Source of the DNA: Pyrinomonadaceae bacterium
Lineage (GTDB): Bacteria; Acidobacteriota; Blastocatellia; Pyrinomonadales; Pyrinomonadaceae
DNA length: 64,000 nt
Assembly: GCA_021228405.1 (NCBI GenBank)
Contig: JAJQRF010000004.1
Coordinates: forward strand, 372,001-436,000
Reading direction: 5' to 3'
Shown: positions 1-64,000 of the stretch, piece by piece
How the letters are laid out: each line of letters starts with the position of its first letter
Position numbering within the stretch: the first letter of the stretch is position 1
Notes under the pieces: generated by a model
Databases searched by the model: none
Told to the model about the DNA's origin: nothing
The model's input: only the letters and a program-made list of their open reading frames with translations
Program-made: the position numbers and the translations under genes

Positions 1-14
1 TCACGCTGCGGAAA

Positions 15-195
15 GCAACTTTCATCCGATATGACCAACTTTCATCTGATATGAGCATCTTTCACAATGCTAAGAGCAACTTTCACGTGATATGAGCATC
101 TTTCATCTGATATAAGCATCTTTCAGAATAAAGTCTGTTCCGTCACGTGATATTTGCATCTGTCAAATGATTTCACCGTCTGTCAATTGACAGAT
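15..195. repeat. Array of about nine degenerate 20-bp direct repeats
   Basis: Units start at 15, 35, 55, 76, 96, 116, 136, 156 and 176, so the period is 20 bp with one 21-bp step. The best units read GCAACTTTCAYSTGATATGA or GCATCTTTCATCTGATATAA; units at 116-155 and the last two are eroded. There are no unique spacers, so it is not CRISPR. The array may continue left of the window. It ends in a perfect 14-bp palindrome (180-193, CTGTCAATTGACAG). The unit clearly resembles the 21-bp repeats at 60950-61117, on the same strand. The near-helical period suggests cooperative protein binding, which is inference. Confidence 0.85.
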
Positions 196-430
196 AAAAC
201 TCTTCATCGAAAAAAGTTCATTTGTTTATTTTTTTTTGCTCATTTTTATAATCGAAAATTATAAATACAGACAACTGTCCAACAGTCATCAATAATTTAT
301 CCCTTATGTATGCCTTGTATAGTGATTGTTTTACTTTATTTATTAATTAACTGTCAAGAAAAATATTGCGCGTTGAAATTCTTTCTGCTTCGCTATTGTG
401 ATTTGAATTTGTTAGCATCTAGCTTTTGCG
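196..430. other. AT-rich gap between repeat array and EamA gene
   Basis: About 235 bp with no plausible coding region on either strand. It is rich in A/T runs and presumably holds the promoter of the transporter gene, but no pair of -35/-10 boxes stands out enough to call. Confidence 0.5.
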
Positions 431-1360
431 ATGGAAAGCAGTTCGTCAAAATTGGATAAAGGTTATGCGCCGATTCTGGCACTGCTCGGCGTGCAGGCGT
501 TTTTCGGTTCTCTGCCTGTCTTCGGAAAGGTCGTTTTGAAGGTCATTCCGGCGTTTGCGCTGGTCGGGTTTCGCGTCGGGATTACGGCGTTGGCGTTGTT
601 TGCGTTTCTGCGGTTCAAAAATGAACTGGCGTTGGCGGACAAGCGCGATTACCTGCGGTTTTTCGGGTTGAGTTTTTTTGCGGTGACGTTTAATCAACTC
701 TTTTTTATCACGGGTTTGTCGCTCACGAAAGCGTCGAACACGTCGCTCTTGGCGGTCACGATTCCGCTTTTTACGCTCGGCATCGGCGCGGCAATCGGTG
801 CGGAGAAATTAAGAAAACGCAAGATTTTCGGCATCGTGCTGGCGGCGATCGGCGTGATTCTTCTGATCGATCCGCGCAACGCTTCATTTTCGTCGGAAAC
901 GACGCTCGGCGATTTTTTGATAATTCTCAACTCGCTCTGCTACGGAATTTATATTGCATTTTCAAAGGAACTCATCACGCGCAACGGTGCGTTGAGGTCG
1001 GTCGCGTGGGTGTTTATTTTCGCCTCGATCTTTGTCGTGCCGCTCGGTGTTTATTCGCTTCTGCAAGTCGATATTTACGCGGTCGAGGCGAAAATCTGGC
1101 TCGCGGTTTTGTATATCGGCGTGGTCGCAACCTTGCTTCCTTACCTGTTCAACGCGTGGGCTTTGGCGCGGGTCAATCCTTCGACGGTCGCGGTTTTCGT
1201 TTACCTGCAGCCGCTCATCGGTTTCGTGCTGGCGGTGTTTCTACTTGGCGAACCCGTCGGTTTTGTGGTAATAATTGCGGGAATATTAATTTTTACGGGC
1301 GTTTTTCTGGCGACAAAAAAATTTCGGCAAAGCGAAACCGAAATACTACATTTGACGTAG
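431..1360 (+). CDS. EamA/DMT-family transporter
   Basis: 309-residue inner-membrane protein with about ten hydrophobic helices in two homologous halves (roughly residues 14-147 and 163-297), the layout of the EamA (drug/metabolite transporter) family. Typical features are a Pro/Gly-rich first helix, the 'ASNTSLLAVTIPLF' stretch in the first half and 'NPSTVAVFVYLQPLIGF' in the second. Members export amino acids, metabolites or drugs; the substrate cannot be read from sequence. The start is the first ATG in frame, without a strong ribosome-binding site. A small STAS gene follows 23 bp downstream and may be co-transcribed. Confidence 0.88.
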   Translation: MESSSSKLDKGYAPILALLGVQAFFGSLPVFGKVVLKVIPAFALVGFRVGITALALFAFLRFKNELALADKRDYLRFFGLSFFAVTFNQLFFITGLSLTKASNTSLLAVTIPLFTLGIGAAIGAEKLRKRKIFGIVLAAIGVILLIDPRNASFSSETTLGDFLIILNSLCYGIYIAFSKELITRNGALRSVAWVFIFASIFVVPLGVYSLLQVDIYAVEAKIWLAVLYIGVVATLLPYLFNAWALARVNPSTVAVFVYLQPLIGFVLAVFLLGEPVGFVVIIAGILIFTGVFLATKKFRQSETEILHLT

Positions 1361-1383
1361 AAAAAGCATCAAACATAAAAGTT

Positions 1384-1668
1384 ATGCCGACACAAATTAC
1401 ACAGCTCGATGATGTCGAAAGAAATAAAACCGTTTTGCGCGTCGAAGGCGAGATGACTTTTGACGATGCCGTTCTGCTCGAAAAGATCGCGCTCCAAATG
1501 CGCGATGTCGGAAAGGACAACATCGTTTTAGACCTCGCCGACCTCGATTTTCTCGACAGCGAAAGCGCGCCCGTCCTCAAAAGAATGGAAGAAACTCACG
1601 GTTTCGAGATCGAAGGCATTCAGTTCTTCGTCCAAAACGTCATCAATGATACCGAGAGAATGAGTTAG
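1384..1668 (+). CDS. STAS-domain protein (SpoIIAA/anti-sigma antagonist type)
   Basis: 94 residues that make one STAS fold: an N-terminal strand pair ('TVLRVEGEMTFDDA'), a helix, then 'NIVLDLADLDFLDSESAPVL', which matches the strand-loop-helix that carries the phosphorylatable Ser in anti-sigma antagonists (Ser65 or Ser67 would be the candidate). I place the start at the ATG at 1384; a longer open frame overlapping the transporter gene is not expected to be translated. No kinase or phosphatase partner lies next to it, so the partner is unknown. Confidence 0.75.
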   Translation: MPTQITQLDDVERNKTVLRVEGEMTFDDAVLLEKIALQMRDVGKDNIVLDLADLDFLDSESAPVLKRMEETHGFEIEGIQFFVQNVINDTERMS

Positions 1669-1799
1669 GATTTTTTGCCCACGAAAGACACGAAAAGGAC
1701 GAAAAAAAGAAACTAAACCGTTAAGTTCATAAATCAATAGTTGGAATCGGCTTTTCACTGATTTTCGTTTCTCTCGTGTCTTTCGTGGGCAAAATCTCT
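1668..1799. repeat. Intergenic quasi-palindrome, 'CCCACGAAAGACACGAAA' type
   Basis: Arms of about 37 nt (near 1668-1706 and 1762-1798) are imperfect reverse complements: 'TTTGCCCACGAAAGACACG' on the left and 'CGTGTCTTTCGTGGGCAAA' on the right. The pair fills nearly the whole gap between the STAS gene and lpxD. A near-identical element lies at 59269-59379, so this is a dispersed repeat family. It could fold as a long RNA hairpin and terminate or stabilise the upstream transcript. Confidence 0.85.
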
Positions 1800-1836
1800 A
1801 TTTGACTAAATCGAAAGGTTATTCAAAAATTTCGGT

Positions 1837-2838
1837 ATGAAGATTGTAGAAATTGCCGAATTTTTGAACGGGATTCTGATCGGCGAAGGCGAAACGGAAA
1901 TCAACAACATCGCAAGTCTGGATGCGGCAAAGGCGGGCGAAATATCGTTTCTCGACAAAGCCGATGCCGGATTTTCCACGAATGCTTCGTGTCTTTTAGT
2001 CCCCGAAAACTTCACGGCGGAAACTTCCCTTTCAATTATCAAAGTAAAAAATCCGAAGCTCGCTTTTGCGAAGATCGCCGCGCAAATTTTGCCGCGCAAG
2101 CATAATTTCGATTGGCATTCGTCCGCCGTAATTTCGGAAGATGCAACGGTCAAAGCAAGATTTATCGGCGCGTTTGCAACCATCGGCGAGCATACGCAGA
2201 TCGGCGAAGACGTTGAAATTCACGACGGCGTGCGCATCGGTAAGAATGTTTCTATCGGCAGATCGACCGTTATTTTTCCTAATTGCGTCATCTACGATAA
2301 TGTTTCCATCGGCGAAAACTGTATCTTTCACGCGGGCGCGGTAATCGGTGCTGACGGCTTCGGCTTTGTGCGCGACGGCGCGAACGGTTACGTCAAGTTT
2401 CCGCAGGTCGGCACGGTTTCGATCGGTGACGATGTCGAGATCGGCGCAAATACCTGCATCGACCGCGGCGCGTTGGGCGAAACCGTCATCGGCAACGGCA
2501 CGAAGATCGATAATCTGGTTCAGATCGCGCATAACGTCAAAATCGGCGAGCGCGTCGTGATCGCTTCGCAGACGGGAATTTCGGGTTCGACCGTCATCGA
2601 AAGCGATTGCGTGATCGGCGGACAGGTCGGAATGGGCGACCACGCAACCGTCAAAACGGGTGCGATCATCGGTTCGCAAGCCGGAGTTTTGCCGGGCAAG
2701 ATCGTTCGGAGCGGCGTTTGGTGGGGAACGCCCGTTCAGCCGCTCGACGAATACAAACGACAAAACGCGATGGTCAAGGGTCTTGGGCGTTTGCGCGAGG
2801 AAGTAAAGGAAATTAAGAAAAAACTGACTGAAAAGTAA
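1837..2838 (+). CDS. lpxD: UDP-3-O-acylglucosamine N-acyltransferase (LpxD)
   Basis: Adds the second acyl chain, from acyl-ACP, to UDP-3-O-acyl-glucosamine, the third step of lipid A synthesis in the cytoplasm. The 333 residues show the family order: an N-terminal uridine-binding domain (1-100), a left-handed beta helix of hexapeptide repeats (about 105-290, many I/V-G-x-x units) and a C-terminal Lys/Glu-rich helix. His232 in 'QIAHNV' matches the catalytic histidine of the family, and 'GADGFGF' (171-177) is also typical. Length is normal. Other lipid A genes in the window are lpxB at 3485-4675 and lpxC at 55474-56355. Confidence 0.96.
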
Positions 2839-2910
2839 TCCGGAATTACATTTTTATCGGGAAATCCTGTAGTATTTTTCATATATCTGTCTAAAAGGAT
2901 CAAACGGAAG

Positions 2911-3507
2911 ATGAACTACAGAGCATTAACTGTATTTCTTCTGCTTTTCTTTTTTTCTCTCTCAAACGCCGTCGGTCAGGATAAGACTGAATGGAAAAGG
3001 CTCGAAGAGGAAAGAAAAAAAGCCGAGGAACTGCAACGAACGAACAAGGTAATTTTGGGAAATATCGCTTCCTTTCGCGAAGCAAACGAAGTTTTCGATC
3101 TCGATTTTTTTCTGCCCGATACGCGCGATTCGTGGACGGTCAGCATCAGCGAAAAGGCAGGTTTGACAGGTAAAAATAAACTGCTTGCCGCGATCAACTC
3201 GAACGGCAATTATCTGTGTCATCCGCGCACCTTCGATATTGCAAAAAACATTCTCACGAACGATGTTTTCGACGAAATAAACAATCTCGTCCGCCGTCAG
3301 AAATTTCTTCTCAACGCATCGGTTCTGTATGACGAAACCAACCCGCCGGAAAACTGCGCGGAATGTTCGACCGAAGTTTTGACGATCGCGCGAAAGACGA
3401 AAAAATCCGTCATCAAAGACATTTACAACGTCAAAACGCTTGCCGCGTCGGATGCAAATTTACAGGAAATTTACGAAAAAGTTCTCAGTTCGGCGGCGTG
3501 CCAGTAA
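2911..3507 (+). CDS. Secreted protein of unknown function
   Basis: 198 residues with a clear Sec signal peptide (hydrophobic 6-20, cleavage near 'NAVGQ'), then a short charged helix rich in Glu, Lys and Arg (about 25-45) and a mixed alpha/beta remainder. A 'CAEC' pair sits near residue 150. I do not recognise the family. Ribosome-binding site GGAAG lies directly before the ATG. The 3' end overlaps the 3' end of the convergent lpxB gene by 23 bp. It is likely periplasmic. Confidence 0.7.
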   Translation: MNYRALTVFLLLFFFSLSNAVGQDKTEWKRLEEERKKAEELQRTNKVILGNIASFREANEVFDLDFFLPDTRDSWTVSISEKAGLTGKNKLLAAINSNGNYLCHPRTFDIAKNILTNDVFDEINNLVRRQKFLLNASVLYDETNPPENCAECSTEVLTIARKTKKSVIKDIYNVKTLAASDANLQEIYEKVLSSAACQ

Positions 3508-4675
3508 GTTTTTTTAAAATCGCTTCGGCGGCGCGGCGAGAGGCTCCGCCGTGTCCGAGTTTTTCGGCGACCGCGTGAAGTCTGGCGCGGAATTTTCGAT
3601 TTTCTTCCGCTTCCAAAAGCCGGAAAAGTTCGTCCGCCAAACTCGCGGGCGTGAAATCGTCCTGAATCAACTCCTTCGCCAAACGCTCTTCCGCGATCAG
3701 ATTTATCAGACCGAAATGTTCGACCGATATTAACGGGCGCAGAAGTTTGTAATTAAGAGCCGAAGTTTTGTAAACGATCGCCATCGGCGTTCCGATGATT
3801 CCCGTTTCGAGTGTTGCCGTTCCGCTCGTCACGGCGGCGGCATCGGAAGCATTGAGGGCTTCGTGCGTTTCGCCCTGAACCGTTAAGAGTTTTACTTTTG
3901 AAAGATCGGATTTAACGAGATGTCTGGCTTCTTCAAGCTCGGAAATTTTACGGTTTCCCGCCAGCGCAACGATGAATTGAATTTCCGTTTTTTTTTCCGT
4001 CATTGTCGCGGCGGTTTCGAGCAGAACGGGCAGAATCCGCACGATTTCTTTATGACGACTGCCGGGCAAAAGCGTCACGATCGGCTTTTCCGCATCGAGT
4101 TTATGTTTCGCGCAAAATTCCGCTTTCGTCAGTTCCGAATGAATTTCCCTGACGGTCGGATTCCCGACATATTCGACGTGCCCGATTCCCTGCCGCGCAT
4201 ACCAATCTTTTTCAAACGGCAGAATCGTAAGCAACAGATCGACGTGATTCGCGATGGTTTTCTTGCGGTATTTGCGCCACGCCCAAAGCTGTGGAGAGAT
4301 GTAGTAGAAAACTTTGATTCCCGCTTTTTTGAGCGGTTTGGCGAGTTTTAAATTGAAGTCGGGAAAATCGACGAGAACGACGGCATCGGTTTTCCGCGCG
4401 ATCGCTTCGCGTTTCAATTTCTGAAATGCCTTCCAAAACATCGGCAAAGCCTTTCCGATCTCGGGTAGTCCGACGATCGAAAAATCCGCCGAATCGACGA
4501 TGGTTTCAACTCCCGTTTCCGCCAAACGGTGTCCCGTTGCGCCGTAAAATTGAAAATCCGTTTCGGGCGCGAGTTCGCGGAGTTTTTTAACAAGCTTTGC
4601 CGCGTGCGTGTCACCCGAAGGCTCGCCCGTGACGATCAGGATTTTCAGTTTTCGTTTTTCCGTAAAATCAGGCAT
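3485..4675 (-). CDS. lpxB: Lipid-A-disaccharide synthase (LpxB)
   Basis: Glycosyltransferase of family GT19 that condenses UDP-2,3-diacylglucosamine with lipid X to form the lipid A disaccharide at the inner face of the membrane. The 396 residues begin with the diagnostic 'GEPSGDTHAAKLVKKL' (17-32) and 'YGATGH', and include 'VDFPDFNLKLAK', 'YYISPQLWAWRKYR' and 'LLPGSRHKEI', all LpxB signatures; 'SGTATLETGIIGTPMAIVYKTS' region marks the nucleotide-sugar site. Length is normal. It runs against the unknown gene at 2911-3507 and is separated from lpxD, unlike the lpxD-fabZ-lpxA-lpxB order of enterobacteria. Confidence 0.96.
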   Translation of the reverse strand: MPDFTEKRKLKILIVTGEPSGDTHAAKLVKKLRELAPETDFQFYGATGHRLAETGVETIVDSADFSIVGLPEIGKALPMFWKAFQKLKREAIARKTDAVVLVDFPDFNLKLAKPLKKAGIKVFYYISPQLWAWRKYRKKTIANHVDLLLTILPFEKDWYARQGIGHVEYVGNPTVREIHSELTKAEFCAKHKLDAEKPIVTLLPGSRHKEIVRILPVLLETAATMTEKKTEIQFIVALAGNRKISELEEARHLVKSDLSKVKLLTVQGETHEALNASDAAAVTSGTATLETGIIGTPMAIVYKTSALNYKLLRPLISVEHFGLINLIAEERLAKELIQDDFTPASLADELFRLLEAEENRKFRARLHAVAEKLGHGGASRRAAEAILKKLTGTPPN

Positions 4676-4878
4676 TTGAAGATTTATTTCCGTTCGGTCA
4701 ACCTTTTTTTAATTTCCGAGCATCAAAGCAGTTGTTTTTCGGCAAAATTCGGCTTTACATCTTTAACTGCTTGCAGAACACATTTTTTACGCTTAAAATG
4801 CAAAGTTTGTGCTAATGGCAAATTATATTTCAGATGTTGCCCACAATTCTATTTTAAATCGTTTTTTTGGAGGAGTTT

Positions 4879-7497
4879 GTGAAATTTCGCAATCTTATTC
4901 TACTAGCAATTATTCTTTTTTCGGCAAATATTTCAAGGGTTTCGGCGCAGGTTGATGCGGTCGTCGGGCAGATTTCCAATTCCAACACCGATTCTTTCGT
5001 GCGCGGAATGAGCGGCAACGGCAGATTTGCCGTCATCGAATCGCGTGGAAACATTGCCACCTACAATCCCCGCAACGAAGACGGAAGTTCTGAAATTTTT
5101 CTTTTCGATTATGCCCAACGGCGCATTTTTCAAATCACCGACACCAAATCTCTGCGAACCGACACGACTTTAACCTACAATTTTACAAACATCAAAGTCG
5201 AAATCTCGAACGTTCGCCCGGTCATCAGCAACGACGGACGCTGGATCACTTTCGGCTCCAATGCGACGACCTCGACCCCGACGAATCCGAACAGCACCAA
5301 CCCGGGAAATTTCGACGCGGAATCGTTCAATGTCACGGCAGGAACTCCGCCCGTGACGACGAATGTGCTGACCGCCGACGCGAATCGGGAAATCTGGCTT
5401 TATGAAATTCCGCCTGTTCCGGCGGTCGCCAATCTTTCAGCGGGCGACGAAATTCCTTTTACGGATTTGAGCACGGGAACTTTTACCAGAGTTACGAATA
5501 CGGCGGCAAGCAATCTGCCCGCGGCGGGAACTTCGACGCAGGGACCGACCGTTGCGGATGATAATCACGACCCGTCCATCAGTGATGACGGAAGTGTGAT
5601 CGCTTTCGTTTCCTCGCGAAACCTGGTTGGCACGAGCAATCAATCGCCGAACGTCAATGACGAAATTTTTACTTATTTGAGAACGTCGAACCTGTTTGCA
5701 CAGGTCACGGTCACGCCGCGCGGAACGATTTCGTCGCCGATCTACAATTCTGCGCCGACTATTTCGGGAGCAGGAAACAGGGTTGCGTTCGTTTCGACAG
5801 GCGACAACCCGGTAGCCGGAATGACGGGCGGAACGAATGCGGATCGGAACGAAGAGGTTTTTTATACCGATCTGGACGCGACAGGCAACGCGACAGGAAC
5901 CAAGAAACAATTGACCGTCACGACTCCGAACAATGTCGGCGATATTGTCAATATCTGGGATTTGGGCAGAAGAATGAGCCGCGACGGGCGTTACATCGCG
6001 CTCGACTCGTATGCCGATCTCGACACGTCGGGCAGTCCGATCCAGACGGCTTTCGGGCTTTATCTTTTCGACATCGCTACCGATACGCCCGTAATCAAGG
6101 AAATCGGACCGAAAAGCAATGCCGACGCAGCGGCTTCGGGCGGCGATTTGAATCGTTTTCCCGGCTTTACCGATTATGACATCACGGGAAAACCGCTGAG
6201 TTTGGTGTTGCAAACACGCCAAAATATAAAAGCTGACGGAACGGTGGCAACGACCGAATCGGAAGGATTAAACCCGGACGCGACGCGCCCGGGACAAATC
6301 TATAAATATCCGATTACAATACCGCCGCCAAGCAATCCGCCTTTGCCGGATGAGCCGCAAACTTTTTCATTTATCAGATTGTCGAAATTCCCCACTCCGA
6401 CTTTCCTTTTGCCGTCAGTTCAGGCAGTGACAACCGACAGTTTCAGAAGATTAGGCTTTAATCTGGCTTATATTGAAGTCGGTTCAGGAAATCCCGACGC
6501 GGCTTCCGAAGCGTATTATTTACTGACACCGAAGGCGGAAGCGCAAATTCCGGCAAATTTTAATTTTTCGACTGGAGCGACGAAGATTCCGGTTTCGCCG
6601 ACAATGGTTCCGACACCGAGTCCGACACCAACTCCTTCTCCGACCGCGACACCAACGCCGACCCCGACTCCGACTCCCAATCCGAGTCCGACGGCAACGC
6701 CAACCCCGACCCCGACTCCGACCCCGGTGACACCGCCGGCAGTCTTCGGACTTGCGCCGGGAATGGCGGCGTTCGTTAATTTCGATTCGGGTCCGAATAC
6801 ACCCGTCGTCGCCAGATCAGCCGTCGGTTCGCTCGACCGGAGTTTTACGCTCCCGATCGAATTGAGCGGTGTAACAATGACGATCAGAGGCGTTGCGTGC
6901 GGACTTCGTTCGGTTAGTTCACGGCAGATCGAATTTGTCGTTCCGCCCGGCTTGACAGGCTCCGCCGCCGGCACTTCGTATCCGTTGGTCATCAATAACA
7001 ACGGAACCGTGACGAAAGGAACCGTGATACTGGTTCCGGCACGACCCGACATTTACACGGACGCGCCGCGCACCGATCTCGATCTGGTTTTCCCGTTTAC
7101 GCGGGCGAGGGCATTTGATGTCACGGAAAGAGTCGCCACGCGGGAACCTTTCGCCGTTCGGAGTTTGCGGGGAACATCTTACAGGCGGCGGCTAAAACTG
7201 GTCGGTGCGACTGCCGCCAAACTGCCCGCCCCGACGATTCTAAGACTGTATCTGACAGGAGCGAACAGCGCATTGGTCACGGCGAGCGATATTTCGGTCA
7301 GGATCGGCAGTCAGACGATTAGCGGAACATCGATAAAATCGAATCCGGTGCTGGTTGCGCCGGGTATTTATACCATCGACTTCGAGCTTCCGGCGGCATT
7401 AGCCGCGGCGGAGAATCAGCCGGTGGTGGTGAGTATCGGGCAGATTTACCAGTCGCGGCTCGACGACACTGCTCCTTTTCTGTATTTTGTTGAATAA
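4879..7497 (+). CDS. Secreted PD40-propeller protein with PT-rich linker and Solibacter-type C-terminal domain
   Basis: 872 residues from a GTG start; GGAGGAG at 4869-4875 selects this codon over the in-frame TTG at 4867. A signal peptide ends near 'RVSAQ'. Residues about 30-500 hold repeated WD40-like PD40 (TolB-type) blades, with recurring 'ISDDGS..AFVS', 'ISNDGRWITF' and 'MSRDGRYIAL' motifs. A Pro-Thr-Ser linker of about 45 residues (roughly 574-620) follows, then a domain with the style of TIGR03437 ('MTIRGVACGLRSVSSRQIEF') that is common in secreted acidobacterial proteins. It probably sits at or outside the outer membrane; its ligand is unknown. A strong terminator follows. Confidence 0.82.
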   Translation: MKFRNLILLAIILFSANISRVSAQVDAVVGQISNSNTDSFVRGMSGNGRFAVIESRGNIATYNPRNEDGSSEIFLFDYAQRRIFQITDTKSLRTDTTLTYNFTNIKVEISNVRPVISNDGRWITFGSNATTSTPTNPNSTNPGNFDAESFNVTAGTPPVTTNVLTADANREIWLYEIPPVPAVANLSAGDEIPFTDLSTGTFTRVTNTAASNLPAAGTSTQGPTVADDNHDPSISDDGSVIAFVSSRNLVGTSNQSPNVNDEIFTYLRTSNLFAQVTVTPRGTISSPIYNSAPTISGAGNRVAFVSTGDNPVAGMTGGTNADRNEEVFYTDLDATGNATGTKKQLTVTTPNNVGDIVNIWDLGRRMSRDGRYIALDSYADLDTSGSPIQTAFGLYLFDIATDTPVIKEIGPKSNADAAASGGDLNRFPGFTDYDITGKPLSLVLQTRQNIKADGTVATTESEGLNPDATRPGQIYKYPITIPPPSNPPLPDEPQTFSFIRLSKFPTPTFLLPSVQAVTTDSFRRLGFNLAYIEVGSGNPDAASEAYYLLTPKAEAQIPANFNFSTGATKIPVSPTMVPTPSPTPTPSPTATPTPTPTPTPNPSPTATPTPTPTPTPVTPPAVFGLAPGMAAFVNFDSGPNTPVVARSAVGSLDRSFTLPIELSGVTMTIRGVACGLRSVSSRQIEFVVPPGLTGSAAGTSYPLVINNNGTVTKGTVILVPARPDIYTDAPRTDLDLVFPFTRARAFDVTERVATREPFAVRSLRGTSYRRRLKLVGATAAKLPAPTILRLYLTGANSALVTASDISVRIGSQTISGTSIKSNPVLVAPGIYTIDFELPAALAAAENQPVVVSIGQIYQSRLDDTAPFLYFVE

Positions 7498-7510
7498 AAA
7501 TCAGCCTCGA

Positions 7511-7550
7511 AAGAAAAACGGCGAACTTAAAAGTTCGCCGTTTTTCTTTT
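7511..7550 (+). terminator. Rho-independent terminator after the PD40 gene
   Basis: A perfect 18-bp inverted repeat (7511-7528 and 7531-7548, core ACGGCGAACTT) with a tiny loop, followed on the plus strand by a T-rich run (TTTTTCTTTT). It is symmetric enough to act on both strands, but only the plus-strand gene ends here. Confidence 0.92.
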
Positions 7551-7736
7551 GTTCGGAATAATTAATAGTAATAGCTTGATAAGTACCAATCTTGCGAAAG
7601 GTATCTCTATGTATTATTCTAAGACTCGAAACGAAACTATTTTACGGCTTTTTACACGGTTTCGGATTTCACGGCAATTAATACAATAAAATTAAAAAAT
7701 TCTTCTTTTCAAGCCACAGGAGTTTATCAAAACAAT

Positions 7737-8720
7737 ATGTCAAATAAAGATGTCAACACAATGAAAATATCGCCGAAAGTGTGGAAAAACGGCGAGTTGA
7801 TCGATTGGAACGATGCGCGGATTCACGTTATGTCGCACGTTGTAAATTACGGTTCGAGCGTTTTTGAAGGCATTCGCTGTTATCAAACGACGCAGGGTTC
7901 GGCGGTTTTCCGGCTTCGTGAACATATGAAACGGCTCATCAATTCCGCCAAAATTTACCGGATGGATTCGGGTTTCGATCTCGATCAGTTTTGTGATGCG
8001 ACAGTCAATTTAATCAATGAAAGCGGTTTGGAAGAATGTTATATCCGCCCGGTCATCTTTCGCGGTTTGAATGAAGAAAAACCCGCTTTCGGAGTCAATC
8101 CGTTCCCGAATCCGATCGATTCATATATCGCCGTCTGGCAATGGGGTAAATATCTCGGCGAAGAAGCCCTCGAAAACGGGATCGACGTTTGCGTTTCAAG
8201 TTGGTCGCGCATTACGTCAAATTCGATGCCGACGATGGCGAAAGCCGGTGCGAACTATATGAATTCGCAGCTTATCAAAATGGAAGCGATCCTGGGCGGT
8301 TTTGCCGAGGGAATTGCACTCGACGACCGCGGCTATGTTTCCGAAGGTTCGGGCGAAAATCTTTTCCTCGTCAACGACGGAAAACTCATTACACCGCCGC
8401 TCGGGGCGGCGATCCTGCCCGGCATTACACGCGATTCGGTAATTCAGATTGCGAAAGACTTAGGCATCGAAGTTCAGGAAACGACTATCCAACGAGCCGC
8501 GCTTTACCTCGCCGACGAACTGTTTTTCACGGGAACTGCCGCCGAAATTTCGCCGATCCGTTCGGTTGATCGGATTACCATCGGTTCAGGCAAACGCGGC
8601 GAAGTGACGAAACTTTTGCAGGAAGAATTTTTCAAGATCATTCGCGCCGAACGTCCCGCGCCGAATAATGCCGAATGGCTGACCTTTATCAATCAGGAAA
8701 AAAAAACGGTAGCGGCATAA
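7737..8720 (+). CDS. ilvE: Branched-chain amino acid aminotransferase
   Basis: PLP enzyme of fold type IV that swaps amino groups between Leu/Ile/Val and 2-oxoglutarate, used in both synthesis and breakdown. The 327 residues carry the class signature: '[16 protein letters not shown]' at the start, 'YIRPVIFRG', Lys169 in '[11 protein letters not shown]' as the PLP lysine, '[19 protein letters not shown]', 'PGITRDSV' and '[13 protein letters not shown]'. I keep the ATG at 7737 (AGGAG about 13 nt upstream); Met at residue 9 is an alternative. No other ilv/leu gene is adjacent, so it may serve catabolism along with the acyl-CoA genes further on. Confidence 0.93.
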
Positions 8721-8736
8721 ATTGAAGACATTCGTG

Positions 8737-8810
8737 AAACAACGATTGACGCGGATTTTCGCAGATTAAAAATAATCGGTGACAGTTCGCGTCAATCGTT
8801 GTTTTATTTT
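8737..8810. repeat. Palindromic intergenic element, 'AACGATTGACGCGGAT' type
   Basis: A perfect 17-bp inverted repeat (8737-8753 and 8788-8804; AAACAACGATTGACGCG) with a 34-nt loop and a T-rich tail GTTTTATTTT. It fills the gap between ilvE and the next gene. The left arm recurs almost exactly at 32207-32225. It could end the ilvE transcript. Confidence 0.85.
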
Positions 8811-8815
8811 ACTTA

Positions 8816-10333
8816 ATGAAATTTGCAAAACCTTCAAACTTCGTCCTCGAACTCACGGTCTTTGTCTGCGGTGCGCTCGTGATGGTTTACGAGATCATCG
8901 GGTCACGTCTGCTTTCACCTTTTATCGGCACTTCGACCTATGTTTGGACAAGTCTGATCGGCGTTATCTTGGCGGCTCTGAGCTTGGGCTACTGGCTCGG
9001 CGGAAAAACTGCCGACCGAAAACCCGACATCAAAGTTCTCGCCGCCGTCATTTTCGGCGCGGGAGGTTTCGTGTCGGTCACGATTCTGTTCAAGGATTTG
9101 ATACTCGCGCTGATCGCGTCTGCGCCGTTCGGGTTGGAAATAAAATCCTTATTCGCCGCGCTTTTGCTCTTTGCGCCCGCCAGCGTTCTGCTCGGATTCG
9201 TCACGCCTTACGCCGTCAAATTAAAGCTTTCCAAATTTGAGGACGCTGGAAAAACCGTCGGCAGACTTTACGCGCTTTCGACGATCGGGAGCATTTTCGG
9301 AACCTTTGCCGCCGGATTTTTGCTGATTCCGTTCGTCGGCAGTGTCCGCACGCTCTATTTGATCGGTGCGGTTCTGATCGGGTTATCGCTTTTGCTTGCG
9401 CCGTTTGCACTTACGCGCACCAATCTTTCGATCTTGATTTTGTTCTTTTTCGGCATCACGGCAACCGAACTGCAAAATTATTATCTGTTCAAAGCCATCG
9501 CGCTTCACGACATCGATACGGAATACAACCGCGTCCGCATCTTTGACACAAAGGACGAAGAAAGCGGCAGACAAGTTCGCGCCATCGCCATCGACCCGTA
9601 TTTCGTCCAATCGAAGATGTATCTCGACAGCGACGAACTCGCGTCCGACTACATCAGTTTCTATCACCTCATCCGGCATTTCAAGCCGGATTTTCAAAAA
9701 ACTCTGCTCATCGGCGGCGCGGGATATTCCTTTCCCAAGGATTATCTGAAAAAATATCCCGAAAAACAGATCGATGTCGTCGAGATCGACCCGCAAATGA
9801 CGGAGATCGCCAAAAAACATTTTCGTCTGACGGAAAACGTGAATCTGAAAATCTTTCACGAAGACGGCAGAATTTTTCTGAACAATGCCGCTCCCGCGCA
9901 ATACGACGCGGTTTTGCTCGATGCGTTCAGTTCCCTTTTCAGCATTCCGTTTCAACTCACGACTCTTGAAGCCGTTCGCGAGATCGACCGTGCGCTCAAA
10001 GATGACGGCGTGGTTATCTTCAACGTCGGCGGCGCGCTTGCGGGCAGATCGAGCGGCTTTCTCCGTGCCGAGATCGCCACTTATCAAAAAGTATTTTCGC
10101 AGGTCTATCTTTTCAAAGTGAAACCCGAAAAACCCGATGACGAAGTACAAAACTTCATCATCGCCGCCCTCAAATCCGCCAAACCCGCCGATCTCGACAC
10201 CGCCGACACGGAACTTGCCAATCTTCTCAAAAACCGCCAATCCGAATTAAGCCTCGGAAATCCGCAACTTTTAACCGACGACCTCGCTCCCGTCGAATAT
10301 TTCAACTCCTTCGCACACCAACCACGCCCTTAA
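8816..10333 (+). CDS. Membrane-bound spermidine-synthase-like protein
   Basis: 505 residues. The first ~205 form six to seven hydrophobic helices like the MFS-type half of 'fused MFS/spermidine synthase' proteins. The rest is a class I nucleotide-binding fold like polyamine synthases: 'TLLIGGAGYSFP' (the usual GGGxG is GGAGY here), 'VVEIDPQMTEIAKKHF' as the acidic loop that binds the ribose, and 'DAVLLDAFSSLFSIPFQL' at the active-site region. The family is related to speE but many members lack proven aminopropyl transfer, so the substrate is open. It follows ilvE after a palindromic element and is probably expressed separately. Confidence 0.85.
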   Translation: MKFAKPSNFVLELTVFVCGALVMVYEIIGSRLLSPFIGTSTYVWTSLIGVILAALSLGYWLGGKTADRKPDIKVLAAVIFGAGGFVSVTILFKDLILALIASAPFGLEIKSLFAALLLFAPASVLLGFVTPYAVKLKLSKFEDAGKTVGRLYALSTIGSIFGTFAAGFLLIPFVGSVRTLYLIGAVLIGLSLLLAPFALTRTNLSILILFFFGITATELQNYYLFKAIALHDIDTEYNRVRIFDTKDEESGRQVRAIAIDPYFVQSKMYLDSDELASDYISFYHLIRHFKPDFQKTLLIGGAGYSFPKDYLKKYPEKQIDVVEIDPQMTEIAKKHFRLTENVNLKIFHEDGRIFLNNAAPAQYDAVLLDAFSSLFSIPFQLTTLEAVREIDRALKDDGVVIFNVGGALAGRSSGFLRAEIATYQKVFSQVYLFKVKPEKPDDEVQNFIIAALKSAKPADLDTADTELANLLKNRQSELSLGNPQLLTDDLAPVEYFNSFAHQPRP

Positions 10334-10650
10334 AATTCTTTTTCTGAACCGGAAAAATCAAATTATTAAAAAATCAAAACATTTTCAAATAAAATGTTAG
10401 TTTCCGTTTCCATTTGGTGCGTTTAGAAATAGAGGCAGAAAATTTAATCGATTCGCCTGCTCCAACCCGTAAATTATTTTGACAATTTCCTGTTTTTAAT
10501 ATTAAGAGGAAAAACTTGAAAAAAATTGTAATTTTTCGGAGCGGAAAAATCATTATAAATTGAGGATAAAAATCGAAGTTTCAGAAACGATGATTATCCT
10601 CACAAAGACTCTTAACGAATAAATGTAAAACCAAAAATAAGGAGAATAAT
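10334..10650. other. AT-rich regulatory gap before the 10.6-17.5 kb gene block
   Basis: 317 bp without a credible gene. It holds a TTGACA at 10479-10484, with TATTAA 15 bp further on (a weak promoter candidate), and a hairpin at 10561-10602 described separately. A good ribosome-binding site, AAGGAGAA, at about 10639-10646 serves the next gene. It probably carries the main promoter of the block. Confidence 0.5.
10561..10602. promoter_or_regulatory. Inverted repeat upstream of the unknown gene block
   Basis: Arms 10561-10575 (TGAGGATAAAAATCG) and 10588-10602 (CGATGATTATCCTCA) pair at 13 of 15 positions around a 12-nt loop. No T-run follows, so it is not a normal terminator. It lies about 50 bp before the first start codon and could be an operator or a 5'-UTR structure. 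The role is inference. Confidence 0.5.
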
Positions 10651-10971
10651 ATGGAACTAGGTAGTGGAGAGTTTCGAGTATCAAAGGGTGAACAGGTAAC
10701 GATCAAGATTACGCCCAGTGTCGGTTTGGGCAAACAGATCGTAGGAGTTCTGGACAATAGTTCGACGTTAGACCCGTTTAAATTTACCGTCACTAAAAAT
10801 GTCGGGTTCGAGCATATCGTCAAAGTCGTTTACGGGTTTATCGGTGCCGCGAGCGGAGCGCAATATAACGTCGAAATCAACGGAAACGGAGCAGGAAATA
10901 AAGGACCTTTCAATCGGGTTGTCAGAAACGGCAGTAGTCCCGAAAGAGTTTATATATTTCTGGTCGTCTGA
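10651..10971 (+). CDS. Small protein of unknown function
   Basis: 106 residues without signal peptide or membrane segment. It reads as alternating beta strands ('GEFRVSKGEQVTIKITP', 'FKFTVTKNVGFEHIVKVVYGF', 'QYNVEINGNG'), suggesting a small beta-sandwich. The strong ribosome-binding site (AAGGAG) and ATG support expression. It is the first gene of a co-directional block that runs to 17486 and might be a cytosolic or exported partner of the proteins after it. I do not recognise the family. Confidence 0.6.
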   Translation: MELGSGEFRVSKGEQVTIKITPSVGLGKQIVGVLDNSSTLDPFKFTVTKNVGFEHIVKVVYGFIGAASGAQYNVEINGNGAGNKGPFNRVVRNGSSPERVYIFLVV

Positions 10972-11056
10972 TCGCTCCCGGAAGTATCGGTAAGCCACTG
11001 AATTCTAATAAGTGACTGCCGTTCACAATATCCAATTTTCAACACGGAGAACGTTT

Positions 11057-13057
11057 ATGAATCGTAAGATATTAATCGTATTGATTTTCACTGTTCTGTT
11101 CGGCTTTTCCATTTCGAGCGTTTATGCGCAAAACGATTCGAGACTGGCAGAACTCGACAGAATAGAAAAGGAGATCGATACTAAACAGCAAATGAATCCG
11201 GATGAGATGCCCGCGCTGGTCAGAAAGGCACATATTCAGAATCTCATCAGGAAATACAATGAATCGCTCGCAATTCTTGACGCTTTGGTCAAAGCGAGCG
11301 ATGTTACCGAAGAAAACAAGCGTGTTTATAGAGCAAAAGCCAAACAAAACAAAGAATTTGTCAGCATTTTGAGTGAAAATCTCGGCGTTTCGGTTGTTTC
11401 GCCACCTGCCGGAGATGACCCGCCGGCTGACGCTCCGCAAACGGGCAATGGAGGAACTCAAAAACCCGAGGTAAAACCTCCAGGTAAATCCGTCGGCGAA
11501 ACAAAACCCGTCAAAACGCCTGAAACTGGAACCGGCGGTGCGACGGGAGGCGATACGGCAAAACCTACCAAGGCTCCCCCGCAGATCAGCAGTAGCAAAA
11601 ATGAATTTGAAAATGCGATCAAGCCTCTCGTAGACAGGGCACAACGACTTGCCGCGGACGCAATAGCCGACTCGAATAGAGGAGAGTTTGACCCGCAGAG
11701 AGTGGGCGGAGATTACAATGACATGCTCAATTTGGTGATTCCGCAAAGCATTCTTGGCGATCAAGACGTTGATCTTGTGTCCCTTGAACCTTTCCGTTAT
11801 CTGCCTGAAACGGCACGCACCGACAAGCAGATCGGTTCTTCGGCTTCGACGACGGCTTCGACGAGTGCGATCGACAAACCCGGATTTGCCTCGTTTCTCG
11901 GTTTTGCGATCGAAAACGGATTTGTCGAGCAAAATGTTCAGGATACGGTTTTAACATTAAGCACTTCGCCGATTGCGCTTTTTTCACTTACCGAAAAAGA
12001 CTCCGTAAAGGCATATAACAATTACCCGTTTTTCAACAAGATCGGGCTTTCCGCGAGCTTTAACATCAACAACGAAAACCCGCTTCTGGCTAACGCAACG
12101 CGCAGTCAATTGCGTGAATATTCGGTGCGCTACCGTCTTTTCGGCGACCGCAGTTCGCGTGCGCCGGCACTTCAGGAAATCTGGGATAACGAAATTGCTC
12201 CGAAGATCAGAAAATTATTATTAGCCGAAGGCGAGTTAAGGGCAAATATTCAAGATGTCGATTATCTGAGAAAGCTTCAGCTTGATACACGCAAGAATTT
12301 TGTCGATGAATTCACTGTCAAGCTGAATGATTCGACCTTCAAAACACTGTCAGCCGAAGATCAGAAAAAGGAGTTGACCAACTTCATTTTGAATTTCATT
12401 AAATCGAGAGTTTACGATCAGATCAGAGCCAACCCGGGAGAAATACCGGCAGAAAAAGTTTCCATCTTTCGGCAAAGCATCAAAGATTTACTGGAAGTTC
12501 AGAAAAAGACCGTTTTCGAGGATGTTCAGGAAAAACTTGATAAATTCTTTAGAGAACCGCTCGGCACTTTCGCTTATATCAATCATCGTGACCCGCTCGG
12601 CAATTATTCGCAATTCAAGTTTCTTGCTGAGCTTAACAACGGATTTTTCGCGCCTTTGAAACTGACGTTCAACGCGGGACTTTCGATGTATCACAAACCG
12701 AATCTGATGATGAATCAGAAACGCATCCGCGACTTCGATTTCGCTCTCTCGTTCGAGGGTAAAAAGAAAGTTTCCTATACCGAATCGGGCGATCTTTCAC
12801 CGATCACCTATTCGTTTACGGGACGTTATCAAAGACTGCTCGAAAATCAGACTTTGGCAGGTCGCAAAGCCGATATATTGAAGGCGCAGTTTTTAATGAA
12901 CTTTCCCATTTTTCGCGGGTTCAGTCTGCCGGTTTCGGTCACGTATTCAAATGCGACCGAAACCGAAAGAAAACAGGGTGTCAGGGTAAATTTCGGGATC
13001 AAGCTCGATACCGACAAGCTGTTTACGATGAACAACGTGAAAAAATTGATTCCCTGA
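11057..13057 (+). CDS. Secreted protein with P/G-rich linker and beta-rich C-terminus, possible outer-membrane protein
   Basis: 666 residues from the ATG at 11057 (CGGAG 8 nt upstream; a GTG 45 bp earlier is less likely). Signal peptide ends near 'SVYAQ'. Next come helices (about 22-110), a low-complexity Pro/Gly/Thr/Lys linker (about 120-185), a helical middle with long amphipathic stretches, and from about residue 500 alternating hydrophobic strands with aromatic residues ('LKLTFNAGLSMYHK', 'FDFALSFEGKKKVSY', 'ITYSFTGRYQRLL', 'LPVSVTYSNAT'), as in a partial beta barrel. The protein does not end in Phe. I do not recognise the family; outer-membrane location is inferred. Confidence 0.65.
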   Translation: MNRKILIVLIFTVLFGFSISSVYAQNDSRLAELDRIEKEIDTKQQMNPDEMPALVRKAHIQNLIRKYNESLAILDALVKASDVTEENKRVYRAKAKQNKEFVSILSENLGVSVVSPPAGDDPPADAPQTGNGGTQKPEVKPPGKSVGETKPVKTPETGTGGATGGDTAKPTKAPPQISSSKNEFENAIKPLVDRAQRLAADAIADSNRGEFDPQRVGGDYNDMLNLVIPQSILGDQDVDLVSLEPFRYLPETARTDKQIGSSASTTASTSAIDKPGFASFLGFAIENGFVEQNVQDTVLTLSTSPIALFSLTEKDSVKAYNNYPFFNKIGLSASFNINNENPLLANATRSQLREYSVRYRLFGDRSSRAPALQEIWDNEIAPKIRKLLLAEGELRANIQDVDYLRKLQLDTRKNFVDEFTVKLNDSTFKTLSAEDQKKELTNFILNFIKSRVYDQIRANPGEIPAEKVSIFRQSIKDLLEVQKKTVFEDVQEKLDKFFREPLGTFAYINHRDPLGNYSQFKFLAELNNGFFAPLKLTFNAGLSMYHKPNLMMNQKRIRDFDFALSFEGKKKVSYTESGDLSPITYSFTGRYQRLLENQTLAGRKADILKAQFLMNFPIFRGFSLPVSVTYSNATETERKQGVRVNFGIKLDTDKLFTMNNVKKLIP

Positions 13058-13070
13058 CCCAAAACGATCA

Positions 13071-13109
13071 TTTCCAAAGGCAAGAAAATCGTTCCCTTGC
13101 CTTTGGAAA
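13071..13109 (+). terminator. Perfect 14-bp hairpin without T-run
   Basis: TTTCCAAAGGCAAG (13071-13084) and its exact reverse complement (13096-13109) flank an 11-nt loop. There is no T-run after it, so it may work as a Rho-dependent stop, an RNA-processing site or a 3'-end stabiliser between two genes of the block, which would allow different expression levels. Confidence 0.6.
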
Positions 13110-13172
13110 CAAGCCGTCCGGATAAATCAATCGTTATCTGCGTTTGCCGTATTAAAAGGCAAGGAGTGAAAA

Positions 13173-14612
13173 ATGTCCGAAAATACGAATCTAACAAAAA
13201 TGCAAATCGTTCTTCCGGCATTGTCGGTTGTTCTGCTCGTATCGATCTATATTGTTTGCCAATTGTTATTTATGGACTGTGCGGACGGAAATTGTCAAAG
13301 CGTCAACGGAAAACTGCTCTCAGAGGTATCTAATCCCGTCAACTTGTCGGAAGCGGAAAAAAACATCAACGGTAAAAAGGCTGAAATTACAAAACTAAAG
13401 GAAAAATACGGGAAATCGCAGGAAGAACAGCAAAAGAAAATAGAAGAAGAAACTACCAACTATTTGCTGATGGGTAATGAGCAAAAAATGCTGGCTGATG
13501 AGCAATTCAAAAATCCCGACCTCGATGCCAACAAGCATATGACCAATATCAACGGTTATACCGCCAAAATAGCCGCGGTCAACAAGGAAGTAAATTTGGC
13601 GCAAACTAATACAGACACGGCTTTGAACGATCTGAACGCCAAAACAACCGAACTGAAACAGCTCAGGGAACAAATCTCGAAAAGATATTCAAGCCGCGTT
13701 AACTGGCTTTTTCTTTCCGCATTCGTTTTCGGATTTACCGTTATCGGCATCGTTATCTCGATAAGAATCATTGGTCGTCTGGGAGAACCGTTAAGCAGTA
13801 AATGGCTTGTTTTGACAGGTTCGATCGCGGTGATTTGTTTTATTGTAATTTCCCTGTTAGGAGAAAAATTGATGTCGATTTCGAGCTCACTGCTGGAATC
13901 GAGCCTTTTTACCAACGGCGACCTTTCCCCCTTCTGGCTGGCTGTCACAAATGCGGTGGTTTTTCCCGTGATCGTATTCTTCACTTCGGCAAGTTGTGCC
14001 GTGATCTACCTGGTGAAAAAATCAACTGTCACACAAACGGGTTTGGATGAATTAAAAGAACGGAAAAGGGTCATCGATGAAACCATCGATGAGATCGAAA
14101 ATCTTCCTGTCGTTTCACCTCCCGATCCAGATAACGAAAAGAAAAAATCCGCACTTGACACGAAATTGACCGAGCTTCTCGCCAAATATTCGGAAATGAC
14201 GAAAACCGCAGAGCAGTTTTATAAAGATTTGCGAGGTGAGGCAAAGTTGATCCTCTATGTCGGCAGTGCTTTGCTGTTTGCCGGATTAGTAAGGATGCAG
14301 CTCATCGCTTCCTGGCACGTTTTATTCATCAGTAAAGATTTTTCCGATGTTTTAAGCCCTTTCCAAACAACCGTCACGGCGGTTCAAGGCGGATTTTATT
14401 CGATCCTGCTGGCGGCATTGTATTTTCCGATGGTCTATTCGATTCCGCCGAAACCCGACTCACCTGACGGCATCGATGAAACTTTGAATGAAAAGGGCGT
14501 TTTACAGGTTCTCAAGGAATATGCACCGCGTTTGATAGCTTTGAGCAGTCCTTTTCTGGCAGGTCCGGTCGCCGATCTGGTCAAATATTTGACCGGAACA
14601 GCGGGCAGTTAG
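13173..14612 (+). CDS. Polytopic coiled-coil inner-membrane protein of unknown function
   Basis: 479 residues. One N-terminal membrane helix (about 11-32) is followed by a long charged coiled coil (about 45-165, rich in Lys/Glu/Gln), three further helices ('WLFLSAFVFGFTVIGIVIS', 'WLVLTGSIAVICFIVISLL', 'VVFPVIVFFTSASCAVIYLV'), a second coiled coil (about 285-350) and two last helices ('LILYVGSALLFAGL', 'GGFYSILLAALYFPMVY'). AAGGAG precedes the start by 6-7 nt. The form suggests a membrane scaffold or sensor that reaches across compartments. No known family was recognised. It lies between a possible outer-membrane protein and a secreted propeller-like protein. Confidence 0.65.
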   Translation: MSENTNLTKMQIVLPALSVVLLVSIYIVCQLLFMDCADGNCQSVNGKLLSEVSNPVNLSEAEKNINGKKAEITKLKEKYGKSQEEQQKKIEEETTNYLLMGNEQKMLADEQFKNPDLDANKHMTNINGYTAKIAAVNKEVNLAQTNTDTALNDLNAKTTELKQLREQISKRYSSRVNWLFLSAFVFGFTVIGIVISIRIIGRLGEPLSSKWLVLTGSIAVICFIVISLLGEKLMSISSSLLESSLFTNGDLSPFWLAVTNAVVFPVIVFFTSASCAVIYLVKKSTVTQTGLDELKERKRVIDETIDEIENLPVVSPPDPDNEKKKSALDTKLTELLAKYSEMTKTAEQFYKDLRGEAKLILYVGSALLFAGLVRMQLIASWHVLFISKDFSDVLSPFQTTVTAVQGGFYSILLAALYFPMVYSIPPKPDSPDGIDETLNEKGVLQVLKEYAPRLIALSSPFLAGPVADLVKYLTGTAGS

Positions 14613-14678
14613 TGACTAATGTTAAAGCAGTCTGATCTTCAAATCCGGCTGATTTAAGTAAATTTGTGGAGTAGAAAA

Positions 14679-15761
14679 ATGAAGAGAACATCGAATTTTT
14701 ACAGGATTTTTATCTTTGCGGCGACTTTTGCCTGTTTGTTGACAAATGCGGCTTTCGCACAGAGTTTCTCGGTCAGCAAAGGCGAATTGTCACATTTCAA
14801 AGATAAGGTTACGGGAAAGGTTTTGCCGAACACCGAGCCTTCTGGAGTCGAAACGATCGGGAGCGGGAAATATTTATTGATCGCCGACGACAATGACGGC
14901 GGGAACGGGAGAGGACTCAGAATCGTCGAGTCAGCAAGCGGGAAAATCGAAACGGTTTTGACGAATTTTCAGGGCGGCGATAAAAATCCTAAATGGGAAT
15001 CTCTGGCAAAGATCGGCGAAAACTGTTTTTTTACCGCAGGTTCTCATAATGATCCCGATGAAACCAAACGACTCCGGCGTTCACGCATCTTTCGCGTCTG
15101 CCTCAATACTGACAAAGAAACCGACCCGCAAAAATTCGATATTACGTCCTTCCGCGAGTTTGACATCAAAGACTCTCTAAAATCGTCCGGGCTGGAGCTG
15201 ACCGCGAAGCTCGAAGGTCTGGCACTGCGGAAAAAAGGTGGAAAAACCGAACTCGTATTCGGATTGCGCGAACCGTTCGAGGAAGGCAAAAAGGGTGCTG
15301 AAGTAGTCAGAAAAACACAGGTTTACGCCGCCGAACTTCCTGACGATTTCGACAAACCGGGCGGTAAGGTCAAACTTTCGCTCAAAAAACTGTTCGAGTT
15401 TGAAGCCGGTTTTCCGAAAGATTCGACGATACCTTTTAAATTATCGTCGCTCGAATACGTCGAAGGTCTGAAAGGTTTTCTCGTGCTCACATCGACCGAG
15501 GACGGAAACAACAAGTTTTTCGGCAACGCGCTCTGGTTCGTCGCCGATGAAGCGATCCAAAAAGCCGCCCCCGCAGACGCGAAAGCAAAATTTGCCGCCG
15601 CCGCCGCTAAAATTTTAGAGTTTGAACCTTCGATGAAAGCCGAAGGAGTTTGCGTAACGGGAAATGACGGAAAGGGAAACATCGGTCTGTTGATCGTCTA
15701 CGACAACGACGAACTGTTGCCCGGAATGCTTCAACGCCTGACGCTTACGGTCAAACCTTAG
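14679..15761 (+). CDS. Secreted DUF3616-like protein
   Basis: 360 residues from the ATG at 14679 (GGAG 7 nt upstream; an in-frame TTG 15 bp earlier is rejected). Signal peptide ends near 'NAAFAQ'. The mature part resembles DUF3616/esterase-like beta-propellers: 'PSGVETIGSGKYLLIADDND', 'KWESLAKIGENCFFTAGSHN', 'AKLEGLALRKKGGKTELVFG', 'LSSLEYVEGLKGFLVL' and 'KAEGVCVTGND..LLIVYDND', where repeated E-G/D-N-D motifs mark blades. The family has no firm activity. It likely works in the periplasm with the other products of this block. Confidence 0.62.
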   Translation: MKRTSNFYRIFIFAATFACLLTNAAFAQSFSVSKGELSHFKDKVTGKVLPNTEPSGVETIGSGKYLLIADDNDGGNGRGLRIVESASGKIETVLTNFQGGDKNPKWESLAKIGENCFFTAGSHNDPDETKRLRRSRIFRVCLNTDKETDPQKFDITSFREFDIKDSLKSSGLELTAKLEGLALRKKGGKTELVFGLREPFEEGKKGAEVVRKTQVYAAELPDDFDKPGGKVKLSLKKLFEFEAGFPKDSTIPFKLSSLEYVEGLKGFLVLTSTEDGNNKFFGNALWFVADEAIQKAAPADAKAKFAAAAAKILEFEPSMKAEGVCVTGNDGKGNIGLLIVYDNDELLPGMLQRLTLTVKP

Positions 15762-15783
15762 GGAAATCGTTTACCGGAAGATT

Positions 15784-15816
15784 GAAATCGAAATCCTGCC
15801 TCAGGAATTTCGTTTC
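15784..15816 (+). terminator. Imperfect hairpin between block genes
   Basis: GAAATCGAAATCCTG (15784-15798) pairs with CAGGAATTTCGTTTC (15802-15816) with two or three mismatches and a 3-nt loop. No T-run follows, so termination would be weak or absent; it may only mark an RNA-processing point. Confidence 0.4.
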
Positions 15817-15846
15817 AAAATCAAAAACAAAATAAGGAGATATGTT

Positions 15847-16641
15847 ATGTCTGATGAAAAAAAAAGAATACTTAACGTGGTTCCTTCAAAGGAAACCGAA
15901 AGGGACTGGAATCTGGATAATGCTTTGGATGCCGGAATGCTGATGGCTCCGACGGCATTGCCTGCCAGCAAAGACCTGCGTGAAAACTGGTGGAAGATCG
16001 GCGATCAGGGACAGACCGGTTCCTGTGTCGGTTGGGGAACGGCGGACGGCGTTCTGCGTTGGCATTTCGCCAAAGCCGGACGCATCAAAAAGACCGAAAC
16101 CGACAGGCTTTCACCGCGTTACGTCTGGATGGCGGCAAAGGAAACCGACGAATTTAGCACGCGTCCGACGACCTTTATCGAAACCGACGGCACGAGCCTC
16201 AAATCCGCGCTCGACATTGCGCGGAAGTTCGGCGTGGTAAAGGATGTAATTCTGCCGTTCAAGTCGGGCAAACTCTACCCGGACGAGGTCAATACATTTT
16301 ACGCTATTGCTTCGCAACTGAAGATTTCGGCATATATCAATCTTTTCAAGAATCTGAATCAATGGCGGACGTGGCTCGTGTCCACAGGTCCGCTTCTTGC
16401 CGCCCTGAGCGTCGACCAAACCTGGATGGATGCAAACGCGGCAAATCCGAATCTCGACACATTTCAGCCGGACACGGTTTTCGGCGGGCATTGTATTGCG
16501 ATTGTCGGGTATCGGGCAGACGGCAGATTTATTGTCCGCAACAGTTGGGGCGACTCCTGGGGCGACAAAGGTTTTGCATACGCATCCAGCGATTACATCC
16601 AAGCCGCATTTTTCAATGAGGCTTACGGCGTGAATCTTTAA
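15847..16641 (+). CDS. Papain-like (C1) cysteine protease without signal peptide
   Basis: 264 residues with the full papain-type catalytic set: Gln54 and Cys60 in 'GDQGQTGSC', His215 in 'GGHCIAIVGY' and Asn232 in 'RNSWGDSWGDKGF'. Such enzymes cleave peptide bonds or, in some bacterial members, act on other amides. The first ~40 residues are polar and do not form a signal peptide or a long inhibitory prodomain, so the enzyme is either cytosolic or exported by a non-Sec route. AAGGAGA precedes the ATG by 6 nt. A strong terminator follows. It sits before a peptidoglycan-binding peptidase that also lacks a signal peptide. Confidence 0.88.
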   Translation: MSDEKKRILNVVPSKETERDWNLDNALDAGMLMAPTALPASKDLRENWWKIGDQGQTGSCVGWGTADGVLRWHFAKAGRIKKTETDRLSPRYVWMAAKETDEFSTRPTTFIETDGTSLKSALDIARKFGVVKDVILPFKSGKLYPDEVNTFYAIASQLKISAYINLFKNLNQWRTWLVSTGPLLAALSVDQTWMDANAANPNLDTFQPDTVFGGHCIAIVGYRADGRFIVRNSWGDSWGDKGFAYASSDYIQAAFFNEAYGVNL

Positions 16642-16644
16642 CCG

Positions 16645-16699
16645 TATGGAAAATAAATCCGCCCGTTTTCAAGAAAACAGGCGGATTTATTTTTCCATA
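16645..16699. terminator. Strong hairpin between the C1 protease and LAS peptidase genes
   Basis: Arms of 26-27 nt (16645-16670 and 16673-16699; core AAATCCGCC) are almost perfect reverse complements around a 2-nt spacer, with a T-rich right arm (ATTTATTTTTCC). It should end most transcripts from the preceding genes. Confidence 0.88.
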
Positions 16700-16739
16700 A
16701 ATAATATTACTTAATAACAATTTTTGAGGAAAATGAAAA

Positions 16740-17486
16740 ATGCCCAGGATAGATATGAAAAAAAGCGTCGGACTAAAGGGAGTCAACAACGCCGACGATG
16801 TAATTAAAATCAAAACGAGATTGATCGAACTCGGCTTCGATTGGCTGAAAGCGGATGCAACGGTCGGTCCTGATACGGTTTCGGCGATCAAGCTGTTTCA
16901 GGCGATCAAAAACGGTTTCGATGTCGTAAATAACGTCAAAAACGACGGACTCGTGAGCGTCGGCGGCGACACTCTGCGCTGGCTCGAAGCCGCTAATGCC
17001 CCGAAATGGATGAGGATGCCCGCCGGTTCAAAAGCCGAAGGCTACATCAATGACGAAGCCGCCGATACTTCCGACAATCACGATTTCGGAACCGATTGGC
17101 TGGCGGAAACACTGCGCGGCGCGGGTGCGAATTACCGCGACGATTACCTGAAAGATAATGCGACTGCCGCCCTTTTACGCGTCAACGATTCGAGCCGACC
17201 GCGCGGCGGCGACACGCCGATGCACGCCGGACACGAATCGGGCTTGGTTTGCGACATCAGGCTTCCGCGCAAGGACGGCAGTGTTGGCGGCATCACCGTC
17301 AGCGATTCCAATTATGACCGCAAAGCGATGCGCGCGATCATCAAGGCTTTCAGAAAACAAAAACTTGCCGACCGGGTTTTGCTGAACGATTCGGTTTTGA
17401 TAAATGAAGGTTTATGCCGTTCCGCCGCCGGGCACCATAATCACGCGCATTTCGAGATCAGACCTCCTGTTCGTGAAACGGATTAA
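16740..17486 (+). CDS. Peptidoglycan-binding LAS-type metallopeptidase
   Basis: 248 residues. Residues about 10-85 form a peptidoglycan-binding domain_1-like helical bundle ('VIKIKTRLIELGF', 'TVGPDTVSAIKLFQ'). The C-terminal half has the zinc pattern of the LAS group (M15/M74): His165-x-x-Gly-x-x-x-Asp172 in 'HESGLVCD' and the HxH at 235-237 in 'HHNHAHFEI', as in MepA-type endopeptidases. It should cut peptide cross-links of peptidoglycan. No signal peptide is present, which is unusual for a wall enzyme and resembles effectors or endolysins. GAGGAAAATGAAAAATG at 16726-16742 gives a GAGG ribosome-binding site about 9 nt from the ATG. Confidence 0.8.
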   Translation: MPRIDMKKSVGLKGVNNADDVIKIKTRLIELGFDWLKADATVGPDTVSAIKLFQAIKNGFDVVNNVKNDGLVSVGGDTLRWLEAANAPKWMRMPAGSKAEGYINDEAADTSDNHDFGTDWLAETLRGAGANYRDDYLKDNATAALLRVNDSSRPRGGDTPMHAGHESGLVCDIRLPRKDGSVGGITVSDSNYDRKAMRAIIKAFRKQKLADRVLLNDSVLINEGLCRSAAGHHNHAHFEIRPPVRETD

Positions 17487-17513
17487 ATCCGGTCAGACGG
17501 CTTCCGGCATTTT

Positions 17514-20024
17514 CTAACGCAATCCGGCTTGACCGAATTGTTCCGTTCCGAAAGTGCCGATGCCGTTTAGTTTGAAGCTGAAAACGGCGCGGTTTTCGCG
17601 GCGCACGCCGACATCGTAAGTGTAATATTGGACGGTGACGGCACAGCAATCGCCCGCGTAGCCGAGCGTGTAAAGCGAGGAAATGAGCGGCGAACCGCGT
17701 TTCTGATTGCGCGAATTTTCAAAATCGAAAAACAACGAAGTTCCGCCGAACAAACCTTTGTCGCGGTTGCCGACGAAAACCGAAGGACTCCACTGCGAAC
17801 CGCGCAGAGTTCCCGCTTCCTTGCCGTCACGGTTGATAAACTGCGATAAGGTCGGAACCAAAGCGACGGCGCGGGTGTAGTAAAAAGTCTGAAACAATTT
17901 CAAAAACCGCGTGTCGTAACCGACGGTTGCCGAAATATCGCGCATACCTTCGCCGTTCAAGCCGATGTCGGTTCGCATACTCGCAAAAATGGTTTTGCGC
18001 GGTCGGTAGGTCAGATCGAAATTGACGGGCGAAAACCGGCGCGGGATACCGCCGAACGTGTAAAACGTCAACGCCGTGATCGGCGCGATCTGGTTTCTCT
18101 GCCCTGCGACGAGCGCGCCGCCGAAATTACGGTCGAAAAAATATTTGCCGCGCATCGTCAGCGTAAAAAGTTCGTAAGGCTGAACCGCCAGCGGTTTCTT
18201 TTCCGACTCATTTTTTTGCGCGAGCAATTTTTGTGCTTCTTCCGTGACGGCTTCGGCGTAACGGCGCGTGTAAAAGCGATTGATAACGCCGTATTCGATC
18301 TCGTTAGTGTCCGTCATCGTGTCCTGATAATCGAAACGGATGATCTTATTGAAATTGTCCACGCCTTTTATCAAACGATAAGTCAGAAAAGGTTCGATGA
18401 CGTGGCGGAATTTGAAAATATCTTCCTTGCCGTAATAATTTCGCGCTAATGCGACGGGGCGAATATTGAACTCGAACTCGCCGTATTTACGGATCACGTC
18501 GCGCCCGACGACCTGACGCATATCGTTGAACGAATTTGAATAATATGTCACGCGGGTCGAAGCGGTCGCCGTGAAATCGAAATAGCGCGTCGAAAACGGG
18601 ATCGAAACCTGCGGATGCACGTCGAAACGCTGACCGAGCGCGGGCGAAACGACCGGATCGCTTCCCGTTTGCAGACGATAAGCAACGATGTTATCGACTT
18701 CTTCGCGGCGCGAAACGCCTTCCAGACTCGTTTTGAACGAAAAATAAACGTTATCCAGAAATGAAAGCCGCGAAGGACGTTTTTCAAAATTGATGCTCGG
18801 CAAATTGCGCGTTTTGACGCGCACGTTCGGAATCGAGATGACCTGCGAACGCGCCAAAAGATTCAGTGTGTAATTGTCCCAACTCTTATTTATAAAGCCC
18901 TGCGAAACCTCGATCGGCGAAATGATCTGCTGAATCCCGTCGGAAAAAACCTGCCGAAAGGCGAGATTCGAGGTCAGACGGACATCGGCGGCGGCGGTAA
19001 AACCGTTGGAAAAATAATGAACGCCTTGACCGTAAACGAGCGTTCCGCCCTGATCGGGCGTTTCGGGCGAAGCCTCCGCACCGAAAATGCGGTCTTTGAC
19101 GGCGTAAAATCCGAAATCGAGATACGAACGCGAATTAAAACGCGTGCGGAAATCCATTCCGAAACCAAGTCCGCGCGAGCTGAAAATATCGCCGCGCAAG
19201 ACGACATCAGCCGAACGTCCCAGAGTTTGATAATACGCGCCCGAAAGCTGAACGCCGCGATTGGGCGAAAATCCGAAGGTCGGCGTTAAGAAACCAGAAC
19301 TGCGGTCTTGTTCCCGAATCGGGATCGAAATATACGGGAAAGCGATGACGGGAACGTCGCGGATGCGAAACTTCGGCTTTTTGAGTTTTACCTTGTCGTT
19401 CGTTTTGATAACGGCTTCGTCCGCCGTAAAGCTCCATTGCGGCACGGCATCTTCGCAAGCCGTAAACTTGCCGTTGACGACCTTGATCTCTTCCAAACCG
19501 ACGCGCTCGACCTCGTCAGCCGTAAAATAGATCACCGTTCCGTCGTTCGTCTGATTGGTAAATCCGGTCGATTCGACAAATTTTCCGAGTTTCGTTTTAT
19601 AATTCCAAACGCCTTTCGTGCCTGTAATGCGCTGATCGTCGCCCTGATCGAAGATCACACTGCCTTCGGCTTCGATGCGGTTGTCGGCTTCATAGATCGT
19701 AATTTTGTCGGCTTGCAGACGATAAATCCCGAATTTCACATCGACGTTTCCGATGTGTTTGACGATGCGCTTTCCGTCTTCGCCTTCAACGGTTTGCGAA
19801 TCGGAATAAACGACGACCTCACCGTTTCCGCCTTCCTGTTCAAATGTTGTTTTTTTCGGTTTCGGCGCGGAAATATCCTGTTGCGGCGAAACGGGATTGA
19901 TATTCGGCGTGTCGGTCAGAGGATTTTGAACCTGTCGGTCAACGGGATTCGGCTGTTGCGCGGAAACTGCGAAAACAAGCGAAAAGAAAGCCGAGAAAAT
20001 AAATAAAGAAGTATAAAAACGCAT
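17514..20024 (-). CDS. lptD: LPS-assembly outer-membrane protein LptD
   Basis: Outer-membrane barrel that, with LptE, inserts LPS into the outer leaflet. The 836 residues show a signal peptide (1-22, 'VSAQ'), a Pro-rich spacer, an OstA/LptA-like jellyroll (about 65-200: 'VVVYSDSQTVEGEDGKRIV', 'QADKITIYEADNRIEAEG', 'KGVWNYKTKLGKFVESTG'), the hinge 'KPKFRIRDVPVIAFPYISIP' with 'SSGFLTPTFGFSPNRGVQLSG', then a large beta barrel. Aromatic strands run to near the C-terminus. Length is normal. It is divergent from the NtrC-type regulator gene, which begins 130 bp away; no lptE is seen next to it. Confidence 0.93.
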   Translation of the reverse strand: MRFYTSLFIFSAFFSLVFAVSAQQPNPVDRQVQNPLTDTPNINPVSPQQDISAPKPKKTTFEQEGGNGEVVVYSDSQTVEGEDGKRIVKHIGNVDVKFGIYRLQADKITIYEADNRIEAEGSVIFDQGDDQRITGTKGVWNYKTKLGKFVESTGFTNQTNDGTVIYFTADEVERVGLEEIKVVNGKFTACEDAVPQWSFTADEAVIKTNDKVKLKKPKFRIRDVPVIAFPYISIPIREQDRSSGFLTPTFGFSPNRGVQLSGAYYQTLGRSADVVLRGDIFSSRGLGFGMDFRTRFNSRSYLDFGFYAVKDRIFGAEASPETPDQGGTLVYGQGVHYFSNGFTAAADVRLTSNLAFRQVFSDGIQQIISPIEVSQGFINKSWDNYTLNLLARSQVISIPNVRVKTRNLPSINFEKRPSRLSFLDNVYFSFKTSLEGVSRREEVDNIVAYRLQTGSDPVVSPALGQRFDVHPQVSIPFSTRYFDFTATASTRVTYYSNSFNDMRQVVGRDVIRKYGEFEFNIRPVALARNYYGKEDIFKFRHVIEPFLTYRLIKGVDNFNKIIRFDYQDTMTDTNEIEYGVINRFYTRRYAEAVTEEAQKLLAQKNESEKKPLAVQPYELFTLTMRGKYFFDRNFGGALVAGQRNQIAPITALTFYTFGGIPRRFSPVNFDLTYRPRKTIFASMRTDIGLNGEGMRDISATVGYDTRFLKLFQTFYYTRAVALVPTLSQFINRDGKEAGTLRGSQWSPSVFVGNRDKGLFGGTSLFFDFENSRNQKRGSPLISSLYTLGYAGDCCAVTVQYYTYDVGVRRENRAVFSFKLNGIGTFGTEQFGQAGLR

Positions 20025-20153
20025 TTGAATTCCGTCGAGATAAATTTGATGCTAACACGAAACGAATTGAAAATTAAAAATGAAAAATTCAAAATCGGAT
20101 TTCAGATATTTCATTTTGCTTTTTTGCCTTTTAACTTTAAATTTAACTTAACT

Positions 20154-21503
20154 ATGTCCAAACAAAATGTGTTAGTCGTCGAAGATGAAGAATTGATGCG
20201 TTCGATCCTGAGGCAGTTGCTCGAAGATGCGGGCTACGAGGTTTTTACCGCCAGCAGTGCCGAAACCGCGCTCGAAATTTTTCCGAACAACGATATTTCC
20301 GTAACGCTGACCGACATCAAAATGGGCGGTATGGACGGATTGGAATTGCTCGACCGCATCAAGGCGATCGACGAAGAAGCGATCGTGATCGTGATGACGG
20401 CTTATTCTTCGGTCGATTCGGCGATCGCCGCGCTCCGCAAAGGCGTTTACGATTACATCACGAAACCTTTCGTCAACGAAGATTTGCTCCAAACCGTCAA
20501 AAACGCGCTTCGCACGAAAGAGCTTTTCCGCGAAAACCGCGCATTACGCCGCGAACTTAACCAAAAATATAATTTTGCCGAGATCATCGGAAACAGCGAA
20601 CGGCTTCAGGAAATCTTTCGTTTGGTGCAGAAAGTCGCGGATACGAATGCGGGAATTTTGATTCAGGGCGAATCGGGAACGGGCAAGGAATTGATCGCAC
20701 GCGCGATTCATTTCAACAGCAACCGCGCAAGCAAACCTTTTCTCGCCGTCAACTGCGGCGCACTGCCCGAATCCCTGCTCGAATCCGAGCTTTTCGGACA
20801 TACGAAAGGTTCGTTTACAGGCGCGACGACCGACAAAAAAGGACTTTTCCGTTCAGCCGAAGGCGGCACGATCTTTCTCGACGAGATCGGCGAAATGCCG
20901 CAGCCATTGCAGGTAAAACTGCTTCGCGCGCTTCAGGAACACGAAGTCACGCCGCTCGGTTCTTCCGTTCCCGTCAAATTCAATGCACGAATAATTGCCG
21001 CGACCAACAAAAATCTCGAAGCGGAAGTGGCGGACGGAAATTTCCGCGAAGACCTTTTTTATCGGTTGAACGTCATCGAAATTTCCCTGCCGCCGTTGCG
21101 CGAAAGACGCGAAGACATTCCGCTTTTGGCGAAACATTTTACTGCGAAATCGGCACGAAACCAGAACGCGCCGGAAAAAAACGTGACGAAGGAAGCAATG
21201 TCTGCGCTTTTGAATTATCGTTGGCAAGGCAACGTCCGCGAGTTGGAAAATGCGATCGAACGCGCCTTTATTTTGTCGGGTGACGAGATCGAAGTTGCCG
21301 ATCTGCCGCCGAAAATCCGTTCGGGCGCGGACAGCTATTTCGAGATACGCGACCCCGAAGGCTTGCGTCCGACGCTCGAAGAAATGGAACGCCGCTATAT
21401 TTTGGAGATTATAAAGTCGGTTGGTGACGACAAAACCGAAGCCGCGAACATCCTTGGCATCGACCTTTCGACGCTTTACCGGAAATTGAAGAGATATGAA
21501 TAG
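20154..21503 (+). CDS. NtrC-family sigma-54-dependent response regulator
   Basis: 449 residues from the ATG at 20154; the open frame reaches back to 20025 but that part reads as translated AT-rich leader. Order: receiver domain (1-120, phospho-acceptor Asp54 in 'TDIKMGGMDG'), AAA+ domain (about 142-375, Walker A 'GESGTGKE' 172-179, sigma-54 contact loop 'GSFTGA' 219-224, Walker B 'GTIFLDEIGEM'), Fis-type helix-turn-helix at the end ('EAANILGIDLSTLYRKLKR'). No histidine kinase is adjacent, so it is an orphan here. It is divergent from lptD, but control of lptD is only a guess. Confidence 0.95.
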   Translation: MSKQNVLVVEDEELMRSILRQLLEDAGYEVFTASSAETALEIFPNNDISVTLTDIKMGGMDGLELLDRIKAIDEEAIVIVMTAYSSVDSAIAALRKGVYDYITKPFVNEDLLQTVKNALRTKELFRENRALRRELNQKYNFAEIIGNSERLQEIFRLVQKVADTNAGILIQGESGTGKELIARAIHFNSNRASKPFLAVNCGALPESLLESELFGHTKGSFTGATTDKKGLFRSAEGGTIFLDEIGEMPQPLQVKLLRALQEHEVTPLGSSVPVKFNARIIAATNKNLEAEVADGNFREDLFYRLNVIEISLPPLRERREDIPLLAKHFTAKSARNQNAPEKNVTKEAMSALLNYRWQGNVRELENAIERAFILSGDEIEVADLPPKIRSGADSYFEIRDPEGLRPTLEEMERRYILEIIKSVGDDKTEAANILGIDLSTLYRKLKRYE

Positions 21504-21588
21504 AAAAATTGTCCGCGAAAGAGCGCGAAAAAAGAGAAAAGATAATAAAACATTTTCTTTTTTTGTGTCTTTTCGCGGGCAAATTTTT
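21504..21588. repeat. Quasi-palindrome between convergent genes
   Basis: Left arm 21504-21540 ('TTGTCCGCGAAAGAGCGCG') and right arm 21553-21588 ('TGTCTTTTCGCGGGCAAAT') are imperfect reverse complements of about 36 nt with a short loop. It fills the gap between the regulator and the lipoprotein gene, both ending here, and may serve as a two-way terminator. Related in style to the elements at 1668-1799 and 59269-59379. Confidence 0.8.
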
Positions 21589-21592
21589 CTGA

Positions 21593-22111
21593 TTACTTCG
21601 AGAGAAGTTCGAGCACGAAATAGTTTGAATTTTCCATCCTGATAAGTCTGCCGTCGGCGTAGGGAGGTTGGAAAAATTGTTCTGCACTGTAAGCATTTCC
21701 CTTCAAAGTGTCGTCGCCGCTCAGTTCGCTCTGGGCGACGAGTTCAGCCGGAAACCAAGTTTCGACAGGGATCGTGGTTGGGGTCGCGGGCTTTTTCGCT
21801 TCGGCTTCGGCAACGACCTTAGTCGATTCTTCGGGTAAAAATTTCAAAACGGCGGTGATCTTTTTGGAATTTTGACCGCCCAAAACTTCCTCGCGCCACA
21901 TCGCTTCCTCGGGATGAAAAGGAATTTTCACCAATGTTTCAAGTTCTTCGATATTGTCTTTAGCGGTTATTTTCTTTTCATTGAAATTGGCTTGATTGAC
22001 GTTTGAATTCGGCGGATTATTCGCCGCGTTTTGGCTTTCATCCGCACCGCAAGCCGTAAAAAAAAGAGTCAGCGAGAGGAGAAAAAAATATTTGGGGACA
22101 AATTTCATCAT
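21593..22111 (-). CDS. Putative lipoprotein of unknown function
   Basis: 172 residues with a lipoprotein signal peptide: hydrophobic residues 8-19 and lipobox 'FFTAC' with Cys21. An Asn-rich stretch (about 28-45) follows, which is common as a flexible tether, then a small soluble domain that includes 'VKIPFHPEEAMWREEVLGG' and ends 'YADGRLIRMENSNYFVLELLSK'. Probably anchored in the inner leaflet of the outer membrane. The family is not recognised. Confidence 0.7.
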   Translation of the reverse strand: MMKFVPKYFFLLSLTLFFTACGADESQNAANNPPNSNVNQANFNEKKITAKDNIEELETLVKIPFHPEEAMWREEVLGGQNSKKITAVLKFLPEESTKVVAEAEAKKPATPTTIPVETWFPAELVAQSELSGDDTLKGNAYSAEQFFQPPYADGRLIRMENSNYFVLELLSK

Positions 22112-22251
22112 TCGATTTTATATAGATTTGAGATTCTTGGCAATCGTTCCGCAAGGTCGGTGCGGCTTTGGTCTTGCTTTGAGATTTTTCACGCCTTAAA
22201 CTACTATTAGAATCAAATTTAATCACGATATAACAGAAAATTTTAACTATT

Positions 22252-23925
22252 ATGGCAGAAGTAAAAGAAGCAATTTCGGAAGCACAATCAAACAAAGAAC
22301 GTTGGGAAAAAGAAACATTACAAAAAGTTTTGGACAAAACGCCCGAAAGAAAGGCGAAATTTGAAGGCGTTTCGCTCGAATCGGTCGAACGGCTTTACAC
22401 CGAAGCCGACACGGAAAACACCGACGAGATCGGATTTCCCGGCGAGTATCCGTATAAACGCGGAATTCACCCGACAGGCTATCGCGGAAAGCTCTGGACG
22501 ATGCGCCAATTTGCCGGATTTTCTTCGCCCGAAGAAACCAATAAACGTTTCAAATACCTGATGGCACAAGGTCAGACCGGACTTTCGACGGCTTACGATC
22601 TGCCCGCTCTGATGGGCTTGGACGCGGATTCGCCGCTTTCGGAAGGCGAAGTCGGCAAATGCGGCGTGGCGGTTTCTTCATTCGCCGATTTTGAAGTTCT
22701 GTTCGACGGGATCAATCTCGAAGAAGTCACCGTTTCGCAGACTATCAATGCGCCCGCGTGGATTTTCCTTGCATTTTACGTCGCTTTAGCCGAAAAACAA
22801 GGCTGTAATTTAAATAAGATTTCGGGAACTCTGCAAAACGATATTTTGAAGGAATACATCGCGCAGAAGGAATGGATTTACCCGATCAAACCCGCGATGA
22901 AGCTCGTCATCGATACGTTTGAATTCTGCTCGAAAAACGTTCCGAAATATAATCCGATTTCCGTCAGCGGCTATCACATCCGCGAAGCGGGCGCGACGGC
23001 TTTACAGGAATTGGCATTTACTCTGCGCGACGGTGTCGAATACGTTCAATACGGTGTTGAACGCGGTTTGGACGTGGACGAATTCGTGCCGCGCATCTCG
23101 TTTTTCTTTAACGCCCACAACGACTTTTTCGAGGAGATCGCCAAATACCGCGCCGCCCGTGTCATTTGGGCGAAAACGATGAAGGAACGTTTCGGCGCGA
23201 AAAATCCGCGTTCGCTTCAGCTTCGTTTCCACACGCAAACTGCCGGAGTTTCATTGACCGTTCAGCAACCTTTGAACAATATCGCCAGAGTTGCGATTCA
23301 GGCACTCGCGGGAGTTTTGGGCGGCACGCAGTCGCTTCACACCGATTCTTACGACGAAGCACTCGCGCTTCCGTCCGATCAAGCCGCGCTCATCGCGCTC
23401 CGCACACAGCAGATCATCGCCGAAGAAACGGGCGTGGTAAACACGGTCGATCCGCTCGGCGGTTCGTATTATCTCGAAGCTCTGACGCAGAAAATGGTTG
23501 ACGGATGTTTCGATTATTTCGACAAGATCGACGGATTCGGCGGAATGGTCGAAGCGGTCGAAGCCGGATTTCCGCAACGCGAAATTCAGGAATCGGCGTA
23601 TCAATATCAAAAAGCCGTCGAACGCAAGGAACAAACGATCGTCGGAGTCAACAAATACGCGATGGAAGACGAAGGCTACAAAACCGAAATTCTCCAGATC
23701 GACGAAACCGTGCGCGATCACCAGTTAGCCCGTTTGCAAGAAACCAAAACCAAACGCGACAACGGCGCAGTTGCAAACGTCTTGGAAAAACTGAAAAAAT
23801 CGGCGCAAGCTAACGAAAACCTGATGCCGACAACCATCGAAGCCGTCAAAGCCTACGCCACCGTCGAAGAAATCTGCACGGCTCTGCGCGATGTTTACGG
23901 CATTTACGAAGAACCGGCTTTTTAG
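22252..23925 (+). CDS. Methylmalonyl-CoA mutase, catalytic (large) chain
   Basis: Interconverts methylmalonyl-CoA and succinyl-CoA with adenosylcobalamin, the last step of propionyl-CoA use. The 557 residues cover only the TIM-barrel substrate domain: '[20 protein letters not shown]' region, '[20 protein letters not shown]', '[16 protein letters not shown]', '[18 protein letters not shown]' and '[18 protein letters not shown]'. The cobalamin-binding domain is absent here and is encoded by the separate gene at 29246-29650, so this is the two-gene form of the enzyme. Length is normal for such a chain. Two small conserved genes follow at once. Confidence 0.94.
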
Positions 23926-23934
23926 TTGACGCAA

Positions 23935-24174
23935 ATGATAGACTTTAAATTAGTCAGCCAAATCACGAATATTGAAATTATTGCCGTCGGAAACAGTATT
24001 CGTGATTTGGCGCGTTTGAACCGAACGCACGGCAAAGGTCGTTGGCGAAAATTAAAAGGTATCGCAAATGTCGAACTTCCGAGCGGCAAAATTCGGCTTG
24101 CAGAAGTTCATTGGTATGAAGCGCACGGCATCGGCAAAAAGGAAATGAAAATCAAACTGCCGTTTTTAGATTAG
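23935..24174 (+). CDS. Conserved small protein, first of a pair
   Basis: 79 residues from the ATG at 23935, 9 bp after the mutase stop. Motifs such as 'NIEIIAVGNSIRDLARLNR', 'GKGRWRKLKGIANVELPSG' and 'EVHWYEAHGIGKKEMKIK' match, from memory, a small family common in cyanobacteria and other phyla that has no proven function. The fold looks alpha/beta and basic. It is followed 2 bp later by another small gene (24177-24395), and the pair may be a two-gene unit; a toxin-antitoxin role is possible but unproven. Confidence 0.72.
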   Translation: MIDFKLVSQITNIEIIAVGNSIRDLARLNRTHGKGRWRKLKGIANVELPSGKIRLAEVHWYEAHGIGKKEMKIKLPFLD

Positions 24175-24176
24175 TT

Positions 24177-24395
24177 ATGGAACAACATAAATTTGTAGTT
24201 TGCATTAATAATAAAGGTTACGAATCTTCGCTGGAATTCGGCAAAATCTATCAAGCCATCGAAGATAAAGAGGCTGAAGCCGAAGGATTGATTCGCATTA
24301 TTGATGAAAGCGGCGAAGATTACGGATATTCGCTCGAAAGATTTCACGCCGTCGCGCTCCCGCAAACTTTAGAAAACGTTTTACGCGCCGCTTAA
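24177..24395 (+). CDS. Conserved small protein, second of a pair
   Basis: 72 residues, acidic, beginning 2 bp after the previous stop. 'KFVVCINNKGYESSLEFGKIYQ', in pieces, and 'GLIRIIDESGEDYGYSLERF' resemble short conserved proteins that start with a beta strand followed by 'L-x-x-x-K-x-Y' and an 'IDESGEDY' motif. Such proteins are often found with small partner genes. Role unknown; the basic/acidic pairing with the upstream product suggests they could bind each other. Confidence 0.68.
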   Translation: MEQHKFVVCINNKGYESSLEFGKIYQAIEDKEAEAEGLIRIIDESGEDYGYSLERFHAVALPQTLENVLRAA

Positions 24396-24447
24396 TCATC
24401 GAATAAACCTTTACGACTTTACATAATTCATTGTAGGAGTATAAATT

Positions 24448-25002
24448 GTGAAACCGTTTTTCTTCCCGACACAGGGCGATTTTCGCAAATGGCTTGAGGA
24501 AAATCACGAAAAAGAAAATGAAATTATCGTCGGGTTTTACAACGTGAAATCGGGCAAAACTTCGATGACTTGGAGTGAAGCGGTCGATCAGGCTTTGTGT
24601 TTCGGGTGGATTGACGGGGTGCGGCGGAAGGTGGATGAGGAAAGTTATTCAAATCGGTTCACGCCGCGTCGGGCTAATTCAAATTGGAGTGCGGTCAATA
24701 TTGAAAAGATTCGCGTTTTGACGGAAAAAGGTTTGATGATGCCGGCGGGAATTGCGGCGTTTGAGAAACGCAAAGAGGAAAAATCGGCGATATATGCTTA
24801 CGAAAATGAGTTGAAGCAGTTTTCCGACGAATTTGAAAAGCAGTTCAAAAATCATGCAACGGCTTGGGAGTTTTTTGAGAAACAGGCAAATTGGTATAAA
24901 AAGCAGATGATAAATTGGGTGATGACCGCAAAGCAGGAAAAAACCCGTCAGAGCCGACTTGAAAAATTGATCGCGGCAAGCGAAAATAGCGAGAAAATTT
25001 GA
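24448..25002 (+). CDS. YdeI/OmdA-family protein
   Basis: 184 residues from a GTG start with TAGGAG 8 nt upstream. The N-terminal half has the YdeI signature: 'FPTQGDFRKWLEENH', 'EIIVGFYNVKSGKTSMTWSE', 'AVDQALCFGWIDGVRRKVDE' and 'FTPRRANSNWSAVNIEK'. The C-terminal part is a Lys/Glu-rich helical region ('WVMTAKQEKTRQSRLEKLI'). The family is linked to stress and bacteriocin resistance in some bacteria, but the reaction is unknown. It is cytosolic. It probably shares a transcript with the GNAT gene after it (22 bp gap). Confidence 0.85.
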   Translation: MKPFFFPTQGDFRKWLEENHEKENEIIVGFYNVKSGKTSMTWSEAVDQALCFGWIDGVRRKVDEESYSNRFTPRRANSNWSAVNIEKIRVLTEKGLMMPAGIAAFEKRKEEKSAIYAYENELKQFSDEFEKQFKNHATAWEFFEKQANWYKKQMINWVMTAKQEKTRQSRLEKLIAASENSEKI

Positions 25003-25024
25003 AGTAAACCCTTTTAATCTAAAA

Positions 25025-25480
25025 ATGAAACTGGAACTTTTGAGAACCGATTCGGAAAATCCCGATTTTCATGAGCTTGTCGTGTTGCTCGACGCGGATT
25101 TGGCGATTCGGGACGGCGCGGAACATTCGTTTTACGCGCAATATAATAAGATCGACAAACTCCGCGAAGTCGTCGTGGCATATGAAAACGAAAAAGCGGT
25201 CGGTTGCGGTGCGTTCAAGGAATACGAACCGAAAACGGCAGAAATCAAGCGGATGTATGTGCGCGAAGATATGCGCGGCAAAGGCATCGCAGGAAAAGTT
25301 TTGAGCGAACTCGAAAATTGGGCAAAGGAACTGGATTTTACGGAATGTATTCTCGAAACGGGTTTGAAACAGCCCGAAGCGATCAGGCTTTATCGAAAAA
25401 GCGGTTATCAAAGGATTCCGAATTACGGTCAGTATGCGGGCGTTGAGAACAGCGTCTGTATGCGGAAATATTTGACTTGA
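25025..25480 (+). CDS. GNAT-family N-acetyltransferase
   Basis: 151 residues with the GNAT core: 'REVVVAYENEKAVGCGAFKEY' strands, 'AEIKRMYVREDMRGKGIAGKVL' containing the acetyl-CoA loop (R/Q-x-x-G-x-G/A as 'RGKGIA'), 'ELDFTECILETGLKQPEAIRLYRKSGYQ' in pieces as motif B. It transfers an acetyl group from acetyl-CoA to an amine; the acceptor is unknown. Confidence 0.9.
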   Translation: MKLELLRTDSENPDFHELVVLLDADLAIRDGAEHSFYAQYNKIDKLREVVVAYENEKAVGCGAFKEYEPKTAEIKRMYVREDMRGKGIAGKVLSELENWAKELDFTECILETGLKQPEAIRLYRKSGYQRIPNYGQYAGVENSVCMRKYLT

Positions 25481-25526
25481 AACGGCTGAAAAGGATTATT
25501 TTTGGAGTGTTCTTTATCGGTTAAAA

Positions 25527-27518
25527 ATGAATAAATCAAACAATTTTTCGATCTTAAAGGGTGTCTTTTTTGCACTCTTTTTTTGTTTTTTCATATCAAA
25601 TCCGGCGGTTTTCGCGCAGATCAAACTGGCGCGGATTTTTTCCGATCACGTCGTTTTACAACGTCAGAAACCGATTGCCGTTTGGGGTTGGGCAAAGGCG
25701 AATGAAACGATCAACATTTCGCTGTCAAATCAAACCAAAACTGCGAAAGCCGACGGAACCGGAAAATTTACGGCTAAATTTGCGCCGATGGAAGCGGGCG
25801 GACCTTTTGAATTGAAAGTTTCCGCCACGTCGGGAAATTTGACGGTGAAGGACGTTCTGATCGGCGAAGTCTGGCTTTGTTCGGGGCAGTCGAATATGGA
25901 ATGGACGGTCAAACAGGCGGACAATTTCGCGGAAGAAAAAAGGAATGCTGATTTTCCGCAGATTCGGCATTTTTTTGTCGAACACAACGTCGAGATCGAA
26001 CCGCAAACTGATTTGAGATCGGGCGAATGGAAAGCGAGTTCGGCGGAAACGGTCGGCGATTTTACGGCGGTCGGTTTCTTTTTTGCACGCGAGATTTATC
26101 AAAAATTGAAGATTCCCGTCGGTCTGGTTCATTCTTCGTGGGGCGGTTCGCAGGTCGAAGGCTGGATTTCAAAAGAAGGAATGCTTTCATCGGACGAACT
26201 CAGGGATTACGGTCAAAATCTGCCGAAAAACTGGGCGGAAGCCGATGCAAGACTCGAAAAAAGCGTCAAGCAAATCACGCTCGGCGATGCTAATTTGAAC
26301 CCGACCTTAGCGGGCGAAAGGAAATACTTACAGGCAAATTACGATTTTTCAAAATGGCACACGGGAAGCCCGATGTGGCAATGGGACTGGCAAGGAATCT
26401 GGGCTTGGCGCGGCAACGGTTTTATGGCGCGAAAGGTCGAAATTCCCGATAATTTTATCACGCAGGAAACGATTCTCGGGCTTGCCGAAAGTTACAGCTA
26501 CAACGAAATTTACATCAACGGAAAAATGGTTTTCGCTGGTATTTTGAAGGGAAAACGAGAAGTTGTTTTGCCGAAAAACACCTGGAAAGCGGGCGAAAAT
26601 TCGCTCGTCATCAAAATGAACCAAACCATCGAGCCGGAATGGTTCGGACTCGGATTGATGGGTTCGGCTGACGATGTTTTTGTCGCGTCAAAATCCGGGA
26701 AAATTCCGCTTGCGAAAGACAAATGGCATCTGATGCCTTCGTTTGCCGAACCGCACACTTACAATCATTCGAGCAACAATGTCGGCACGACGATCTACAA
26801 CGGAATGATCGCGCCCGTAATTCCCTTTTCGATGCGCGGCGTGCTTTGGTATCAGGGCGAAACGAACGCCGGACGTTCGTATCAATACCGCAAGACATTT
26901 CCGCTGATGATCGAAGACTGGCGCAGGAAATGGAACGACGATTTTTATTTTTATTTCGTGCAATTATCGAGTTACGGCGAGAATCAAAGCAGTAACGAAG
27001 GAAGCGGATGGGCGGAATTGCGCGAGGCGCAGACGATGACGTTGGGATTGCCGAAAACCGGAATGGCGGTGACGACTGACATCGGAAATCCGAACGACGT
27101 TCATCCAACGAATAAGCAAGATGTCGGCAAACGGCTTGCCGCAACCGCATTGAAACTGACGTATAACCAAAACATTCCATACAGCAGTCCGATGTATGAT
27201 GCGGTCAGATTCGAGAACGGAAAAGCCGTCGTTTCATTCAAATTTGCTTACAACGGTTTAACCACGAAAGATAAATTCGGCTACGTAAGAGGTTTTGAAA
27301 TTGCGGGTGCAGACAAGAAATTTTACTATGCAAAGGCTGAGATTTCAGGCGATAAAGTGATCGTTTTCAATGAAAACGTCAAAAATCCCGTCGCCGTTCG
27401 TTATGCTTGGTCGGATGCACCGATCGATGCAAATCTTTTCAATTCGGCAGGTTTTCCCGCTTCACCCTTCCGTACGGACGATTGGCAGGGCGTGACTTTC
27501 GGAAATAAATTCAAATAA
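25527..27518 (+). CDS. Secreted sialate O-acetylesterase (SASA family)
   Basis: 663 residues with a signal peptide ending near 'AVFAQ'. It has the SGNH-type esterase blocks: 'GEVWLCSGQSNMEWTV' (Ser in GQSNM, about 118-122), 'GVLWYQGETNAG' and 'DIGNPNDVHPTNKQDVGKRLA' with the catalytic Asp/His. Between blocks lies a galactose-binding-like beta domain ('TQETILGLAESYSYNEIYING', in pieces), as in bacterial family members. The enzyme removes O-acetyl groups from sialic acid or plant/microbial glycans in the periplasm or outside. A terminator follows. Confidence 0.92.
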   Translation: MNKSNNFSILKGVFFALFFCFFISNPAVFAQIKLARIFSDHVVLQRQKPIAVWGWAKANETINISLSNQTKTAKADGTGKFTAKFAPMEAGGPFELKVSATSGNLTVKDVLIGEVWLCSGQSNMEWTVKQADNFAEEKRNADFPQIRHFFVEHNVEIEPQTDLRSGEWKASSAETVGDFTAVGFFFAREIYQKLKIPVGLVHSSWGGSQVEGWISKEGMLSSDELRDYGQNLPKNWAEADARLEKSVKQITLGDANLNPTLAGERKYLQANYDFSKWHTGSPMWQWDWQGIWAWRGNGFMARKVEIPDNFITQETILGLAESYSYNEIYINGKMVFAGILKGKREVVLPKNTWKAGENSLVIKMNQTIEPEWFGLGLMGSADDVFVASKSGKIPLAKDKWHLMPSFAEPHTYNHSSNNVGTTIYNGMIAPVIPFSMRGVLWYQGETNAGRSYQYRKTFPLMIEDWRRKWNDDFYFYFVQLSSYGENQSSNEGSGWAELREAQTMTLGLPKTGMAVTTDIGNPNDVHPTNKQDVGKRLAATALKLTYNQNIPYSSPMYDAVRFENGKAVVSFKFAYNGLTTKDKFGYVRGFEIAGADKKFYYAKAEISGDKVIVFNENVKNPVAVRYAWSDAPIDANLFNSAGFPASPFRTDDWQGVTFGNKFK

Positions 27519-27525
27519 ACAAAAT

Positions 27526-27569
27526 GATTGTGAGAGATGCAATTATTCTCACAATCGACGGGATTTTTT
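27526..27569 (+). terminator. Rho-independent terminator after the esterase gene
   Basis: GATTGTGAGA (27526-27535) and TCTCACAATC (27547-27556) form a perfect 10-bp stem with an 11-nt loop, followed by GACGGG and a run of seven T. Confidence 0.85.
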
Positions 27570-27594
27570 TCCAAAACGGATTTATAATTTTGAT

Positions 27595-28449
27595 ATGTTG
27601 AAGCCGACTATTATTGCAATTCCGTTTTTCGCGCTTTTGATTGCGATCGAAACGTATTTTGCGGTTCGGAAAGAGGAAAATTACGACCGTAAAGACGTTT
27701 GGACAAATATTATTCTCGGTTTCGGCAGTGTCGCGTGGGGCATCCTGTTCGGGCTTTTCACGGGATTTTTTTATAATTCGCTTTACGAGCTTGCGCCGTA
27801 TAAAATGCCTTTGGATACCTGGTGGGCGTGGACGATTCTGCTTTTTGCGGACGATTTTGCTTATTACTGGTTTCATCGAATCAGCCACGAAGTGCGGTTT
27901 TTCTGGAATTTTCACGTCGTTCATCACTCATCGAATCAATACAATCTCTCGGTCGCCGTTCGTCAGAGCTGGTTTTCGGGCATTGCCCACTGGGTCTTTT
28001 ATCTGCCGATCGCGCTGTTGGGTTTTCCGCTCTGGGCTTTTACGGCGATGCACGGCTTTAATCTGATCTATCAATTCTGGATTCACACCAAAGTTATCAA
28101 AAAAATGCCCGCTTGGTTCGAGTATATTTTCAATACGCCGTCGCATCATCGCGTTCATCACGGGGTCAACAATCCGTATCTGGATAAAAATTACGGCGGG
28201 ATTTTTATCTTTTTCGACCGCATTTTCGGTTCGTTCGTCGAAGAAAGCGAAGAAGTCCGTTACGGGATCATCAAACCGATTGAAGGCTACAACTGGTTTT
28301 GGATAAACTCGCACGCGTGGGCTGAAATGTTCGAGGCGATGAAAACGAAAAAGACCCTGACGGGAAAATTGCGCTGTATTTTCGGCGCGCCCGGAATGGA
28401 ATTTGAAGAAAAAATCTTATTAAACCCGAATATCAACAAACAAATCTGA
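27595..28449 (+). CDS. Sterol desaturase/fatty acid hydroxylase-family protein
   Basis: 284-residue integral membrane di-iron protein. Three His clusters of the superfamily are visible: 'HRISHE', 'HVVHHSSNQYN' and 'HRVHHGVNNPYLDKNYGG', between four to five hydrophobic helices. Family members hydroxylate or desaturate lipids such as fatty acids, sterols, carotenoids or alkylglycerols; the substrate here is unknown. The next gene starts 3 bp after its stop, suggesting one transcript. Confidence 0.9.
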   Translation: MLKPTIIAIPFFALLIAIETYFAVRKEENYDRKDVWTNIILGFGSVAWGILFGLFTGFFYNSLYELAPYKMPLDTWWAWTILLFADDFAYYWFHRISHEVRFFWNFHVVHHSSNQYNLSVAVRQSWFSGIAHWVFYLPIALLGFPLWAFTAMHGFNLIYQFWIHTKVIKKMPAWFEYIFNTPSHHRVHHGVNNPYLDKNYGGIFIFFDRIFGSFVEESEEVRYGIIKPIEGYNWFWINSHAWAEMFEAMKTKKTLTGKLRCIFGAPGMEFEEKILLNPNINKQI

Positions 28450-28452
28450 TCT

Positions 28453-29181
28453 ATGAAAATTAAATTACTGCTGTTCTCAGCTCTCTTACTCGCTTTTGCG
28501 ACTTCCGTTTTTGCTCAAAGCGTCGTGATTACGTCGAAAAAAACGACTTACACGCGCAAGAAACCGATTATGGATTTCAAAAGGACATTCACCGTCAATC
28601 GTCCGCTCGTGAAAGCCTCAACACCTGCACTTTCAAAGAAAATACAAACCGCTATCAGTCCCGAAAAAGTTCTGATGTTCAATTTGCAGGAAGAACTTAC
28701 CGAAGTTCAATGGCTCGAAGAAACCGATTACGAAGTGCTGTATAACAAAAACGGCATCTTGAGCGTTTCGTTTTCAATGACCGGAACGGGCGCGTATCCG
28801 ACGACGACTTACAAAAACGTGGTCGTCAACACAAAAACAGGTGCGGCGGTCAAAGCCGCCGATGTTTTTACGAATCTGAAGGGCTTGGCGGCGTTCGTCA
28901 AAAAGCAACAGGCGGAAGAAGTCAAAGCCTCGATCGAAGAAATCAAAAAGGAAAAGGATTTTAACGAACCGAATCCCGAATCGTTGTTTGAGAGCACGGA
29001 TTTTGAAGTAATCAATCTGGAAGGCTTTTCGGTCAATAACGACGGCGTGATCTTTAACTACGAATACGGCTTTCCGCACGTCATCGAAGCACTCGAACCG
29101 AGCGGAAGTTATCAGTTCGGTTGGAAACAACTGAAACCGTTTATTAAACCGACGGGCTTGTTCGGTCAATTCGTTAAATAG
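28453..29181 (+). CDS. Secreted DUF3298/RsiV-like protein
   Basis: 242 residues with a signal peptide ending near 'SVFAQS'. The mature part has the feel of DUF3298: 'YNKNGILSVSFSMTGTGAYP', 'YKNVVVNTKTGAAVKAADVF', a helical lid (about 150-175) and 'FNYEYGFPHVIEALEPSGSYQFGW'. Such domains occur in RsiV-type anti-sigma factors and lysozyme-binding proteins, but there is no N-terminal anti-sigma helix or membrane anchor here. Probably periplasmic; function unknown. Confidence 0.65.
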   Translation: MKIKLLLFSALLLAFATSVFAQSVVITSKKTTYTRKKPIMDFKRTFTVNRPLVKASTPALSKKIQTAISPEKVLMFNLQEELTEVQWLEETDYEVLYNKNGILSVSFSMTGTGAYPTTTYKNVVVNTKTGAAVKAADVFTNLKGLAAFVKKQQAEEVKASIEEIKKEKDFNEPNPESLFESTDFEVINLEGFSVNNDGVIFNYEYGFPHVIEALEPSGSYQFGWKQLKPFIKPTGLFGQFVK

Positions 29182-29245
29182 TAAAATAGTGGCGAGAAAG
29201 GAGTAAGGGAGCTTTATTTACTTCAGATTCGCTACTAAAAAAATT

Positions 29246-29650
29246 ATGAATGATAGAAAAATCAGAGTTTTAGTTGCAAAACCCGGCTTGGACGGTCACG
29301 ACCGCGGTGCAAAGGTTATCGCCCGCGCGCTTCGTGATGCGGGAATGGAAGTTATCTACACGGGTTTACGTCAAACGCCGGAAATGATCGCTTCGGCGGC
29401 TTTGCAGGAAGACGTTGACGCGGTCGGAATCTCGATTCTTTCGGGCGCACACAACACGCTTTGCCCGCGCATCGTCGATCTGCTTCGTGAAAACGGAATG
29501 GACGACACGCTGGTGCTGGTCGGCGGAATCGTGCCGCAGGAAGACATTCCAGTTTTGAAGCAGAAAGGCGTTTCGGAAGTTTTTCTGCCCGGGACTTCGA
29601 CCGAAGACATCGTTAAATTCATTAATGCCAACGTGCGCTCGCAATATTAA
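29246..29650 (+). CDS. Methylmalonyl-CoA mutase cobalamin-binding chain
   Basis: 134 residues that form one B12-binding Rossmann-like domain: '[19 protein letters not shown]' holds the DxHxxG motif whose His ligates cobalt, '[16 protein letters not shown]' holds the SxL motif, and '[15 protein letters not shown]' plus '[14 protein letters not shown]' complete the fold (mutase C-terminal domain, TIGR00640 style). It should pair with the catalytic chain at 22252-23925 to give the working enzyme. It is unusual that seven unrelated genes separate the two. Confidence 0.95.
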
Positions 29651-29774
29651 TTTCAAAATTATTTTTTGGAATAGGTCTTGCTAACTAATGAAATGTAGTA
29701 TTTAGATGTATCAAAACCTTACAATTTGGAAAGTTTTGATATAAAAATAAAAAAAGTAACTAGGAGCAATTTAT

Positions 29775-30074
29775 ATGAAAAAAGGAATTAGCGTTTTATT
29801 TGCAGTAGTAATGATGTTTTCGGTCGTCTTTTTCAGCGAAGCGATTTCTTCCGACAATCCGTTTTCCGTGAAGGCACAGCAAGTCACGGTCAAAAAGAAA
29901 AGAAAAGGAATTGCGCGCAAAACATACGCCGGCGGAAAATATGTCGTTCGCAAATCTTGGGACGGCACGAAATGGGTTTCCAAAAAAGTCTGGCAAGGAA
30001 CGAAATGGACCGGCAAGAAAACCTACAAAACAGGACGCAAAGTCGTGAGCCGAACGAAGAAAATAGTTTATTAA
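29775..30074 (+). CDS. Small secreted basic protein with WxGTKW repeats
   Basis: 99 residues, ATG preceded by TAGGAG. Signal peptide covers about 1-35 ('VKAQQ' near the cut). The mature part is short and very basic, with an 11-residue repeat: 'SWDGTKWVSKK', 'VWQGTKWTGKK', then a decayed 'TYKTGRKVVSR'. The Trp/Lys pattern suggests binding to an anionic polymer such as peptidoglycan, LPS or DNA, which is inference. The motif 'WDGTKWVSKKVW' is shared exactly with the next gene. Terminator follows directly. Confidence 0.68.
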   Translation: MKKGISVLFAVVMMFSVVFFSEAISSDNPFSVKAQQVTVKKKRKGIARKTYAGGKYVVRKSWDGTKWVSKKVWQGTKWTGKKTYKTGRKVVSRTKKIVY

Positions 30075-30098
30075 TTTAAGACAGAAAATTTCCGGTTA

Positions 30099-30131
30099 AA
30101 AGAAGACACAATATTGTGTCTTCTTTTTTTT
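30099..30131 (+). terminator. Rho-independent terminator
   Basis: A perfect stem AAGAAGACACAAT / ATTGTGTCTTCTT (30099-30124) runs straight into a run of T. It ends the transcript of the small WxGTKW gene. Confidence 0.95.
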
Positions 30132-30205
30132 GGCACTGAAAGTGCATTTAATAATCATAGAATTGAAACAAATCGAATCAATTTCGGAATTAAGGGAGGT
30201 AAATT

Positions 30206-30712
30206 ATGCAATTCAAAAATTTAGGACGAATGTTATTCGTATTTTCAATAGTATTGTTTTCATACAGTCTGACAAATGCGCAGGTTGTCGATGCAGTTAA
30301 AAAAGCGGCTGACAAAACCAAAGATGTGACGGTTGATGCGGCTAAAAAAACTGCCGATGTAACAGTTGATGCGGCAAAGAAGACCGCCGATGTGACGACG
30401 AATGTTTATGATAAAGCCGATGACAAAGCGGCGGATGCGGCTGAAGCTACGCCGAGGGTTGTCGATAAAGCCGCCGATGTCACGGTCGATGCCGCGAAAG
30501 CGACAGGTTCGGGCGCAAAGAAGATCGGCGAATATTCGGTCGGCGTGACTGAAAATTTGGCGGCAAAATCTTATGAAGGCGGAAAATGGCTGACCACGAC
30601 CACCTGGGACGGAACGAAATGGGTTTCCAAAAAAGTCTGGTATGCCGCGAAAAAAGGTGCCGAAGGCACTAAGGATTTTGTGGTCGGCGACGACAATCAG
30701 GGAAAACCGTAA
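30206..30712 (+). CDS. Secreted LEA-like repeat protein with WDGTKW motif
   Basis: 168 residues with GGGAGG upstream of the ATG and a signal peptide ending near 'TNAQ'. Residues about 25-115 are built from an 11-residue amphipathic repeat rich in Ala, Asp and Lys ('DVTVDAAKKTA', at least three good copies in a row, then weaker ones), the form of LEA group 3 and apolipoprotein-like helices. The C-terminal part holds 'TTTWDGTKWVSKKVW', matching the preceding small gene. A desiccation or envelope-stress role is possible. The 33-bp DNA repeat that encodes the copies could expand or contract. Confidence 0.7.
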   Translation: MQFKNLGRMLFVFSIVLFSYSLTNAQVVDAVKKAADKTKDVTVDAAKKTADVTVDAAKKTADVTTNVYDKADDKAADAAEATPRVVDKAADVTVDAAKATGSGAKKIGEYSVGVTENLAAKSYEGGKWLTTTTWDGTKWVSKKVWYAAKKGAEGTKDFVVGDDNQGKP

Positions 30713-30740
30713 TCAAATAAAGTTTTTGATTTTATCAATC

Positions 30741-30796
30741 AAAGTGGTCGCCAATCTTTTTAATTTCGATTGTTGACCGCTTTTTCGTTTTGTTTT
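30741..30796 (+). terminator. Terminator after the LEA-like gene
   Basis: AAAGTGGTCGCCAATC (30741-30756) pairs with GATTGTTGACCGCTTT (30768-30783) with a few mismatches, followed by TTCGTTTTGTTTT. Confidence 0.7.
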
Positions 30797-30829
30797 CTAA
30801 TTTATTCTTTATAAACTAAGGTTATCTAT

Positions 30830-32197
30830 ATGAAAGAAAAAGTTAGAGTAGCAGGCGGACAAGGGTTTTGGGGCGATTTGCTGACGGCACCGGTCGAACA
30901 GGTGCGCGGCGGGCAGATCGATTATTTAATGCTCGATTATCTGGCGGAAGTGACGATGAGCATCGTGCAGAAACAACGTCAGCGCGACCCGAGCGCGGGA
31001 TATGCGCGCGATTTCGTTTCCTTGATGCGCGAGATTCTGCCCGATTGCGTCGAGAAAAATATCAAAGTTTTGTCGAACGCGGGCGGCGTAAACGTGAAAG
31101 GATGTGCGGAAGCGATCAAGGAAGTTGCGAAAGAACTCGGTTTGAGCGGAAAAGTTAAGATCGGCGTTATCACGGGCGACGACATTCTCGGACGGCTCGA
31201 CGAATTTGCGGAAAAAGGTTTTGAGATTACGAATATGGAAACGGGCGAACCGCTTTCGGCGATTCGTGACAAAGTCCAATCGGCAAACGTTTATCTCGGC
31301 GCACAGGCGTTGGTCGAAGCGTTAGACAAAGGCGCGCAGATCATTGTCGGCGGTCGCCTTACCGATACGGGTTTGACGCTTGCGCCTTTGATGCACGAAT
31401 TCGGCTGGTCGTTTGACGATTGGGACAAGGTTTCAGCCGGAACTATCGCGGGACATATCATCGAATGCGGCGGTCAATCTTCGGGCGGAAACTGTCAATA
31501 CGATTGGCAAAACATTCCCGATCTTGCCAACATCGGCTTTCCGATCATCGAAGCGTCGCCGAACGGCGAATTCGTCGTCACAAAACACGAAGGAACGGGC
31601 GGACGCGTCAATGTTCAATCGGTCAAAGAACAGCTTTTATACGAAATGGGCGACCCGAAATCCTACATTACGCCCGATGTCGTCGCCGATTTTACGACTA
31701 TCAATTTAGCCGATGACGGCGAAAACCGCGTCAGAGTTTTCGGCATCAAAGGCAATCCGAACACCGAATTTTACAAAGTTTCGATCGCATATTCGGCAGG
31801 TTGGAAAGCCGTCGGAACGCTCGTTTACGCATATCCCGACGCTTACGAAAAAGCCAAAGCCGCCGACCAGATTTTGCGCAAACGTTTGGAAAAATTGGGT
31901 TTGAGATTCGATGTGATCCTGACCGAATTCGTCGGTGTGAACGCGACGCACGGAAAGCTCGCAGGCGAACCGCCGCAGAATATTCCCGAAGTTCAGCTTC
32001 GTTTCGGCGTGCGAGGACAGTCGAAAGCCGATGTCGAAAGATTTACCAAGGAACTCGCGCCGCTGATCTTAACGGGTCCGCCCGCCGTCACGGGTTTCGC
32101 CGGCGGTCGCCCGAAGGTCGAAGAAATTATGGCTTACTTCCCTGCACTGATTCCGAAACATCTGATTGAAACAAATGTCGAGATCGTTGCGGCTTAG
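30830..32197 (+). CDS. AtuA/DUF1446-family protein, large domain
   Basis: 455 residues matching the DUF1446 core of AtuA (acyclic terpene utilisation): '[20 protein letters not shown]', '[15 protein letters not shown]', '[18 protein letters not shown]', '[18 protein letters not shown]', '[20 protein letters not shown]' and '[18 protein letters not shown]'. In the isoprenoid/citronellol pathway AtuA is associated with carboxylation of geranyl-CoA-type substrates; its exact reaction is unsettled. The C-terminal ferredoxin-like domain is not here but is a separate gene at 36727-37071 on the other strand. A long palindrome lies between this gene and the convergent enoyl-CoA hydratase gene. Confidence 0.9.
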
Positions 32198-32204
32198 AAT
32201 CATT

Positions 32205-32282
32205 TGAAACAACGATTGACGCGGATGAGCACGAATTTAATAATATAAAAATTCGTGCTCATCCGCGTCAATTATTGTTTCA
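32205..32282. repeat. 34-bp-arm palindrome between convergent genes
   Basis: Arms 32205-32238 and 32249-32282 are reverse complements with two mismatches and a 10-nt loop (core GACGCGGATGAGCACGAATT). The right arm ends inside the TGA stop codon of the enoyl-CoA hydratase gene. The left part repeats the element at 8737-8753. It should form a very stable hairpin in either transcript. Confidence 0.93.
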
Positions 32283-33038
32283 GTCCTTATTCAAAAATCT
32301 TGCAATTCCCTTTTGGCAGTCTTCCGTCAAACGGGCGATCGTATTGACTTCCGCACCAGTTTCGAGGGCGGTTTGAAAATTCATTCCGTCCATTTGATAC
32401 AGCAGTTTTTTCGATAGAACGACCGCCGAGCGCGAAACTTTTTCATAAACGGAAATATAATCCTGCACGTCCGTTTCAAAAGTTTGGTCTTCAAAAATGC
32501 GATTTATCACCCCGAATTTTTCCGCTTCGTCCGCCGAAAAATCAAAACCTTGCGTGGCGAGTTCAAACGAACGCTTTTCCGAAAGATTTCTTCGCAAGAT
32601 CGCCATTACCATCGCGGGCACGAAACCTATTTTCACTTCGGGATAACCGAAACGCGCCGATTTTGCGGCTAAAACGATGTCGCACGCCGTCGCCAGCCCG
32701 CAACCGCCCGCCAGTGCGCGTCCGTGAACGGCGGCGATCACGGGAATTTTTATTTTGCGGATCAGCGCAAGCAATTCCATCAGATTTTCAGCGTCCCAAA
32801 GATTTTCCATCACGTCGCTTTCGGCAATTTTTTGAAGTGCAGACAAATCCGCGCCCGAGCAAAAATCCTTTCCCGCGCCTTTGATAACGATCGCGCGAAG
32901 ATTTTCGTCCGCGTCAGCATTTTTCAACGTGTTTTTTAATGAATCGATCAGCGCATCGTTCAAAGCGTTGCGCTTTTCAGGACGATTGAGCGTGATAGTT
33001 AAAATTGAATCCCGAATTTCGGTTAAAACTTCAGACAT
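32280..33038 (-). CDS. Enoyl-CoA hydratase/isomerase-family protein
   Basis: 252 residues, full length for the crotonase family. Visible motifs: 'NRPEKRNALNDALIDSL', 'AIVIKGAGKDFCSGADLSAL' (oxyanion hole), 'VIAAVHGRALAGGCGLATACD' and 'FGYPEVKIGFVPAMVMAIL', with Glu in the 'YPEVKIG' segment matching a catalytic position. It hydrates enoyl-CoA thioesters in fatty-acid or branched-chain breakdown. It is the last gene of a minus-strand operon and starts 4 bp after the M28 peptidase stop. The product may work with AtuA and the carboxyltransferase. Confidence 0.92.
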   Translation of the reverse strand: MSEVLTEIRDSILTITLNRPEKRNALNDALIDSLKNTLKNADADENLRAIVIKGAGKDFCSGADLSALQKIAESDVMENLWDAENLMELLALIRKIKIPVIAAVHGRALAGGCGLATACDIVLAAKSARFGYPEVKIGFVPAMVMAILRRNLSEKRSFELATQGFDFSADEAEKFGVINRIFEDQTFETDVQDYISVYEKVSRSAVVLSKKLLYQMDGMNFQTALETGAEVNTIARLTEDCQKGIARFLNKD

Positions 33039-33042
33039 TTGT

Positions 33043-35316
33043 TTATTTAATTTTCGCCATTTCGACGGCTTTATCTATTTCGTTTGCAAAATTTTCAATT
33101 GTTTCGGCAACTGCACGAATCTGTCCGGCGGCTTCGATCCAGTCGCGCTGTTCGATGCTTTCACGAACTGCCGGAAGCGTTTTCACTCCGTAACCCGTGT
33201 AAAATCCAGGCGCATAGATTTGGTGTTTGAACCAATCCCGATTAGGCAAGCCCTTTTCATTCGTTAAAGCGCGTTCCGATCTCAGCAAAATTTCGTTTAT
33301 CGATCTCTGCACTGACGGGGAAAGTGTTTTATTTTTCGTTGCAGTTTGCAGTTTTTCGGCACTTTCGCGCAAATGGCTGACGGTATTTTGCAGAGGCTGA
33401 AATGTCAGATCGGGAACAGGAGGTTGCGTTTTCGGCACGACATATTTTTCCTTCGGATTCTGAACCGATTTCAACATTCCCGAATTTATCAATTCGTTCA
33501 TTGCCACAGTTTCTTCGCGCATCGCATCGGTCAATTTTATTACTTCGCTGACGTATTGACCGACAGTTTCCGCAAAATTCGTAAACTCGAAAGGCAAAAT
33601 TTCCGCGTTTGCAAACCTTAAAACGGAATGTCCGCAAACTTTTGAAAGTGCCGCGCCGTATTGAAAATCCGTATCGCCGAACCGCGTGAAATGATCGAAC
33701 GAATCATAGATCGAATGGTAAGAACCGCCGCCGTCTTCGCCGCCGAAACCCAAATTTAACGAAGCGATGCCGAGATGCTGTAAAAACGGCGTAAAATCCG
33801 ACCCCGAACCGAGCGCGCCGATGCGCAGATCGCGGCGGCTCATTATTTCCTTGCGCGAAGCCGGAGAATTAACGAGTTGGGCGGCGCGAAGACGTTCCCA
33901 GACATTCATTTTGACCTGCGGGTCGGACACGGATTTGGCGACTTCGTTGATAAATTTTTCCAAACTGTGCGAACCGCCCATTCCGAGAAAACCGCGCCCG
34001 TTCGAGTCGGTATTGATGTAGACGACAGCTTTCCTTTTCAGTTCTTCGGCGTGTGTTTCAACCCATTCGGTCGAACCGAGAAGTCCGGGTTCTTCGCCGT
34101 CCCACGCGCAATAAATAATCGTTCGTTTCGGCTTCCAACCCGTTTTCACGAGCTCGCCGACGGCGCGTGCTTCTTCCAATTCACTGACCAAACCCGAAAT
34201 CGGGTCTTCCGCACCGTTTACCCAAGCATCGTGATGATTTCCGCGAATGATCCACTGATCTGGAAACTCCGAGCCTTCGAGTTTGGCGATGACGTTGTAG
34301 ATCGGCTTAATATCCCAGTTGAATTCCAGTTTGAAACGAACCTTTAAATTGTTTTCGCCGCCGAGTTTGTAAGTGATCGGCAAAGCACCGCGCCAATTTG
34401 CGGGCGCAGTTTTTCCGCCGAGATTTCTTAAGATCGGCAAAGCATCACCGTAAGAGATCGGCATCACGGGAATTTTCATCAAGGTCGGTGCGTCTTTGCG
34501 GTCGAGCCTTTTGGCATCTTTGGTCGAACCGACATTCGGAGTCGTCGGGTCGCCGGGGAAAACCGGCATATCAGCGACCGAACCGCGCTGAACGCCGTTT
34601 TCATTGCGCCACGCGCCTTTCGGATAAACTTCGCCCTGAAAATAGCCGTCGTCACGCGGATCGGAATAGATCAAACAAGCGATCGCACCGTGTTCCGCCG
34701 CAACCTTCGGTTTTATGCCGCGCCACGCGCCGCCGTAACGGGAGATTACGATCTTTCCCTTCACGTCAATTCCGCGTTTCTCCAGTTCTTCATAATCAGC
34801 CGGAACGCCGTAATTTACATAAACGACATCGCCCGTCACATCGCCGTCGGCGGAATAGGCGTTATACGTCGGAAGCTGTTCGTTCTGTTGATTCGAGGTA
34901 GAATCTTCGGCGAGTGCGGGTTCGTTTAATTTAGCCGTAAATTTTTCAGGTGAAACGACTTCTAAAATCCGCGTTTTCGGGGTCGGAAACAAAACGTCGA
35001 ATTGCTCGATCTTCGCGTCGAATCCCCAGGATTTGAAAAGCGAAACCATAAAATCGGCGTTTTCCTTGCCGTATTGCGAACCGACAAAATGCGGGCGCGC
35101 CGAAAGTCTTTTCATCCAGTTTCGCAGATTTTCGGGTTTCAACATCGAATCGAATTTCGTTTCCAATTCGATTTGTTTCTGCGAATTTTCCGCCGAAAAA
35201 CCAAGCAAACTTTTATCCTTCGACGATTGCGCGGCAATTGCCGAAGAAAAAAGATTGAACAGCAAAACCCAAGATAAAAAGCGGCTCGTTTTCTCTTTCA
35301 AATTTAAGATTTTCAT
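33043..35316 (-). CDS. Secreted M28 metallopeptidase, glutamate carboxypeptidase II-like
   Basis: 757 residues with a signal peptide (about 8-30, ending 'AIAAQ'). Order as in human PSMA: a PA domain inserted near 130-290 ('DVVYVNYGVPADYEELEKRG', in pieces), M28 zinc core ('IIRGNHHDAWVNGAEDPISG', 'CAWDGEEPGLLGSTEW', 'INTDSNGRG', 'YHSIYDSFDHF'), then a helical TFR-type dimerisation domain (about 610-750). It probably trims glutamate or other residues from peptides in the periplasm. The start codon directly abuts the stop of the S41 peptidase gene (no gap), so the two are likely co-translated. Confidence 0.93.
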   Translation of the reverse strand: MKILNLKEKTSRFLSWVLLFNLFSSAIAAQSSKDKSLLGFSAENSQKQIELETKFDSMLKPENLRNWMKRLSARPHFVGSQYGKENADFMVSLFKSWGFDAKIEQFDVLFPTPKTRILEVVSPEKFTAKLNEPALAEDSTSNQQNEQLPTYNAYSADGDVTGDVVYVNYGVPADYEELEKRGIDVKGKIVISRYGGAWRGIKPKVAAEHGAIACLIYSDPRDDGYFQGEVYPKGAWRNENGVQRGSVADMPVFPGDPTTPNVGSTKDAKRLDRKDAPTLMKIPVMPISYGDALPILRNLGGKTAPANWRGALPITYKLGGENNLKVRFKLEFNWDIKPIYNVIAKLEGSEFPDQWIIRGNHHDAWVNGAEDPISGLVSELEEARAVGELVKTGWKPKRTIIYCAWDGEEPGLLGSTEWVETHAEELKRKAVVYINTDSNGRGFLGMGGSHSLEKFINEVAKSVSDPQVKMNVWERLRAAQLVNSPASRKEIMSRRDLRIGALGSGSDFTPFLQHLGIASLNLGFGGEDGGGSYHSIYDSFDHFTRFGDTDFQYGAALSKVCGHSVLRFANAEILPFEFTNFAETVGQYVSEVIKLTDAMREETVAMNELINSGMLKSVQNPKEKYVVPKTQPPVPDLTFQPLQNTVSHLRESAEKLQTATKNKTLSPSVQRSINEILLRSERALTNEKGLPNRDWFKHQIYAPGFYTGYGVKTLPAVRESIEQRDWIEAAGQIRAVAETIENFANEIDKAVEMAKIK

Positions 35317-36714
35317 TTATTTTTTCTCGTAAATCTTTCCTGCTTGTTCGGGCGTTATTTTATGTCCGAGAAGCTCGGCGGCGCGAGCCATAACGGGATC
35401 GCGTCCGGCGGCTAGATCGGCGGCGGTCGGGATGATCTTTTCGTCAGGAATGATTCCGCTTTTCTCTAAACGATTTCCGTCGCTCATCAAAATATCCGCA
35501 AAGGTTATGTTCAACGCAAACGGCGCATTCAGATCGGTTACGCCGCGCGGTGCTATAAACTTCGTTTCCATCACCATTCCCGAAGATTGGTCGCCGATCA
35601 CGATACCGCGTTTTTGAAGCTGCATCACGCGCGCAAACATCTCGGAAGCCGAACCCGTTTCGCTATCGATGAGAACGACGATCTTTCCGCCGAAAAATCC
35701 TTCTTTGCGGGGTTTTGCAACAAGTTGTTTCGTTTGCTTGCGGCTTCGCCATTCGCCGACCTCGATTTCTTTATCAAAGAAATTTCCCAACATTCTTTCC
35801 AGCATTTTCAAGTCGCCGAAATCTTCGTTGAGCATATCGTCGATCGCATCTCCTCTGTTGCGTAACGGAATGAAATTTCTTTCGCGATTTGCCCTGACAA
35901 TCGATGTCCAGTAAACTTCGGTAAAACTATCATTTCCGCGCAAATCCAGAATCAGCGATTTTGCTTTTTTGGCTTTATCCATCACATTATCCAGCGCAGG
36001 CGGATTCAGTTGAAATGATGAAAGTTTCCAGACGAATAAATCCTGAAATTCGTCGCTGGTCGATTGTTTCAACTGTTTGCTGAGAATATTCTGTTCTTCG
36101 ATGAGAAAATTGCGGCTGTCGAAATCGTGATAATAATGAAGAACTTTTCCTTCCGTGAGTTTCGCGTCCAGCTTTACCTTAAATTTGTTGCCGTTCGGTT
36201 TAATCAGGATCACTTCCAAAGACGGTTGCGGATTCAGCACTTCAAATTGATATTTTATTTTCCAAAAATCCTTTCGGGTCGGAATAAAACCTTCGATCAT
36301 ATAAATCTGATCGCCGACTCTGACACCTTTTTTGGCGGCATCGCTTTTTTCGTCAACATTTGTCACGAAAACTTTATCGCCGTAAAACTGCATTTCCCAG
36401 CCGTATTCGACTTTTACGGTCGATTTCGGCGGCAGAAAAAATAGATGCGAATCGTCAAAAGCATACAAAAAACCGCTGATGATATTCTTCATCTGCCCGC
36501 TCGAAGTTGCATTTTTCAGCGCGTCGTTCGCGGATTTGTAATTTTCGGCAAGATTTACTCCGCCGAATTTCTGGTCAAAATAATTATCTTCAATTTCGCT
36601 CTTTAAAACTTTGAGTATGCTCTGATGAACGATGCGCTCATCTTTCAAATCCTGGGAGAAGGAAACGCCGGTCGAAATAAAAATCAGAAAGAGGACTAGA
36701 ACAAAATCTTTCAT
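35317..36714 (-). CDS. Secreted S41-family (tail-specific) protease
   Basis: 465 residues with a signal peptide ending near 'VSFSQ'. A short helical N-terminal part is followed by a PDZ domain (about 100-175, 'KKGVRVGDQIYMIEGF') and the S41 catalytic domain with 'SLILDLRGND' and the Ser in 'DSETGSASEMFARVMQ', then 'GIVIGDQSSGMV'. A Lys partner for the Ser-Lys dyad should lie about 25 residues downstream ('METKFIAP' is a candidate). Acts in the periplasm on unfolded or tagged proteins or peptides. It sits in an operon with the M28 peptidase. Confidence 0.9.
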   Translation of the reverse strand: MKDFVLVLFLIFISTGVSFSQDLKDERIVHQSILKVLKSEIEDNYFDQKFGGVNLAENYKSANDALKNATSSGQMKNIISGFLYAFDDSHLFFLPPKSTVKVEYGWEMQFYGDKVFVTNVDEKSDAAKKGVRVGDQIYMIEGFIPTRKDFWKIKYQFEVLNPQPSLEVILIKPNGNKFKVKLDAKLTEGKVLHYYHDFDSRNFLIEEQNILSKQLKQSTSDEFQDLFVWKLSSFQLNPPALDNVMDKAKKAKSLILDLRGNDSFTEVYWTSIVRANRERNFIPLRNRGDAIDDMLNEDFGDLKMLERMLGNFFDKEIEVGEWRSRKQTKQLVAKPRKEGFFGGKIVVLIDSETGSASEMFARVMQLQKRGIVIGDQSSGMVMETKFIAPRGVTDLNAPFALNITFADILMSDGNRLEKSGIIPDEKIIPTAADLAAGRDPVMARAAELLGHKITPEQAGKIYEKK

Positions 36715-36726
36715 AAAATTTAAGGT

Positions 36727-37071
36727 TTAGATCAAACCGAATTTTTCGGCATCAGCATCATCGACCTCGATTTTCATCCGTAAAAGCGCGGTCGAAAACG
36801 TTTTCCCCTGCGCGTCGGTCATTAAAGACAAAGTTCCGCCGCCGCCGAGCGATTCGTGGAGCAGAAAATTTAACGCGCCGAGATTCGGCAATTCAAAACG
36901 CTCGACTTCGCCTTTGACCATTTCGCCGAAATGTTCTTTGACCTTTTCGGCGGTAACTTCTTTAACCAGAAGCGGGTAAATTTCATCCTTCAACGCGATG
37001 ACCCCGACATTTGCCGTGTCGCCTTTGTCGCCCGAACGAGCGTGTGCAAGTTTTGTTAATTCTACTTTCAT
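36727..37071 (-). CDS. AtuA C-terminal-domain protein (stand-alone)
   Basis: 114 residues that begin 'LTKLAHARSGDKGDTANVGVIA', the hallmark of the small ferredoxin-like domain found at the C-terminus of full-length AtuA proteins, and end with 'FLLHESLGGGGTLSLMTDAQGKTF'. It should complement the large DUF1446 domain at 30830-32197. Its ATG overlaps the stop of the DUF1648 gene by 4 bp (ATGA), and the S41 gene follows after 12 bp, so it belongs to the minus-strand operon. Confidence 0.9.
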   Translation of the reverse strand: MKVELTKLAHARSGDKGDTANVGVIALKDEIYPLLVKEVTAEKVKEHFGEMVKGEVERFELPNLGALNFLLHESLGGGGTLSLMTDAQGKTFSTALLRMKIEVDDADAEKFGLI

Positions 37072-37559
37072 ATTTTTATCTTAAATTGTCCGAGAAATTT
37101 TATCATCCAAACGATCGTGAAAATCACGAAACCGCCGATTAAAAGCCACAATATCAGAGGCGATAAATCCTGCCGCGTCAGATTGGCTTTATAAACCTGC
37201 TGATTGATTAGCAGGATCAAACTCAACAAACCGACGCTGAACCAACGAAAAAAGACGCGCATTTTGGCAAAAGTTTCGGCGCGTCTTTCGGGCGCGAGCC
37301 AATATTGTTTGTTCGGCAGATTTATCAGCGAATCGGGCATTTTTTCCATTAACAACGGAAGAAGCGAAAAATTTACGATGACAACAAGCAAAATAACGGC
37401 TTCAAAAATCAAAAAACCTTCCTTCGGCATCCATTTGTCAGCCACGCCCGCCGCGTTGAAATGCGATGCGACCGTTTCGGGTAGAATCGGAAAATAATAA
37501 GCCGTTTGTGCGATGATGATGCCGATGATGAATATAAAAATTGCTGTGGCGAAACGCAT
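37068..37559 (-). CDS. DUF1648-domain membrane protein
   Basis: 163 residues, four hydrophobic helices. The first helix is followed by 'LPETVASHFNAAGVADKWMPKEGFL', read in pieces: the P-x-x-V-x-x-H-F-x-x-x-G-x-x-D-x-W pattern of DUF1648, which also occurs in SdpI-type immunity proteins. Function unknown; possibly a membrane sensor. Start lies 2 bp past the NUDIX gene, and its end overlaps the small AtuA gene. Confidence 0.85.
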   Translation of the reverse strand: MRFATAIFIFIIGIIIAQTAYYFPILPETVASHFNAAGVADKWMPKEGFLIFEAVILLVVIVNFSLLPLLMEKMPDSLINLPNKQYWLAPERRAETFAKMRVFFRWFSVGLLSLILLINQQVYKANLTRQDLSPLILWLLIGGFVIFTIVWMIKFLGQFKIKI

Positions 37560-37561
37560 AT

Positions 37562-38116
37562 TTACTTTTGAAGATTATATAACGAAAAAAAGTAAAATGC
37601 CGTGAGCACGAGCGAATGAATATTTTTCTCTTCTCTTAAAGTCGTTTCGATGTTTTCGAGTTTTTTGAGTTTCGTCACGACATTTTCGTGTTCGTCAAAA
37701 CCCGTTTCCGAGGTCTTTTCGCAGTTCAGGGCGAGAAAATGAAAGATCATATTATTTTGAATCGCCGGATTCGGACGCGATTTGCCCAAAAATATCCATT
37801 CGTCCGACGAAAATCCGGTTTCTTCCAAAAGTTCGCGTTTCGCCGCCGTTTCGGGTTCTTCCCCACGGTCGATCATTCCGCCCGGAATTTCGAGAATAGT
37901 TTCCTCGATGCCGTGCCGAAACTGTTCGATAAAAACGACTTCCCGCGCTACGGTCAGAGCAATGACATTTACCCAATCGGGATTTTCGATCACGAAAAAC
38001 GAGCTTTTTAAGCCATCGCCTTCACGTTCGCAAAAATCTTCGCGCACCTTAAAAACGCGGCAATCGGCAATTTCCCTCGAATCGTTCGTTTTCCATCTCT
38101 CCGCTTTTTCATTCAT
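37562..38116 (-). CDS. NUDIX hydrolase (ADP-ribose pyrophosphatase type)
   Basis: 184 residues from the ATG at 38116; an ATG at 38152 would add 12 residues, and no ribosome-binding site decides between them. The Nudix box G-x5-E-x7-R-E-U-x-E-E-x-G-U is complete: 'GGMIDRGEEPETAAKRELLEETGF'-type residues, read in parts (Gly-Gly, Glu-Pro-Glu, Arg-Glu-Leu-Leu-Glu-Glu-Thr-Gly). 'VVFIEQFRHGIEETILEIPGG' upstream matches ADP-ribose/ nucleoside diphosphate-sugar pyrophosphatases. First gene of the minus-strand operon to 32280 and divergent from the gene at 38189. Confidence 0.9.
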   Translation of the reverse strand: MNEKAERWKTNDSREIADCRVFKVREDFCEREGDGLKSSFFVIENPDWVNVIALTVAREVVFIEQFRHGIEETILEIPGGMIDRGEEPETAAKRELLEETGFSSDEWIFLGKSRPNPAIQNNMIFHFLALNCEKTSETGFDEHENVVTKLKKLENIETTLREEKNIHSLVLTAFYFFSLYNLQK

Positions 38117-38188
38117 AATTTTTTTCGCAAAACCGCTCGAAATATGTTTCAATAAAATAACAGTTTTTTTTAGAAAAGGGGGAATTTT

Positions 38189-39121
38189 ATGTATAGAAAC
38201 TTGCTGTTTTCATTAATTTTTATCTTTGCCTGCTCGATCTTCGTTTCGGCGCAGACAGCCGATCTGCAAACGGTTTTGAGCGAAGCGCAAAAGCAAACCG
38301 ATTTTTACCGCGAAACATTCCGCAATCTTTTAGCCGAAGAAACCAAAACTTTCGAGGAATTCGACAAAAACGGGAAAGTCGATAAAAAGACTTCCGTGAA
38401 ATCTAATTTTCTCGTTTATCAATCGGGCAAAGACGCGGCAAAAACGGCGGAACTGAGAAACGTCGTTCAGGTTGACGGCAAAACCGTTCCCGACAGCCAA
38501 AAACGCACGGACGAACTTTTTTCGGAACTCGAAAAAGCCTCGACCTATGAAAAAGAACTGAAACAGATCGTCAAAGAAAGTTTGAGATTCGATAAAACCT
38601 GGGAAATAAACGGCTTGACGCTCAACGAAGGTCTGGTTTTACATCCGAATTTCCGCTCGTCGTTCGATTTTAAATTGGTCGGCAGTGAAAATCTTCCCGA
38701 AAGCAGTTTCTATGTCGTCAGTTATCGGCAAAACAAACCCAATCCGAATATTATTATTAACGGTAAATCGCCGAAAACCAACGATTTGACCCTACAAGTT
38801 CAAATCGACGTTCCAAGTTCGCTGAAAAAGGAAGATTTGATTCTGCAAGGAAAATTGTGGCTTGATGCGAAAACCTTCCAGATTTTGCGCGAAGAAAGAA
38901 ATATCACGAATAAAACCGAAGAACCGCTGGTTTTGCACACGACGAACCTTGAATATCAGCCGAGCGAATATGGAATTTACGTGCCGAAAAATATCGTGAT
39001 GACGTTTTACGATGCGAAGAAGCAAAACAACAATTTTTCGATGATAAAAGATACGGTTGTCAGTTTTGAATATTCCAATTTCAGAAAAACCGAAACCGAC
39101 GTGATTATCCTGGACAATTAA
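38189..39121 (+). CDS. Secreted protein of unknown function
   Basis: 310 residues with a signal peptide ending near 'FVSAQT' and a good ribosome-binding site (AAAGGGGG). The mature protein starts with a helix ('LSEAQKQTDFYRETFRNLLAEE'-like, in parts), has a Lys/Glu-rich middle and then a beta-rich half with 'LILQGKLWLDAKTFQILREERN' (in parts), like outer-membrane-lipoprotein-sorting or lipocalin-like sheets (LolA-style). I do not recognise a named family; related proteins seem frequent in Acidobacteriota. It ends 2 bp from the convergent TPR membrane protein gene. Confidence 0.65.
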   Translation: MYRNLLFSLIFIFACSIFVSAQTADLQTVLSEAQKQTDFYRETFRNLLAEETKTFEEFDKNGKVDKKTSVKSNFLVYQSGKDAAKTAELRNVVQVDGKTVPDSQKRTDELFSELEKASTYEKELKQIVKESLRFDKTWEINGLTLNEGLVLHPNFRSSFDFKLVGSENLPESSFYVVSYRQNKPNPNIIINGKSPKTNDLTLQVQIDVPSSLKKEDLILQGKLWLDAKTFQILREERNITNKTEEPLVLHTTNLEYQPSEYGIYVPKNIVMTFYDAKKQNNNFSMIKDTVVSFEYSNFRKTETDVIILDN

Positions 39122-39123
39122 GA

Positions 39124-41019
39124 TCAGGGTATTTTCTTCAATAACTCAAGGGCTTGCTTTCGGTCGCTGGCGGTCAATTCGTCTGAAAGCGAGCCTGTTA
39201 TTTTCAGATATTCCAGCAAGGCTTTTTTCGCCTCGTTAAGATTTCCCGTTTCCAAATAAAGCATTCCGAGCCGCAGTAAAACGGTTTTCGACGACGGCAA
39301 AAATTCGACTTTTGCCTGATTTCTCGCACTTTCGAGTTCCGTCAAAGCGTCTTGTTTGCGATTTTGTCCGTAAAGCACGACCGCGAGTTTTTCCGTCAAA
39401 GCGGCGTAATAGATCGGCAGACTTTTACGCGCCTGTAACAACGACTTTTCGGCTTGTGCCGATTTGTTGTTCTGCATCAACGCTAAAGTTTCGAGCTCGT
39501 AAGCCTGAAAGAGCGTGTAGGCATTTAACTTTTCCCTCGGCATTTCGATCACGATTCGCGCATTAAAAACGGCTTCTTCAAATTGATTTCGCGCCAAAAA
39601 ATTGCGTCCCAAACCGAGATATGCCAGTGCGGTCGGACGAACATCGATCGAATTGTTATAGGCTTCGATGGCTTCGTCCGTTCGTTTTTCCTCCGACAAG
39701 ATCGCGCCGAGTTGCGACCAGTTAAACGCCGATTGCGGGTCGAGCTTCACCGCGTCCTGCCAAAGTCCGAGTTCCGTTTTCCAAACCCGATTGTAGGAAA
39801 ATGTCTTTAAGACAAGCGGAATACTTAAGAAAAATATCAATGAAACAAACACCGCACGGCTTTTTTCCTTGAAAAATTTTGTGCAAATCTCATAGAAAAA
39901 CGGGACGATCAGCATTAAAATTCCGAACAACGGAAAATACAAGTAGCGGTCGTGAACGATCTGTTCAAACATAAAACCGCTCGCATTCAGCGCAGGCAAA
40001 AGCGTCAGAACGAAAATTGCCAAGCCGATTTTCTGCACGAATGAACGTTTTGCCAAAAAGAAAAACAAAGCTAAAGCCGCAATCGAAACAATCAAAGGAA
40101 CGAGAAAATTTACGAAATCGAAACTGCCGTTCGGTCTGAGCGGATGATTTGCGCCGAGCCAAAGCGGAAAAATTGTCTGTTTCAGATAAAAAACAAACAT
40201 CGCCGGAATCGTAAAAATCATATCGTTCAAACTAACCGCGTCTTCGGTCGGGTGCGAAACTGCGCCGATGGCAAAATACCGGGCGATGAAATAAATAATC
40301 GCACAGATCAGAAACGGGATCGTCAGTTTTACCGCGTTCGACTTCCCGCTTTCCCTGGCAAAGATCAGCGCAAAGATCGGAAAACATAAAATCCCAACTT
40401 CTTTAGCACCAAGCGCAAACGCATAAAAAACGAGCGCAAAGATCAGGTCGAGATAATATTTCGCGCCGTGATTTGCGTTTGTTTCGCTCGAATATCGTTT
40501 GGCGAAATTATCTGCAAACCAAACGGACGCGAGAAGAAACAGTCCGAAAAGCAGATCGGGCGAACCCGAAATCCACGCGACGGATTCCGTGTGAACCGGA
40601 TGAACCGCAAATAAAAGCGCGATGCCGAACGCCGTAAAATCGTCTAGATTCCATTTTCGCAAAAGCAAAAACCCGAGCAGACAAACGCCGGTGTGCAGAA
40701 AAACATTGAGTAAATGCCAGCCGAAAGGATTTGCGCCGAAAAGTTGAAAATTAAAGATAAGCCACAGGATAAAGGTCGGACGGTAATAATTGCTCGCCGC
40801 GATGCTTCCGTCGCCCTTGAATGCCCAAACGTCCGAAGTCAAGGCTTTCCCGTAAAGCGACGCGTCCTGAATCAACGGATTTTTCAGGATTTGCCGCTTG
40901 TCGTCGTAAACGAAATCGCCGTCGAGCGTGTTCGCAAAAACAGCAAAGGCGACGATTACCAGAATCAAAGGAAACAGAAATTTTAATTTGTCGAAATTCG
41001 GTTTTTCTTTTTCGGACAT
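39124..41019 (-). CDS. Polytopic membrane protein with TPR tail (TMTC/O-mannosyltransferase-like)
   Basis: 631 residues. The first ~430 form about ten to twelve helices with the early luminal motif 'DGDFVYDDKRQILKNPLI', where the Asp-Asp pair resembles the TMTC and related GT-C transferases, plus 'HPVHTESVAWISGSPDLLFGLF'. The C-terminal ~190 residues hold tetratricopeptide repeats ('SAFNWSQLGAILSEEKRTDEAIEAY', in parts). GT-C proteins of this shape transfer sugars from lipid carriers onto proteins or glycans outside the membrane; activity here is inferred. Confidence 0.83.
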   Translation of the reverse strand: MSEKEKPNFDKLKFLFPLILVIVAFAVFANTLDGDFVYDDKRQILKNPLIQDASLYGKALTSDVWAFKGDGSIAASNYYRPTFILWLIFNFQLFGANPFGWHLLNVFLHTGVCLLGFLLLRKWNLDDFTAFGIALLFAVHPVHTESVAWISGSPDLLFGLFLLASVWFADNFAKRYSSETNANHGAKYYLDLIFALVFYAFALGAKEVGILCFPIFALIFARESGKSNAVKLTIPFLICAIIYFIARYFAIGAVSHPTEDAVSLNDMIFTIPAMFVFYLKQTIFPLWLGANHPLRPNGSFDFVNFLVPLIVSIAALALFFFLAKRSFVQKIGLAIFVLTLLPALNASGFMFEQIVHDRYLYFPLFGILMLIVPFFYEICTKFFKEKSRAVFVSLIFFLSIPLVLKTFSYNRVWKTELGLWQDAVKLDPQSAFNWSQLGAILSEEKRTDEAIEAYNNSIDVRPTALAYLGLGRNFLARNQFEEAVFNARIVIEMPREKLNAYTLFQAYELETLALMQNNKSAQAEKSLLQARKSLPIYYAALTEKLAVVLYGQNRKQDALTELESARNQAKVEFLPSSKTVLLRLGMLYLETGNLNEAKKALLEYLKITGSLSDELTASDRKQALELLKKIP

Positions 41020-41068
41020 CGGATAAATTTTCGAGCGGAGAATTTAATCGGGAAAAACTTTCAACAGT

Positions 41069-41836
41069 TTACATCTTTTCCGCCCGGAAAACGAGAAAAT
41101 AATCCATTCCGTCCGTTTTCACGAAATCGTAGTCTTCAACCAGAGAAAACCCTGCGCGCTTTGCTTCCTCGACAACGTTTTCCTTGTTGATGCCGTGATC
41201 GTCGCCTTTCCCGTTGCGGTCGATGATGCCGAAAAGCGCGTCCGGTTTGAGTGATTTTCTCAGATTTACCAAAACTTTGACCGGCTCGGCGATTTCGTGA
41301 TAAGTCTTTAACATCAAAACGGCATCGACCGAATTATCCGGCAATTTCGGATCGTCTTCCGTCCCGAGAACGGTTTCGATATTCGTGATCTTTTCCTTTT
41401 TCGCCCGTTCGTTGATGTATTTGATAAAATCCTGATTTATCTCGACGGCATAAACTTTTCCATTTTCACCGACGCGTTTCGACGCGCGAACCGTAAACCA
41501 GCCCGAACCCGCACCGATGTCGGCAACCGATTTACCTTCCGCGATTTTGAGAATATCCATCACGCGGTCGATCTGAAGATTTTCGGCGCGTTTTTCGCCT
41601 TCAAAGATCGAAAGATCGCCCGTGTAAGGTTCGCTCACGGGACGATTTATATTTTCATCAACTTTCGGCGCGGCAGGTGTCGGGGTAACGACGGGATTTT
41701 CAATTTTTGAAAGTTCCGCCGTTTGACAGGACGAAAACGAAACTGCAAAAAACACCGCCACCAAGACAAACTTCACCACAAACAAGCTCACCGCAAATTT
41801 TTTCATATTTTTATGATGATACATTTTCCCTTTCAT
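41069..41836 (-). CDS. Class I methyltransferase with lipoprotein-type N-terminus
   Basis: 255 residues. The N-terminal part reads as a lipoprotein signal: hydrophobic 12-32 and lipobox 'SFSSC'. After a Pro-rich spacer comes a SAM-binding fold: 'VADIGAGSGWFTVRASKRVG' (motif I), 'VYAVEINQDFIKYI', 'VDAVLMLKTYHEI' and 'LFGIIDRNGKGDDHG'. Its start ATG overlaps the stop of the upstream enoyl-CoA hydratase gene by 4 bp; Met5 or Met11 are alternative starts. An external SAM enzyme would lack its cofactor, so either the tether faces the cytoplasm or the domain has another role. Confidence 0.82.
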   Translation of the reverse strand: MKGKMYHHKNMKKFAVSLFVVKFVLVAVFFAVSFSSCQTAELSKIENPVVTPTPAAPKVDENINRPVSEPYTGDLSIFEGEKRAENLQIDRVMDILKIAEGKSVADIGAGSGWFTVRASKRVGENGKVYAVEINQDFIKYINERAKKEKITNIETVLGTEDDPKLPDNSVDAVLMLKTYHEIAEPVKVLVNLRKSLKPDALFGIIDRNGKGDDHGINKENVVEEAKRAGFSLVEDYDFVKTDGMDYFLVFRAEKM

Positions 41837-42447
41837 TTGCCGTTTTTTTCTCCGATCTTCAAAATTTCGTCGAGCGGATTTTGAACGATCTTATCGATCA
41901 ATCCGATTTTTAAGGCTTCTTCCGCATCAACGCGCTTTGCCAGAAAAAACATTTCCAACGCCTTCGCTTCGCCGATCAGACGCGGCAAACGCTGAGTTCC
42001 GCCCCAACCCGTCATTATTCCCAAATTTGCGCCGGGATGAGAAAAAACCGCATACGGCGAAACGATCCGCTGTTTGCAGGCAAGCGCAAGATCGAGCGCG
42101 CCGCCGAAACAAAACCCGTTGATTGCCGCGATCGTTTGCTTCGCCGAATTCTCGATCTTATTCATCAGATTTTGTCCGCGCAGGGCAAATGTCTTTGCCG
42201 TTTCGCCAGTAACTTCGGCGATTTCGCGCAAATCCGCGCCTGAGGCGAAAACGTCGTCTTTGCCTGTAAAGATGATTTCTTCAACGTCCGCGCAGTTTTC
42301 CGTTTCATCCAGAATAAAATTCAAACCTTCTAAAACATTCACCGAAAGCGGATTACGAATTTCGGGGCGCGTGAATTTAATGGTTAGGAAGTTACGCAAA
42401 AATTCAGTTGCAATCCCATCAAATTCAGGTAATCTTTTATCCGACAT
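41833..42447 (-). CDS. Short enoyl-CoA hydratase/isomerase-family protein
   Basis: 204 residues, about 50 shorter than usual for the crotonase family because the C-terminal helices are missing after 'VDAEEALKIGLIDKIVQNPLDEI'. The core motifs remain: 'IKFTRPEIRNPLSVNVLEGL', 'IIFTGKDDVFASGADLREI', 'IAAINGFCFGGALDLALACK' and 'HPGANLGIMTGWGGTQRLPR'. It might be a functional short form or an eroded one. The downstream methyltransferase gene is coupled by an ATGA overlap. Confidence 0.85.
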   Translation of the reverse strand: MSDKRLPEFDGIATEFLRNFLTIKFTRPEIRNPLSVNVLEGLNFILDETENCADVEEIIFTGKDDVFASGADLREIAEVTGETAKTFALRGQNLMNKIENSAKQTIAAINGFCFGGALDLALACKQRIVSPYAVFSHPGANLGIMTGWGGTQRLPRLIGEAKALEMFFLAKRVDAEEALKIGLIDKIVQNPLDEILKIGEKNGK

Positions 42448-42472
42448 AGTTTGTTATCTTAGCCCTTCAAAT

Positions 42473-44224
42473 ATGGAAAATAAATTGGCAAAAGCCGAAA
42501 TTCATTCGATCGTGCAAACATTCAATTTTCAAGGCAAAGCGAAACTCTTGCAATTGAAGCGCGGATTTAAGAATCTCTTTGATACTAACCTCAACAGTTT
42601 TCCGAAAAGCGAACAATTATCGGATTCAAATCCCATCGCCGAATCGAAAACCGAACTCTGGACGGAAACCGAGCCGGAAGAACGATTTCTGATCGCGGGA
42701 AAAATCGAAAATCTGCGGCTTGCCGTGAAGAAAATAAACGGCATCGTAATTCCCGCAAACCGAATTTTCAGTTTTTGGAAACAGATCGGCAAAGCCGGAC
42801 GGTTAAACGGCTTTGTCGTCGGGCGCGAATTGCGCGAAGGCTGTATCATCCCGAACGTCGGCGGCGGCTTATGCCAGCTTTCAAACGCGCTTTACGATGC
42901 GGCGTTACAGGCAAATTTTCAGATCGTCGAACGCCACGCACATACGCAGATTATCAAAGGTTCGCTTGCCGAAAAGGGACGCGATGCGACGGTTTTCTGG
43001 AATTATGTCGATCTGCGCTTCAAATCTCCGTTCGATTTTCGCATCGAAGCCGAACTCGATGCCGAAAATTTGATCGTGCGCTTCAAAGCTGTGCAGAAAA
43101 TATCGCCTTTGGTGCAGATTCAAAAACGAAATACAACGGCGGAAAATCAGCATCACCCGCACAGTTGTGCGACTTGCGGCGTTGAAGATTGTTTCCGCGT
43201 GGTCGAAACGACCAAATATCAGAATTTTGGCAAAACGGCTTTCTTACTGGATGAATTTTCACCCGAATTTGACGAATATATTCAAAAAACCAAAAGTGAA
43301 ACCGATATTTGTTTTCTACCGCTCGACGGTAAACGCTTTAGCAAACCCAATTATGCCTGGACGACCGGAAATTTTTCAGAAACGAAACAGAGTTTTTTGA
43401 CGACCCTGATACGGTCATACAAATCGCGCCGTTTGGCAAAACAAGGCGCGGAAAGACAGAAAAATTTACTTGCAATGTCGGAAAAATTAGCGAAAAGTTT
43501 TGCAAAAAATCTGAAGCACGACGTTTTACACATTGTCGTTCAGCAAAATCTGCTGCCGTTTTTATGGCGCGAAGGAATTTTAGGCGGCAGAACCTTTGAT
43601 GTTTTAATGAACTCTTTACCAATTGAAGAATTACAGAAACGCCTTGATTTTGCCTGTTCGCTTCATCCTGAAAGCAAAACGCCCGGCGATTTTCGCGCCG
43701 CCGGATGGCTGGTCAAAGCGGAAACCGAAGCATTGAAAAATGCCCGGAAGATCATCACGGCGCACACGGAAATCGCCAAACTTTTTCCCGAAAAATCGGA
43801 ACTTTTGAAGTGGCATCTGCCGAAGACCAAAGACCGAAAGCCGAAAACCGAAAACCTGAAACCGCTTGTCGTTTTTCCCGCTTCGACCGTTGCACGCAAA
43901 GGAGCATACGAACTGCGTGAAGCGATTCGCGGATTGAATGTAAAAGTTATGATTCTCGGTGCGGAACTCGAAGGCGCAGATTTTTGGCAAGGATTCGATC
44001 TTGAAACCGATAAGTCCGACTGGCTCGAAAAAGCCGATCTGGTCGTTGCGCCGGCATTTGTCGAACATCAGCCGCGGCGTATCCTGCAAGCCTTTACACA
44101 TAAAATTCCGCTTATCGTGTCGACATCCTGCGGAGTTGAAACGCTTGAAAATATTGAATTGATGGAAGCCGGAAAGACGGAAGACCTGAAACTCAAATTG
44201 CAAAATATTTTAGCTAAGATATAG
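42473..44224 (+). CDS. VanW-domain and glycosyltransferase-like fusion protein
   Basis: 583 residues from the ATG at 42473; the open frame extends 400 bp further left through the antisense of the neighbour gene, which I reject. Residues about 70-240 match the VanW family: 'GIVIPANRIFSFWKQIGKAG', 'GFVVGRELREGCIIPNVGGG', 'LCQLSNALYDAAL' and 'ERHAHTQI'. A Cys-rich linker follows ('HPHSCATCGVEDCF'). From about residue 300 it resembles GT1/GT4 glycosyltransferases, with 'LKPLVVFPASTVARKGAYEL' and 'DLVVAPAFVEHQPRRILQAF' like the donor-binding half. VanW is linked to peptidoglycan and glycopeptide resistance but has no proven reaction. Confidence 0.85.
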   Translation: MENKLAKAEIHSIVQTFNFQGKAKLLQLKRGFKNLFDTNLNSFPKSEQLSDSNPIAESKTELWTETEPEERFLIAGKIENLRLAVKKINGIVIPANRIFSFWKQIGKAGRLNGFVVGRELREGCIIPNVGGGLCQLSNALYDAALQANFQIVERHAHTQIIKGSLAEKGRDATVFWNYVDLRFKSPFDFRIEAELDAENLIVRFKAVQKISPLVQIQKRNTTAENQHHPHSCATCGVEDCFRVVETTKYQNFGKTAFLLDEFSPEFDEYIQKTKSETDICFLPLDGKRFSKPNYAWTTGNFSETKQSFLTTLIRSYKSRRLAKQGAERQKNLLAMSEKLAKSFAKNLKHDVLHIVVQQNLLPFLWREGILGGRTFDVLMNSLPIEELQKRLDFACSLHPESKTPGDFRAAGWLVKAETEALKNARKIITAHTEIAKLFPEKSELLKWHLPKTKDRKPKTENLKPLVVFPASTVARKGAYELREAIRGLNVKVMILGAELEGADFWQGFDLETDKSDWLEKADLVVAPAFVEHQPRRILQAFTHKIPLIVSTSCGVETLENIELMEAGKTEDLKLKLQNILAKI

Positions 44225-44234
44225 TTGTAAAAGT

Positions 44235-44855
44235 ATGTTCAGAATTAACAAAGCACATCCCTGGCACGGAATTCCGATGGGCGAAAAGGCTCCGCAGGAA
44301 GTAACGGTTTTTATCGAGATCGTTCCGCGCGACACGGTCAAATACGAAGTTGACAAAGAAACGGGTTACTTAAAGATCGACCGTCCGCAACAATATTCAA
44401 ACGTCGTTCCCGCAAACTACGGATTTATTCCGCAAACCTATTGCGACGAACAAATCGCCAAGCTCGCACGCGACAAAAGCGAAGGCTATGAGATCAGCAA
44501 AGGCGACGGCGATCCGCTCGATATTTTGGTTCTATCGGAACATCACATTCCGCGCGGCGACATCATTTTGAAGGCGCGACCGATCGGCGGATTTTGTCTG
44601 ATCGACGGCGGCGAAGCTGACGATAAGATCATCGCAACGCTCGTCGGCGACAAGGTTTATGAAAATTATACCGACCTTTCCGAACTTCCCGAAGGCATCG
44701 TAAACCGTTTACAGCATTACTTTTTGACCTATAAACAACTGCCGAGCGAGGAAGCAAAGTGTGAAATTGCTTTCAGTTACGGGCGCGAACAATCTTACGA
44801 AGTCATCAAAGCCGCGATTCAGGATTATCACGATTTGCTGGCAAAACTGAAATAA
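44235..44855 (+). CDS. ppa: Inorganic pyrophosphatase
   Basis: 206 residues, family I soluble pyrophosphatase that splits PPi to two phosphates and pulls biosynthetic reactions forward. 'VFIEIVPRDTVKYEVDKETG', 'PANYGFIPQTYCDE' and 'DGDPLDILVLSEHHIPRGDI' hold the metal-binding Asp and Glu residues (signature D-x-D-P-x-D). Slightly longer than the E. coli enzyme (176 aa) through an N-terminal extension and an insert near 'KLARDKSEGYEISKG'. Begins 10 bp after the VanW gene. Confidence 0.95.
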   Translation: MFRINKAHPWHGIPMGEKAPQEVTVFIEIVPRDTVKYEVDKETGYLKIDRPQQYSNVVPANYGFIPQTYCDEQIAKLARDKSEGYEISKGDGDPLDILVLSEHHIPRGDIILKARPIGGFCLIDGGEADDKIIATLVGDKVYENYTDLSELPEGIVNRLQHYFLTYKQLPSEEAKCEIAFSYGREQSYEVIKAAIQDYHDLLAKLK

Positions 44856-44881
44856 AAAAGAAAAGCGTCAAATCTTTCAGA

Positions 44882-44980
44882 AATTTGAACGCAGATTGGG
44901 CGAATCAGGCGGATTTATGCGGATTTGTATAAAGTATATCCGCTTCAATCAGCCAAATCTGCCCAATCCGCGTTTAAATT
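44882..44980. repeat. Quasi-palindrome after ppa, 'AATCCGC' type
   Basis: Arms of 43 nt (44882-44924 and 44938-44980) pair with about eight mismatches; words such as GCAGATTGGGCGAATC and CAATCTGCGTTCAAATT complements recur. It lies between ppa and the convergent cupin gene and could act as a two-way terminator. Same style, though not the same sequence, as the elements at 8737 and 32205. Confidence 0.82.
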
Positions 44981-45021
44981 AAAAGCAATTTCGTTTTTCT
45001 TGTGATTTTCTCGGTTTCGAG

Positions 45022-45339
45022 CTAAAAGAAAACTGCCCAGGTTGCAAAATCTTCGGTGAAATTCTCGAAATGATGTTCGACTAATTTCGGAACAAAAAAC
45101 GCATCGCCGCTTTCGCACGAAAACCTTTCCTTATCGATAATTAATTCGCCCTTTCCGCTCACGATAAAATAAAATTCGTCCTCTTCGTGAAAGGTCTGAT
45201 AGTCTTTGACTTTCGGCGCAAAAAATATGAGCGAAACGTTTCCCTGCCGAAAACTTTCCACGTCCCAAACGCCGTTCTTCCATTTTTCGTTCGGAGGAAA
45301 CGGAAGTTTTGCAAGCATTTCTTCAGGGGTAAATTTCAT
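45022..45339 (-). CDS. Small cupin-domain protein
   Basis: 105 residues forming a single cupin barrel. Motif 1 appears as 'HEEDEFYFIVSGKGELII' and motif 2 as 'GDAFFVPKLVEHHFENF', with the metal-binding His/Glu residues in place (His-x-x-x-Glu-x and a later His). Activity unknown. Its start codon overlaps the stop of the carboxyltransferase gene by one base (TAATG), so it is translationally coupled to it. Confidence 0.87.
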   Translation of the reverse strand: MKFTPEEMLAKLPFPPNEKWKNGVWDVESFRQGNVSLIFFAPKVKDYQTFHEEDEFYFIVSGKGELIIDKERFSCESGDAFFVPKLVEHHFENFTEDFATWAVFF

Positions 45340-46958
45340 TATAAATTTTCAGGCAAAACGAACGCGCCGATGTGCGGTTTGCTAGTATTCAATGTTGTTT
45401 CCAACGCAAGCGTCAGGGCGTTTCGCAAATCGTCGGGCGTGACCATGGCATCGACCAGACCTCGCGCCGCCGCGTGTTTTGCATCCAATTCCTTTTCGTA
45501 AGTTTCGCGCACTTTTTCCATTTCGGCTTTCATCGCTTCGTCCGGCTCTTTCCCTTCTTTTTTCATTTTTTCAAGCTGTGTGCCGAAGATCGCCGCCACT
45601 GCCGAATCGCCTTCCATCACACCCATTCTGCCCGTCGGAAGCGAGAAAATGAAATCGGGATCGAAGCCTTGTCCGCTCATCGCATAATAACCTGCGCCCG
45701 AAGCGTGATTGATCGTTAAAACCAATTTCGGCACGATTGCCGTCGCCATCGCTTCAACAAAATGCGCGCCCGCCCGAATGATGCCCGAATGTTCGGCTTC
45801 CGCGCCGACCATAAACCCCGAAACGTCCTGAATAAACAAGATAGGCGTGCCGTGACGATTGCAGTTTTCGATAAAATACGCCGTTTTTTCAGCCGATTCG
45901 GTGTAAACGATGCCGCCGAACTTCGGCGGTTTTCCCGGCTTTCCTTTAACCATTCCGCGATGATTGGCAATAATGCCGACCAAAATACCGTTGATTCGCG
46001 CCGTTCCGCAGATCATTTCCGTTGCATAATCGGCTTGAAATTCGTCGAGTTTGCCTTCGTCGAGAATGCAGTTTAAAACTCCGCGCATATCATAAGGTGC
46101 GCGATGATCTTCGGGCAGAAAATCATACAGTTTTTCGGGTTTATTTTTCGCGCTTTTCGCTTCCACTATCGAAACCCGCGACGTTTCTTTTTGCGGAAGC
46201 TCGGAAACAAGCTGACGGATTTTCTCAAGACATTCTTTCTCATCTTTCGTGCGGTAATGCGCCACACCCGAGATCGAATTATGCGTCATCGCACCGCCAA
46301 GCGTTTCGTTATCAATCGTTTGCCCGGTCGCGCCCTTCACCAGATTCGCGCCGCCCAAACCCATAAACGAAGTTCCTTCGACCATCAGAATCACATCCGA
46401 AAGAGCCGGAAGATAAGCGCCGCCCGCCACGCACATTCCCATCACCGCCGCGATTTGAGGAACCTTCAAATAGCGGCGCATCAGCGAATTATAATAAAAA
46501 ATCCGCGCCGCACCGTATTGTCCCGGAAAAACGCCGCCCTGAAAGGGAAGATTTACGCCTGCCGAATCGACCAGATAAATGATCGGCACGCGGTTTCGCA
46601 TCGCAATTTCCTGTGCGCGGAGAATTTTTTTGATCGTTTCGGGATACCACGCACCGGCTTTGATGGTGGCATCATTTGCGACAACAACGCATTCGCGCCC
46701 GTGAATTTTCCCGATCGAAGTCACGACCGCCGCCGCCGGAGCCTGACCTTTGTATTCGTCGTAAGCAATGAGAAGTCCGATCTCCTGCTGATAGGAATCT
46801 TCATCGAAAAGCAGAGCGAGGCGTTCGCGCGCCGTGAGCTTTCCCTGTTTATGGATTTTTTCGATCTTGTCCGCGCCGCCGCCGAGTTTCAGTTTGTGTT
46901 CGAGTCTTAAATATTCGTCCGTCAGTTCCAGAAGCCGTGTTTTTTTTGCGATTTTCAT
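45339..46958 (-). CDS. Acyl-CoA carboxylase, carboxyltransferase (beta) subunit
   Basis: 539 residues, normal length. Moves CO2 from carboxybiotin to an acyl-CoA such as propionyl-, methylcrotonyl- or geranyl-CoA. Motifs: 'KLTARERLALLFDEDSYQQE', 'GLGGANLVKGATGQTIDNE', 'YLVDSAGVNLPFQGGVFPG' (closest in style to methylcrotonyl-CoA carboxylase) and 'FIQDVSGFMVGAEAEHSG'. The biotin-carboxylase/biotin-carrier subunit is not in the window. With the AtuA pieces, crotonases and mutase it may form a branched-chain or propionyl-CoA route. Confidence 0.93.
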   Translation of the reverse strand: MKIAKKTRLLELTDEYLRLEHKLKLGGGADKIEKIHKQGKLTARERLALLFDEDSYQQEIGLLIAYDEYKGQAPAAAVVTSIGKIHGRECVVVANDATIKAGAWYPETIKKILRAQEIAMRNRVPIIYLVDSAGVNLPFQGGVFPGQYGAARIFYYNSLMRRYLKVPQIAAVMGMCVAGGAYLPALSDVILMVEGTSFMGLGGANLVKGATGQTIDNETLGGAMTHNSISGVAHYRTKDEKECLEKIRQLVSELPQKETSRVSIVEAKSAKNKPEKLYDFLPEDHRAPYDMRGVLNCILDEGKLDEFQADYATEMICGTARINGILVGIIANHRGMVKGKPGKPPKFGGIVYTESAEKTAYFIENCNRHGTPILFIQDVSGFMVGAEAEHSGIIRAGAHFVEAMATAIVPKLVLTINHASGAGYYAMSGQGFDPDFIFSLPTGRMGVMEGDSAVAAIFGTQLEKMKKEGKEPDEAMKAEMEKVRETYEKELDAKHAAARGLVDAMVTPDDLRNALTLALETTLNTSKPHIGAFVLPENL

Positions 46959-47073
46959 TTAGGGCAATTATAGATAATTATTATGTATATAAAAGTTTTG
47001 GTTTTAAAGCTTTAAAATATCACAGCCTAAATCGGCTCGACAAAAGTTCCGGACGAGTTTTTAAAAAGTAAAA

Positions 47074-47099
47074 GGCAACGCCTAATTATTGACGTTGCC
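47074..47099 (-). terminator. Terminator of the metalloprotease gene
   Basis: On the minus strand GGCAACG pairs with CGTTGCC around a 12-nt loop (47093-47099 and 47074-47080) and is followed by TTTTACTTTTT. It lies just past the protease stop at 47121. Confidence 0.8.
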
Positions 47100-47120
47100 G
47101 ATAAAAAAAGAACGAAACCG

Positions 47121-48602
47121 CTATCTGATGATAATATTTCTCACGCTCGAATCTGAATTTGCGGGAGTATCAATGCTAACGACCCTGATTCGTGCGCGGC
47201 GGGTCGGTCTGCCCTGGACGGTGATGTTTTCCGAGCCGTCGTTGGGCGTGTCGGCGATCAGCGTTTGCCAGCTTGTGCTTTCGTCGCGTGAGATTTCGAT
47301 GCGGACATTTCCCGAGATTCCTTCGGACGACCAATTTAAGGTTCGCGCCACGTTACGCGGCAGAGTTTCGCCGCCGTTGAAGTTGCTCAGATTGATGTTC
47401 GCGCCGCTGTAACGGTAATTGGCGATCGGGTCAGCCGTGTTGTTGATCGAACGCGCATTGTCGCGGGCATTGTCGATCCCGGTCGGAAAACCGTTGAAAA
47501 AGACTTCGGGATTTGAAAAATAAGGTCGCCTCGTGCAACCGTTCGTGCACGGGTCACCGTAAGACATAACCGTTCTGAATGACCCGTTTACATAGTGTCC
47601 GAAGCCGAACGGATAAGTCGGTCCCGAACCGTTTTCAGGGTTATGCTGACTGCCCATATTATGTCCGAGTTCGTGCGCAAATGAAAGGTTTCCGACCGCG
47701 CAAGTCCTTGACGTGACCGTAAATGCGTTGTTTGCGTTTCCGCTTACCTGATTGGTTCCCATTAAATAACCTATCCCGCAGTTGTCCGATGAATTTGAGA
47801 TCATCGCGACGAGATCGGCGTTAACCTGATTTCTGAGTGCGGCTATGTTTGCATCATTCCTGATCGCCGAAAGTTCCGTGCTTAAGGTTCCCGTTTCGGC
47901 AACCAAAGTTTCCTGCGCGGCGATCAAGCGAACGCGTTGGCGGATTTTGCTGTTGATATACGCCGTATTTGTCGAGTCGATCGCTTGCTGTGCAAAAGCT
48001 TGCGCCTGTATGTCGCCGCCGAGCGAATTTTTGACAGGCGTTGTATAAAGCACCAAAACATCGATGCGGTCGCCCGAATCGGTCGCAACCAGATTGTTTG
48101 TGTTTGCGGTTTTCGATTCGTCGCCTTTGACATCGCCCGCACACTCGGGGAAAAGCTCCTGATTCAATTCGACCAAAATCTGTTTTTCACCTTTCGGCAC
48201 GATCTCGTAAACCGCTTCGGGCGTATAAATTAACCCTGAAACGAAGCCTTTGTTAAAGGTCAAAATCACGTCGCCTTCAAACTTATTTTTTGTTATCTTT
48301 CCGCGCCACGTAAAGTCATCGAGTCCGCGGATTTCCGTCTGAGAACGTTTTGCCGAATAGTTTTTTGAATCGAATAAGGTCAAATTCAAAAAATCCGTGT
48401 CGGTTTCGCCAAGACTTTGAAAATTGAACGAAATCTCGCTTTCACGAACCGATGCGAGCGAGGTTTTTTCCGTTCGCGCCTGAGGTATCTCCTTCAAATC
48501 AAACAGTTTTTTCCCGATTCTCGCCTGTCCCGAAGCCAAACCCGCAAACATAATCGCAAAACCCAATCCGCAAAAAAACAAAGTCGAAAGTTTCCGTTTC
48601 AT
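47121..48602 (-). CDS. Secreted metzincin metalloprotease (M12B-like)
   Basis: 493 residues with a signal peptide ending near 'LASGQ'. The zinc site HExxHxxGxxH is complete in 'HELGHNMGSQHNPENG' and is followed by the Met-turn 'RTVMSYGDP', so it is a metzincin, closest to reprolysin-type (M12B) enzymes. Residues about 25-190 act as a propeptide-like region, and a beta-rich C-terminal domain (about 400-490, 'NFNGGETLPRNVARTLNW', 'VRIEISRDESTSWQTL') resembles secreted-protein accessory domains. It likely breaks down external protein. Confidence 0.92.
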   Translation of the reverse strand: MKRKLSTLFFCGLGFAIMFAGLASGQARIGKKLFDLKEIPQARTEKTSLASVRESEISFNFQSLGETDTDFLNLTLFDSKNYSAKRSQTEIRGLDDFTWRGKITKNKFEGDVILTFNKGFVSGLIYTPEAVYEIVPKGEKQILVELNQELFPECAGDVKGDESKTANTNNLVATDSGDRIDVLVLYTTPVKNSLGGDIQAQAFAQQAIDSTNTAYINSKIRQRVRLIAAQETLVAETGTLSTELSAIRNDANIAALRNQVNADLVAMISNSSDNCGIGYLMGTNQVSGNANNAFTVTSRTCAVGNLSFAHELGHNMGSQHNPENGSGPTYPFGFGHYVNGSFRTVMSYGDPCTNGCTRRPYFSNPEVFFNGFPTGIDNARDNARSINNTADPIANYRYSGANINLSNFNGGETLPRNVARTLNWSSEGISGNVRIEISRDESTSWQTLIADTPNDGSENITVQGRPTRRARIRVVSIDTPANSDSSVRNIIIR

Positions 48603-48642
48603 AAAAACACTCCTAATCTAAAAGAAAACTCTAAAGCCGAAA

Positions 48643-50001
48643 TTACTCCTTTTCTCTGATGATAAAGGTCGGCACCATTCCGCCGCCGCTTGAAACGTTG
48701 GCGAGTTCGGTCGTTGAAAGACGCGTAAACGCCGAACCGACCTTTCCGAAATATAAAAGCGGATCGAGATCGACCAGTTGTTCGATAAACTCGAATTTGC
48801 CCTCTTCTCCCAACAGCATCGGAAATTCTTCCTTCGACGTTTCGACGCGTTCCTGCACGAGATAATCGCCATCCTTTAACGCCGTTTCAATCGCTTCGCT
48901 CCACAACTTTTCGTCGGAAATCCAGCCGATATAAATGCCGTGTCCGCCGTAATCGTCGTTCGGTTTGAGAACCAATTTATGTTTATTTTCGCGCGTCCAT
49001 TCGACCAGATCGATCTTTTCGCCTTTGTTTTCGGTCGTTTCCTCGCGGAATTTACGCGTCCACGGAACGTGTTTGTGAATCAGTTCCAATTCTTCCGATG
49101 AAAAAAGATGCGCGTAATTTTCGTTCGTCAAAATGGCGAAAACCGCTTTTTTATGAATTATTTTTGAACGAAAATTATTTACCAGACAAACCGCTCCGGC
49201 ACGATAGGCTTCGAGCAAAGCCGGAAATTCGTTCATAATCGGCAGATATTCATTGACCAAAAGACGTTTGTAAACGATGTCGATCGCCACTCCTTTGTAA
49301 TAAAGTCTTCCGTCCGTGAATTCGAGTTCGTCGGGCGAACAGATTATCGACGTGTAGCCGTTTGCTTCAAAATAATCTTTGAAAAGTTCAAATTCCTTCT
49401 GCGTCGGCAGTCCTTTCAGATCGACGATCGCGATCGTCGGATTCGTTTCCGGTTTTCCGCCGTTAAATTCCTCGAAAGCGCGCACCAAAACGTCGAGCAT
49501 TTTGTCCCTGCCTTCAAGTCCGCGCACTTCGTATTTCCCGGTGAATTTCTTCATCACGGGCAAACTCAGAAAAATATCCCGCGCCGAATCCGCGTAAGCG
49601 ATTCCGGCGGGCGATTCGCCGTTTAATTCGACATAAGAATAGGCATTTTCCGTTAAAAACGAATCGAGCCGCGCCGTCGGCGAAACCGTGTCGTATTTCG
49701 GGTCGATGGCGACGAGTTCGCGTTCGATCGCGGTGATCCCGAGTTCGGTTAGAATATTGTCGTCCTTCACCGCCGCGTCCTTCACTTTTTGAAGTGCCGA
49801 CCAGATCGTTTCGCAAATTTCGACGACGCGGTTCCAATCGGTTTCGGTCACAAAATGCGGACGCAGATAAGGCGACAACCGCCGACCGCCGAAGATCAGT
49901 CGCGCTTTTTCCAAACCTTCGTCAAGTTCGCGGCGCGACGCTTCGGCTAATTCGGCATCTTCAAGTAGTTCGTGATAATAAGCAACGGCTTTTTTTAACA
50001 T
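48643..50001 (-). CDS. ATP-grasp-like protein, possibly circularly permuted
   Basis: 452 residues, no signal peptide. Helical N-terminal part, then 'YSYVELNGESPAGIAYADSA', 'NPTIAIVDLKGLPTQKEFEL', 'DIVYKRLLVNEYLPI' and 'LVLKPNDDYGGHGIYIGWISD', with 'DYLVQERVETSKEEFP' after it. These fit the circularly permuted ATP-grasp group related to glutathionylspermidine synthase, in which a ligase joins an acid and an amine using ATP. Substrates cannot be named. It lies upstream of the metalloprotease gene and 4 bp past the EVE gene stop. Confidence 0.72.
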   Translation of the reverse strand: MLKKAVAYYHELLEDAELAEASRRELDEGLEKARLIFGGRRLSPYLRPHFVTETDWNRVVEICETIWSALQKVKDAAVKDDNILTELGITAIERELVAIDPKYDTVSPTARLDSFLTENAYSYVELNGESPAGIAYADSARDIFLSLPVMKKFTGKYEVRGLEGRDKMLDVLVRAFEEFNGGKPETNPTIAIVDLKGLPTQKEFELFKDYFEANGYTSIICSPDELEFTDGRLYYKGVAIDIVYKRLLVNEYLPIMNEFPALLEAYRAGAVCLVNNFRSKIIHKKAVFAILTNENYAHLFSSEELELIHKHVPWTRKFREETTENKGEKIDLVEWTRENKHKLVLKPNDDYGGHGIYIGWISDEKLWSEAIETALKDGDYLVQERVETSKEEFPMLLGEEGKFEFIEQLVDLDPLLYFGKVGSAFTRLSTTELANVSSGGGMVPTFIIREKE

Positions 50002-50004
50002 AAA

Positions 50005-50403
50005 TTATTTGGTCAATTTCAAAATCGTATCAAATTCTTTCTTCGTCAAAGGCATCACGCTTAAACGCGATTGTTTGATGAGTGCGATATTTTCAAGCGT
50101 TTTTTCGGCTTTGATCTGTTCTAGCGAAACTGTTTTCGCAAATTTTGCGACGGGTTTTATCTCGACCGCGATCCATTTTTCATCGGTCGGGTCGGTAAAT
50201 TCTTCGCGCGCAACTTCCGCCAAACCGACGACCGATTTTTCCGAAACCGAATGGTAAAAAAGCACTTTGTCGCCCTTTTTCATTGCTCTCAGATTGTTTC
50301 GCGCCTGAAAATTCCGCACGCCCGTCCAAGCGGTTTTGCCGTCTTTTATCAAATCATCAAATGAATATGCTTCGGGTTCTTGTTTAACGAGCCAATAGTT
50401 CAT
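50005..50403 (-). CDS. EVE-domain protein
   Basis: 132 residues starting 'YWLVKQEPEAYSFDDLIKDG' and holding 'WTGVRNFQARNNLRAMKKGD' and 'VLFYHSVSEKSVVGLAEVAREE', the standard thymocyte-nuclear-protein-1/EVE fold of the PUA superfamily. Such domains bind modified bases in DNA or RNA and are sometimes part of defence systems, but this one has no such neighbour. It is followed by the ATP-grasp gene after 3-4 bp. Confidence 0.93.
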   Translation of the reverse strand: MNYWLVKQEPEAYSFDDLIKDGKTAWTGVRNFQARNNLRAMKKGDKVLFYHSVSEKSVVGLAEVAREEFTDPTDEKWIAVEIKPVAKFAKTVSLEQIKAEKTLENIALIKQSRLSVMPLTKKEFDTILKLTK

Positions 50404-50414
50404 AAAAGTTTTCA

Positions 50415-50493
50415 GGAAGTTTTCGGGAAGTTGCAGAAAGTTTTCAGAGTTCTCAATACTTCAGAAAACTTTCCGCAACTTTCTGCAACTTCC
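50415..50493. repeat. Quasi-palindrome, 'GGAAGTTGCAGAAAGTTTTC' type
   Basis: Arms 50415-50449 and 50459-50493 (35 nt each) are imperfect reverse complements with a 9-nt loop, and each arm is itself made of a short word (GAAAGTT / AACTTTC) repeated with variation. It separates two minus-strand genes and lies in the leader of the EVE gene. Confidence 0.8.
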
Positions 50494-50494
50494 G

Positions 50495-51085
50495 TTAACC
50501 TTTTTTCTGTGCTTCGATGGCTTTTTTGTTCAGCCATTTCGCCAGTCTTTCCATCTGCGGTCGAAACGGCTTAAAAAGCTTGGTGCGCCAGTTATTTACC
50601 TGTTGTTTTTCGCTCCACACCTTGAGATTCTTCTCGGCATATTGTCGAATCTGCGGTTCGAGATTTTGTTTGTTGACCGAATGCCGCAAGGTCAGATGAT
50701 AATGCTGTCCGACGAGCGAAAAGATAATGCCCGCAAGATTTCCCTTAAATGCGCTTTTTGCCATCCATTTTTTTGCAAAACCTTCGGTCGGCTGAAGCAG
50801 TGCGCCCATCGAAACTTCCATAAACGCGCTTTGATTGCCGACTTTCGGATGGTAAAGTCCGGGCAGATCGCCGCCGATCGGTTTATCGAGATTCTTAAGG
50901 CGCGGATCGTTAATGAAATCGACGAGCTTGACCTTCGTCAAACCGCGCTGTTGTTCCATCGGAAGAAAATCCAGAATGTCGTGAATAAGTTTTTCCGTAT
51001 CTTTCGGCAAATCAAAACTTGCCTGGTTTTCGATCTTGATTTTTGTATCTCTGGCAGGTTTTTGTCCCGCTGTTTGTATTGCCAT
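50495..51085 (-). CDS. Cytosolic protein of unknown function
   Basis: 196 residues from the ATG at 51085; the ATG at 51139 would add 18 residues ('MIRWALRGFQRK...') and is less convincing. The protein is basic and helical, with 'LIHDILDFLPMEQQRGLTKVKL' (in parts), 'VGNQSAFMEVSMGALL', 'GNLAGIIFSLVGQHYHLTLRHS' and a Lys/Trp-rich tail ('WRTKLFKPFRPQMERLAKWL'). I do not recognise the family. The last part could bind nucleic acid or membrane, which is a guess. Confidence 0.6.
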   Translation of the reverse strand: MAIQTAGQKPARDTKIKIENQASFDLPKDTEKLIHDILDFLPMEQQRGLTKVKLVDFINDPRLKNLDKPIGGDLPGLYHPKVGNQSAFMEVSMGALLQPTEGFAKKWMAKSAFKGNLAGIIFSLVGQHYHLTLRHSVNKQNLEPQIRQYAEKNLKVWSEKQQVNNWRTKLFKPFRPQMERLAKWLNKKAIEAQKKG

Positions 51086-51224
51086 AACTTTAGAAATTAT
51101 ATGTTTTCTTTGAAAACCGCGCAAAGCCCACCGTATCAAACGGAAAACAGCAAATTTTTCACCGAATTTTTACCGGTATTGAAATTACGCCAAGTTATGT
51201 TAATATTTTCTCGCCCTGATAAAA

Positions 51225-51791
51225 ATGACTGAAAACGCTAATGTTACACAGCTTCTGAAAGATGCTCAGGACGGTAATGAAACGGCTTTGAATGAACTTT
51301 TCCCGCTCGTTTACGACGAGCTGAGAAGACTCGCCGGTTTGCGTATGAAAGCCGAACGCGGAAATCATACGCTCCAGCCGACCGCACTCGTTCACGAAGT
51401 TTATATGCGGCTGATCGACCAGCACTCGGTCGATTGGAATAATCGTCTGCATTTTTTCAGCCTTGCTTCGGAGATGATGCGGCGCATTCTGGTCACGCAC
51501 GCCGTCGCCAAAAAGACCGACAAACGCGGCGGCGAAGTGCTTCATCTGGCGTTGGACGAAGCGATGAGTTTTTCTCAAAACAATGCGGTCGATTTTGCCG
51601 ATCTGGACGAAGCGTTAAGCGGGCTCGAAAAATTTGCACCGCGACAGGCAAAAGTCGTCGAAATGCGTTTTTTCGCAGGTTTGACCGTCGAAGAAGTCGC
51701 GCAAGCGATGAATCTTGACGAACGAACGATCAAACGCGACTGGCGAAGCGCGAAGGCGTGGCTTTATGAACGGATGAAAAATGAAAAATGA
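51225..51791 (+). CDS. ECF-type RNA polymerase sigma factor
   Basis: 188 residues of the TIGR02999 type (ECF sigma of Acidobacteriota/Planctomycetota): 'DELRRLAGLRMKAERGNHTL', 'QPTALVHEVYMRLIDQ' and 'HFFSLASEMMRRILVTHA' form region 2, and 'FFAGLTVEEVAQAMNLDERTI' with 'KRDWRSAKAWLYERM' form the region 4 helix-turn-helix. Its stop overlaps the start of the protein kinase gene by 4 bp (ATGA), so both are made together and the kinase probably controls the sigma factor. No anti-sigma factor gene is nearby. Confidence 0.94.
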   Translation: MTENANVTQLLKDAQDGNETALNELFPLVYDELRRLAGLRMKAERGNHTLQPTALVHEVYMRLIDQHSVDWNNRLHFFSLASEMMRRILVTHAVAKKTDKRGGEVLHLALDEAMSFSQNNAVDFADLDEALSGLEKFAPRQAKVVEMRFFAGLTVEEVAQAMNLDERTIKRDWRSAKAWLYERMKNEK

Positions 51792-54226
51792 AGGCGGAAG
51801 ACTGGCAGAAAATCCACGAAATTTTCAACGATGCGGCTGATCTGCCGCTTTCAGAAAGAAATAATTTTTTGTCCGAAGTCTGCGAAAATCCCGACATCCG
51901 CCGTGAAGTCGAAAAACTTCTCAGGGCGGAAGATTCTGCCAACCGCTTTCTCGAAAACTCCGCGATCAATTTCGATTTACCAACAAATCTCAAAAAAATA
52001 GGCAGATACAAAATAATTTCCGAGCTCGGCAAAGGCGGAATGGGTTCGGTTTTTCTTGCCGAACGCGAAGATTTACCGCAAAAAGTCGCGGTTAAGATCA
52101 TCAAACGCGGACTCGATTCGGAAGATATTTTGCGTCGTTTTCATCACGAGCGGGAAATTCTTGCCGCACTCGAACATCCGAACATTGCCCGCCTTATCGA
52201 TGGCGGAACAACCGACGACGGTTTGCCTTTTTACGTGATGGAATACGTCGAGGGAATTTCAATTGACGAATATTGCAAAAATGTGAATTTAGAGGAAAAA
52301 TTACAGCTTTTCCGACAGGTTTGTAAAGCCGTTTCCTTTGCACACGCCAGACTTATCGTGCATCGCGATCTGAAACCTTCAAACATTGTCGTGAATCGGG
52401 AAGGAACGGCAAAACTGCTCGATTTCGGCATCGCCAAACTTCTTTCCGACAACGATTTCGGAAAGAAAGGCACGGCGACCTCACTCGGAATGATGACCCC
52501 GAATTATGCTTCGCCCGAACAGTTTCGCGGCGAAACGGTGACGACCGCGACCGATATTTACAGCCTCGGCGTGATTCTCTACGAACTTTTGACGGGCGTT
52601 TTGCCCTACGATCTGACCGACAAAACACTCGACAAAGTTTTTCAAATAATCAACCAGACCGAAACCGACAAACCGAGCGAAAATCCCGCATCCCAAATCC
52701 CGAACCCTAAATCTCTCAAGGGCGATCTGGACAACATCATTCTCAAATCGCTCAAAAAAGAACCCGAACGCCGTTATCAATCCGTGATGAATTTTTCCGA
52801 AGATATTCGGCGTTTTCTGGTCGGACTTCCCGTTTCGGCGCGTCCCGACACCTTCCGTTATCGAACGGCAAAATTCGTGAAGAGAAACAGAATTGCCGTT
52901 GTCGCCGCGAGTCTTGTTTTTCTCTCGCTGATCGGTGGAATCATCGGAATTTATTATCAATACACGGTTGCCAAACGTCAGAAAACATTGGCTGAAAAGC
53001 GTTTTTCCGACGTGCGCGAACTGGCGAATAAAGTCGTTTTTCGTTATCACGACGAAATCGCCAAATTTCCCGGCGCGACGGCTTTGCGCGAAGAATTGGT
53101 CAACGATGCCGTGAAATATCTCGACAGCCTGAACGCCGAACAGATCGAAGACAACCAACTAAAACTCGAACTCGCAAAGGCTTACGAAAAGATCGGCGAC
53201 GTGCAGGGCAGACCTTACGCGGCAAATCTGGGAAAATCGGAAGACGCGTTCGCAAGTTATCAAAAAGCGGTCGATATTTTGAAAAATGCGACGGAAAAAT
53301 CTCAAAACGTTTTTGAATTGAAACGCGAACTCGTGCGCGCTTCGATCAGATTGATCGCGATGAAGGCTCGTTTGGGTGACAAAAATTTTCAGGATGAACT
53401 TGCGCCGATCGTCGATTTACAGATCGAAGTAAACGAAGCCGACAAATCAAATCCGAACCAAAACGCCAACGAACTCGCCGAAGCCTACATAATGCAAGCC
53501 GATTATATGTGGCAAACCAGGCTTTCAAGAATCGAACTTTATCAAAAAGCCTTTGCACTGCTCGAAAATATTCCAAACAAACCGCTCGAAATCCAGCATC
53601 AATTTTCACGTGTTTGCCAACGGCTCGGCACAAACTACGTTTGGAGCGGCGACGAACTTTTACAAAATGGCGCGAAGGAAAAAGCGATCGAAGATTATCG
53701 AAAGGCTTTACCGTTCAATCAAAAAATGTTCGATTCGATCAAAGCCGAAATCGCGATCGAAGGTGAAACGCAAAACCTGCAAAGACTTCTGGCAGGCGCG
53801 AATCAAAATTTGGGCGAAAATTATTTTAAGCTCGGCGAAAAGGAAAAGGGCTTGGAAATGCTCAAAAAAAATCTCGAAATCTCTCTCAATCTAGCCAAAG
53901 CCGACGAAAAAAATACCGAAGCACAGATCGACGTTTCCAATGCGCTGGTGAGCCTCACTGAGGCTTACAAACAATTCGGCGAATTTCAAAAGGCTCTGGA
54001 AACAAACGCCGGATCGTTGCAGATATTGGAAAAAATTCTTTCGCTCGACAATAAAAACATCGAAACTTCCAATTTGCTGATTCGCATCATTAACGCCCGA
54101 ACCGAATTATTGAAAAAAATGAATCGCCCGAATGAAGCCAAAAACTTTCAGTCCAGATTGGCGGAAATGTGTAAATCCGAAATCAACCTAATGTCCTGTG
54201 TGGAAACAGGTTTGATTAAAAACTGA
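51788..54226 (+). CDS. Ser/Thr protein kinase with TPR sensor region
   Basis: 812 residues. N-terminal helical part (1-60); kinase domain (about 68-345): glycine loop 'GKGGMGSVFLAE', Lys in 'VAVKIIKRG', 'VHRDLKPSNIVV', 'LLDFGIAKLL', 'SPEQFRGETVTTATDIYSLG'; one membrane helix (about 371-391, 'VVAASLVFLSLIGGIIGIYY'); then TPR-like helices (about 430-800) outside the cytoplasm. It resembles PknB-type kinases of Acidobacteriota, which sit next to an ECF sigma gene. It likely senses envelope signals and phosphorylates its partner sigma factor. Confidence 0.93.
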   Translation: MKAEDWQKIHEIFNDAADLPLSERNNFLSEVCENPDIRREVEKLLRAEDSANRFLENSAINFDLPTNLKKIGRYKIISELGKGGMGSVFLAEREDLPQKVAVKIIKRGLDSEDILRRFHHEREILAALEHPNIARLIDGGTTDDGLPFYVMEYVEGISIDEYCKNVNLEEKLQLFRQVCKAVSFAHARLIVHRDLKPSNIVVNREGTAKLLDFGIAKLLSDNDFGKKGTATSLGMMTPNYASPEQFRGETVTTATDIYSLGVILYELLTGVLPYDLTDKTLDKVFQIINQTETDKPSENPASQIPNPKSLKGDLDNIILKSLKKEPERRYQSVMNFSEDIRRFLVGLPVSARPDTFRYRTAKFVKRNRIAVVAASLVFLSLIGGIIGIYYQYTVAKRQKTLAEKRFSDVRELANKVVFRYHDEIAKFPGATALREELVNDAVKYLDSLNAEQIEDNQLKLELAKAYEKIGDVQGRPYAANLGKSEDAFASYQKAVDILKNATEKSQNVFELKRELVRASIRLIAMKARLGDKNFQDELAPIVDLQIEVNEADKSNPNQNANELAEAYIMQADYMWQTRLSRIELYQKAFALLENIPNKPLEIQHQFSRVCQRLGTNYVWSGDELLQNGAKEKAIEDYRKALPFNQKMFDSIKAEIAIEGETQNLQRLLAGANQNLGENYFKLGEKEKGLEMLKKNLEISLNLAKADEKNTEAQIDVSNALVSLTEAYKQFGEFQKALETNAGSLQILEKILSLDNKNIETSNLLIRIINARTELLKKMNRPNEAKNFQSRLAEMCKSEINLMSCVETGLIKN

Positions 54227-54299
54227 CTTTTTTCGTCACAACTTAAGTTAACTCTTTTTCTTCGACCCGACAGGCTTTTCCATCTCAAATTCTCCCTTT

Positions 54300-55241
54300 C
54301 TATTTCTTCTTCCACTCCTTCTCGCAATTTGCGTTTTCGTCAAGTGTTTTCAGGTCTTTACAGAATTCGGCTTTTTGTTTGAGAGCTTTGTAGGCTTGCA
54401 TCCGAAACGGCAGAATTTCCTTGAGATTTTCTTCAAAATCGGTGTTGTAAGGTTCGTCCAAAATTTCTAAAGTCTTCGTAAAATCTTCGATTGCCGCATC
54501 ATATTTTTTGGCGTTCAGATACAACTTTCCGCGCTTGAAAAAGAGTTCGTCGTTTTCGTCGTTCGTTTCCAAAAACTTGCTCAGATCGGCGACCGCGAGA
54601 TCGAATTTGCCTAAGAATTCGTAGGCTTCGGCGCGGCGTTGAAAGTTGTAATCCTGGTCGGGATTCAACTGAATCGAAGCCGTAAAATCAGCGACTGATT
54701 GCTCCGCTAACTTGATTGCTTGCGCGTTTTTTGAAGTGAGAATTTTGGCGATATTAAAGTTTGCTATTGCGCGGTAATAGTAAAGCATCTTATCCTTATC
54801 GCCCAAACGAATCGCTTCAGTCAGATTTTTGGCGGCTTTTTCGAGATCGTCTTTTTGTTTGGAAGTATATAAAAACGAGCCGATCAGCGAATAACACGGA
54901 TGTTCATTGGGAATGAACTGGATACATTTTTCGGCATCGGCAACCGTAAACTGTTTGCGTTGTTCGCCCGTCAGATTTACCGTTTCACCCGTCGGAGATT
55001 TTGTGTCCGTTCCCATCGGTATCTTGCTGTAAGAAAATGCCCGCAGATAATAAGCCATTCCCGAATCTTTCTTTTCCGCCAAAGCATCACTGCAAAATTC
55101 GACCGCCTCGGTAAATTTGCCGCTTTTAACGGACGAATAGCATTTATTTATCAAGTAATCATAATCAACCGCTTCCTGCGAAAAAGCCGTGACGGAAAAA
55201 ACCCCGACCGCAACCATTAAAAACAAAACCTTTCTCATCAT
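54300..55241 (-). CDS. Secreted TPR-repeat protein
   Basis: 313 residues with a signal peptide ending near 'TAFSQEA'. The rest is helical with tetratricopeptide units: 'GKFTEAVEFCSDALAEKKDS', 'AYYLRAFSYSKI', 'YNFQRRAEAYEFLGKFDLAV' and 'FFKRGKLYLNAKKYDAAIED'. It probably works as a protein-protein adaptor in the periplasm. A TTTCCTCC (the complement of GGAGGAAA) lies before its start. It is divergent from lpxC, 230 bp away. Confidence 0.85.
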   Translation of the reverse strand: MMRKVLFLMVAVGVFSVTAFSQEAVDYDYLINKCYSSVKSGKFTEAVEFCSDALAEKKDSGMAYYLRAFSYSKIPMGTDTKSPTGETVNLTGEQRKQFTVADAEKCIQFIPNEHPCYSLIGSFLYTSKQKDDLEKAAKNLTEAIRLGDKDKMLYYYRAIANFNIAKILTSKNAQAIKLAEQSVADFTASIQLNPDQDYNFQRRAEAYEFLGKFDLAVADLSKFLETNDENDELFFKRGKLYLNAKKYDAAIEDFTKTLEILDEPYNTDFEENLKEILPFRMQAYKALKQKAEFCKDLKTLDENANCEKEWKKK

Positions 55242-55473
55242 TTCCTCCGATCATTAATTCAATATTTCGATAAATTCCCTTCCGACCATCAATCGCCCGA
55301 TTTTTCTGAAAAAGGTGACACGCTCTTCGCTTTTTTTTGATTATTTACAACAAAATTGTGCCGAATGCGGCAAAAAGACGACATTTCCAAAATCAAAATT
55401 GAAAATCGGGCTTAATTTACTGGGATTTTCGTTTGTTGCTTAACGGCACGGACATTGCAAAAGATACTCTGAA

Positions 55474-56355
55474 ATGGCTTTGCAAAGAACATTGAAACAA
55501 TCGATCACAGTGAGCGGAATCGGCTTGCATACGGGCGTTGAGGTTAATCTGGAACTCCGTCCCGCCCCCGAAAATACGGGTTATATTTTTGTCCGCACCG
55601 ATCTCGATTATTTTGAAATACCGGCTTCGGTCGAATATATTTCGCATTGCAGTTATGCGACGACGCTTCTCAGAAAAGGTGTCGTGCTCTCGACGTGCGA
55701 ACATCTGCTCTCGGCTTTGCGCGGTTCGGGCATCGATAATTGCTTTATTTTGCTCGATAATATCGAAATCCCGATTATGGACGGTTCGAGCGAAAATTTT
55801 ATCGAATTGATCGAAAACGCCGGAATCGTCGAACAACATCTGCCGCGTCATTATCTGAAAATTCTCAAAAAAGTCGAATTTCAGGACGGCGACCGCAAAA
55901 TGTCCATCGAACCTTCCGATAAATTCGAGATCGAATGCGTGATCGATTTCAAACATCCGTTTATCAATCGGCAAATCTTTAATTTTGAACTCAATAACGG
56001 TTCGTTCGGGCGCGAAATCGCGTCGGCGCGCACGTTCGGTTTTACGACCGAAATCGAAATGCTCAGAAAAGCGAATCTGGCTTTGGGCGGTTCGCTCGAT
56101 AACGCCATCGTGCTCACGCCCGACGGAATGCTCAACGAAACGCCGCTCAGATTTAATGACGAATTTGTGCGTCACAAAATCCTCGACATCATCGGTGATC
56201 TCGCACTTCTGGAAATGCCTGTTTTGGGAAAAGTCACCGCCGAAAAAAGCGGTCACGCCGTTCACGCTTCTTTAATGAGTAAGCTTTTGAAAACCGAAGG
56301 CGCGTGGAAAATTGTCGAAGATTCAACTGAAAACAGCTTGGCGATTTCTATTTAA
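55474..56355 (+). CDS. lpxC: UDP-3-O-acyl-N-acetylglucosamine deacetylase (LpxC)
   Basis: 293 residues, normal length. Zinc enzyme for the first committed step of lipid A synthesis. Key residues are visible: 'STCEHLLSALRGSGIDNCFI' with the zinc His, 'EIPIMDGSSENFIELIE', 'FRHKILDIIGDLALL'-type segment (here 'FVRHKILDIIGDLALL', His and Asp as zinc ligands) and 'KSGHAVHASLMSKLL', whose His is the catalytic acid. N-terminal 'LKQSITVSGIGLHTGVEVNL' is also typical. It is far from lpxD and lpxB in this window. Confidence 0.96.
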   Translation: MALQRTLKQSITVSGIGLHTGVEVNLELRPAPENTGYIFVRTDLDYFEIPASVEYISHCSYATTLLRKGVVLSTCEHLLSALRGSGIDNCFILLDNIEIPIMDGSSENFIELIENAGIVEQHLPRHYLKILKKVEFQDGDRKMSIEPSDKFEIECVIDFKHPFINRQIFNFELNNGSFGREIASARTFGFTTEIEMLRKANLALGGSLDNAIVLTPDGMLNETPLRFNDEFVRHKILDIIGDLALLEMPVLGKVTAEKSGHAVHASLMSKLLKTEGAWKIVEDSTENSLAISI

Positions 56356-56372
56356 ATTTGTAAAATTTAGTT

Positions 56373-56825
56373 ATGAAGATTTTCCTTTTGTCGTTAATGA
56401 TGCCGATTCTGACGTTTTATATCGGCGTGGAAGTTTTTCGTAATGCGGCACCGAAAGTCAGCCTTGAAACCGTTACGGAAAATACCGATTTTTATGATGG
56501 AATGACCGTCGAAATCGAATCTTATATGCAAGCTGAAGAGATCGACACAAATCTCTGGCGGCTTGGACAACAATTTGAAAAGCCCGAATACTGGACTTTT
56601 TTGAATTTCGACGAAAACAAATCCGAAATCGATTCGCTGAAATCGGAACTCAAGGAAAATTTTTCGCTCGACCGCTACAAACGCGTCAAAGTCGTCGTGA
56701 AAGGCGTAATTACGGATAATTGCAAAAACAGACTTTGCTGTTTCGGGAAAAGTTTGAATCTGAAAGTTTACGAAATCAAACAAATCGCGCCCGTCGAAGA
56801 TTTTTCCAACCCTGTAAGAGATTAA
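56373..56825 (+). CDS. Membrane-anchored protein of unknown function
   Basis: 150 residues with one N-terminal hydrophobic segment (about 3-24, no clear cleavage site), then a soluble alpha/beta part: 'GMTVEIESYMQAEEIDTNLW', 'RYKRVKVVVKGVITDNCKN', 'LCCFGKSLNLKVYEIKQI'. Repeated strand pattern suggests a small OB- or beta-barrel fold. Starts 17 bp after lpxC and may be co-transcribed with it. Confidence 0.6.
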   Translation: MKIFLLSLMMPILTFYIGVEVFRNAAPKVSLETVTENTDFYDGMTVEIESYMQAEEIDTNLWRLGQQFEKPEYWTFLNFDENKSEIDSLKSELKENFSLDRYKRVKVVVKGVITDNCKNRLCCFGKSLNLKVYEIKQIAPVEDFSNPVRD

Positions 56826-56917
56826 ATAATAAATATCATTCATTTAGTAAGATGCCGACTTGGATTTGTCCGCGAAAATCGCTTTAATGTTATTAACTAA
56901 TTTATCGGTAACATTTT

Positions 56918-59269
56918 ATGAAGAGCGAAAAAGCGGGTGCGGACTTGGGAAATTTAAAGGTCGGCGAAATCAAAGAAAAAGCGGCGGGAATCTCAGCCGT
57001 CATCAACACTACAACACAAATCTTCTCAAAAGCAGGTCCGGTTCGCGGCACGAAACTGCTTTTGAAACTCAATCAAAAAGGCGGAATCGACTGTAATTCG
57101 TGCGCGTGGGCAGACCCCGACGGTGAACGCACGCACGCCGAATTTTGCGAGAACGGCGCAAAGGCAATCGCCGACGAAGCGACCACGAAACGCGCCACGC
57201 CCGATTTTTTTGCCCGATATTCGATTTCAGAACTTGCCGAAAAAAGCGGCAAATGGCTCAACGATCAAGGCAGAATCACCGAGCCGATGTTTTTGGACGA
57301 AAACACCGCGCACTATGAACCGATCACCTGGGAAAAAGCGTTTCATATCATTTCGGAAGAACTCAATTCCCTGAAATCTCCCGACGAAGCCGTTTTTTAC
57401 ACTTCGGGCAGAACCTCGAACGAAGCCGCGTTTCTTTACCAGCTTTTTGTGCGTCAATTCGGGACGAACAATATGCCCGATTGCTCGAATATGTGCCACG
57501 AATCCACGTCGGTTGCGCTTGCCGAATCGATCGGTCTGGGCAAAGCATCGGTTCGTCTGGAAGATTTGGAAGACACGGATTTGATAATCATTATCGGGCA
57601 AAATCCCGGCACGAACGCGCCGCGAATGATGACTTCGCTCGAACGCGCCAAACAAAAAGGCGCAAAAATTATTGCCGTCAATCCTCTGCCCGAAGCAGGT
57701 TTGCTGAATTTCGTCGATCCGAACCCCGAACACGCCGACAATATTCTGGAGTTTCCGTTCAAGATTCTAACCAACAAAGCGATCAGGCTCGCCGATCTGC
57801 ATTTGCCGATTCGCATCGGCGGCGATTCAGCTTTTCTGAAAGGCTTGATGAAAATCATTCTCGAACGCGAAAAGACCAGCCCGACACCGCTTTTCGATTA
57901 TGAATTCATCAACGAAAAGACCGAAGGATTTCAGGATTTTATCGCCAATCTCGAAACTGTCGAATGGCAGGACATCATCGCGCAAAGCGGTCTTTCGTAT
58001 GAACAGATCGGCGAAGTTGCCGAAATTTATCTGCGATCTAACCGCGTTATCACCTGCTGGGCGATGGGCGTGACCCAGCATAAACAGGCGGTTGCGGCGA
58101 TTCAGGACATTGCGAATCTGCATTTTCTGCGCGGTCAGATAGGGAAACAGGGCGCGGGACTTTGCCCCGTGCGCGGACATTCAAACGTGCAGGGCGACCG
58201 CACGATGGGTGTTTGGGAACAGATGAATCCGAAATTCCGGGCGGCTCTGGAAAAGGAATTTCACTTCAAAACGCCTGAAAAAGACGGCTTCGGAACGGTT
58301 GATGCGATCGAAGCGATGCACGACGGACGCGCCAAAGTCTTTTTTGCAATGGGCGGAAATTTCGTTTCCGCCACGCCCGATACCGAATACACCGAAAAGG
58401 CTTTGCGAAATTGTAATCTGACCGTGCAAGTCATTACAAAATTAAACCGAACCGCGCTCGTTCACGGCAAAAAATCTTTGATTCTTCCCTGTCTTGGACG
58501 CACGGAAATCGATCTGACGGGCGGCAAAGAGCAGTTCGTTTCGACCGAAAGCACGATGCTCAATGTGCAGATGTCGAAGGGAATTCTCGAACCTGCCTCG
58601 GAGCATCTGCGGAGCGAGGTTTGGATCGTCGGGAAAATGGCGCAGGCGGTTTTGAAAAACAAGCTGACGGTCGATTGGGAACGGATGACGAACGATTACG
58701 ACGCGATTCGCGAACGCATTTCGCGTGTCGTCGCGGGTTGCGAAAACTACAACATCCGCGTTCGCAAGGAAGGCGGTTTTTATATGCCGAATCCGCCGCG
58801 CGAACGCCAGTTTCCAACTGCTTCGGGCAAGGCGCAGTTTACCGCGAGTCAGCTCGAAAAGATCGAAATTTCGGACGGCGAACTGCTGATGACGACGATT
58901 CGTGCACACGACCAGTTCAACACGACCGTTTACGACGATCACGACCGTTACCGGGGCATTTCCGGTTCGCGCCGCGTGATTTTGATGAACAAACAGGACA
59001 TTGCCGAACGAAACTTAAAACAGGGCGAAGTCGTCGATATTACGAGTTATTTTGAAGGCGAAACGCGCCGCGCCGAATCGTTTATCGTCGTCGAATACCC
59101 GATCCCGAAGGATTGTTGCGCAACTTATTTTCCCGAAGCAAATCCGCTGATACCGCTGAAAAGCTATGCCGAAAGAAGCAAGTGCCCGACCTCGAAATTG
59201 ACGATCGTGACAATTGCGCCGCATCTTGAAAACGGCGAAAAGGTGTTTACGGGAAGTTTTAAAAACTAA
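56918..59269 (+). CDS. Molybdopterin oxidoreductase, YdeP/FdhF-like
   Basis: 783 residues of the formate-dehydrogenase-alpha-like group (TIGR01701 style). Iron-sulfur-type Cys near the start in 'GGIDCNSCAWADPDGERTHAE', read in parts, then Mo-bis-MGD domains: 'YTSGRTSNEAAFLYQLFVRQ', 'DCSNMCHESTSVALAESIG', 'LGQNPGTNAPRMM' (as 'IGQNPGTNAPRMM'), 'LHFLRGQIGKQGAGLCPVRG' and C-terminal 'FNTTVYDDHDRYRGISGSRR'. The YdeP group is linked to acid or formate-related stress in E. coli, but the reaction is not known. It lies next to mobA, which makes its cofactor. Confidence 0.9.
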   Translation: MKSEKAGADLGNLKVGEIKEKAAGISAVINTTTQIFSKAGPVRGTKLLLKLNQKGGIDCNSCAWADPDGERTHAEFCENGAKAIADEATTKRATPDFFARYSISELAEKSGKWLNDQGRITEPMFLDENTAHYEPITWEKAFHIISEELNSLKSPDEAVFYTSGRTSNEAAFLYQLFVRQFGTNNMPDCSNMCHESTSVALAESIGLGKASVRLEDLEDTDLIIIIGQNPGTNAPRMMTSLERAKQKGAKIIAVNPLPEAGLLNFVDPNPEHADNILEFPFKILTNKAIRLADLHLPIRIGGDSAFLKGLMKIILEREKTSPTPLFDYEFINEKTEGFQDFIANLETVEWQDIIAQSGLSYEQIGEVAEIYLRSNRVITCWAMGVTQHKQAVAAIQDIANLHFLRGQIGKQGAGLCPVRGHSNVQGDRTMGVWEQMNPKFRAALEKEFHFKTPEKDGFGTVDAIEAMHDGRAKVFFAMGGNFVSATPDTEYTEKALRNCNLTVQVITKLNRTALVHGKKSLILPCLGRTEIDLTGGKEQFVSTESTMLNVQMSKGILEPASEHLRSEVWIVGKMAQAVLKNKLTVDWERMTNDYDAIRERISRVVAGCENYNIRVRKEGGFYMPNPPRERQFPTASGKAQFTASQLEKIEISDGELLMTTIRAHDQFNTTVYDDHDRYRGISGSRRVILMNKQDIAERNLKQGEVVDITSYFEGETRRAESFIVVEYPIPKDCCATYFPEANPLIPLKSYAERSKCPTSKLTIVTIAPHLENGEKVFTGSFKN

Positions 59270-59379
59270 ATCTTTTTGCCCACGAAATACACGAAAGGAC
59301 ACGAAAAAAAGAAGTAAAAGCCGCTTCTTTTTTTTCTGATATTTCATTTCCTTTTCGTGTATTTCGTGGGCAAAATCTT
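59269..59379. repeat. Quasi-palindrome between molybdoenzyme gene and mobA
   Basis: Left arm 59269-59307 ('TTTTTGCCCACGAAATACAC') and right arm 59347-59379 ('TTTCGTGGGCAAAATCTT') pair over more than 30 nt. Same family as the element at 1668-1799. Confidence 0.87.
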
Positions 59380-59388
59380 CTTTTAATT

Positions 59389-59988
59389 ATGAGTGATTTT
59401 ACAGGATTCGTTTTGGTTGGCGGAAAGTCTTCGCGGATGGGCGAGGATAAGTTTGCTTTGCAGTTCAGGGGCAAAAGTTTTCTCGAAAACGCGGTTGCGG
59501 CGTTAAGTGAAGTTTGCGAAACCCGCGTTAAATTGGTTTTGAATCAATCTCAAACCATCGAAACCGAATTGCCGTTCGTGCGTGATATTTACGAAAAACG
59601 CGGCGCGCTCGGGGCGATTCACGCGGCTTTGCAAAATTGCGAAACGAAATTTGCCGTCGTTTTGGCGGTCGATCTGCCTTTGGTCGATGCAAACGTCATC
59701 GAAAAACTCGCCGGATTTGCGCTCTCTTCAAACAAATTTCTCGCCAGCGTGCCGCGCCAGACCGACGGCAGAATCCAGCCGCTATGCGCCGTTTACCGCG
59801 CGAAATATTGTCTGCCGACACTCGAAAGATTGATGGAAGAAAACGCAACCGCTTCCCCGCGCGATTTTCTCGAACTGGTAAACACGCGCTACATCCCGCA
59901 ACAAAATCTCTCCGCCGACACTGAACAAGACATCTTTTTCAACGTCAACACTCCGACAGAATATGAACGGATAGTTGATAACAGATAG
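59389..59988 (+). CDS. mobA: Molybdenum cofactor guanylyltransferase (MobA)
   Basis: 199 residues. Adds GMP to molybdopterin to make the MGD cofactor that bis-MGD enzymes such as the upstream YdeP-like protein need. The nucleotide loop 'FVLVGGKSSRMGEDKFALQF' and the metal-binding 'AVDLPLVDANVIEKL' match MobA. The last codons ('ERIVDNR') overlap a 14-bp tandem repeat (GATAGTTGATAACA) that continues into the intergenic region, so the C-terminus may have been trimmed or extended by repeat activity. Start ATG follows the palindrome by 9 bp. Confidence 0.92.
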   Translation: MSDFTGFVLVGGKSSRMGEDKFALQFRGKSFLENAVAALSEVCETRVKLVLNQSQTIETELPFVRDIYEKRGALGAIHAALQNCETKFAVVLAVDLPLVDANVIEKLAGFALSSNKFLASVPRQTDGRIQPLCAVYRAKYCLPTLERLMEENATASPRDFLELVNTRYIPQQNLSADTEQDIFFNVNTPTEYERIVDNR

Positions 59989-60066
59989 TTGATAACGTAT
60001 AACTGATAACGAAAAGCAATCCACTATCCACTATCCACTATCCGCTATCCGTTCCCCGTTATCCAC
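59970..60066. repeat. Short-word repeat region, GATAGTTGATAAC / CCACTATCCACTATC
   Basis: Two copies of GATAGTTGATAAC (59970-59982 and 59984-59996) are followed by a related GATAAC word and then, from about 60020, a tandem CCACTAT (7 bp, three copies) and CCGCTATCC. The two halves are complementary in style (GATAGTGG/CCACTATC) and can form a hairpin. The words reappear near 61339-61361. Confidence 0.75.
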
Positions 60067-60428
60067 TCGATCGCGGCTTTTTCTTCGGTGAAGATTTTCA
60101 GTTTAGCGGAGATTTTGTCCGACGATAATAATTCAAACTGACGACCGCGCCCGAAATCGGTCAATGATTTCATCAAAATCGCGGCTCTGCCGTCGCCGAT
60201 CAATTTGTCGTATCTTTTATGATTTGCCGTTGCCTGCCGCATCAGTTCGATGTCGGTTTTGCCGAACTGCATATTTCTGTGATCGAAAAAAACATCCGTT
60301 CCCGGTTTCCAAAATTCACGCGTGACGATGTCCTCGATCATTCGCACGTGGTCTTCGACATTAAAAGTTCCGGCGGTTTTGATGCTGACAAAATGCTTAT
60401 CTTCCCTATATTCTGCTGTCCAATTCAT
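60045..60428 (-). CDS. SpoIIAA/STAS-like protein
   Basis: 127 residues with the pattern of the PF11964-type STAS/SpoIIAA-like family: 'FVSIKTAGTFNVEDHVRMIED', in parts, 'GTDVFFDHRNMQF', 'KLKIFTEEKAAIEWI' at the end. The family is thought to bind small lipophilic or nucleotide ligands and has a CRAL-TRIO-like fold. It has no obvious partner and is not co-directional with mobA. A second, unrelated STAS protein is at 1384-1668. Confidence 0.7.
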   Translation of the reverse strand: MNWTAEYREDKHFVSIKTAGTFNVEDHVRMIEDIVTREFWKPGTDVFFDHRNMQFGKTDIELMRQATANHKRYDKLIGDGRAAILMKSLTDFGRGRQFELLSSDKISAKLKIFTEEKAAIEWITGNG

Positions 60429-60518
60429 ACTGCGTTACTGCTGAAAGCAAATTTTTGATTATACATAATGAAATTGCCATAAGCGAACGCTGTAGTTAAA
60501 CAATTAAATCTTCGTTAA

Positions 60519-60869
60519 TCACTCATTTTTGAGTTGCGCGATAAATTCTTCCACTTTGTCGAGCTTATCGAGCGGAATTTCCTTATACAGCCGCACGAAA
60601 TCAGCCGCGCTTTTTTCACGAATCAGCGTATTGAGCGGATGATTTGCGCCGAGCATTTCATTTTCCTTCGGCTGCCACTCGAAAAGATCGTTCGGCGTGC
60701 AATTGAGCACCCGGCAAAGCCTTTCGATGTGCGAAATCTTGATGTTGACAATCTTATGATTGACCAGTTTACTCGCAACCGTGCGGTAAAAGCCCCTGTC
60801 AACCAGATAACTGAACGGTTTATCCACACCGCGCATCTCCAAAATTCGCCTCAAATTAAAATTCAACAT
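60519..60869 (-). CDS. XRE-type helix-turn-helix regulator
   Basis: 116 residues. Residues about 3-65 form a Cro/C1-like DNA-binding domain with 'NFNLRRILEMRGVDKPFSYL', 'YRTVASKLVNHKIVNIKISH' and 'IERLCRVLNCTPNDLFEW' (the last is typical of XRE repressors). The second half is a short acidic helical tail. The upstream side of its start codon, 60870-60949, leads into eight 21-bp direct repeats. The protein may bind those repeats and control itself; this is inference. Confidence 0.85.
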   Translation of the reverse strand: MLNFNLRRILEMRGVDKPFSYLVDRGFYRTVASKLVNHKIVNIKISHIERLCRVLNCTPNDLFEWQPKENEMLGANHPLNTLIREKSAADFVRLYKEIPLDKLDKVEEFIAQLKNE

Positions 60870-60949
60870 AAAATCAGTCCTCTTCGAGTGAAATTTTACA
60901 GCCGATAAAGTTAAATGACAATATTTTTATAATAAAAGGTCTGATATAG

Positions 60950-61135
60950 GCGATTGTTTAAGTGATAAATGCGATTGTTATGATGATAACTGCGACTGAC
61001 ACAATGATATGTGCGTTTGTCACAATAATATTTACGATTGTTCAGATGATAACTGCGACTTTCAGGATGATATTTGCAACTTTCAGGATGATAACGGCGA
61101 CTTTCAGGATGATAACGGCGACTGACGGCTATTTA
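60950..61135. repeat. Eight 21-bp direct repeats upstream of the XRE gene
   Basis: Units start at 60950, 60971, 60992, 61013, 61034, 61055, 61076 and 61097, an exact 21-bp period, with a partial unit before (60929-60949) and after (61118-61135). The last complete units read GCGACTTTCAGGATGATAAC plus one base; the early ones are more degenerate (GCGATTGTTATGATGATAAC). Period equals two helical turns, so bound proteins would line up on one face of the DNA. It lacks spacers of unique sequence, so it is not CRISPR. The pattern TTTCA-n-n-n-TGATAT is shared with the array at 15-195. An 80-codon frame across it (from 60962) is only a read-through of the repeat. Confidence 0.92.
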
Positions 61136-61373
61136 AGCATTATGTCTTTGCCCAAAAAGTGCTTAATCGGAGATATTTCTTTCTGCCGCGTCAGCGGCGT
61201 TTGAATTTAGACGTGCGTTGAACCGCACGGTGCAGATTCGTCATATGAACACGCGTCGCGTGAGCGACGCTTGATCTTCACGCGGTTGCAAGTCAATTTT
61301 TTTGCACAAAAATACGGATAATTAATAACCGGGTGATGAAAACCATCCGTTATCAACTATCCGTTATTCGTTA
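61136..61373. repeat. REP-like hairpin cluster (three short palindromes)
   Basis: GCCGCGTCAGCGGC (61185-61198), GTGCGTTGAACCGCAC (61213-61228) and GCGTCGCGTGAGCGACGC (61253-61270) follow each other over about 90 bp, each with a 4-6-nt loop. This order (a G+C-rich palindrome, a GAA-type hairpin, another palindrome) resembles dispersed REP-like elements. No gene is evident in the rest of the interval, which ends with GTTATCAACTATCCGTTAT-type words next to the gnd stop. Confidence 0.78.
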
Positions 61374-62978
61374 TTATTTATCCCAGTCGGGCGTGTGGAA
61401 AACGCCTTCTTTGTCGGTTCTTTGATAAGTGTGCGCGCCGAAAAAGTCGCGTTGGGCTTGAATCAGATTTGCGGGCAGACGCTCCGAACGAAACGCGTCG
61501 AAATACGAAAGCGCGGACGAAAGACAGAGCGACGGGACTTGACTCATCGCAAATTCGTTGTTGATCTTGCACCAGAAATCGCGGTTTTTGCTGAGGATTT
61601 CGGCAAATCTGTCGTCGATAATCAGGTTTACGAGGTCGGGATTCTGGTCGTAAGCGGCACGCATTTCTTCGAGCAAAGCCGAGCGGATGATACAGCCGCC
61701 GCGCCATATTTTCGCGATTTCCGAAAGATGCAGTTCGTATTCCTTTTCCTTTGAAACCGTCTGAAGCAAAGACATTCCCTGCGCGTAGGTGACGATAAAC
61801 GAACTCAAAAGCGTGTGTTTGAGCAGTTCGAGAAATTCGTCCTTGTTCTGCGAAACATCCTTGCGGACGGCTTCGTCGCGCTCTTCGTCGCTCGCAACTT
61901 CCTTTTTATCGCCGATGTTCTGCGCGTCGAGATTTTCCTTGTGATGCTTGCTCACGACCGTTTCGGCGGCGCGTTTTTCGCGTTGCGCTTTCGCCGCGTC
62001 GTGTTCGTGTTCGCTCGAAACGGCGTTGCCGCCGGCGGTCGGCGGATTGGTGATCGCGGGTTCGCCTTTACCGTATTTTTCGGCGATCAAGACCCGCGCT
62101 TCCTTTTGCGCGGAGATTTGACGCATCGAAACCGCGCTGTCGATCGTCGGAATCGGCACGCCGAAATCCATCGCCGCCTGGGAAGTCCATTTGCCCGTTC
62201 CCTTCTGCGCGGCTTTATCGAGAATCATCCCGACCAGCGGTTTGCCCGTTTCAACGTCCGATTTTCTCAAAACTTCCGCCGTGATCTCGACCAGAAACGA
62301 ATTCAACTCGGCATTGTTCCATTCGCCGAACGTCCGGCTCATCGCGTCGTAATCCATCTTCAAAACGCGAAACATAAAATCGTATGTTTCGGCGAGGATT
62401 TGCATCAAGCCGTATTCGATGCCGTTGTGAACCATCTTGACGAAATGCCCCGCCGAACCTTTGCCGACAAACGCCGCACACGCTTCGCCGTTCACTTTGG
62501 CGGACGCGGCTTCGAGAATCTTTTCGACGTGCGCGTAGACTTCGCGCTTGCCGCCGATCATAATGCTCGCGCCGTGCCGCGCGCCTTCTTCGCCGCCCGA
62601 AACGCCGACCCCGAGAAATTCGATGTTCTTTTCCGCGAGAGTTTTTTCGCGCCGTTCGGTTTCGGGAAAATGCGAGTTTCCGCCGTCGATCACGATGTCG
62701 CCCGCATCCAGTTTCGTGAGCAGATCGTTAATGACAATATCGACGACCTGCGCCGGAACGAGAATCATAATCTTGCGCGGACTTTCGAGTTTGCCGAGAA
62801 ATTCATCAAGCGTTTCGCCCGTTTGCAGATCGAAATCCTTGCCTTCTTCGAGCAAAAGCCGACGTTTTTCCGCGTCGAGATCGTATCCGACACCCGAAAA
62901 TCCTTTTTCCGCGACATTCAGCAGAAAATTTCTGCCCATCGTTCCCAAACCGATCATTCCGAATTGTGCTTTTGTCAT
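61374..62978 (-). CDS. gnd: 6-phosphogluconate dehydrogenase, with an insertion
   Basis: 534 residues from the ATG at 62978 ('MTKAQFGMIGLGTMGRNF'); the open frame runs back to 63143 but that part is translated palindrome. The NADP-binding 'GLGTMGRN' (about 10-17), 'MILVPAQVVD', 'DGGNSHFPETERREK', 'VGVSGGEEGARHGASIMIGG', 'KMVHNGIEYGLMQILAETYD' and 'IWRGGCIIRSALL' identify it. It decarboxylates 6-phosphogluconate to ribulose-5-phosphate. A charged Glu/Lys/Asp/His-rich stretch of about 75 residues (302-377) between 'VLIAEKYGKG' and 'DEFLELLKH' is longer than the link in the usual 470-residue enzyme. Confidence 0.95.
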   Translation of the reverse strand: MTKAQFGMIGLGTMGRNFLLNVAEKGFSGVGYDLDAEKRRLLLEEGKDFDLQTGETLDEFLGKLESPRKIMILVPAQVVDIVINDLLTKLDAGDIVIDGGNSHFPETERREKTLAEKNIEFLGVGVSGGEEGARHGASIMIGGKREVYAHVEKILEAASAKVNGEACAAFVGKGSAGHFVKMVHNGIEYGLMQILAETYDFMFRVLKMDYDAMSRTFGEWNNAELNSFLVEITAEVLRKSDVETGKPLVGMILDKAAQKGTGKWTSQAAMDFGVPIPTIDSAVSMRQISAQKEARVLIAEKYGKGEPAITNPPTAGGNAVSSEHEHDAAKAQREKRAAETVVSKHHKENLDAQNIGDKKEVASDEERDEAVRKDVSQNKDEFLELLKHTLLSSFIVTYAQGMSLLQTVSKEKEYELHLSEIAKIWRGGCIIRSALLEEMRAAYDQNPDLVNLIIDDRFAEILSKNRDFWCKINNEFAMSQVPSLCLSSALSYFDAFRSERLPANLIQAQRDFFGAHTYQRTDKEGVFHTPDWDK

Positions 62979-62988
62979 AGAAAATATT

Positions 62989-63083
62989 TTAACGCAAAGG
63001 CGCGAAGTCGCAAGGACGCAAAGTTTTAAAAGTTTACCGTTAATTTCCTTTGCGTCTTTGCACCTTTGCGTCTTTGCGTTAAT
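62989..63083. repeat. Quasi-palindrome in a divergent promoter region
   Basis: Arms 62989-63023 (words AACGCAAAGGCGCGAAG) and 63048-63083 (CTTTGCGTCTTTGCACCTTT) pair with several mismatches around a 24-nt loop. Each arm is a run of a short unit like GCAAAGACG. It lies between gnd and the dehydratase gene, which are divergent, so unlike the other palindromes it is in a likely 5' region. Confidence 0.85.
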
Positions 63084-63092
63084 CTTTCTCTT

Positions 63093-64000
63093 ATGAAAAC
63101 TCTGCTCGAAGCCATTCGCCCGACGACTTTTATCGAATCGCAAAAATTGCGCGATTATTTGGATTTAGACTTAACGCTTGCGTCCGAAACCTTCCAGCAT
63201 ACCGGAAGCTTTAAATTTCGCGCCGCTTACAATCTCGCAGTAAATGTCGAAAACGACGGCATTTTAACCGCTTCGTCCGGAAATTTCGGTCAGGCTCTGG
63301 CTTATGCGTGTAAGCTGACGGGGAAAAAATGTATCGTCGTGATGCCCGAAACTTCGGCGCAGGTCAAGATCGAAGCCATTAAATCTTACGGCGCGACGGT
63401 CGATCTGGTTGATACGAAAACCGTCAAACGCAGTGACCGCGTCGCGCAACTGGCGGCGGAAAATCCCGATTTTTACGTCGCTTCGGCGTATGACGATCTG
63501 TTCGTGATCGACGGAAACGCGAGCATCGGCGACGAATTGGCAAACAGGGATTTCGACGTGATAATCTCGCCCGTCGGCGGCGGCGGTCTGATCTCGGGAA
63601 TCTCGAAAGGATTGTGCCGCAACGGTCATCAGGCAAAACTTTTCGGCGCGGAACCGCTTCTCGCAAACGACGCGGCAAAGTCTTTGAAAGCGGGCGAAAT
63701 CGTTTCCAACGAAACCGAACCGATGACGATCGCCGACGGTGCGCGCACGCTTTCATTGGGTAAACATAACTGGGAAATCATCAAATCGGGCGTGGCGGAA
63801 ATCATCGAAGTTTCTGACGAAAAGATTGCCGAAGCAGTGCGTTTGTTGTTCGGTCTGGCAAATCTGAAATCCGAACCGACCGGCGCGCTGACGCTCGGCG
63901 CGGTGCTCGCAGGTAAAGAGAAATTTGCAGGAAAAAAAGTCTGTGCGATAGTGAGCGGCGGCAATGTTGATGCGGGAATTTACGCCGAAATATTGTTAAG
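63093..64000 (+). CDS. Threonine/serine dehydratase-like PLP enzyme (partial at right edge)
   Basis: 302 complete codons before the window ends. Fold type II PLP enzyme: Lys41 in 'HTGSFKFRAAYN' binds PLP, 'SSGNFGQALAYACKLTG' matches the S-G-N-H/F-G-Q-A motif, and 'SPVGGGGLISGISKGL' is the glycine loop that holds the phosphate. Late 'PTGALTLGAVLAG' and 'CAIVSGGNVD' also fit. Relatives deaminate Thr/Ser or racemise Ser. The start is an ATG just after the palindrome; no ribosome-binding site is visible. C-terminus is cut off by the window edge. Confidence 0.9.
   Translation, partial: MKTLLEAIRPTTFIESQKLRDYLDLDLTLASETFQHTGSFKFRAAYNLAVNVENDGILTASSGNFGQALAYACKLTGKKCIVVMPETSAQVKIEAIKSYGATVDLVDTKTVKRSDRVAQLAAENPDFYVASAYDDLFVIDGNASIGDELANRDFDVIISPVGGGGLISGISKGLCRNGHQAKLFGAEPLLANDAAKSLKAGEIVSNETEPMTIADGARTLSLGKHNWEIIKSGVAEIIEVSDEKIAEAVRLLFGLANLKSEPTGALTLGAVLAGKEKFAGKKVCAIVSGGNVDAGIYAEILL

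Follow-up and report, generated by a model that had tools for sequence, protein, structure and literature searches.

The iterons of plasmid Rep systems are head-to-tail repeats about two helical turns long. The arrays that we describe here differ from them in that no initiator gene was seen and in that one genome carries many arrays, most with a unit of their own. Two other precedents involve small DNA-binding proteins acting on direct repeats. The C protein of phage P2 is described as a small dimeric helix-turn-helix repressor that binds cooperatively to direct repeats, with no palindrome, placed 22 bp apart from centre to centre (PMC4752584). Its O1 and O2 operator comprises two 8-bp sites and serves a phage switch, whereas our arrays have 6 to 26 chromosomal units at 21 bp; the spacings agree (21 against 22 bp). 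BldC, a MerR-like protein, is described as forming a head-to-tail oligomer on direct DNA repeats, at sites of variable length (PMC5859096), but it belongs to a different fold family from the regulator studied here. Finally, in the account given of Xre-RES modules an XRE protein controls its own promoter and may have a second site (PMC12204516). The site is palindromic there and the partner is a RES toxin, whereas we saw no RES gene adjoining our XRE gene, and the 127-aa open reading frame downstream had no RES match in Pfam at E values up to 10; a toxin-antitoxin pair of this kind was therefore discarded. Among the best-ranked literature matches (the best 20 of 1,199 on one topic) we met no description of such arrays or of their pairing with a regulator.

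The window, i.e. the whole stretch of 64,000 nucleotides that was analysed, holds an array of nine 21-bp direct repeats (60942..61130, minus strand; gene-strand consensus TcntgAcAgTCGCantTATCA). Every step is exactly 21 bp, and the ATG of a 116-aa Cro/C1-type regulator lies 72 bp beyond the end of the array. The first-pass annotation had placed eight near-exact units at 60950-61135. The exact step stands and the extent does not, and near-exactness holds for the distal part only: three units of the TCCTGAAAGTCGCCGTTATCA type (61047..61109, minus strand) share 81-95% mutual identity, while the proximal units are degenerate and the mean pairwise identity of the nine is 0.66 (range 0.43-0.95). Tandem Repeats Finder returned two overlapping period-21 rows that jointly span 60942-61123, and in an 84-bp stretch of the array the identity at lag 21 reached 0.762; the maximum over 2000 first-order shuffles was 0.500. 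The units abut at 21-bp steps without spacers, as had been noticed before, which rules out a CRISPR array. A putative sigma-70-like promoter (TTGTCA-17-TAAAAT, 10/12; 60893..60921, minus strand) stands between the array and the start codon, 5' of the regulator. It is only suggestive, because six such sites occur in the region, where shuffles have 2.0 on average; three of the six are inside the array, and such promoters are not consistent across the paralogues.

The regulator (60519..60869, minus strand), the presumed cognate protein of the array, matches the Pfam family HTH_26 (PF13443) with 41.1 bits for a cut-off of 22 (E=2.2e-10). Its AlphaFold2 model (pLDDT 86.4) has helices at residues 18-24 and 29-36. 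The recognition helix (H3) and the following loop, residues 27-44, are encoded at 60738..60791 (minus strand), and it is the sequence of this part that tracks the array unit across relatives. Foldseek gave the Cro/C1 proteins Stl, CylR2 and SinR as the best matches of the model (E 0.005-0.04), and a PDB profile search at 0.01 found two matches only, both of them Stl chains. In these proteins (Stl being that of SaPI2), which are among the closest solved folds, the helix-turn-helix part alone matches, and we know of no 21-bp array associated with any of them. On the same strand, 90 bp downstream of the regulator, lies a gene of 127 aa (60045..60428, minus strand) with a very weak SpoIIAA/STAS-like match (E=0.028). 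Inspection by eye of the loci of relatives revealed neither this gene beside the regulator nor other conserved neighbours, apart from the B-like genes discussed below. The neighbours of the window array with Pfam matches are this weak STAS-like gene and MobA-like, 6PGD and PALP enzymes. PADLOC models at 0.01 matched neither the regulator nor the family-B protein nor the downstream gene, on which result a known anti-phage defence system was rejected.

The source genome (G000; 5.72 Mb), which belongs to the same taxonomic family as G013, encodes eight full-length members of this regulator family, the window protein sharing 38-47% identity with the other seven. All eight are preceded by a 20-21-bp array of 9-18 units. 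The steps are all 21 bp in six of these arrays, 21 bp with a single 20 in a seventh (L005), and all 20 bp in the eighth (L008); Tandem Repeats Finder reports periods of 20-21 or multiples of these. The units are all different, as illustrated by TTTGCGTGgnATtg (L006), ATTTCAGTCTG (L007) and CAGTCCAgAtGaAAA (L008).

We used an array test that is passed when the score exceeds 1.5 times the best of five shuffles and at least five units are found, in the 600 bp upstream of regulator-family and distant-relative loci and in the 500 bp upstream of control genes and most family-B loci. A scan with the profile of the paralogues through one genome per species (84,980 species) yielded 80 loci (of 103 encoding a relative), from which 52 formed the family set and 26 a control of distant relatives, with L084 and L089 left out. 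To these 52 we added the eight paralogues, ten loci of the own taxonomic family, ten of Flavobacterium and 18 of Bacteroidia. The resulting 98 loci became 91 after removal of five duplicates (L165, L166, L167, L169 and L222; the G013 locus L169, for example, agrees with L052 in its array and in the start of its protein) and two fragments (L048 and L073). L048, truncated and hence uncounted, was the sole Sericytochromatia locus. The 91 still include near-identical orthologues from different genomes, and many come from metagenome-assembled genomes.

Whether XRE homologues and such arrays go together in relatives had been proposed as a check, and the association is strong: beyond the eight paralogues of eight, 76 of the 91 unique regulator loci, spread over Acidobacteriota and Bacteroidota, pass the array test and 15 fail it. 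Selection by protein profile alone gives the same picture, since all 18 Bacteroidia loci chosen in this way pass (at least two near-identical pairs are among them, L282/L283 and L290/L294; the 19th match of that search lies in the genome of L025, which was already known, and was excluded). Distant helix-turn-helix relatives, mostly from Oscillospiraceae and similar groups and matching only part of the protein, never pass (0/26), and the seven of them that were scanned all have HTH_26. Control genes of G000 pass in 6 of 120 cases, two of the six sharing one array; they were taken from 325 longest-ORF calls in 400 kb. An earlier scan with another score had found the best upstream lag to be 21 or 42, with p<=0.01, in 36 of 52 family loci and in none of eight distant relatives. 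The 76 passing arrays have 6-26 units (median 11), and 795 of their 830 steps are 21 bp, as counted by a detector that was built on a 21-bp unit and penalises other steps. Their distance to the start codon has a median of 34 bp, and a quarter of them end at most 10 bp from it. The window gene is a member of a regulator subfamily linked to 20-21-bp arrays. This family is patchy: full-length matches occur in 8 of 99 genomes of the own taxonomic family, in 8 of 150 genomes of the genus Flavobacterium (E<=1e-15) and in 9 of 247 of the Bacteroidia set (E<=1e-20).

How the unit changes among these loci is informative on the protein that might read it. Nine pairs of near-identical orthologues from different genomes (identity of the helix-turn-helix at least 0.89) have a unit similarity of 0.86-0.95. 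A unit similarity above 0.6 is found in 17 of the 18 pairs whose helix identity is 0.9 or more, in 10 of 12 pairs between 0.8 and 0.9, where some values go down to 0.35, and in about a third of those between 0.6 and 0.8. The partial correlation with unit similarity is highest for the helix and loop (residues 27-44), at 0.257, a value reached in none of 500 permutations; it is 0.125 for the C-terminus (also 0/500), 0.065-0.082 for the other protein parts, and 0.091 for the helix in the reverse-complement control. When C-terminal identity is at least 0.7, unit similarity rises with helix identity at a Spearman correlation of 0.88 (37 pairs, not independent of one another). Conversely, unit similarity is 0.48 or less in all seven pairs that are alike in the C-terminus (identity above 0.6) and unlike in the helix (below 0.5). 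Judging from these comparisons, the array unit tends to change along with the recognition helix, more than with the rest of the protein. Three flavobacterial pairs break the pattern, their units being different (similarity 0.24-0.46) at a helix identity of 0.72. Some correlation with unit similarity is also seen for every protein region, and the covariation is partly phylogenetic because unit and protein are linked loci with shared descent.

In view of the precedents of the P2 C repressor and of BldC, we read the array as a multi-site operator with helical phasing that serves its own regulator, with pairs of regulator and array diverging into private specificities. We regard this as probable, if some way from certain. 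Each 21-bp unit would hold one asymmetric site, and a step of two helical turns would place all sites on one face of the helix, where several molecules of this small Cro/C1-type protein could line up cooperatively beside their own promoter. The outcome would most likely be concentration-dependent autoregulation, with repression likelier than activation, the sign being a guess. Since each paralogue has a private unit and a private recognition helix, several mutually insulated regulator-array pairs might coexist in one genome. The first-pass annotation had put forward, among other roles, that the regulator binds the array as its own multi-site operator, and this idea gains in plausibility from the association and from the way the unit follows the helix. 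If the pairing holds, each locus displays the DNA sequence preferred by its regulator many times over, right beside the gene. Genome sequences could then reveal the protein-to-DNA recognition code of a Cro/C1 subfamily, which might serve to build insulated regulators.

The unit of the window also recurs elsewhere in G000. Its pattern, with three mismatches allowed, is found in 17 places, against one for the reversed control: seven in its own array, two in the array of a family-B gene at C19:371.9 kb, three at C2:321310-321458, two at C17:29138-29204, one at C18:93144 and two on C10:149995-150083. The matches on C2 and C17 are spaced by 41 or 82 bp, distances that arrays with 20/21-bp steps would give. 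The unit similarity between the window array and the family-B array, 0.67, ranks seventh of 1275 array pairs (99th percentile 0.58), and one of the pairs ranked above it is a single array entered twice. A small trans regulon is possible, in which the arrays with related units would be further targets: the one at the family-B gene that lies to the left of the window, and probably those on contigs C2 and C17. A point against the operator reading is that, among the 14 best-matching pairs of distinct arrays in about 22% of the genome, the window array is the sole paralogue array.

This second array (C19:371921-372185, minus strand), a 20/21-bp array unmentioned in the first-pass annotation of the regulator's array, extends into the window, where its right part covers positions 1..185, and its unit is related to that of the first. 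It lies upstream of a 223-aa gene just left of the window (C19:371202-371870, minus strand) that we assign to a family B. The protein has nothing above cut-off in Pfam or NCBIfam and nothing in PHROGs or PADLOC. Its structure is confidently predicted (pLDDT 90.8) as long helices packed in a bundle, for which the search for solved relatives gave a best Foldseek E of 0.17, no PDB profile match at 0.1 and a best VIA Z of 8.9, within the chance range for helical bundles. Family B is present in 29 of the 99 genomes of its own taxonomic family. Arrays precede 10 of its 11 paralogues in G000 (a twelfth, weak match was left out) and, elsewhere in the taxonomic family, 16 of the 17 loci that could be tested (18 were given, one being too short); ten partial or weaker matches (L194-L203) were left out of this test. 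B-like proteins of Bacteroidota were first spotted by eye beside the regulators L071 and L075, and a profile comparison indicates full-length homology with family B (probability 98.6, E 1.3e-15). Bacteroidota matches have an array in 12 of 17 cases. Among the other five, L206 encodes an intact full-length protein of 311 aa, L205 fails narrowly (1.49 times the null) and shares an array with L075, and L207, L212 and L219 have stops inside the match. Regulator and B gene can also diverge across one common array, as in G000 (L007/L109) and in the flavobacterial loci L071 and L075, where the B-like gene encodes 311 aa. Flavobacterium aquatile LMG 4008 has three regulators, and one of them has its array in common with a family-B gene.

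Another family, C, has about 120 aa and is represented in G000 by five genes, at C7:127949, C7:200892, C19:107646, C19:254775 and C19:462725. The four members that were aligned share a C-terminal GDxxxGxDSxLY motif. All five have an upstream array; the first four were found through their adjoining arrays and the fifth passes independently. No further family-C gene was found in 1.256 Mb of G000, and in the phylum sample one genome of 99 has the family. When profiles of B were compared with the regulator and with C, no similarity emerged.

Arrays are in fact frequent in this genome. In 1.256 Mb of G000 repeat clusters number 9 at lag 20, 30 at lag 21 and 6 at lag 40, with at most four at any other lag from 12 to 39. 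This sample contains 38 arrays, about 30 per Mb, of which nine lie beside regulator, B or C genes and 29 beside none of the three. These 29 neighbourless arrays are found between convergent genes more often than other gaps of at least 200 bp (11/29 vs 49/266, Fisher p=0.026), the orientations being taken from crude ORF calls, by which the window array, excluded from the orphans, is called convergent through an antisense ORF. By extrapolation from the sample some genomes may carry about 170 such arrays, and one may ask why there are so many. Hence the earlier description of one array paired with one regulator was incomplete: arrays also precede genes of families B and C, and many have no such gene beside them.

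Densities elsewhere were compared over eight genomes that differ in G+C, with one to three small samples each. They reach 4.0 arrays per 100 kb in G438 (five regulators), where at least one of eight arrays looks coding, and 1.0 in G056 (two regulators, eleven B matches), where the single array is inside an open frame. For G013 (one regulator, two B) the value is 0, for G075 (nine B matches) 0.5, and for three genomes lacking a full-length regulator or B it is 0, 0.5 and 0. The single array of G029 is also inside an open frame.

One might speculate from these results that the arrays, helically phased repeats of 20-21 bp, form a general kind of chromosomal address that has so far gone unrecognised. 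Each would have a unit private to the protein encoded beside it, and three families with no sequence similarity found between them would use such addresses: the HTH_26 regulator and the helical B in Acidobacteriota and Bacteroidota, and the small C in G000. Orthogonal pairs would duplicate, shift specificity and seed arrays of the same unit elsewhere. This wider reading is tentative, and we find it clearly less probable than that of an operator serving its own regulator. If it were true, B and C would be new sequence-specific DNA-binding or array-bound proteins, and, should the pairing hold, the arrays would be a first handle on these two families, one spread over two phyla and the other rarer. 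In four genomes that lack a full-length regulator (G012, G075, G018 and G034) B genes have arrays; B arrays thus need no such regulator, and another factor must use them. Either further proteins share this architecture or one common factor does.

The latter thought leads to an explanation that we consider rather unlikely, namely that what binds the arrays is a shared factor, or several families, such as a nucleoid, tethering or insulating protein, and that the regulator is one kind of neighbour among several. The same geometry upstream of B and C genes would fit, B being dissimilar to the regulator, and so would the 29 arrays without any of these neighbours, with their 11 cases of convergent placement. 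Yet units within one genome differ at nearly every position, which would be hard for one reader, and the unit follows the recognition helix of the regulator. Moreover, dense arrays are found in the two many-regulator genomes only (3.0 and 4.0 per 100 kb, against 0 to 1.0 in the six others, G+C being different).

Could the arrays instead be neutral minisatellites, produced by a tandem duplication biased to 20-21 bp in tolerated intergenic space and uninformative on the neighbouring gene? Many arrays do have private units, and the greater likeness of distal units suggests recent duplication. Conservation within the unit is only modestly more uneven than in simulated neutral duplication: the variance of column conservation is in excess with p<0.05 in 15 of 58 arrays under recent duplication and in 24 of 58 under star-like duplication. 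But random placement would hardly produce arrays at all eight paralogues, at all 18 loci chosen by protein and at none of the 26 distant relatives. The concentration of the lag spectrum of G000 at 20 and 21 and the retention of the unit by near-identical orthologues across genomes (the nine pairs above) also speak against it, and we deem this explanation improbable.

Head-to-tail repeats of about 21 bp resemble iterons and some partition sites, and an array for replication or partition had accordingly been entertained for the window. We find this role very improbable, and it drew no support from the genomic context: the sampled contigs carry some 30 arrays per Mb, the genes of the window neighbourhood that Pfam recognises are metabolic, and no initiator or partition gene (ParA/ParM-type) was seen among the six window proteins scanned with Pfam. 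A plasmid iteron/Rep system was rejected as no initiator gene lies beside the window array. A tblastn search of 72,556 plasmid and 50,697 phage records at 1e-5 found nothing matching the window regulator, on which ground a plasmid or phage origin was rejected too. Equally doubtful is an array that is transcribed and acts as RNA or encodes a heptad-repeat peptide, for while 21 is a multiple of 3, an 80-codon frame traverses the window array and a quarter of passing arrays end close to the start codon, the Rfam scan of the window had no match, hence no known RNA, and the 20-bp steps of L008 and mixed 20/21 steps elsewhere break the frame, which rejects a coding repeat and agrees with the first impression that the array has no coding logic.

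Some details of the units and of their surroundings are worth recording. The regulator family may have a palindromic operator: self-palindromicity of its arrays averages 0.39, against 0.28 between arrays, this between-array value being the only reference. Three other arrays of G000, at C19:32390, C4:53697 and C4:135562, have 21-bp units that are palindromic by eye, as dimer operators would be, and most regulator-linked arrays are unlike them. Two more, at C19:308751 and C4:188123, share one near-palindromic unit, GCAaAAAnCaTTTCTGC, in unrelated contexts with no flank similarity and with no regulator, B or C gene beside them. Finally, intergenic heptanucleotide repeats of the TATCCAC and GATAACG types recur near several regulator/array loci, among them the window (59966-60050), L010 (1430-1495) and L006 (393-472).
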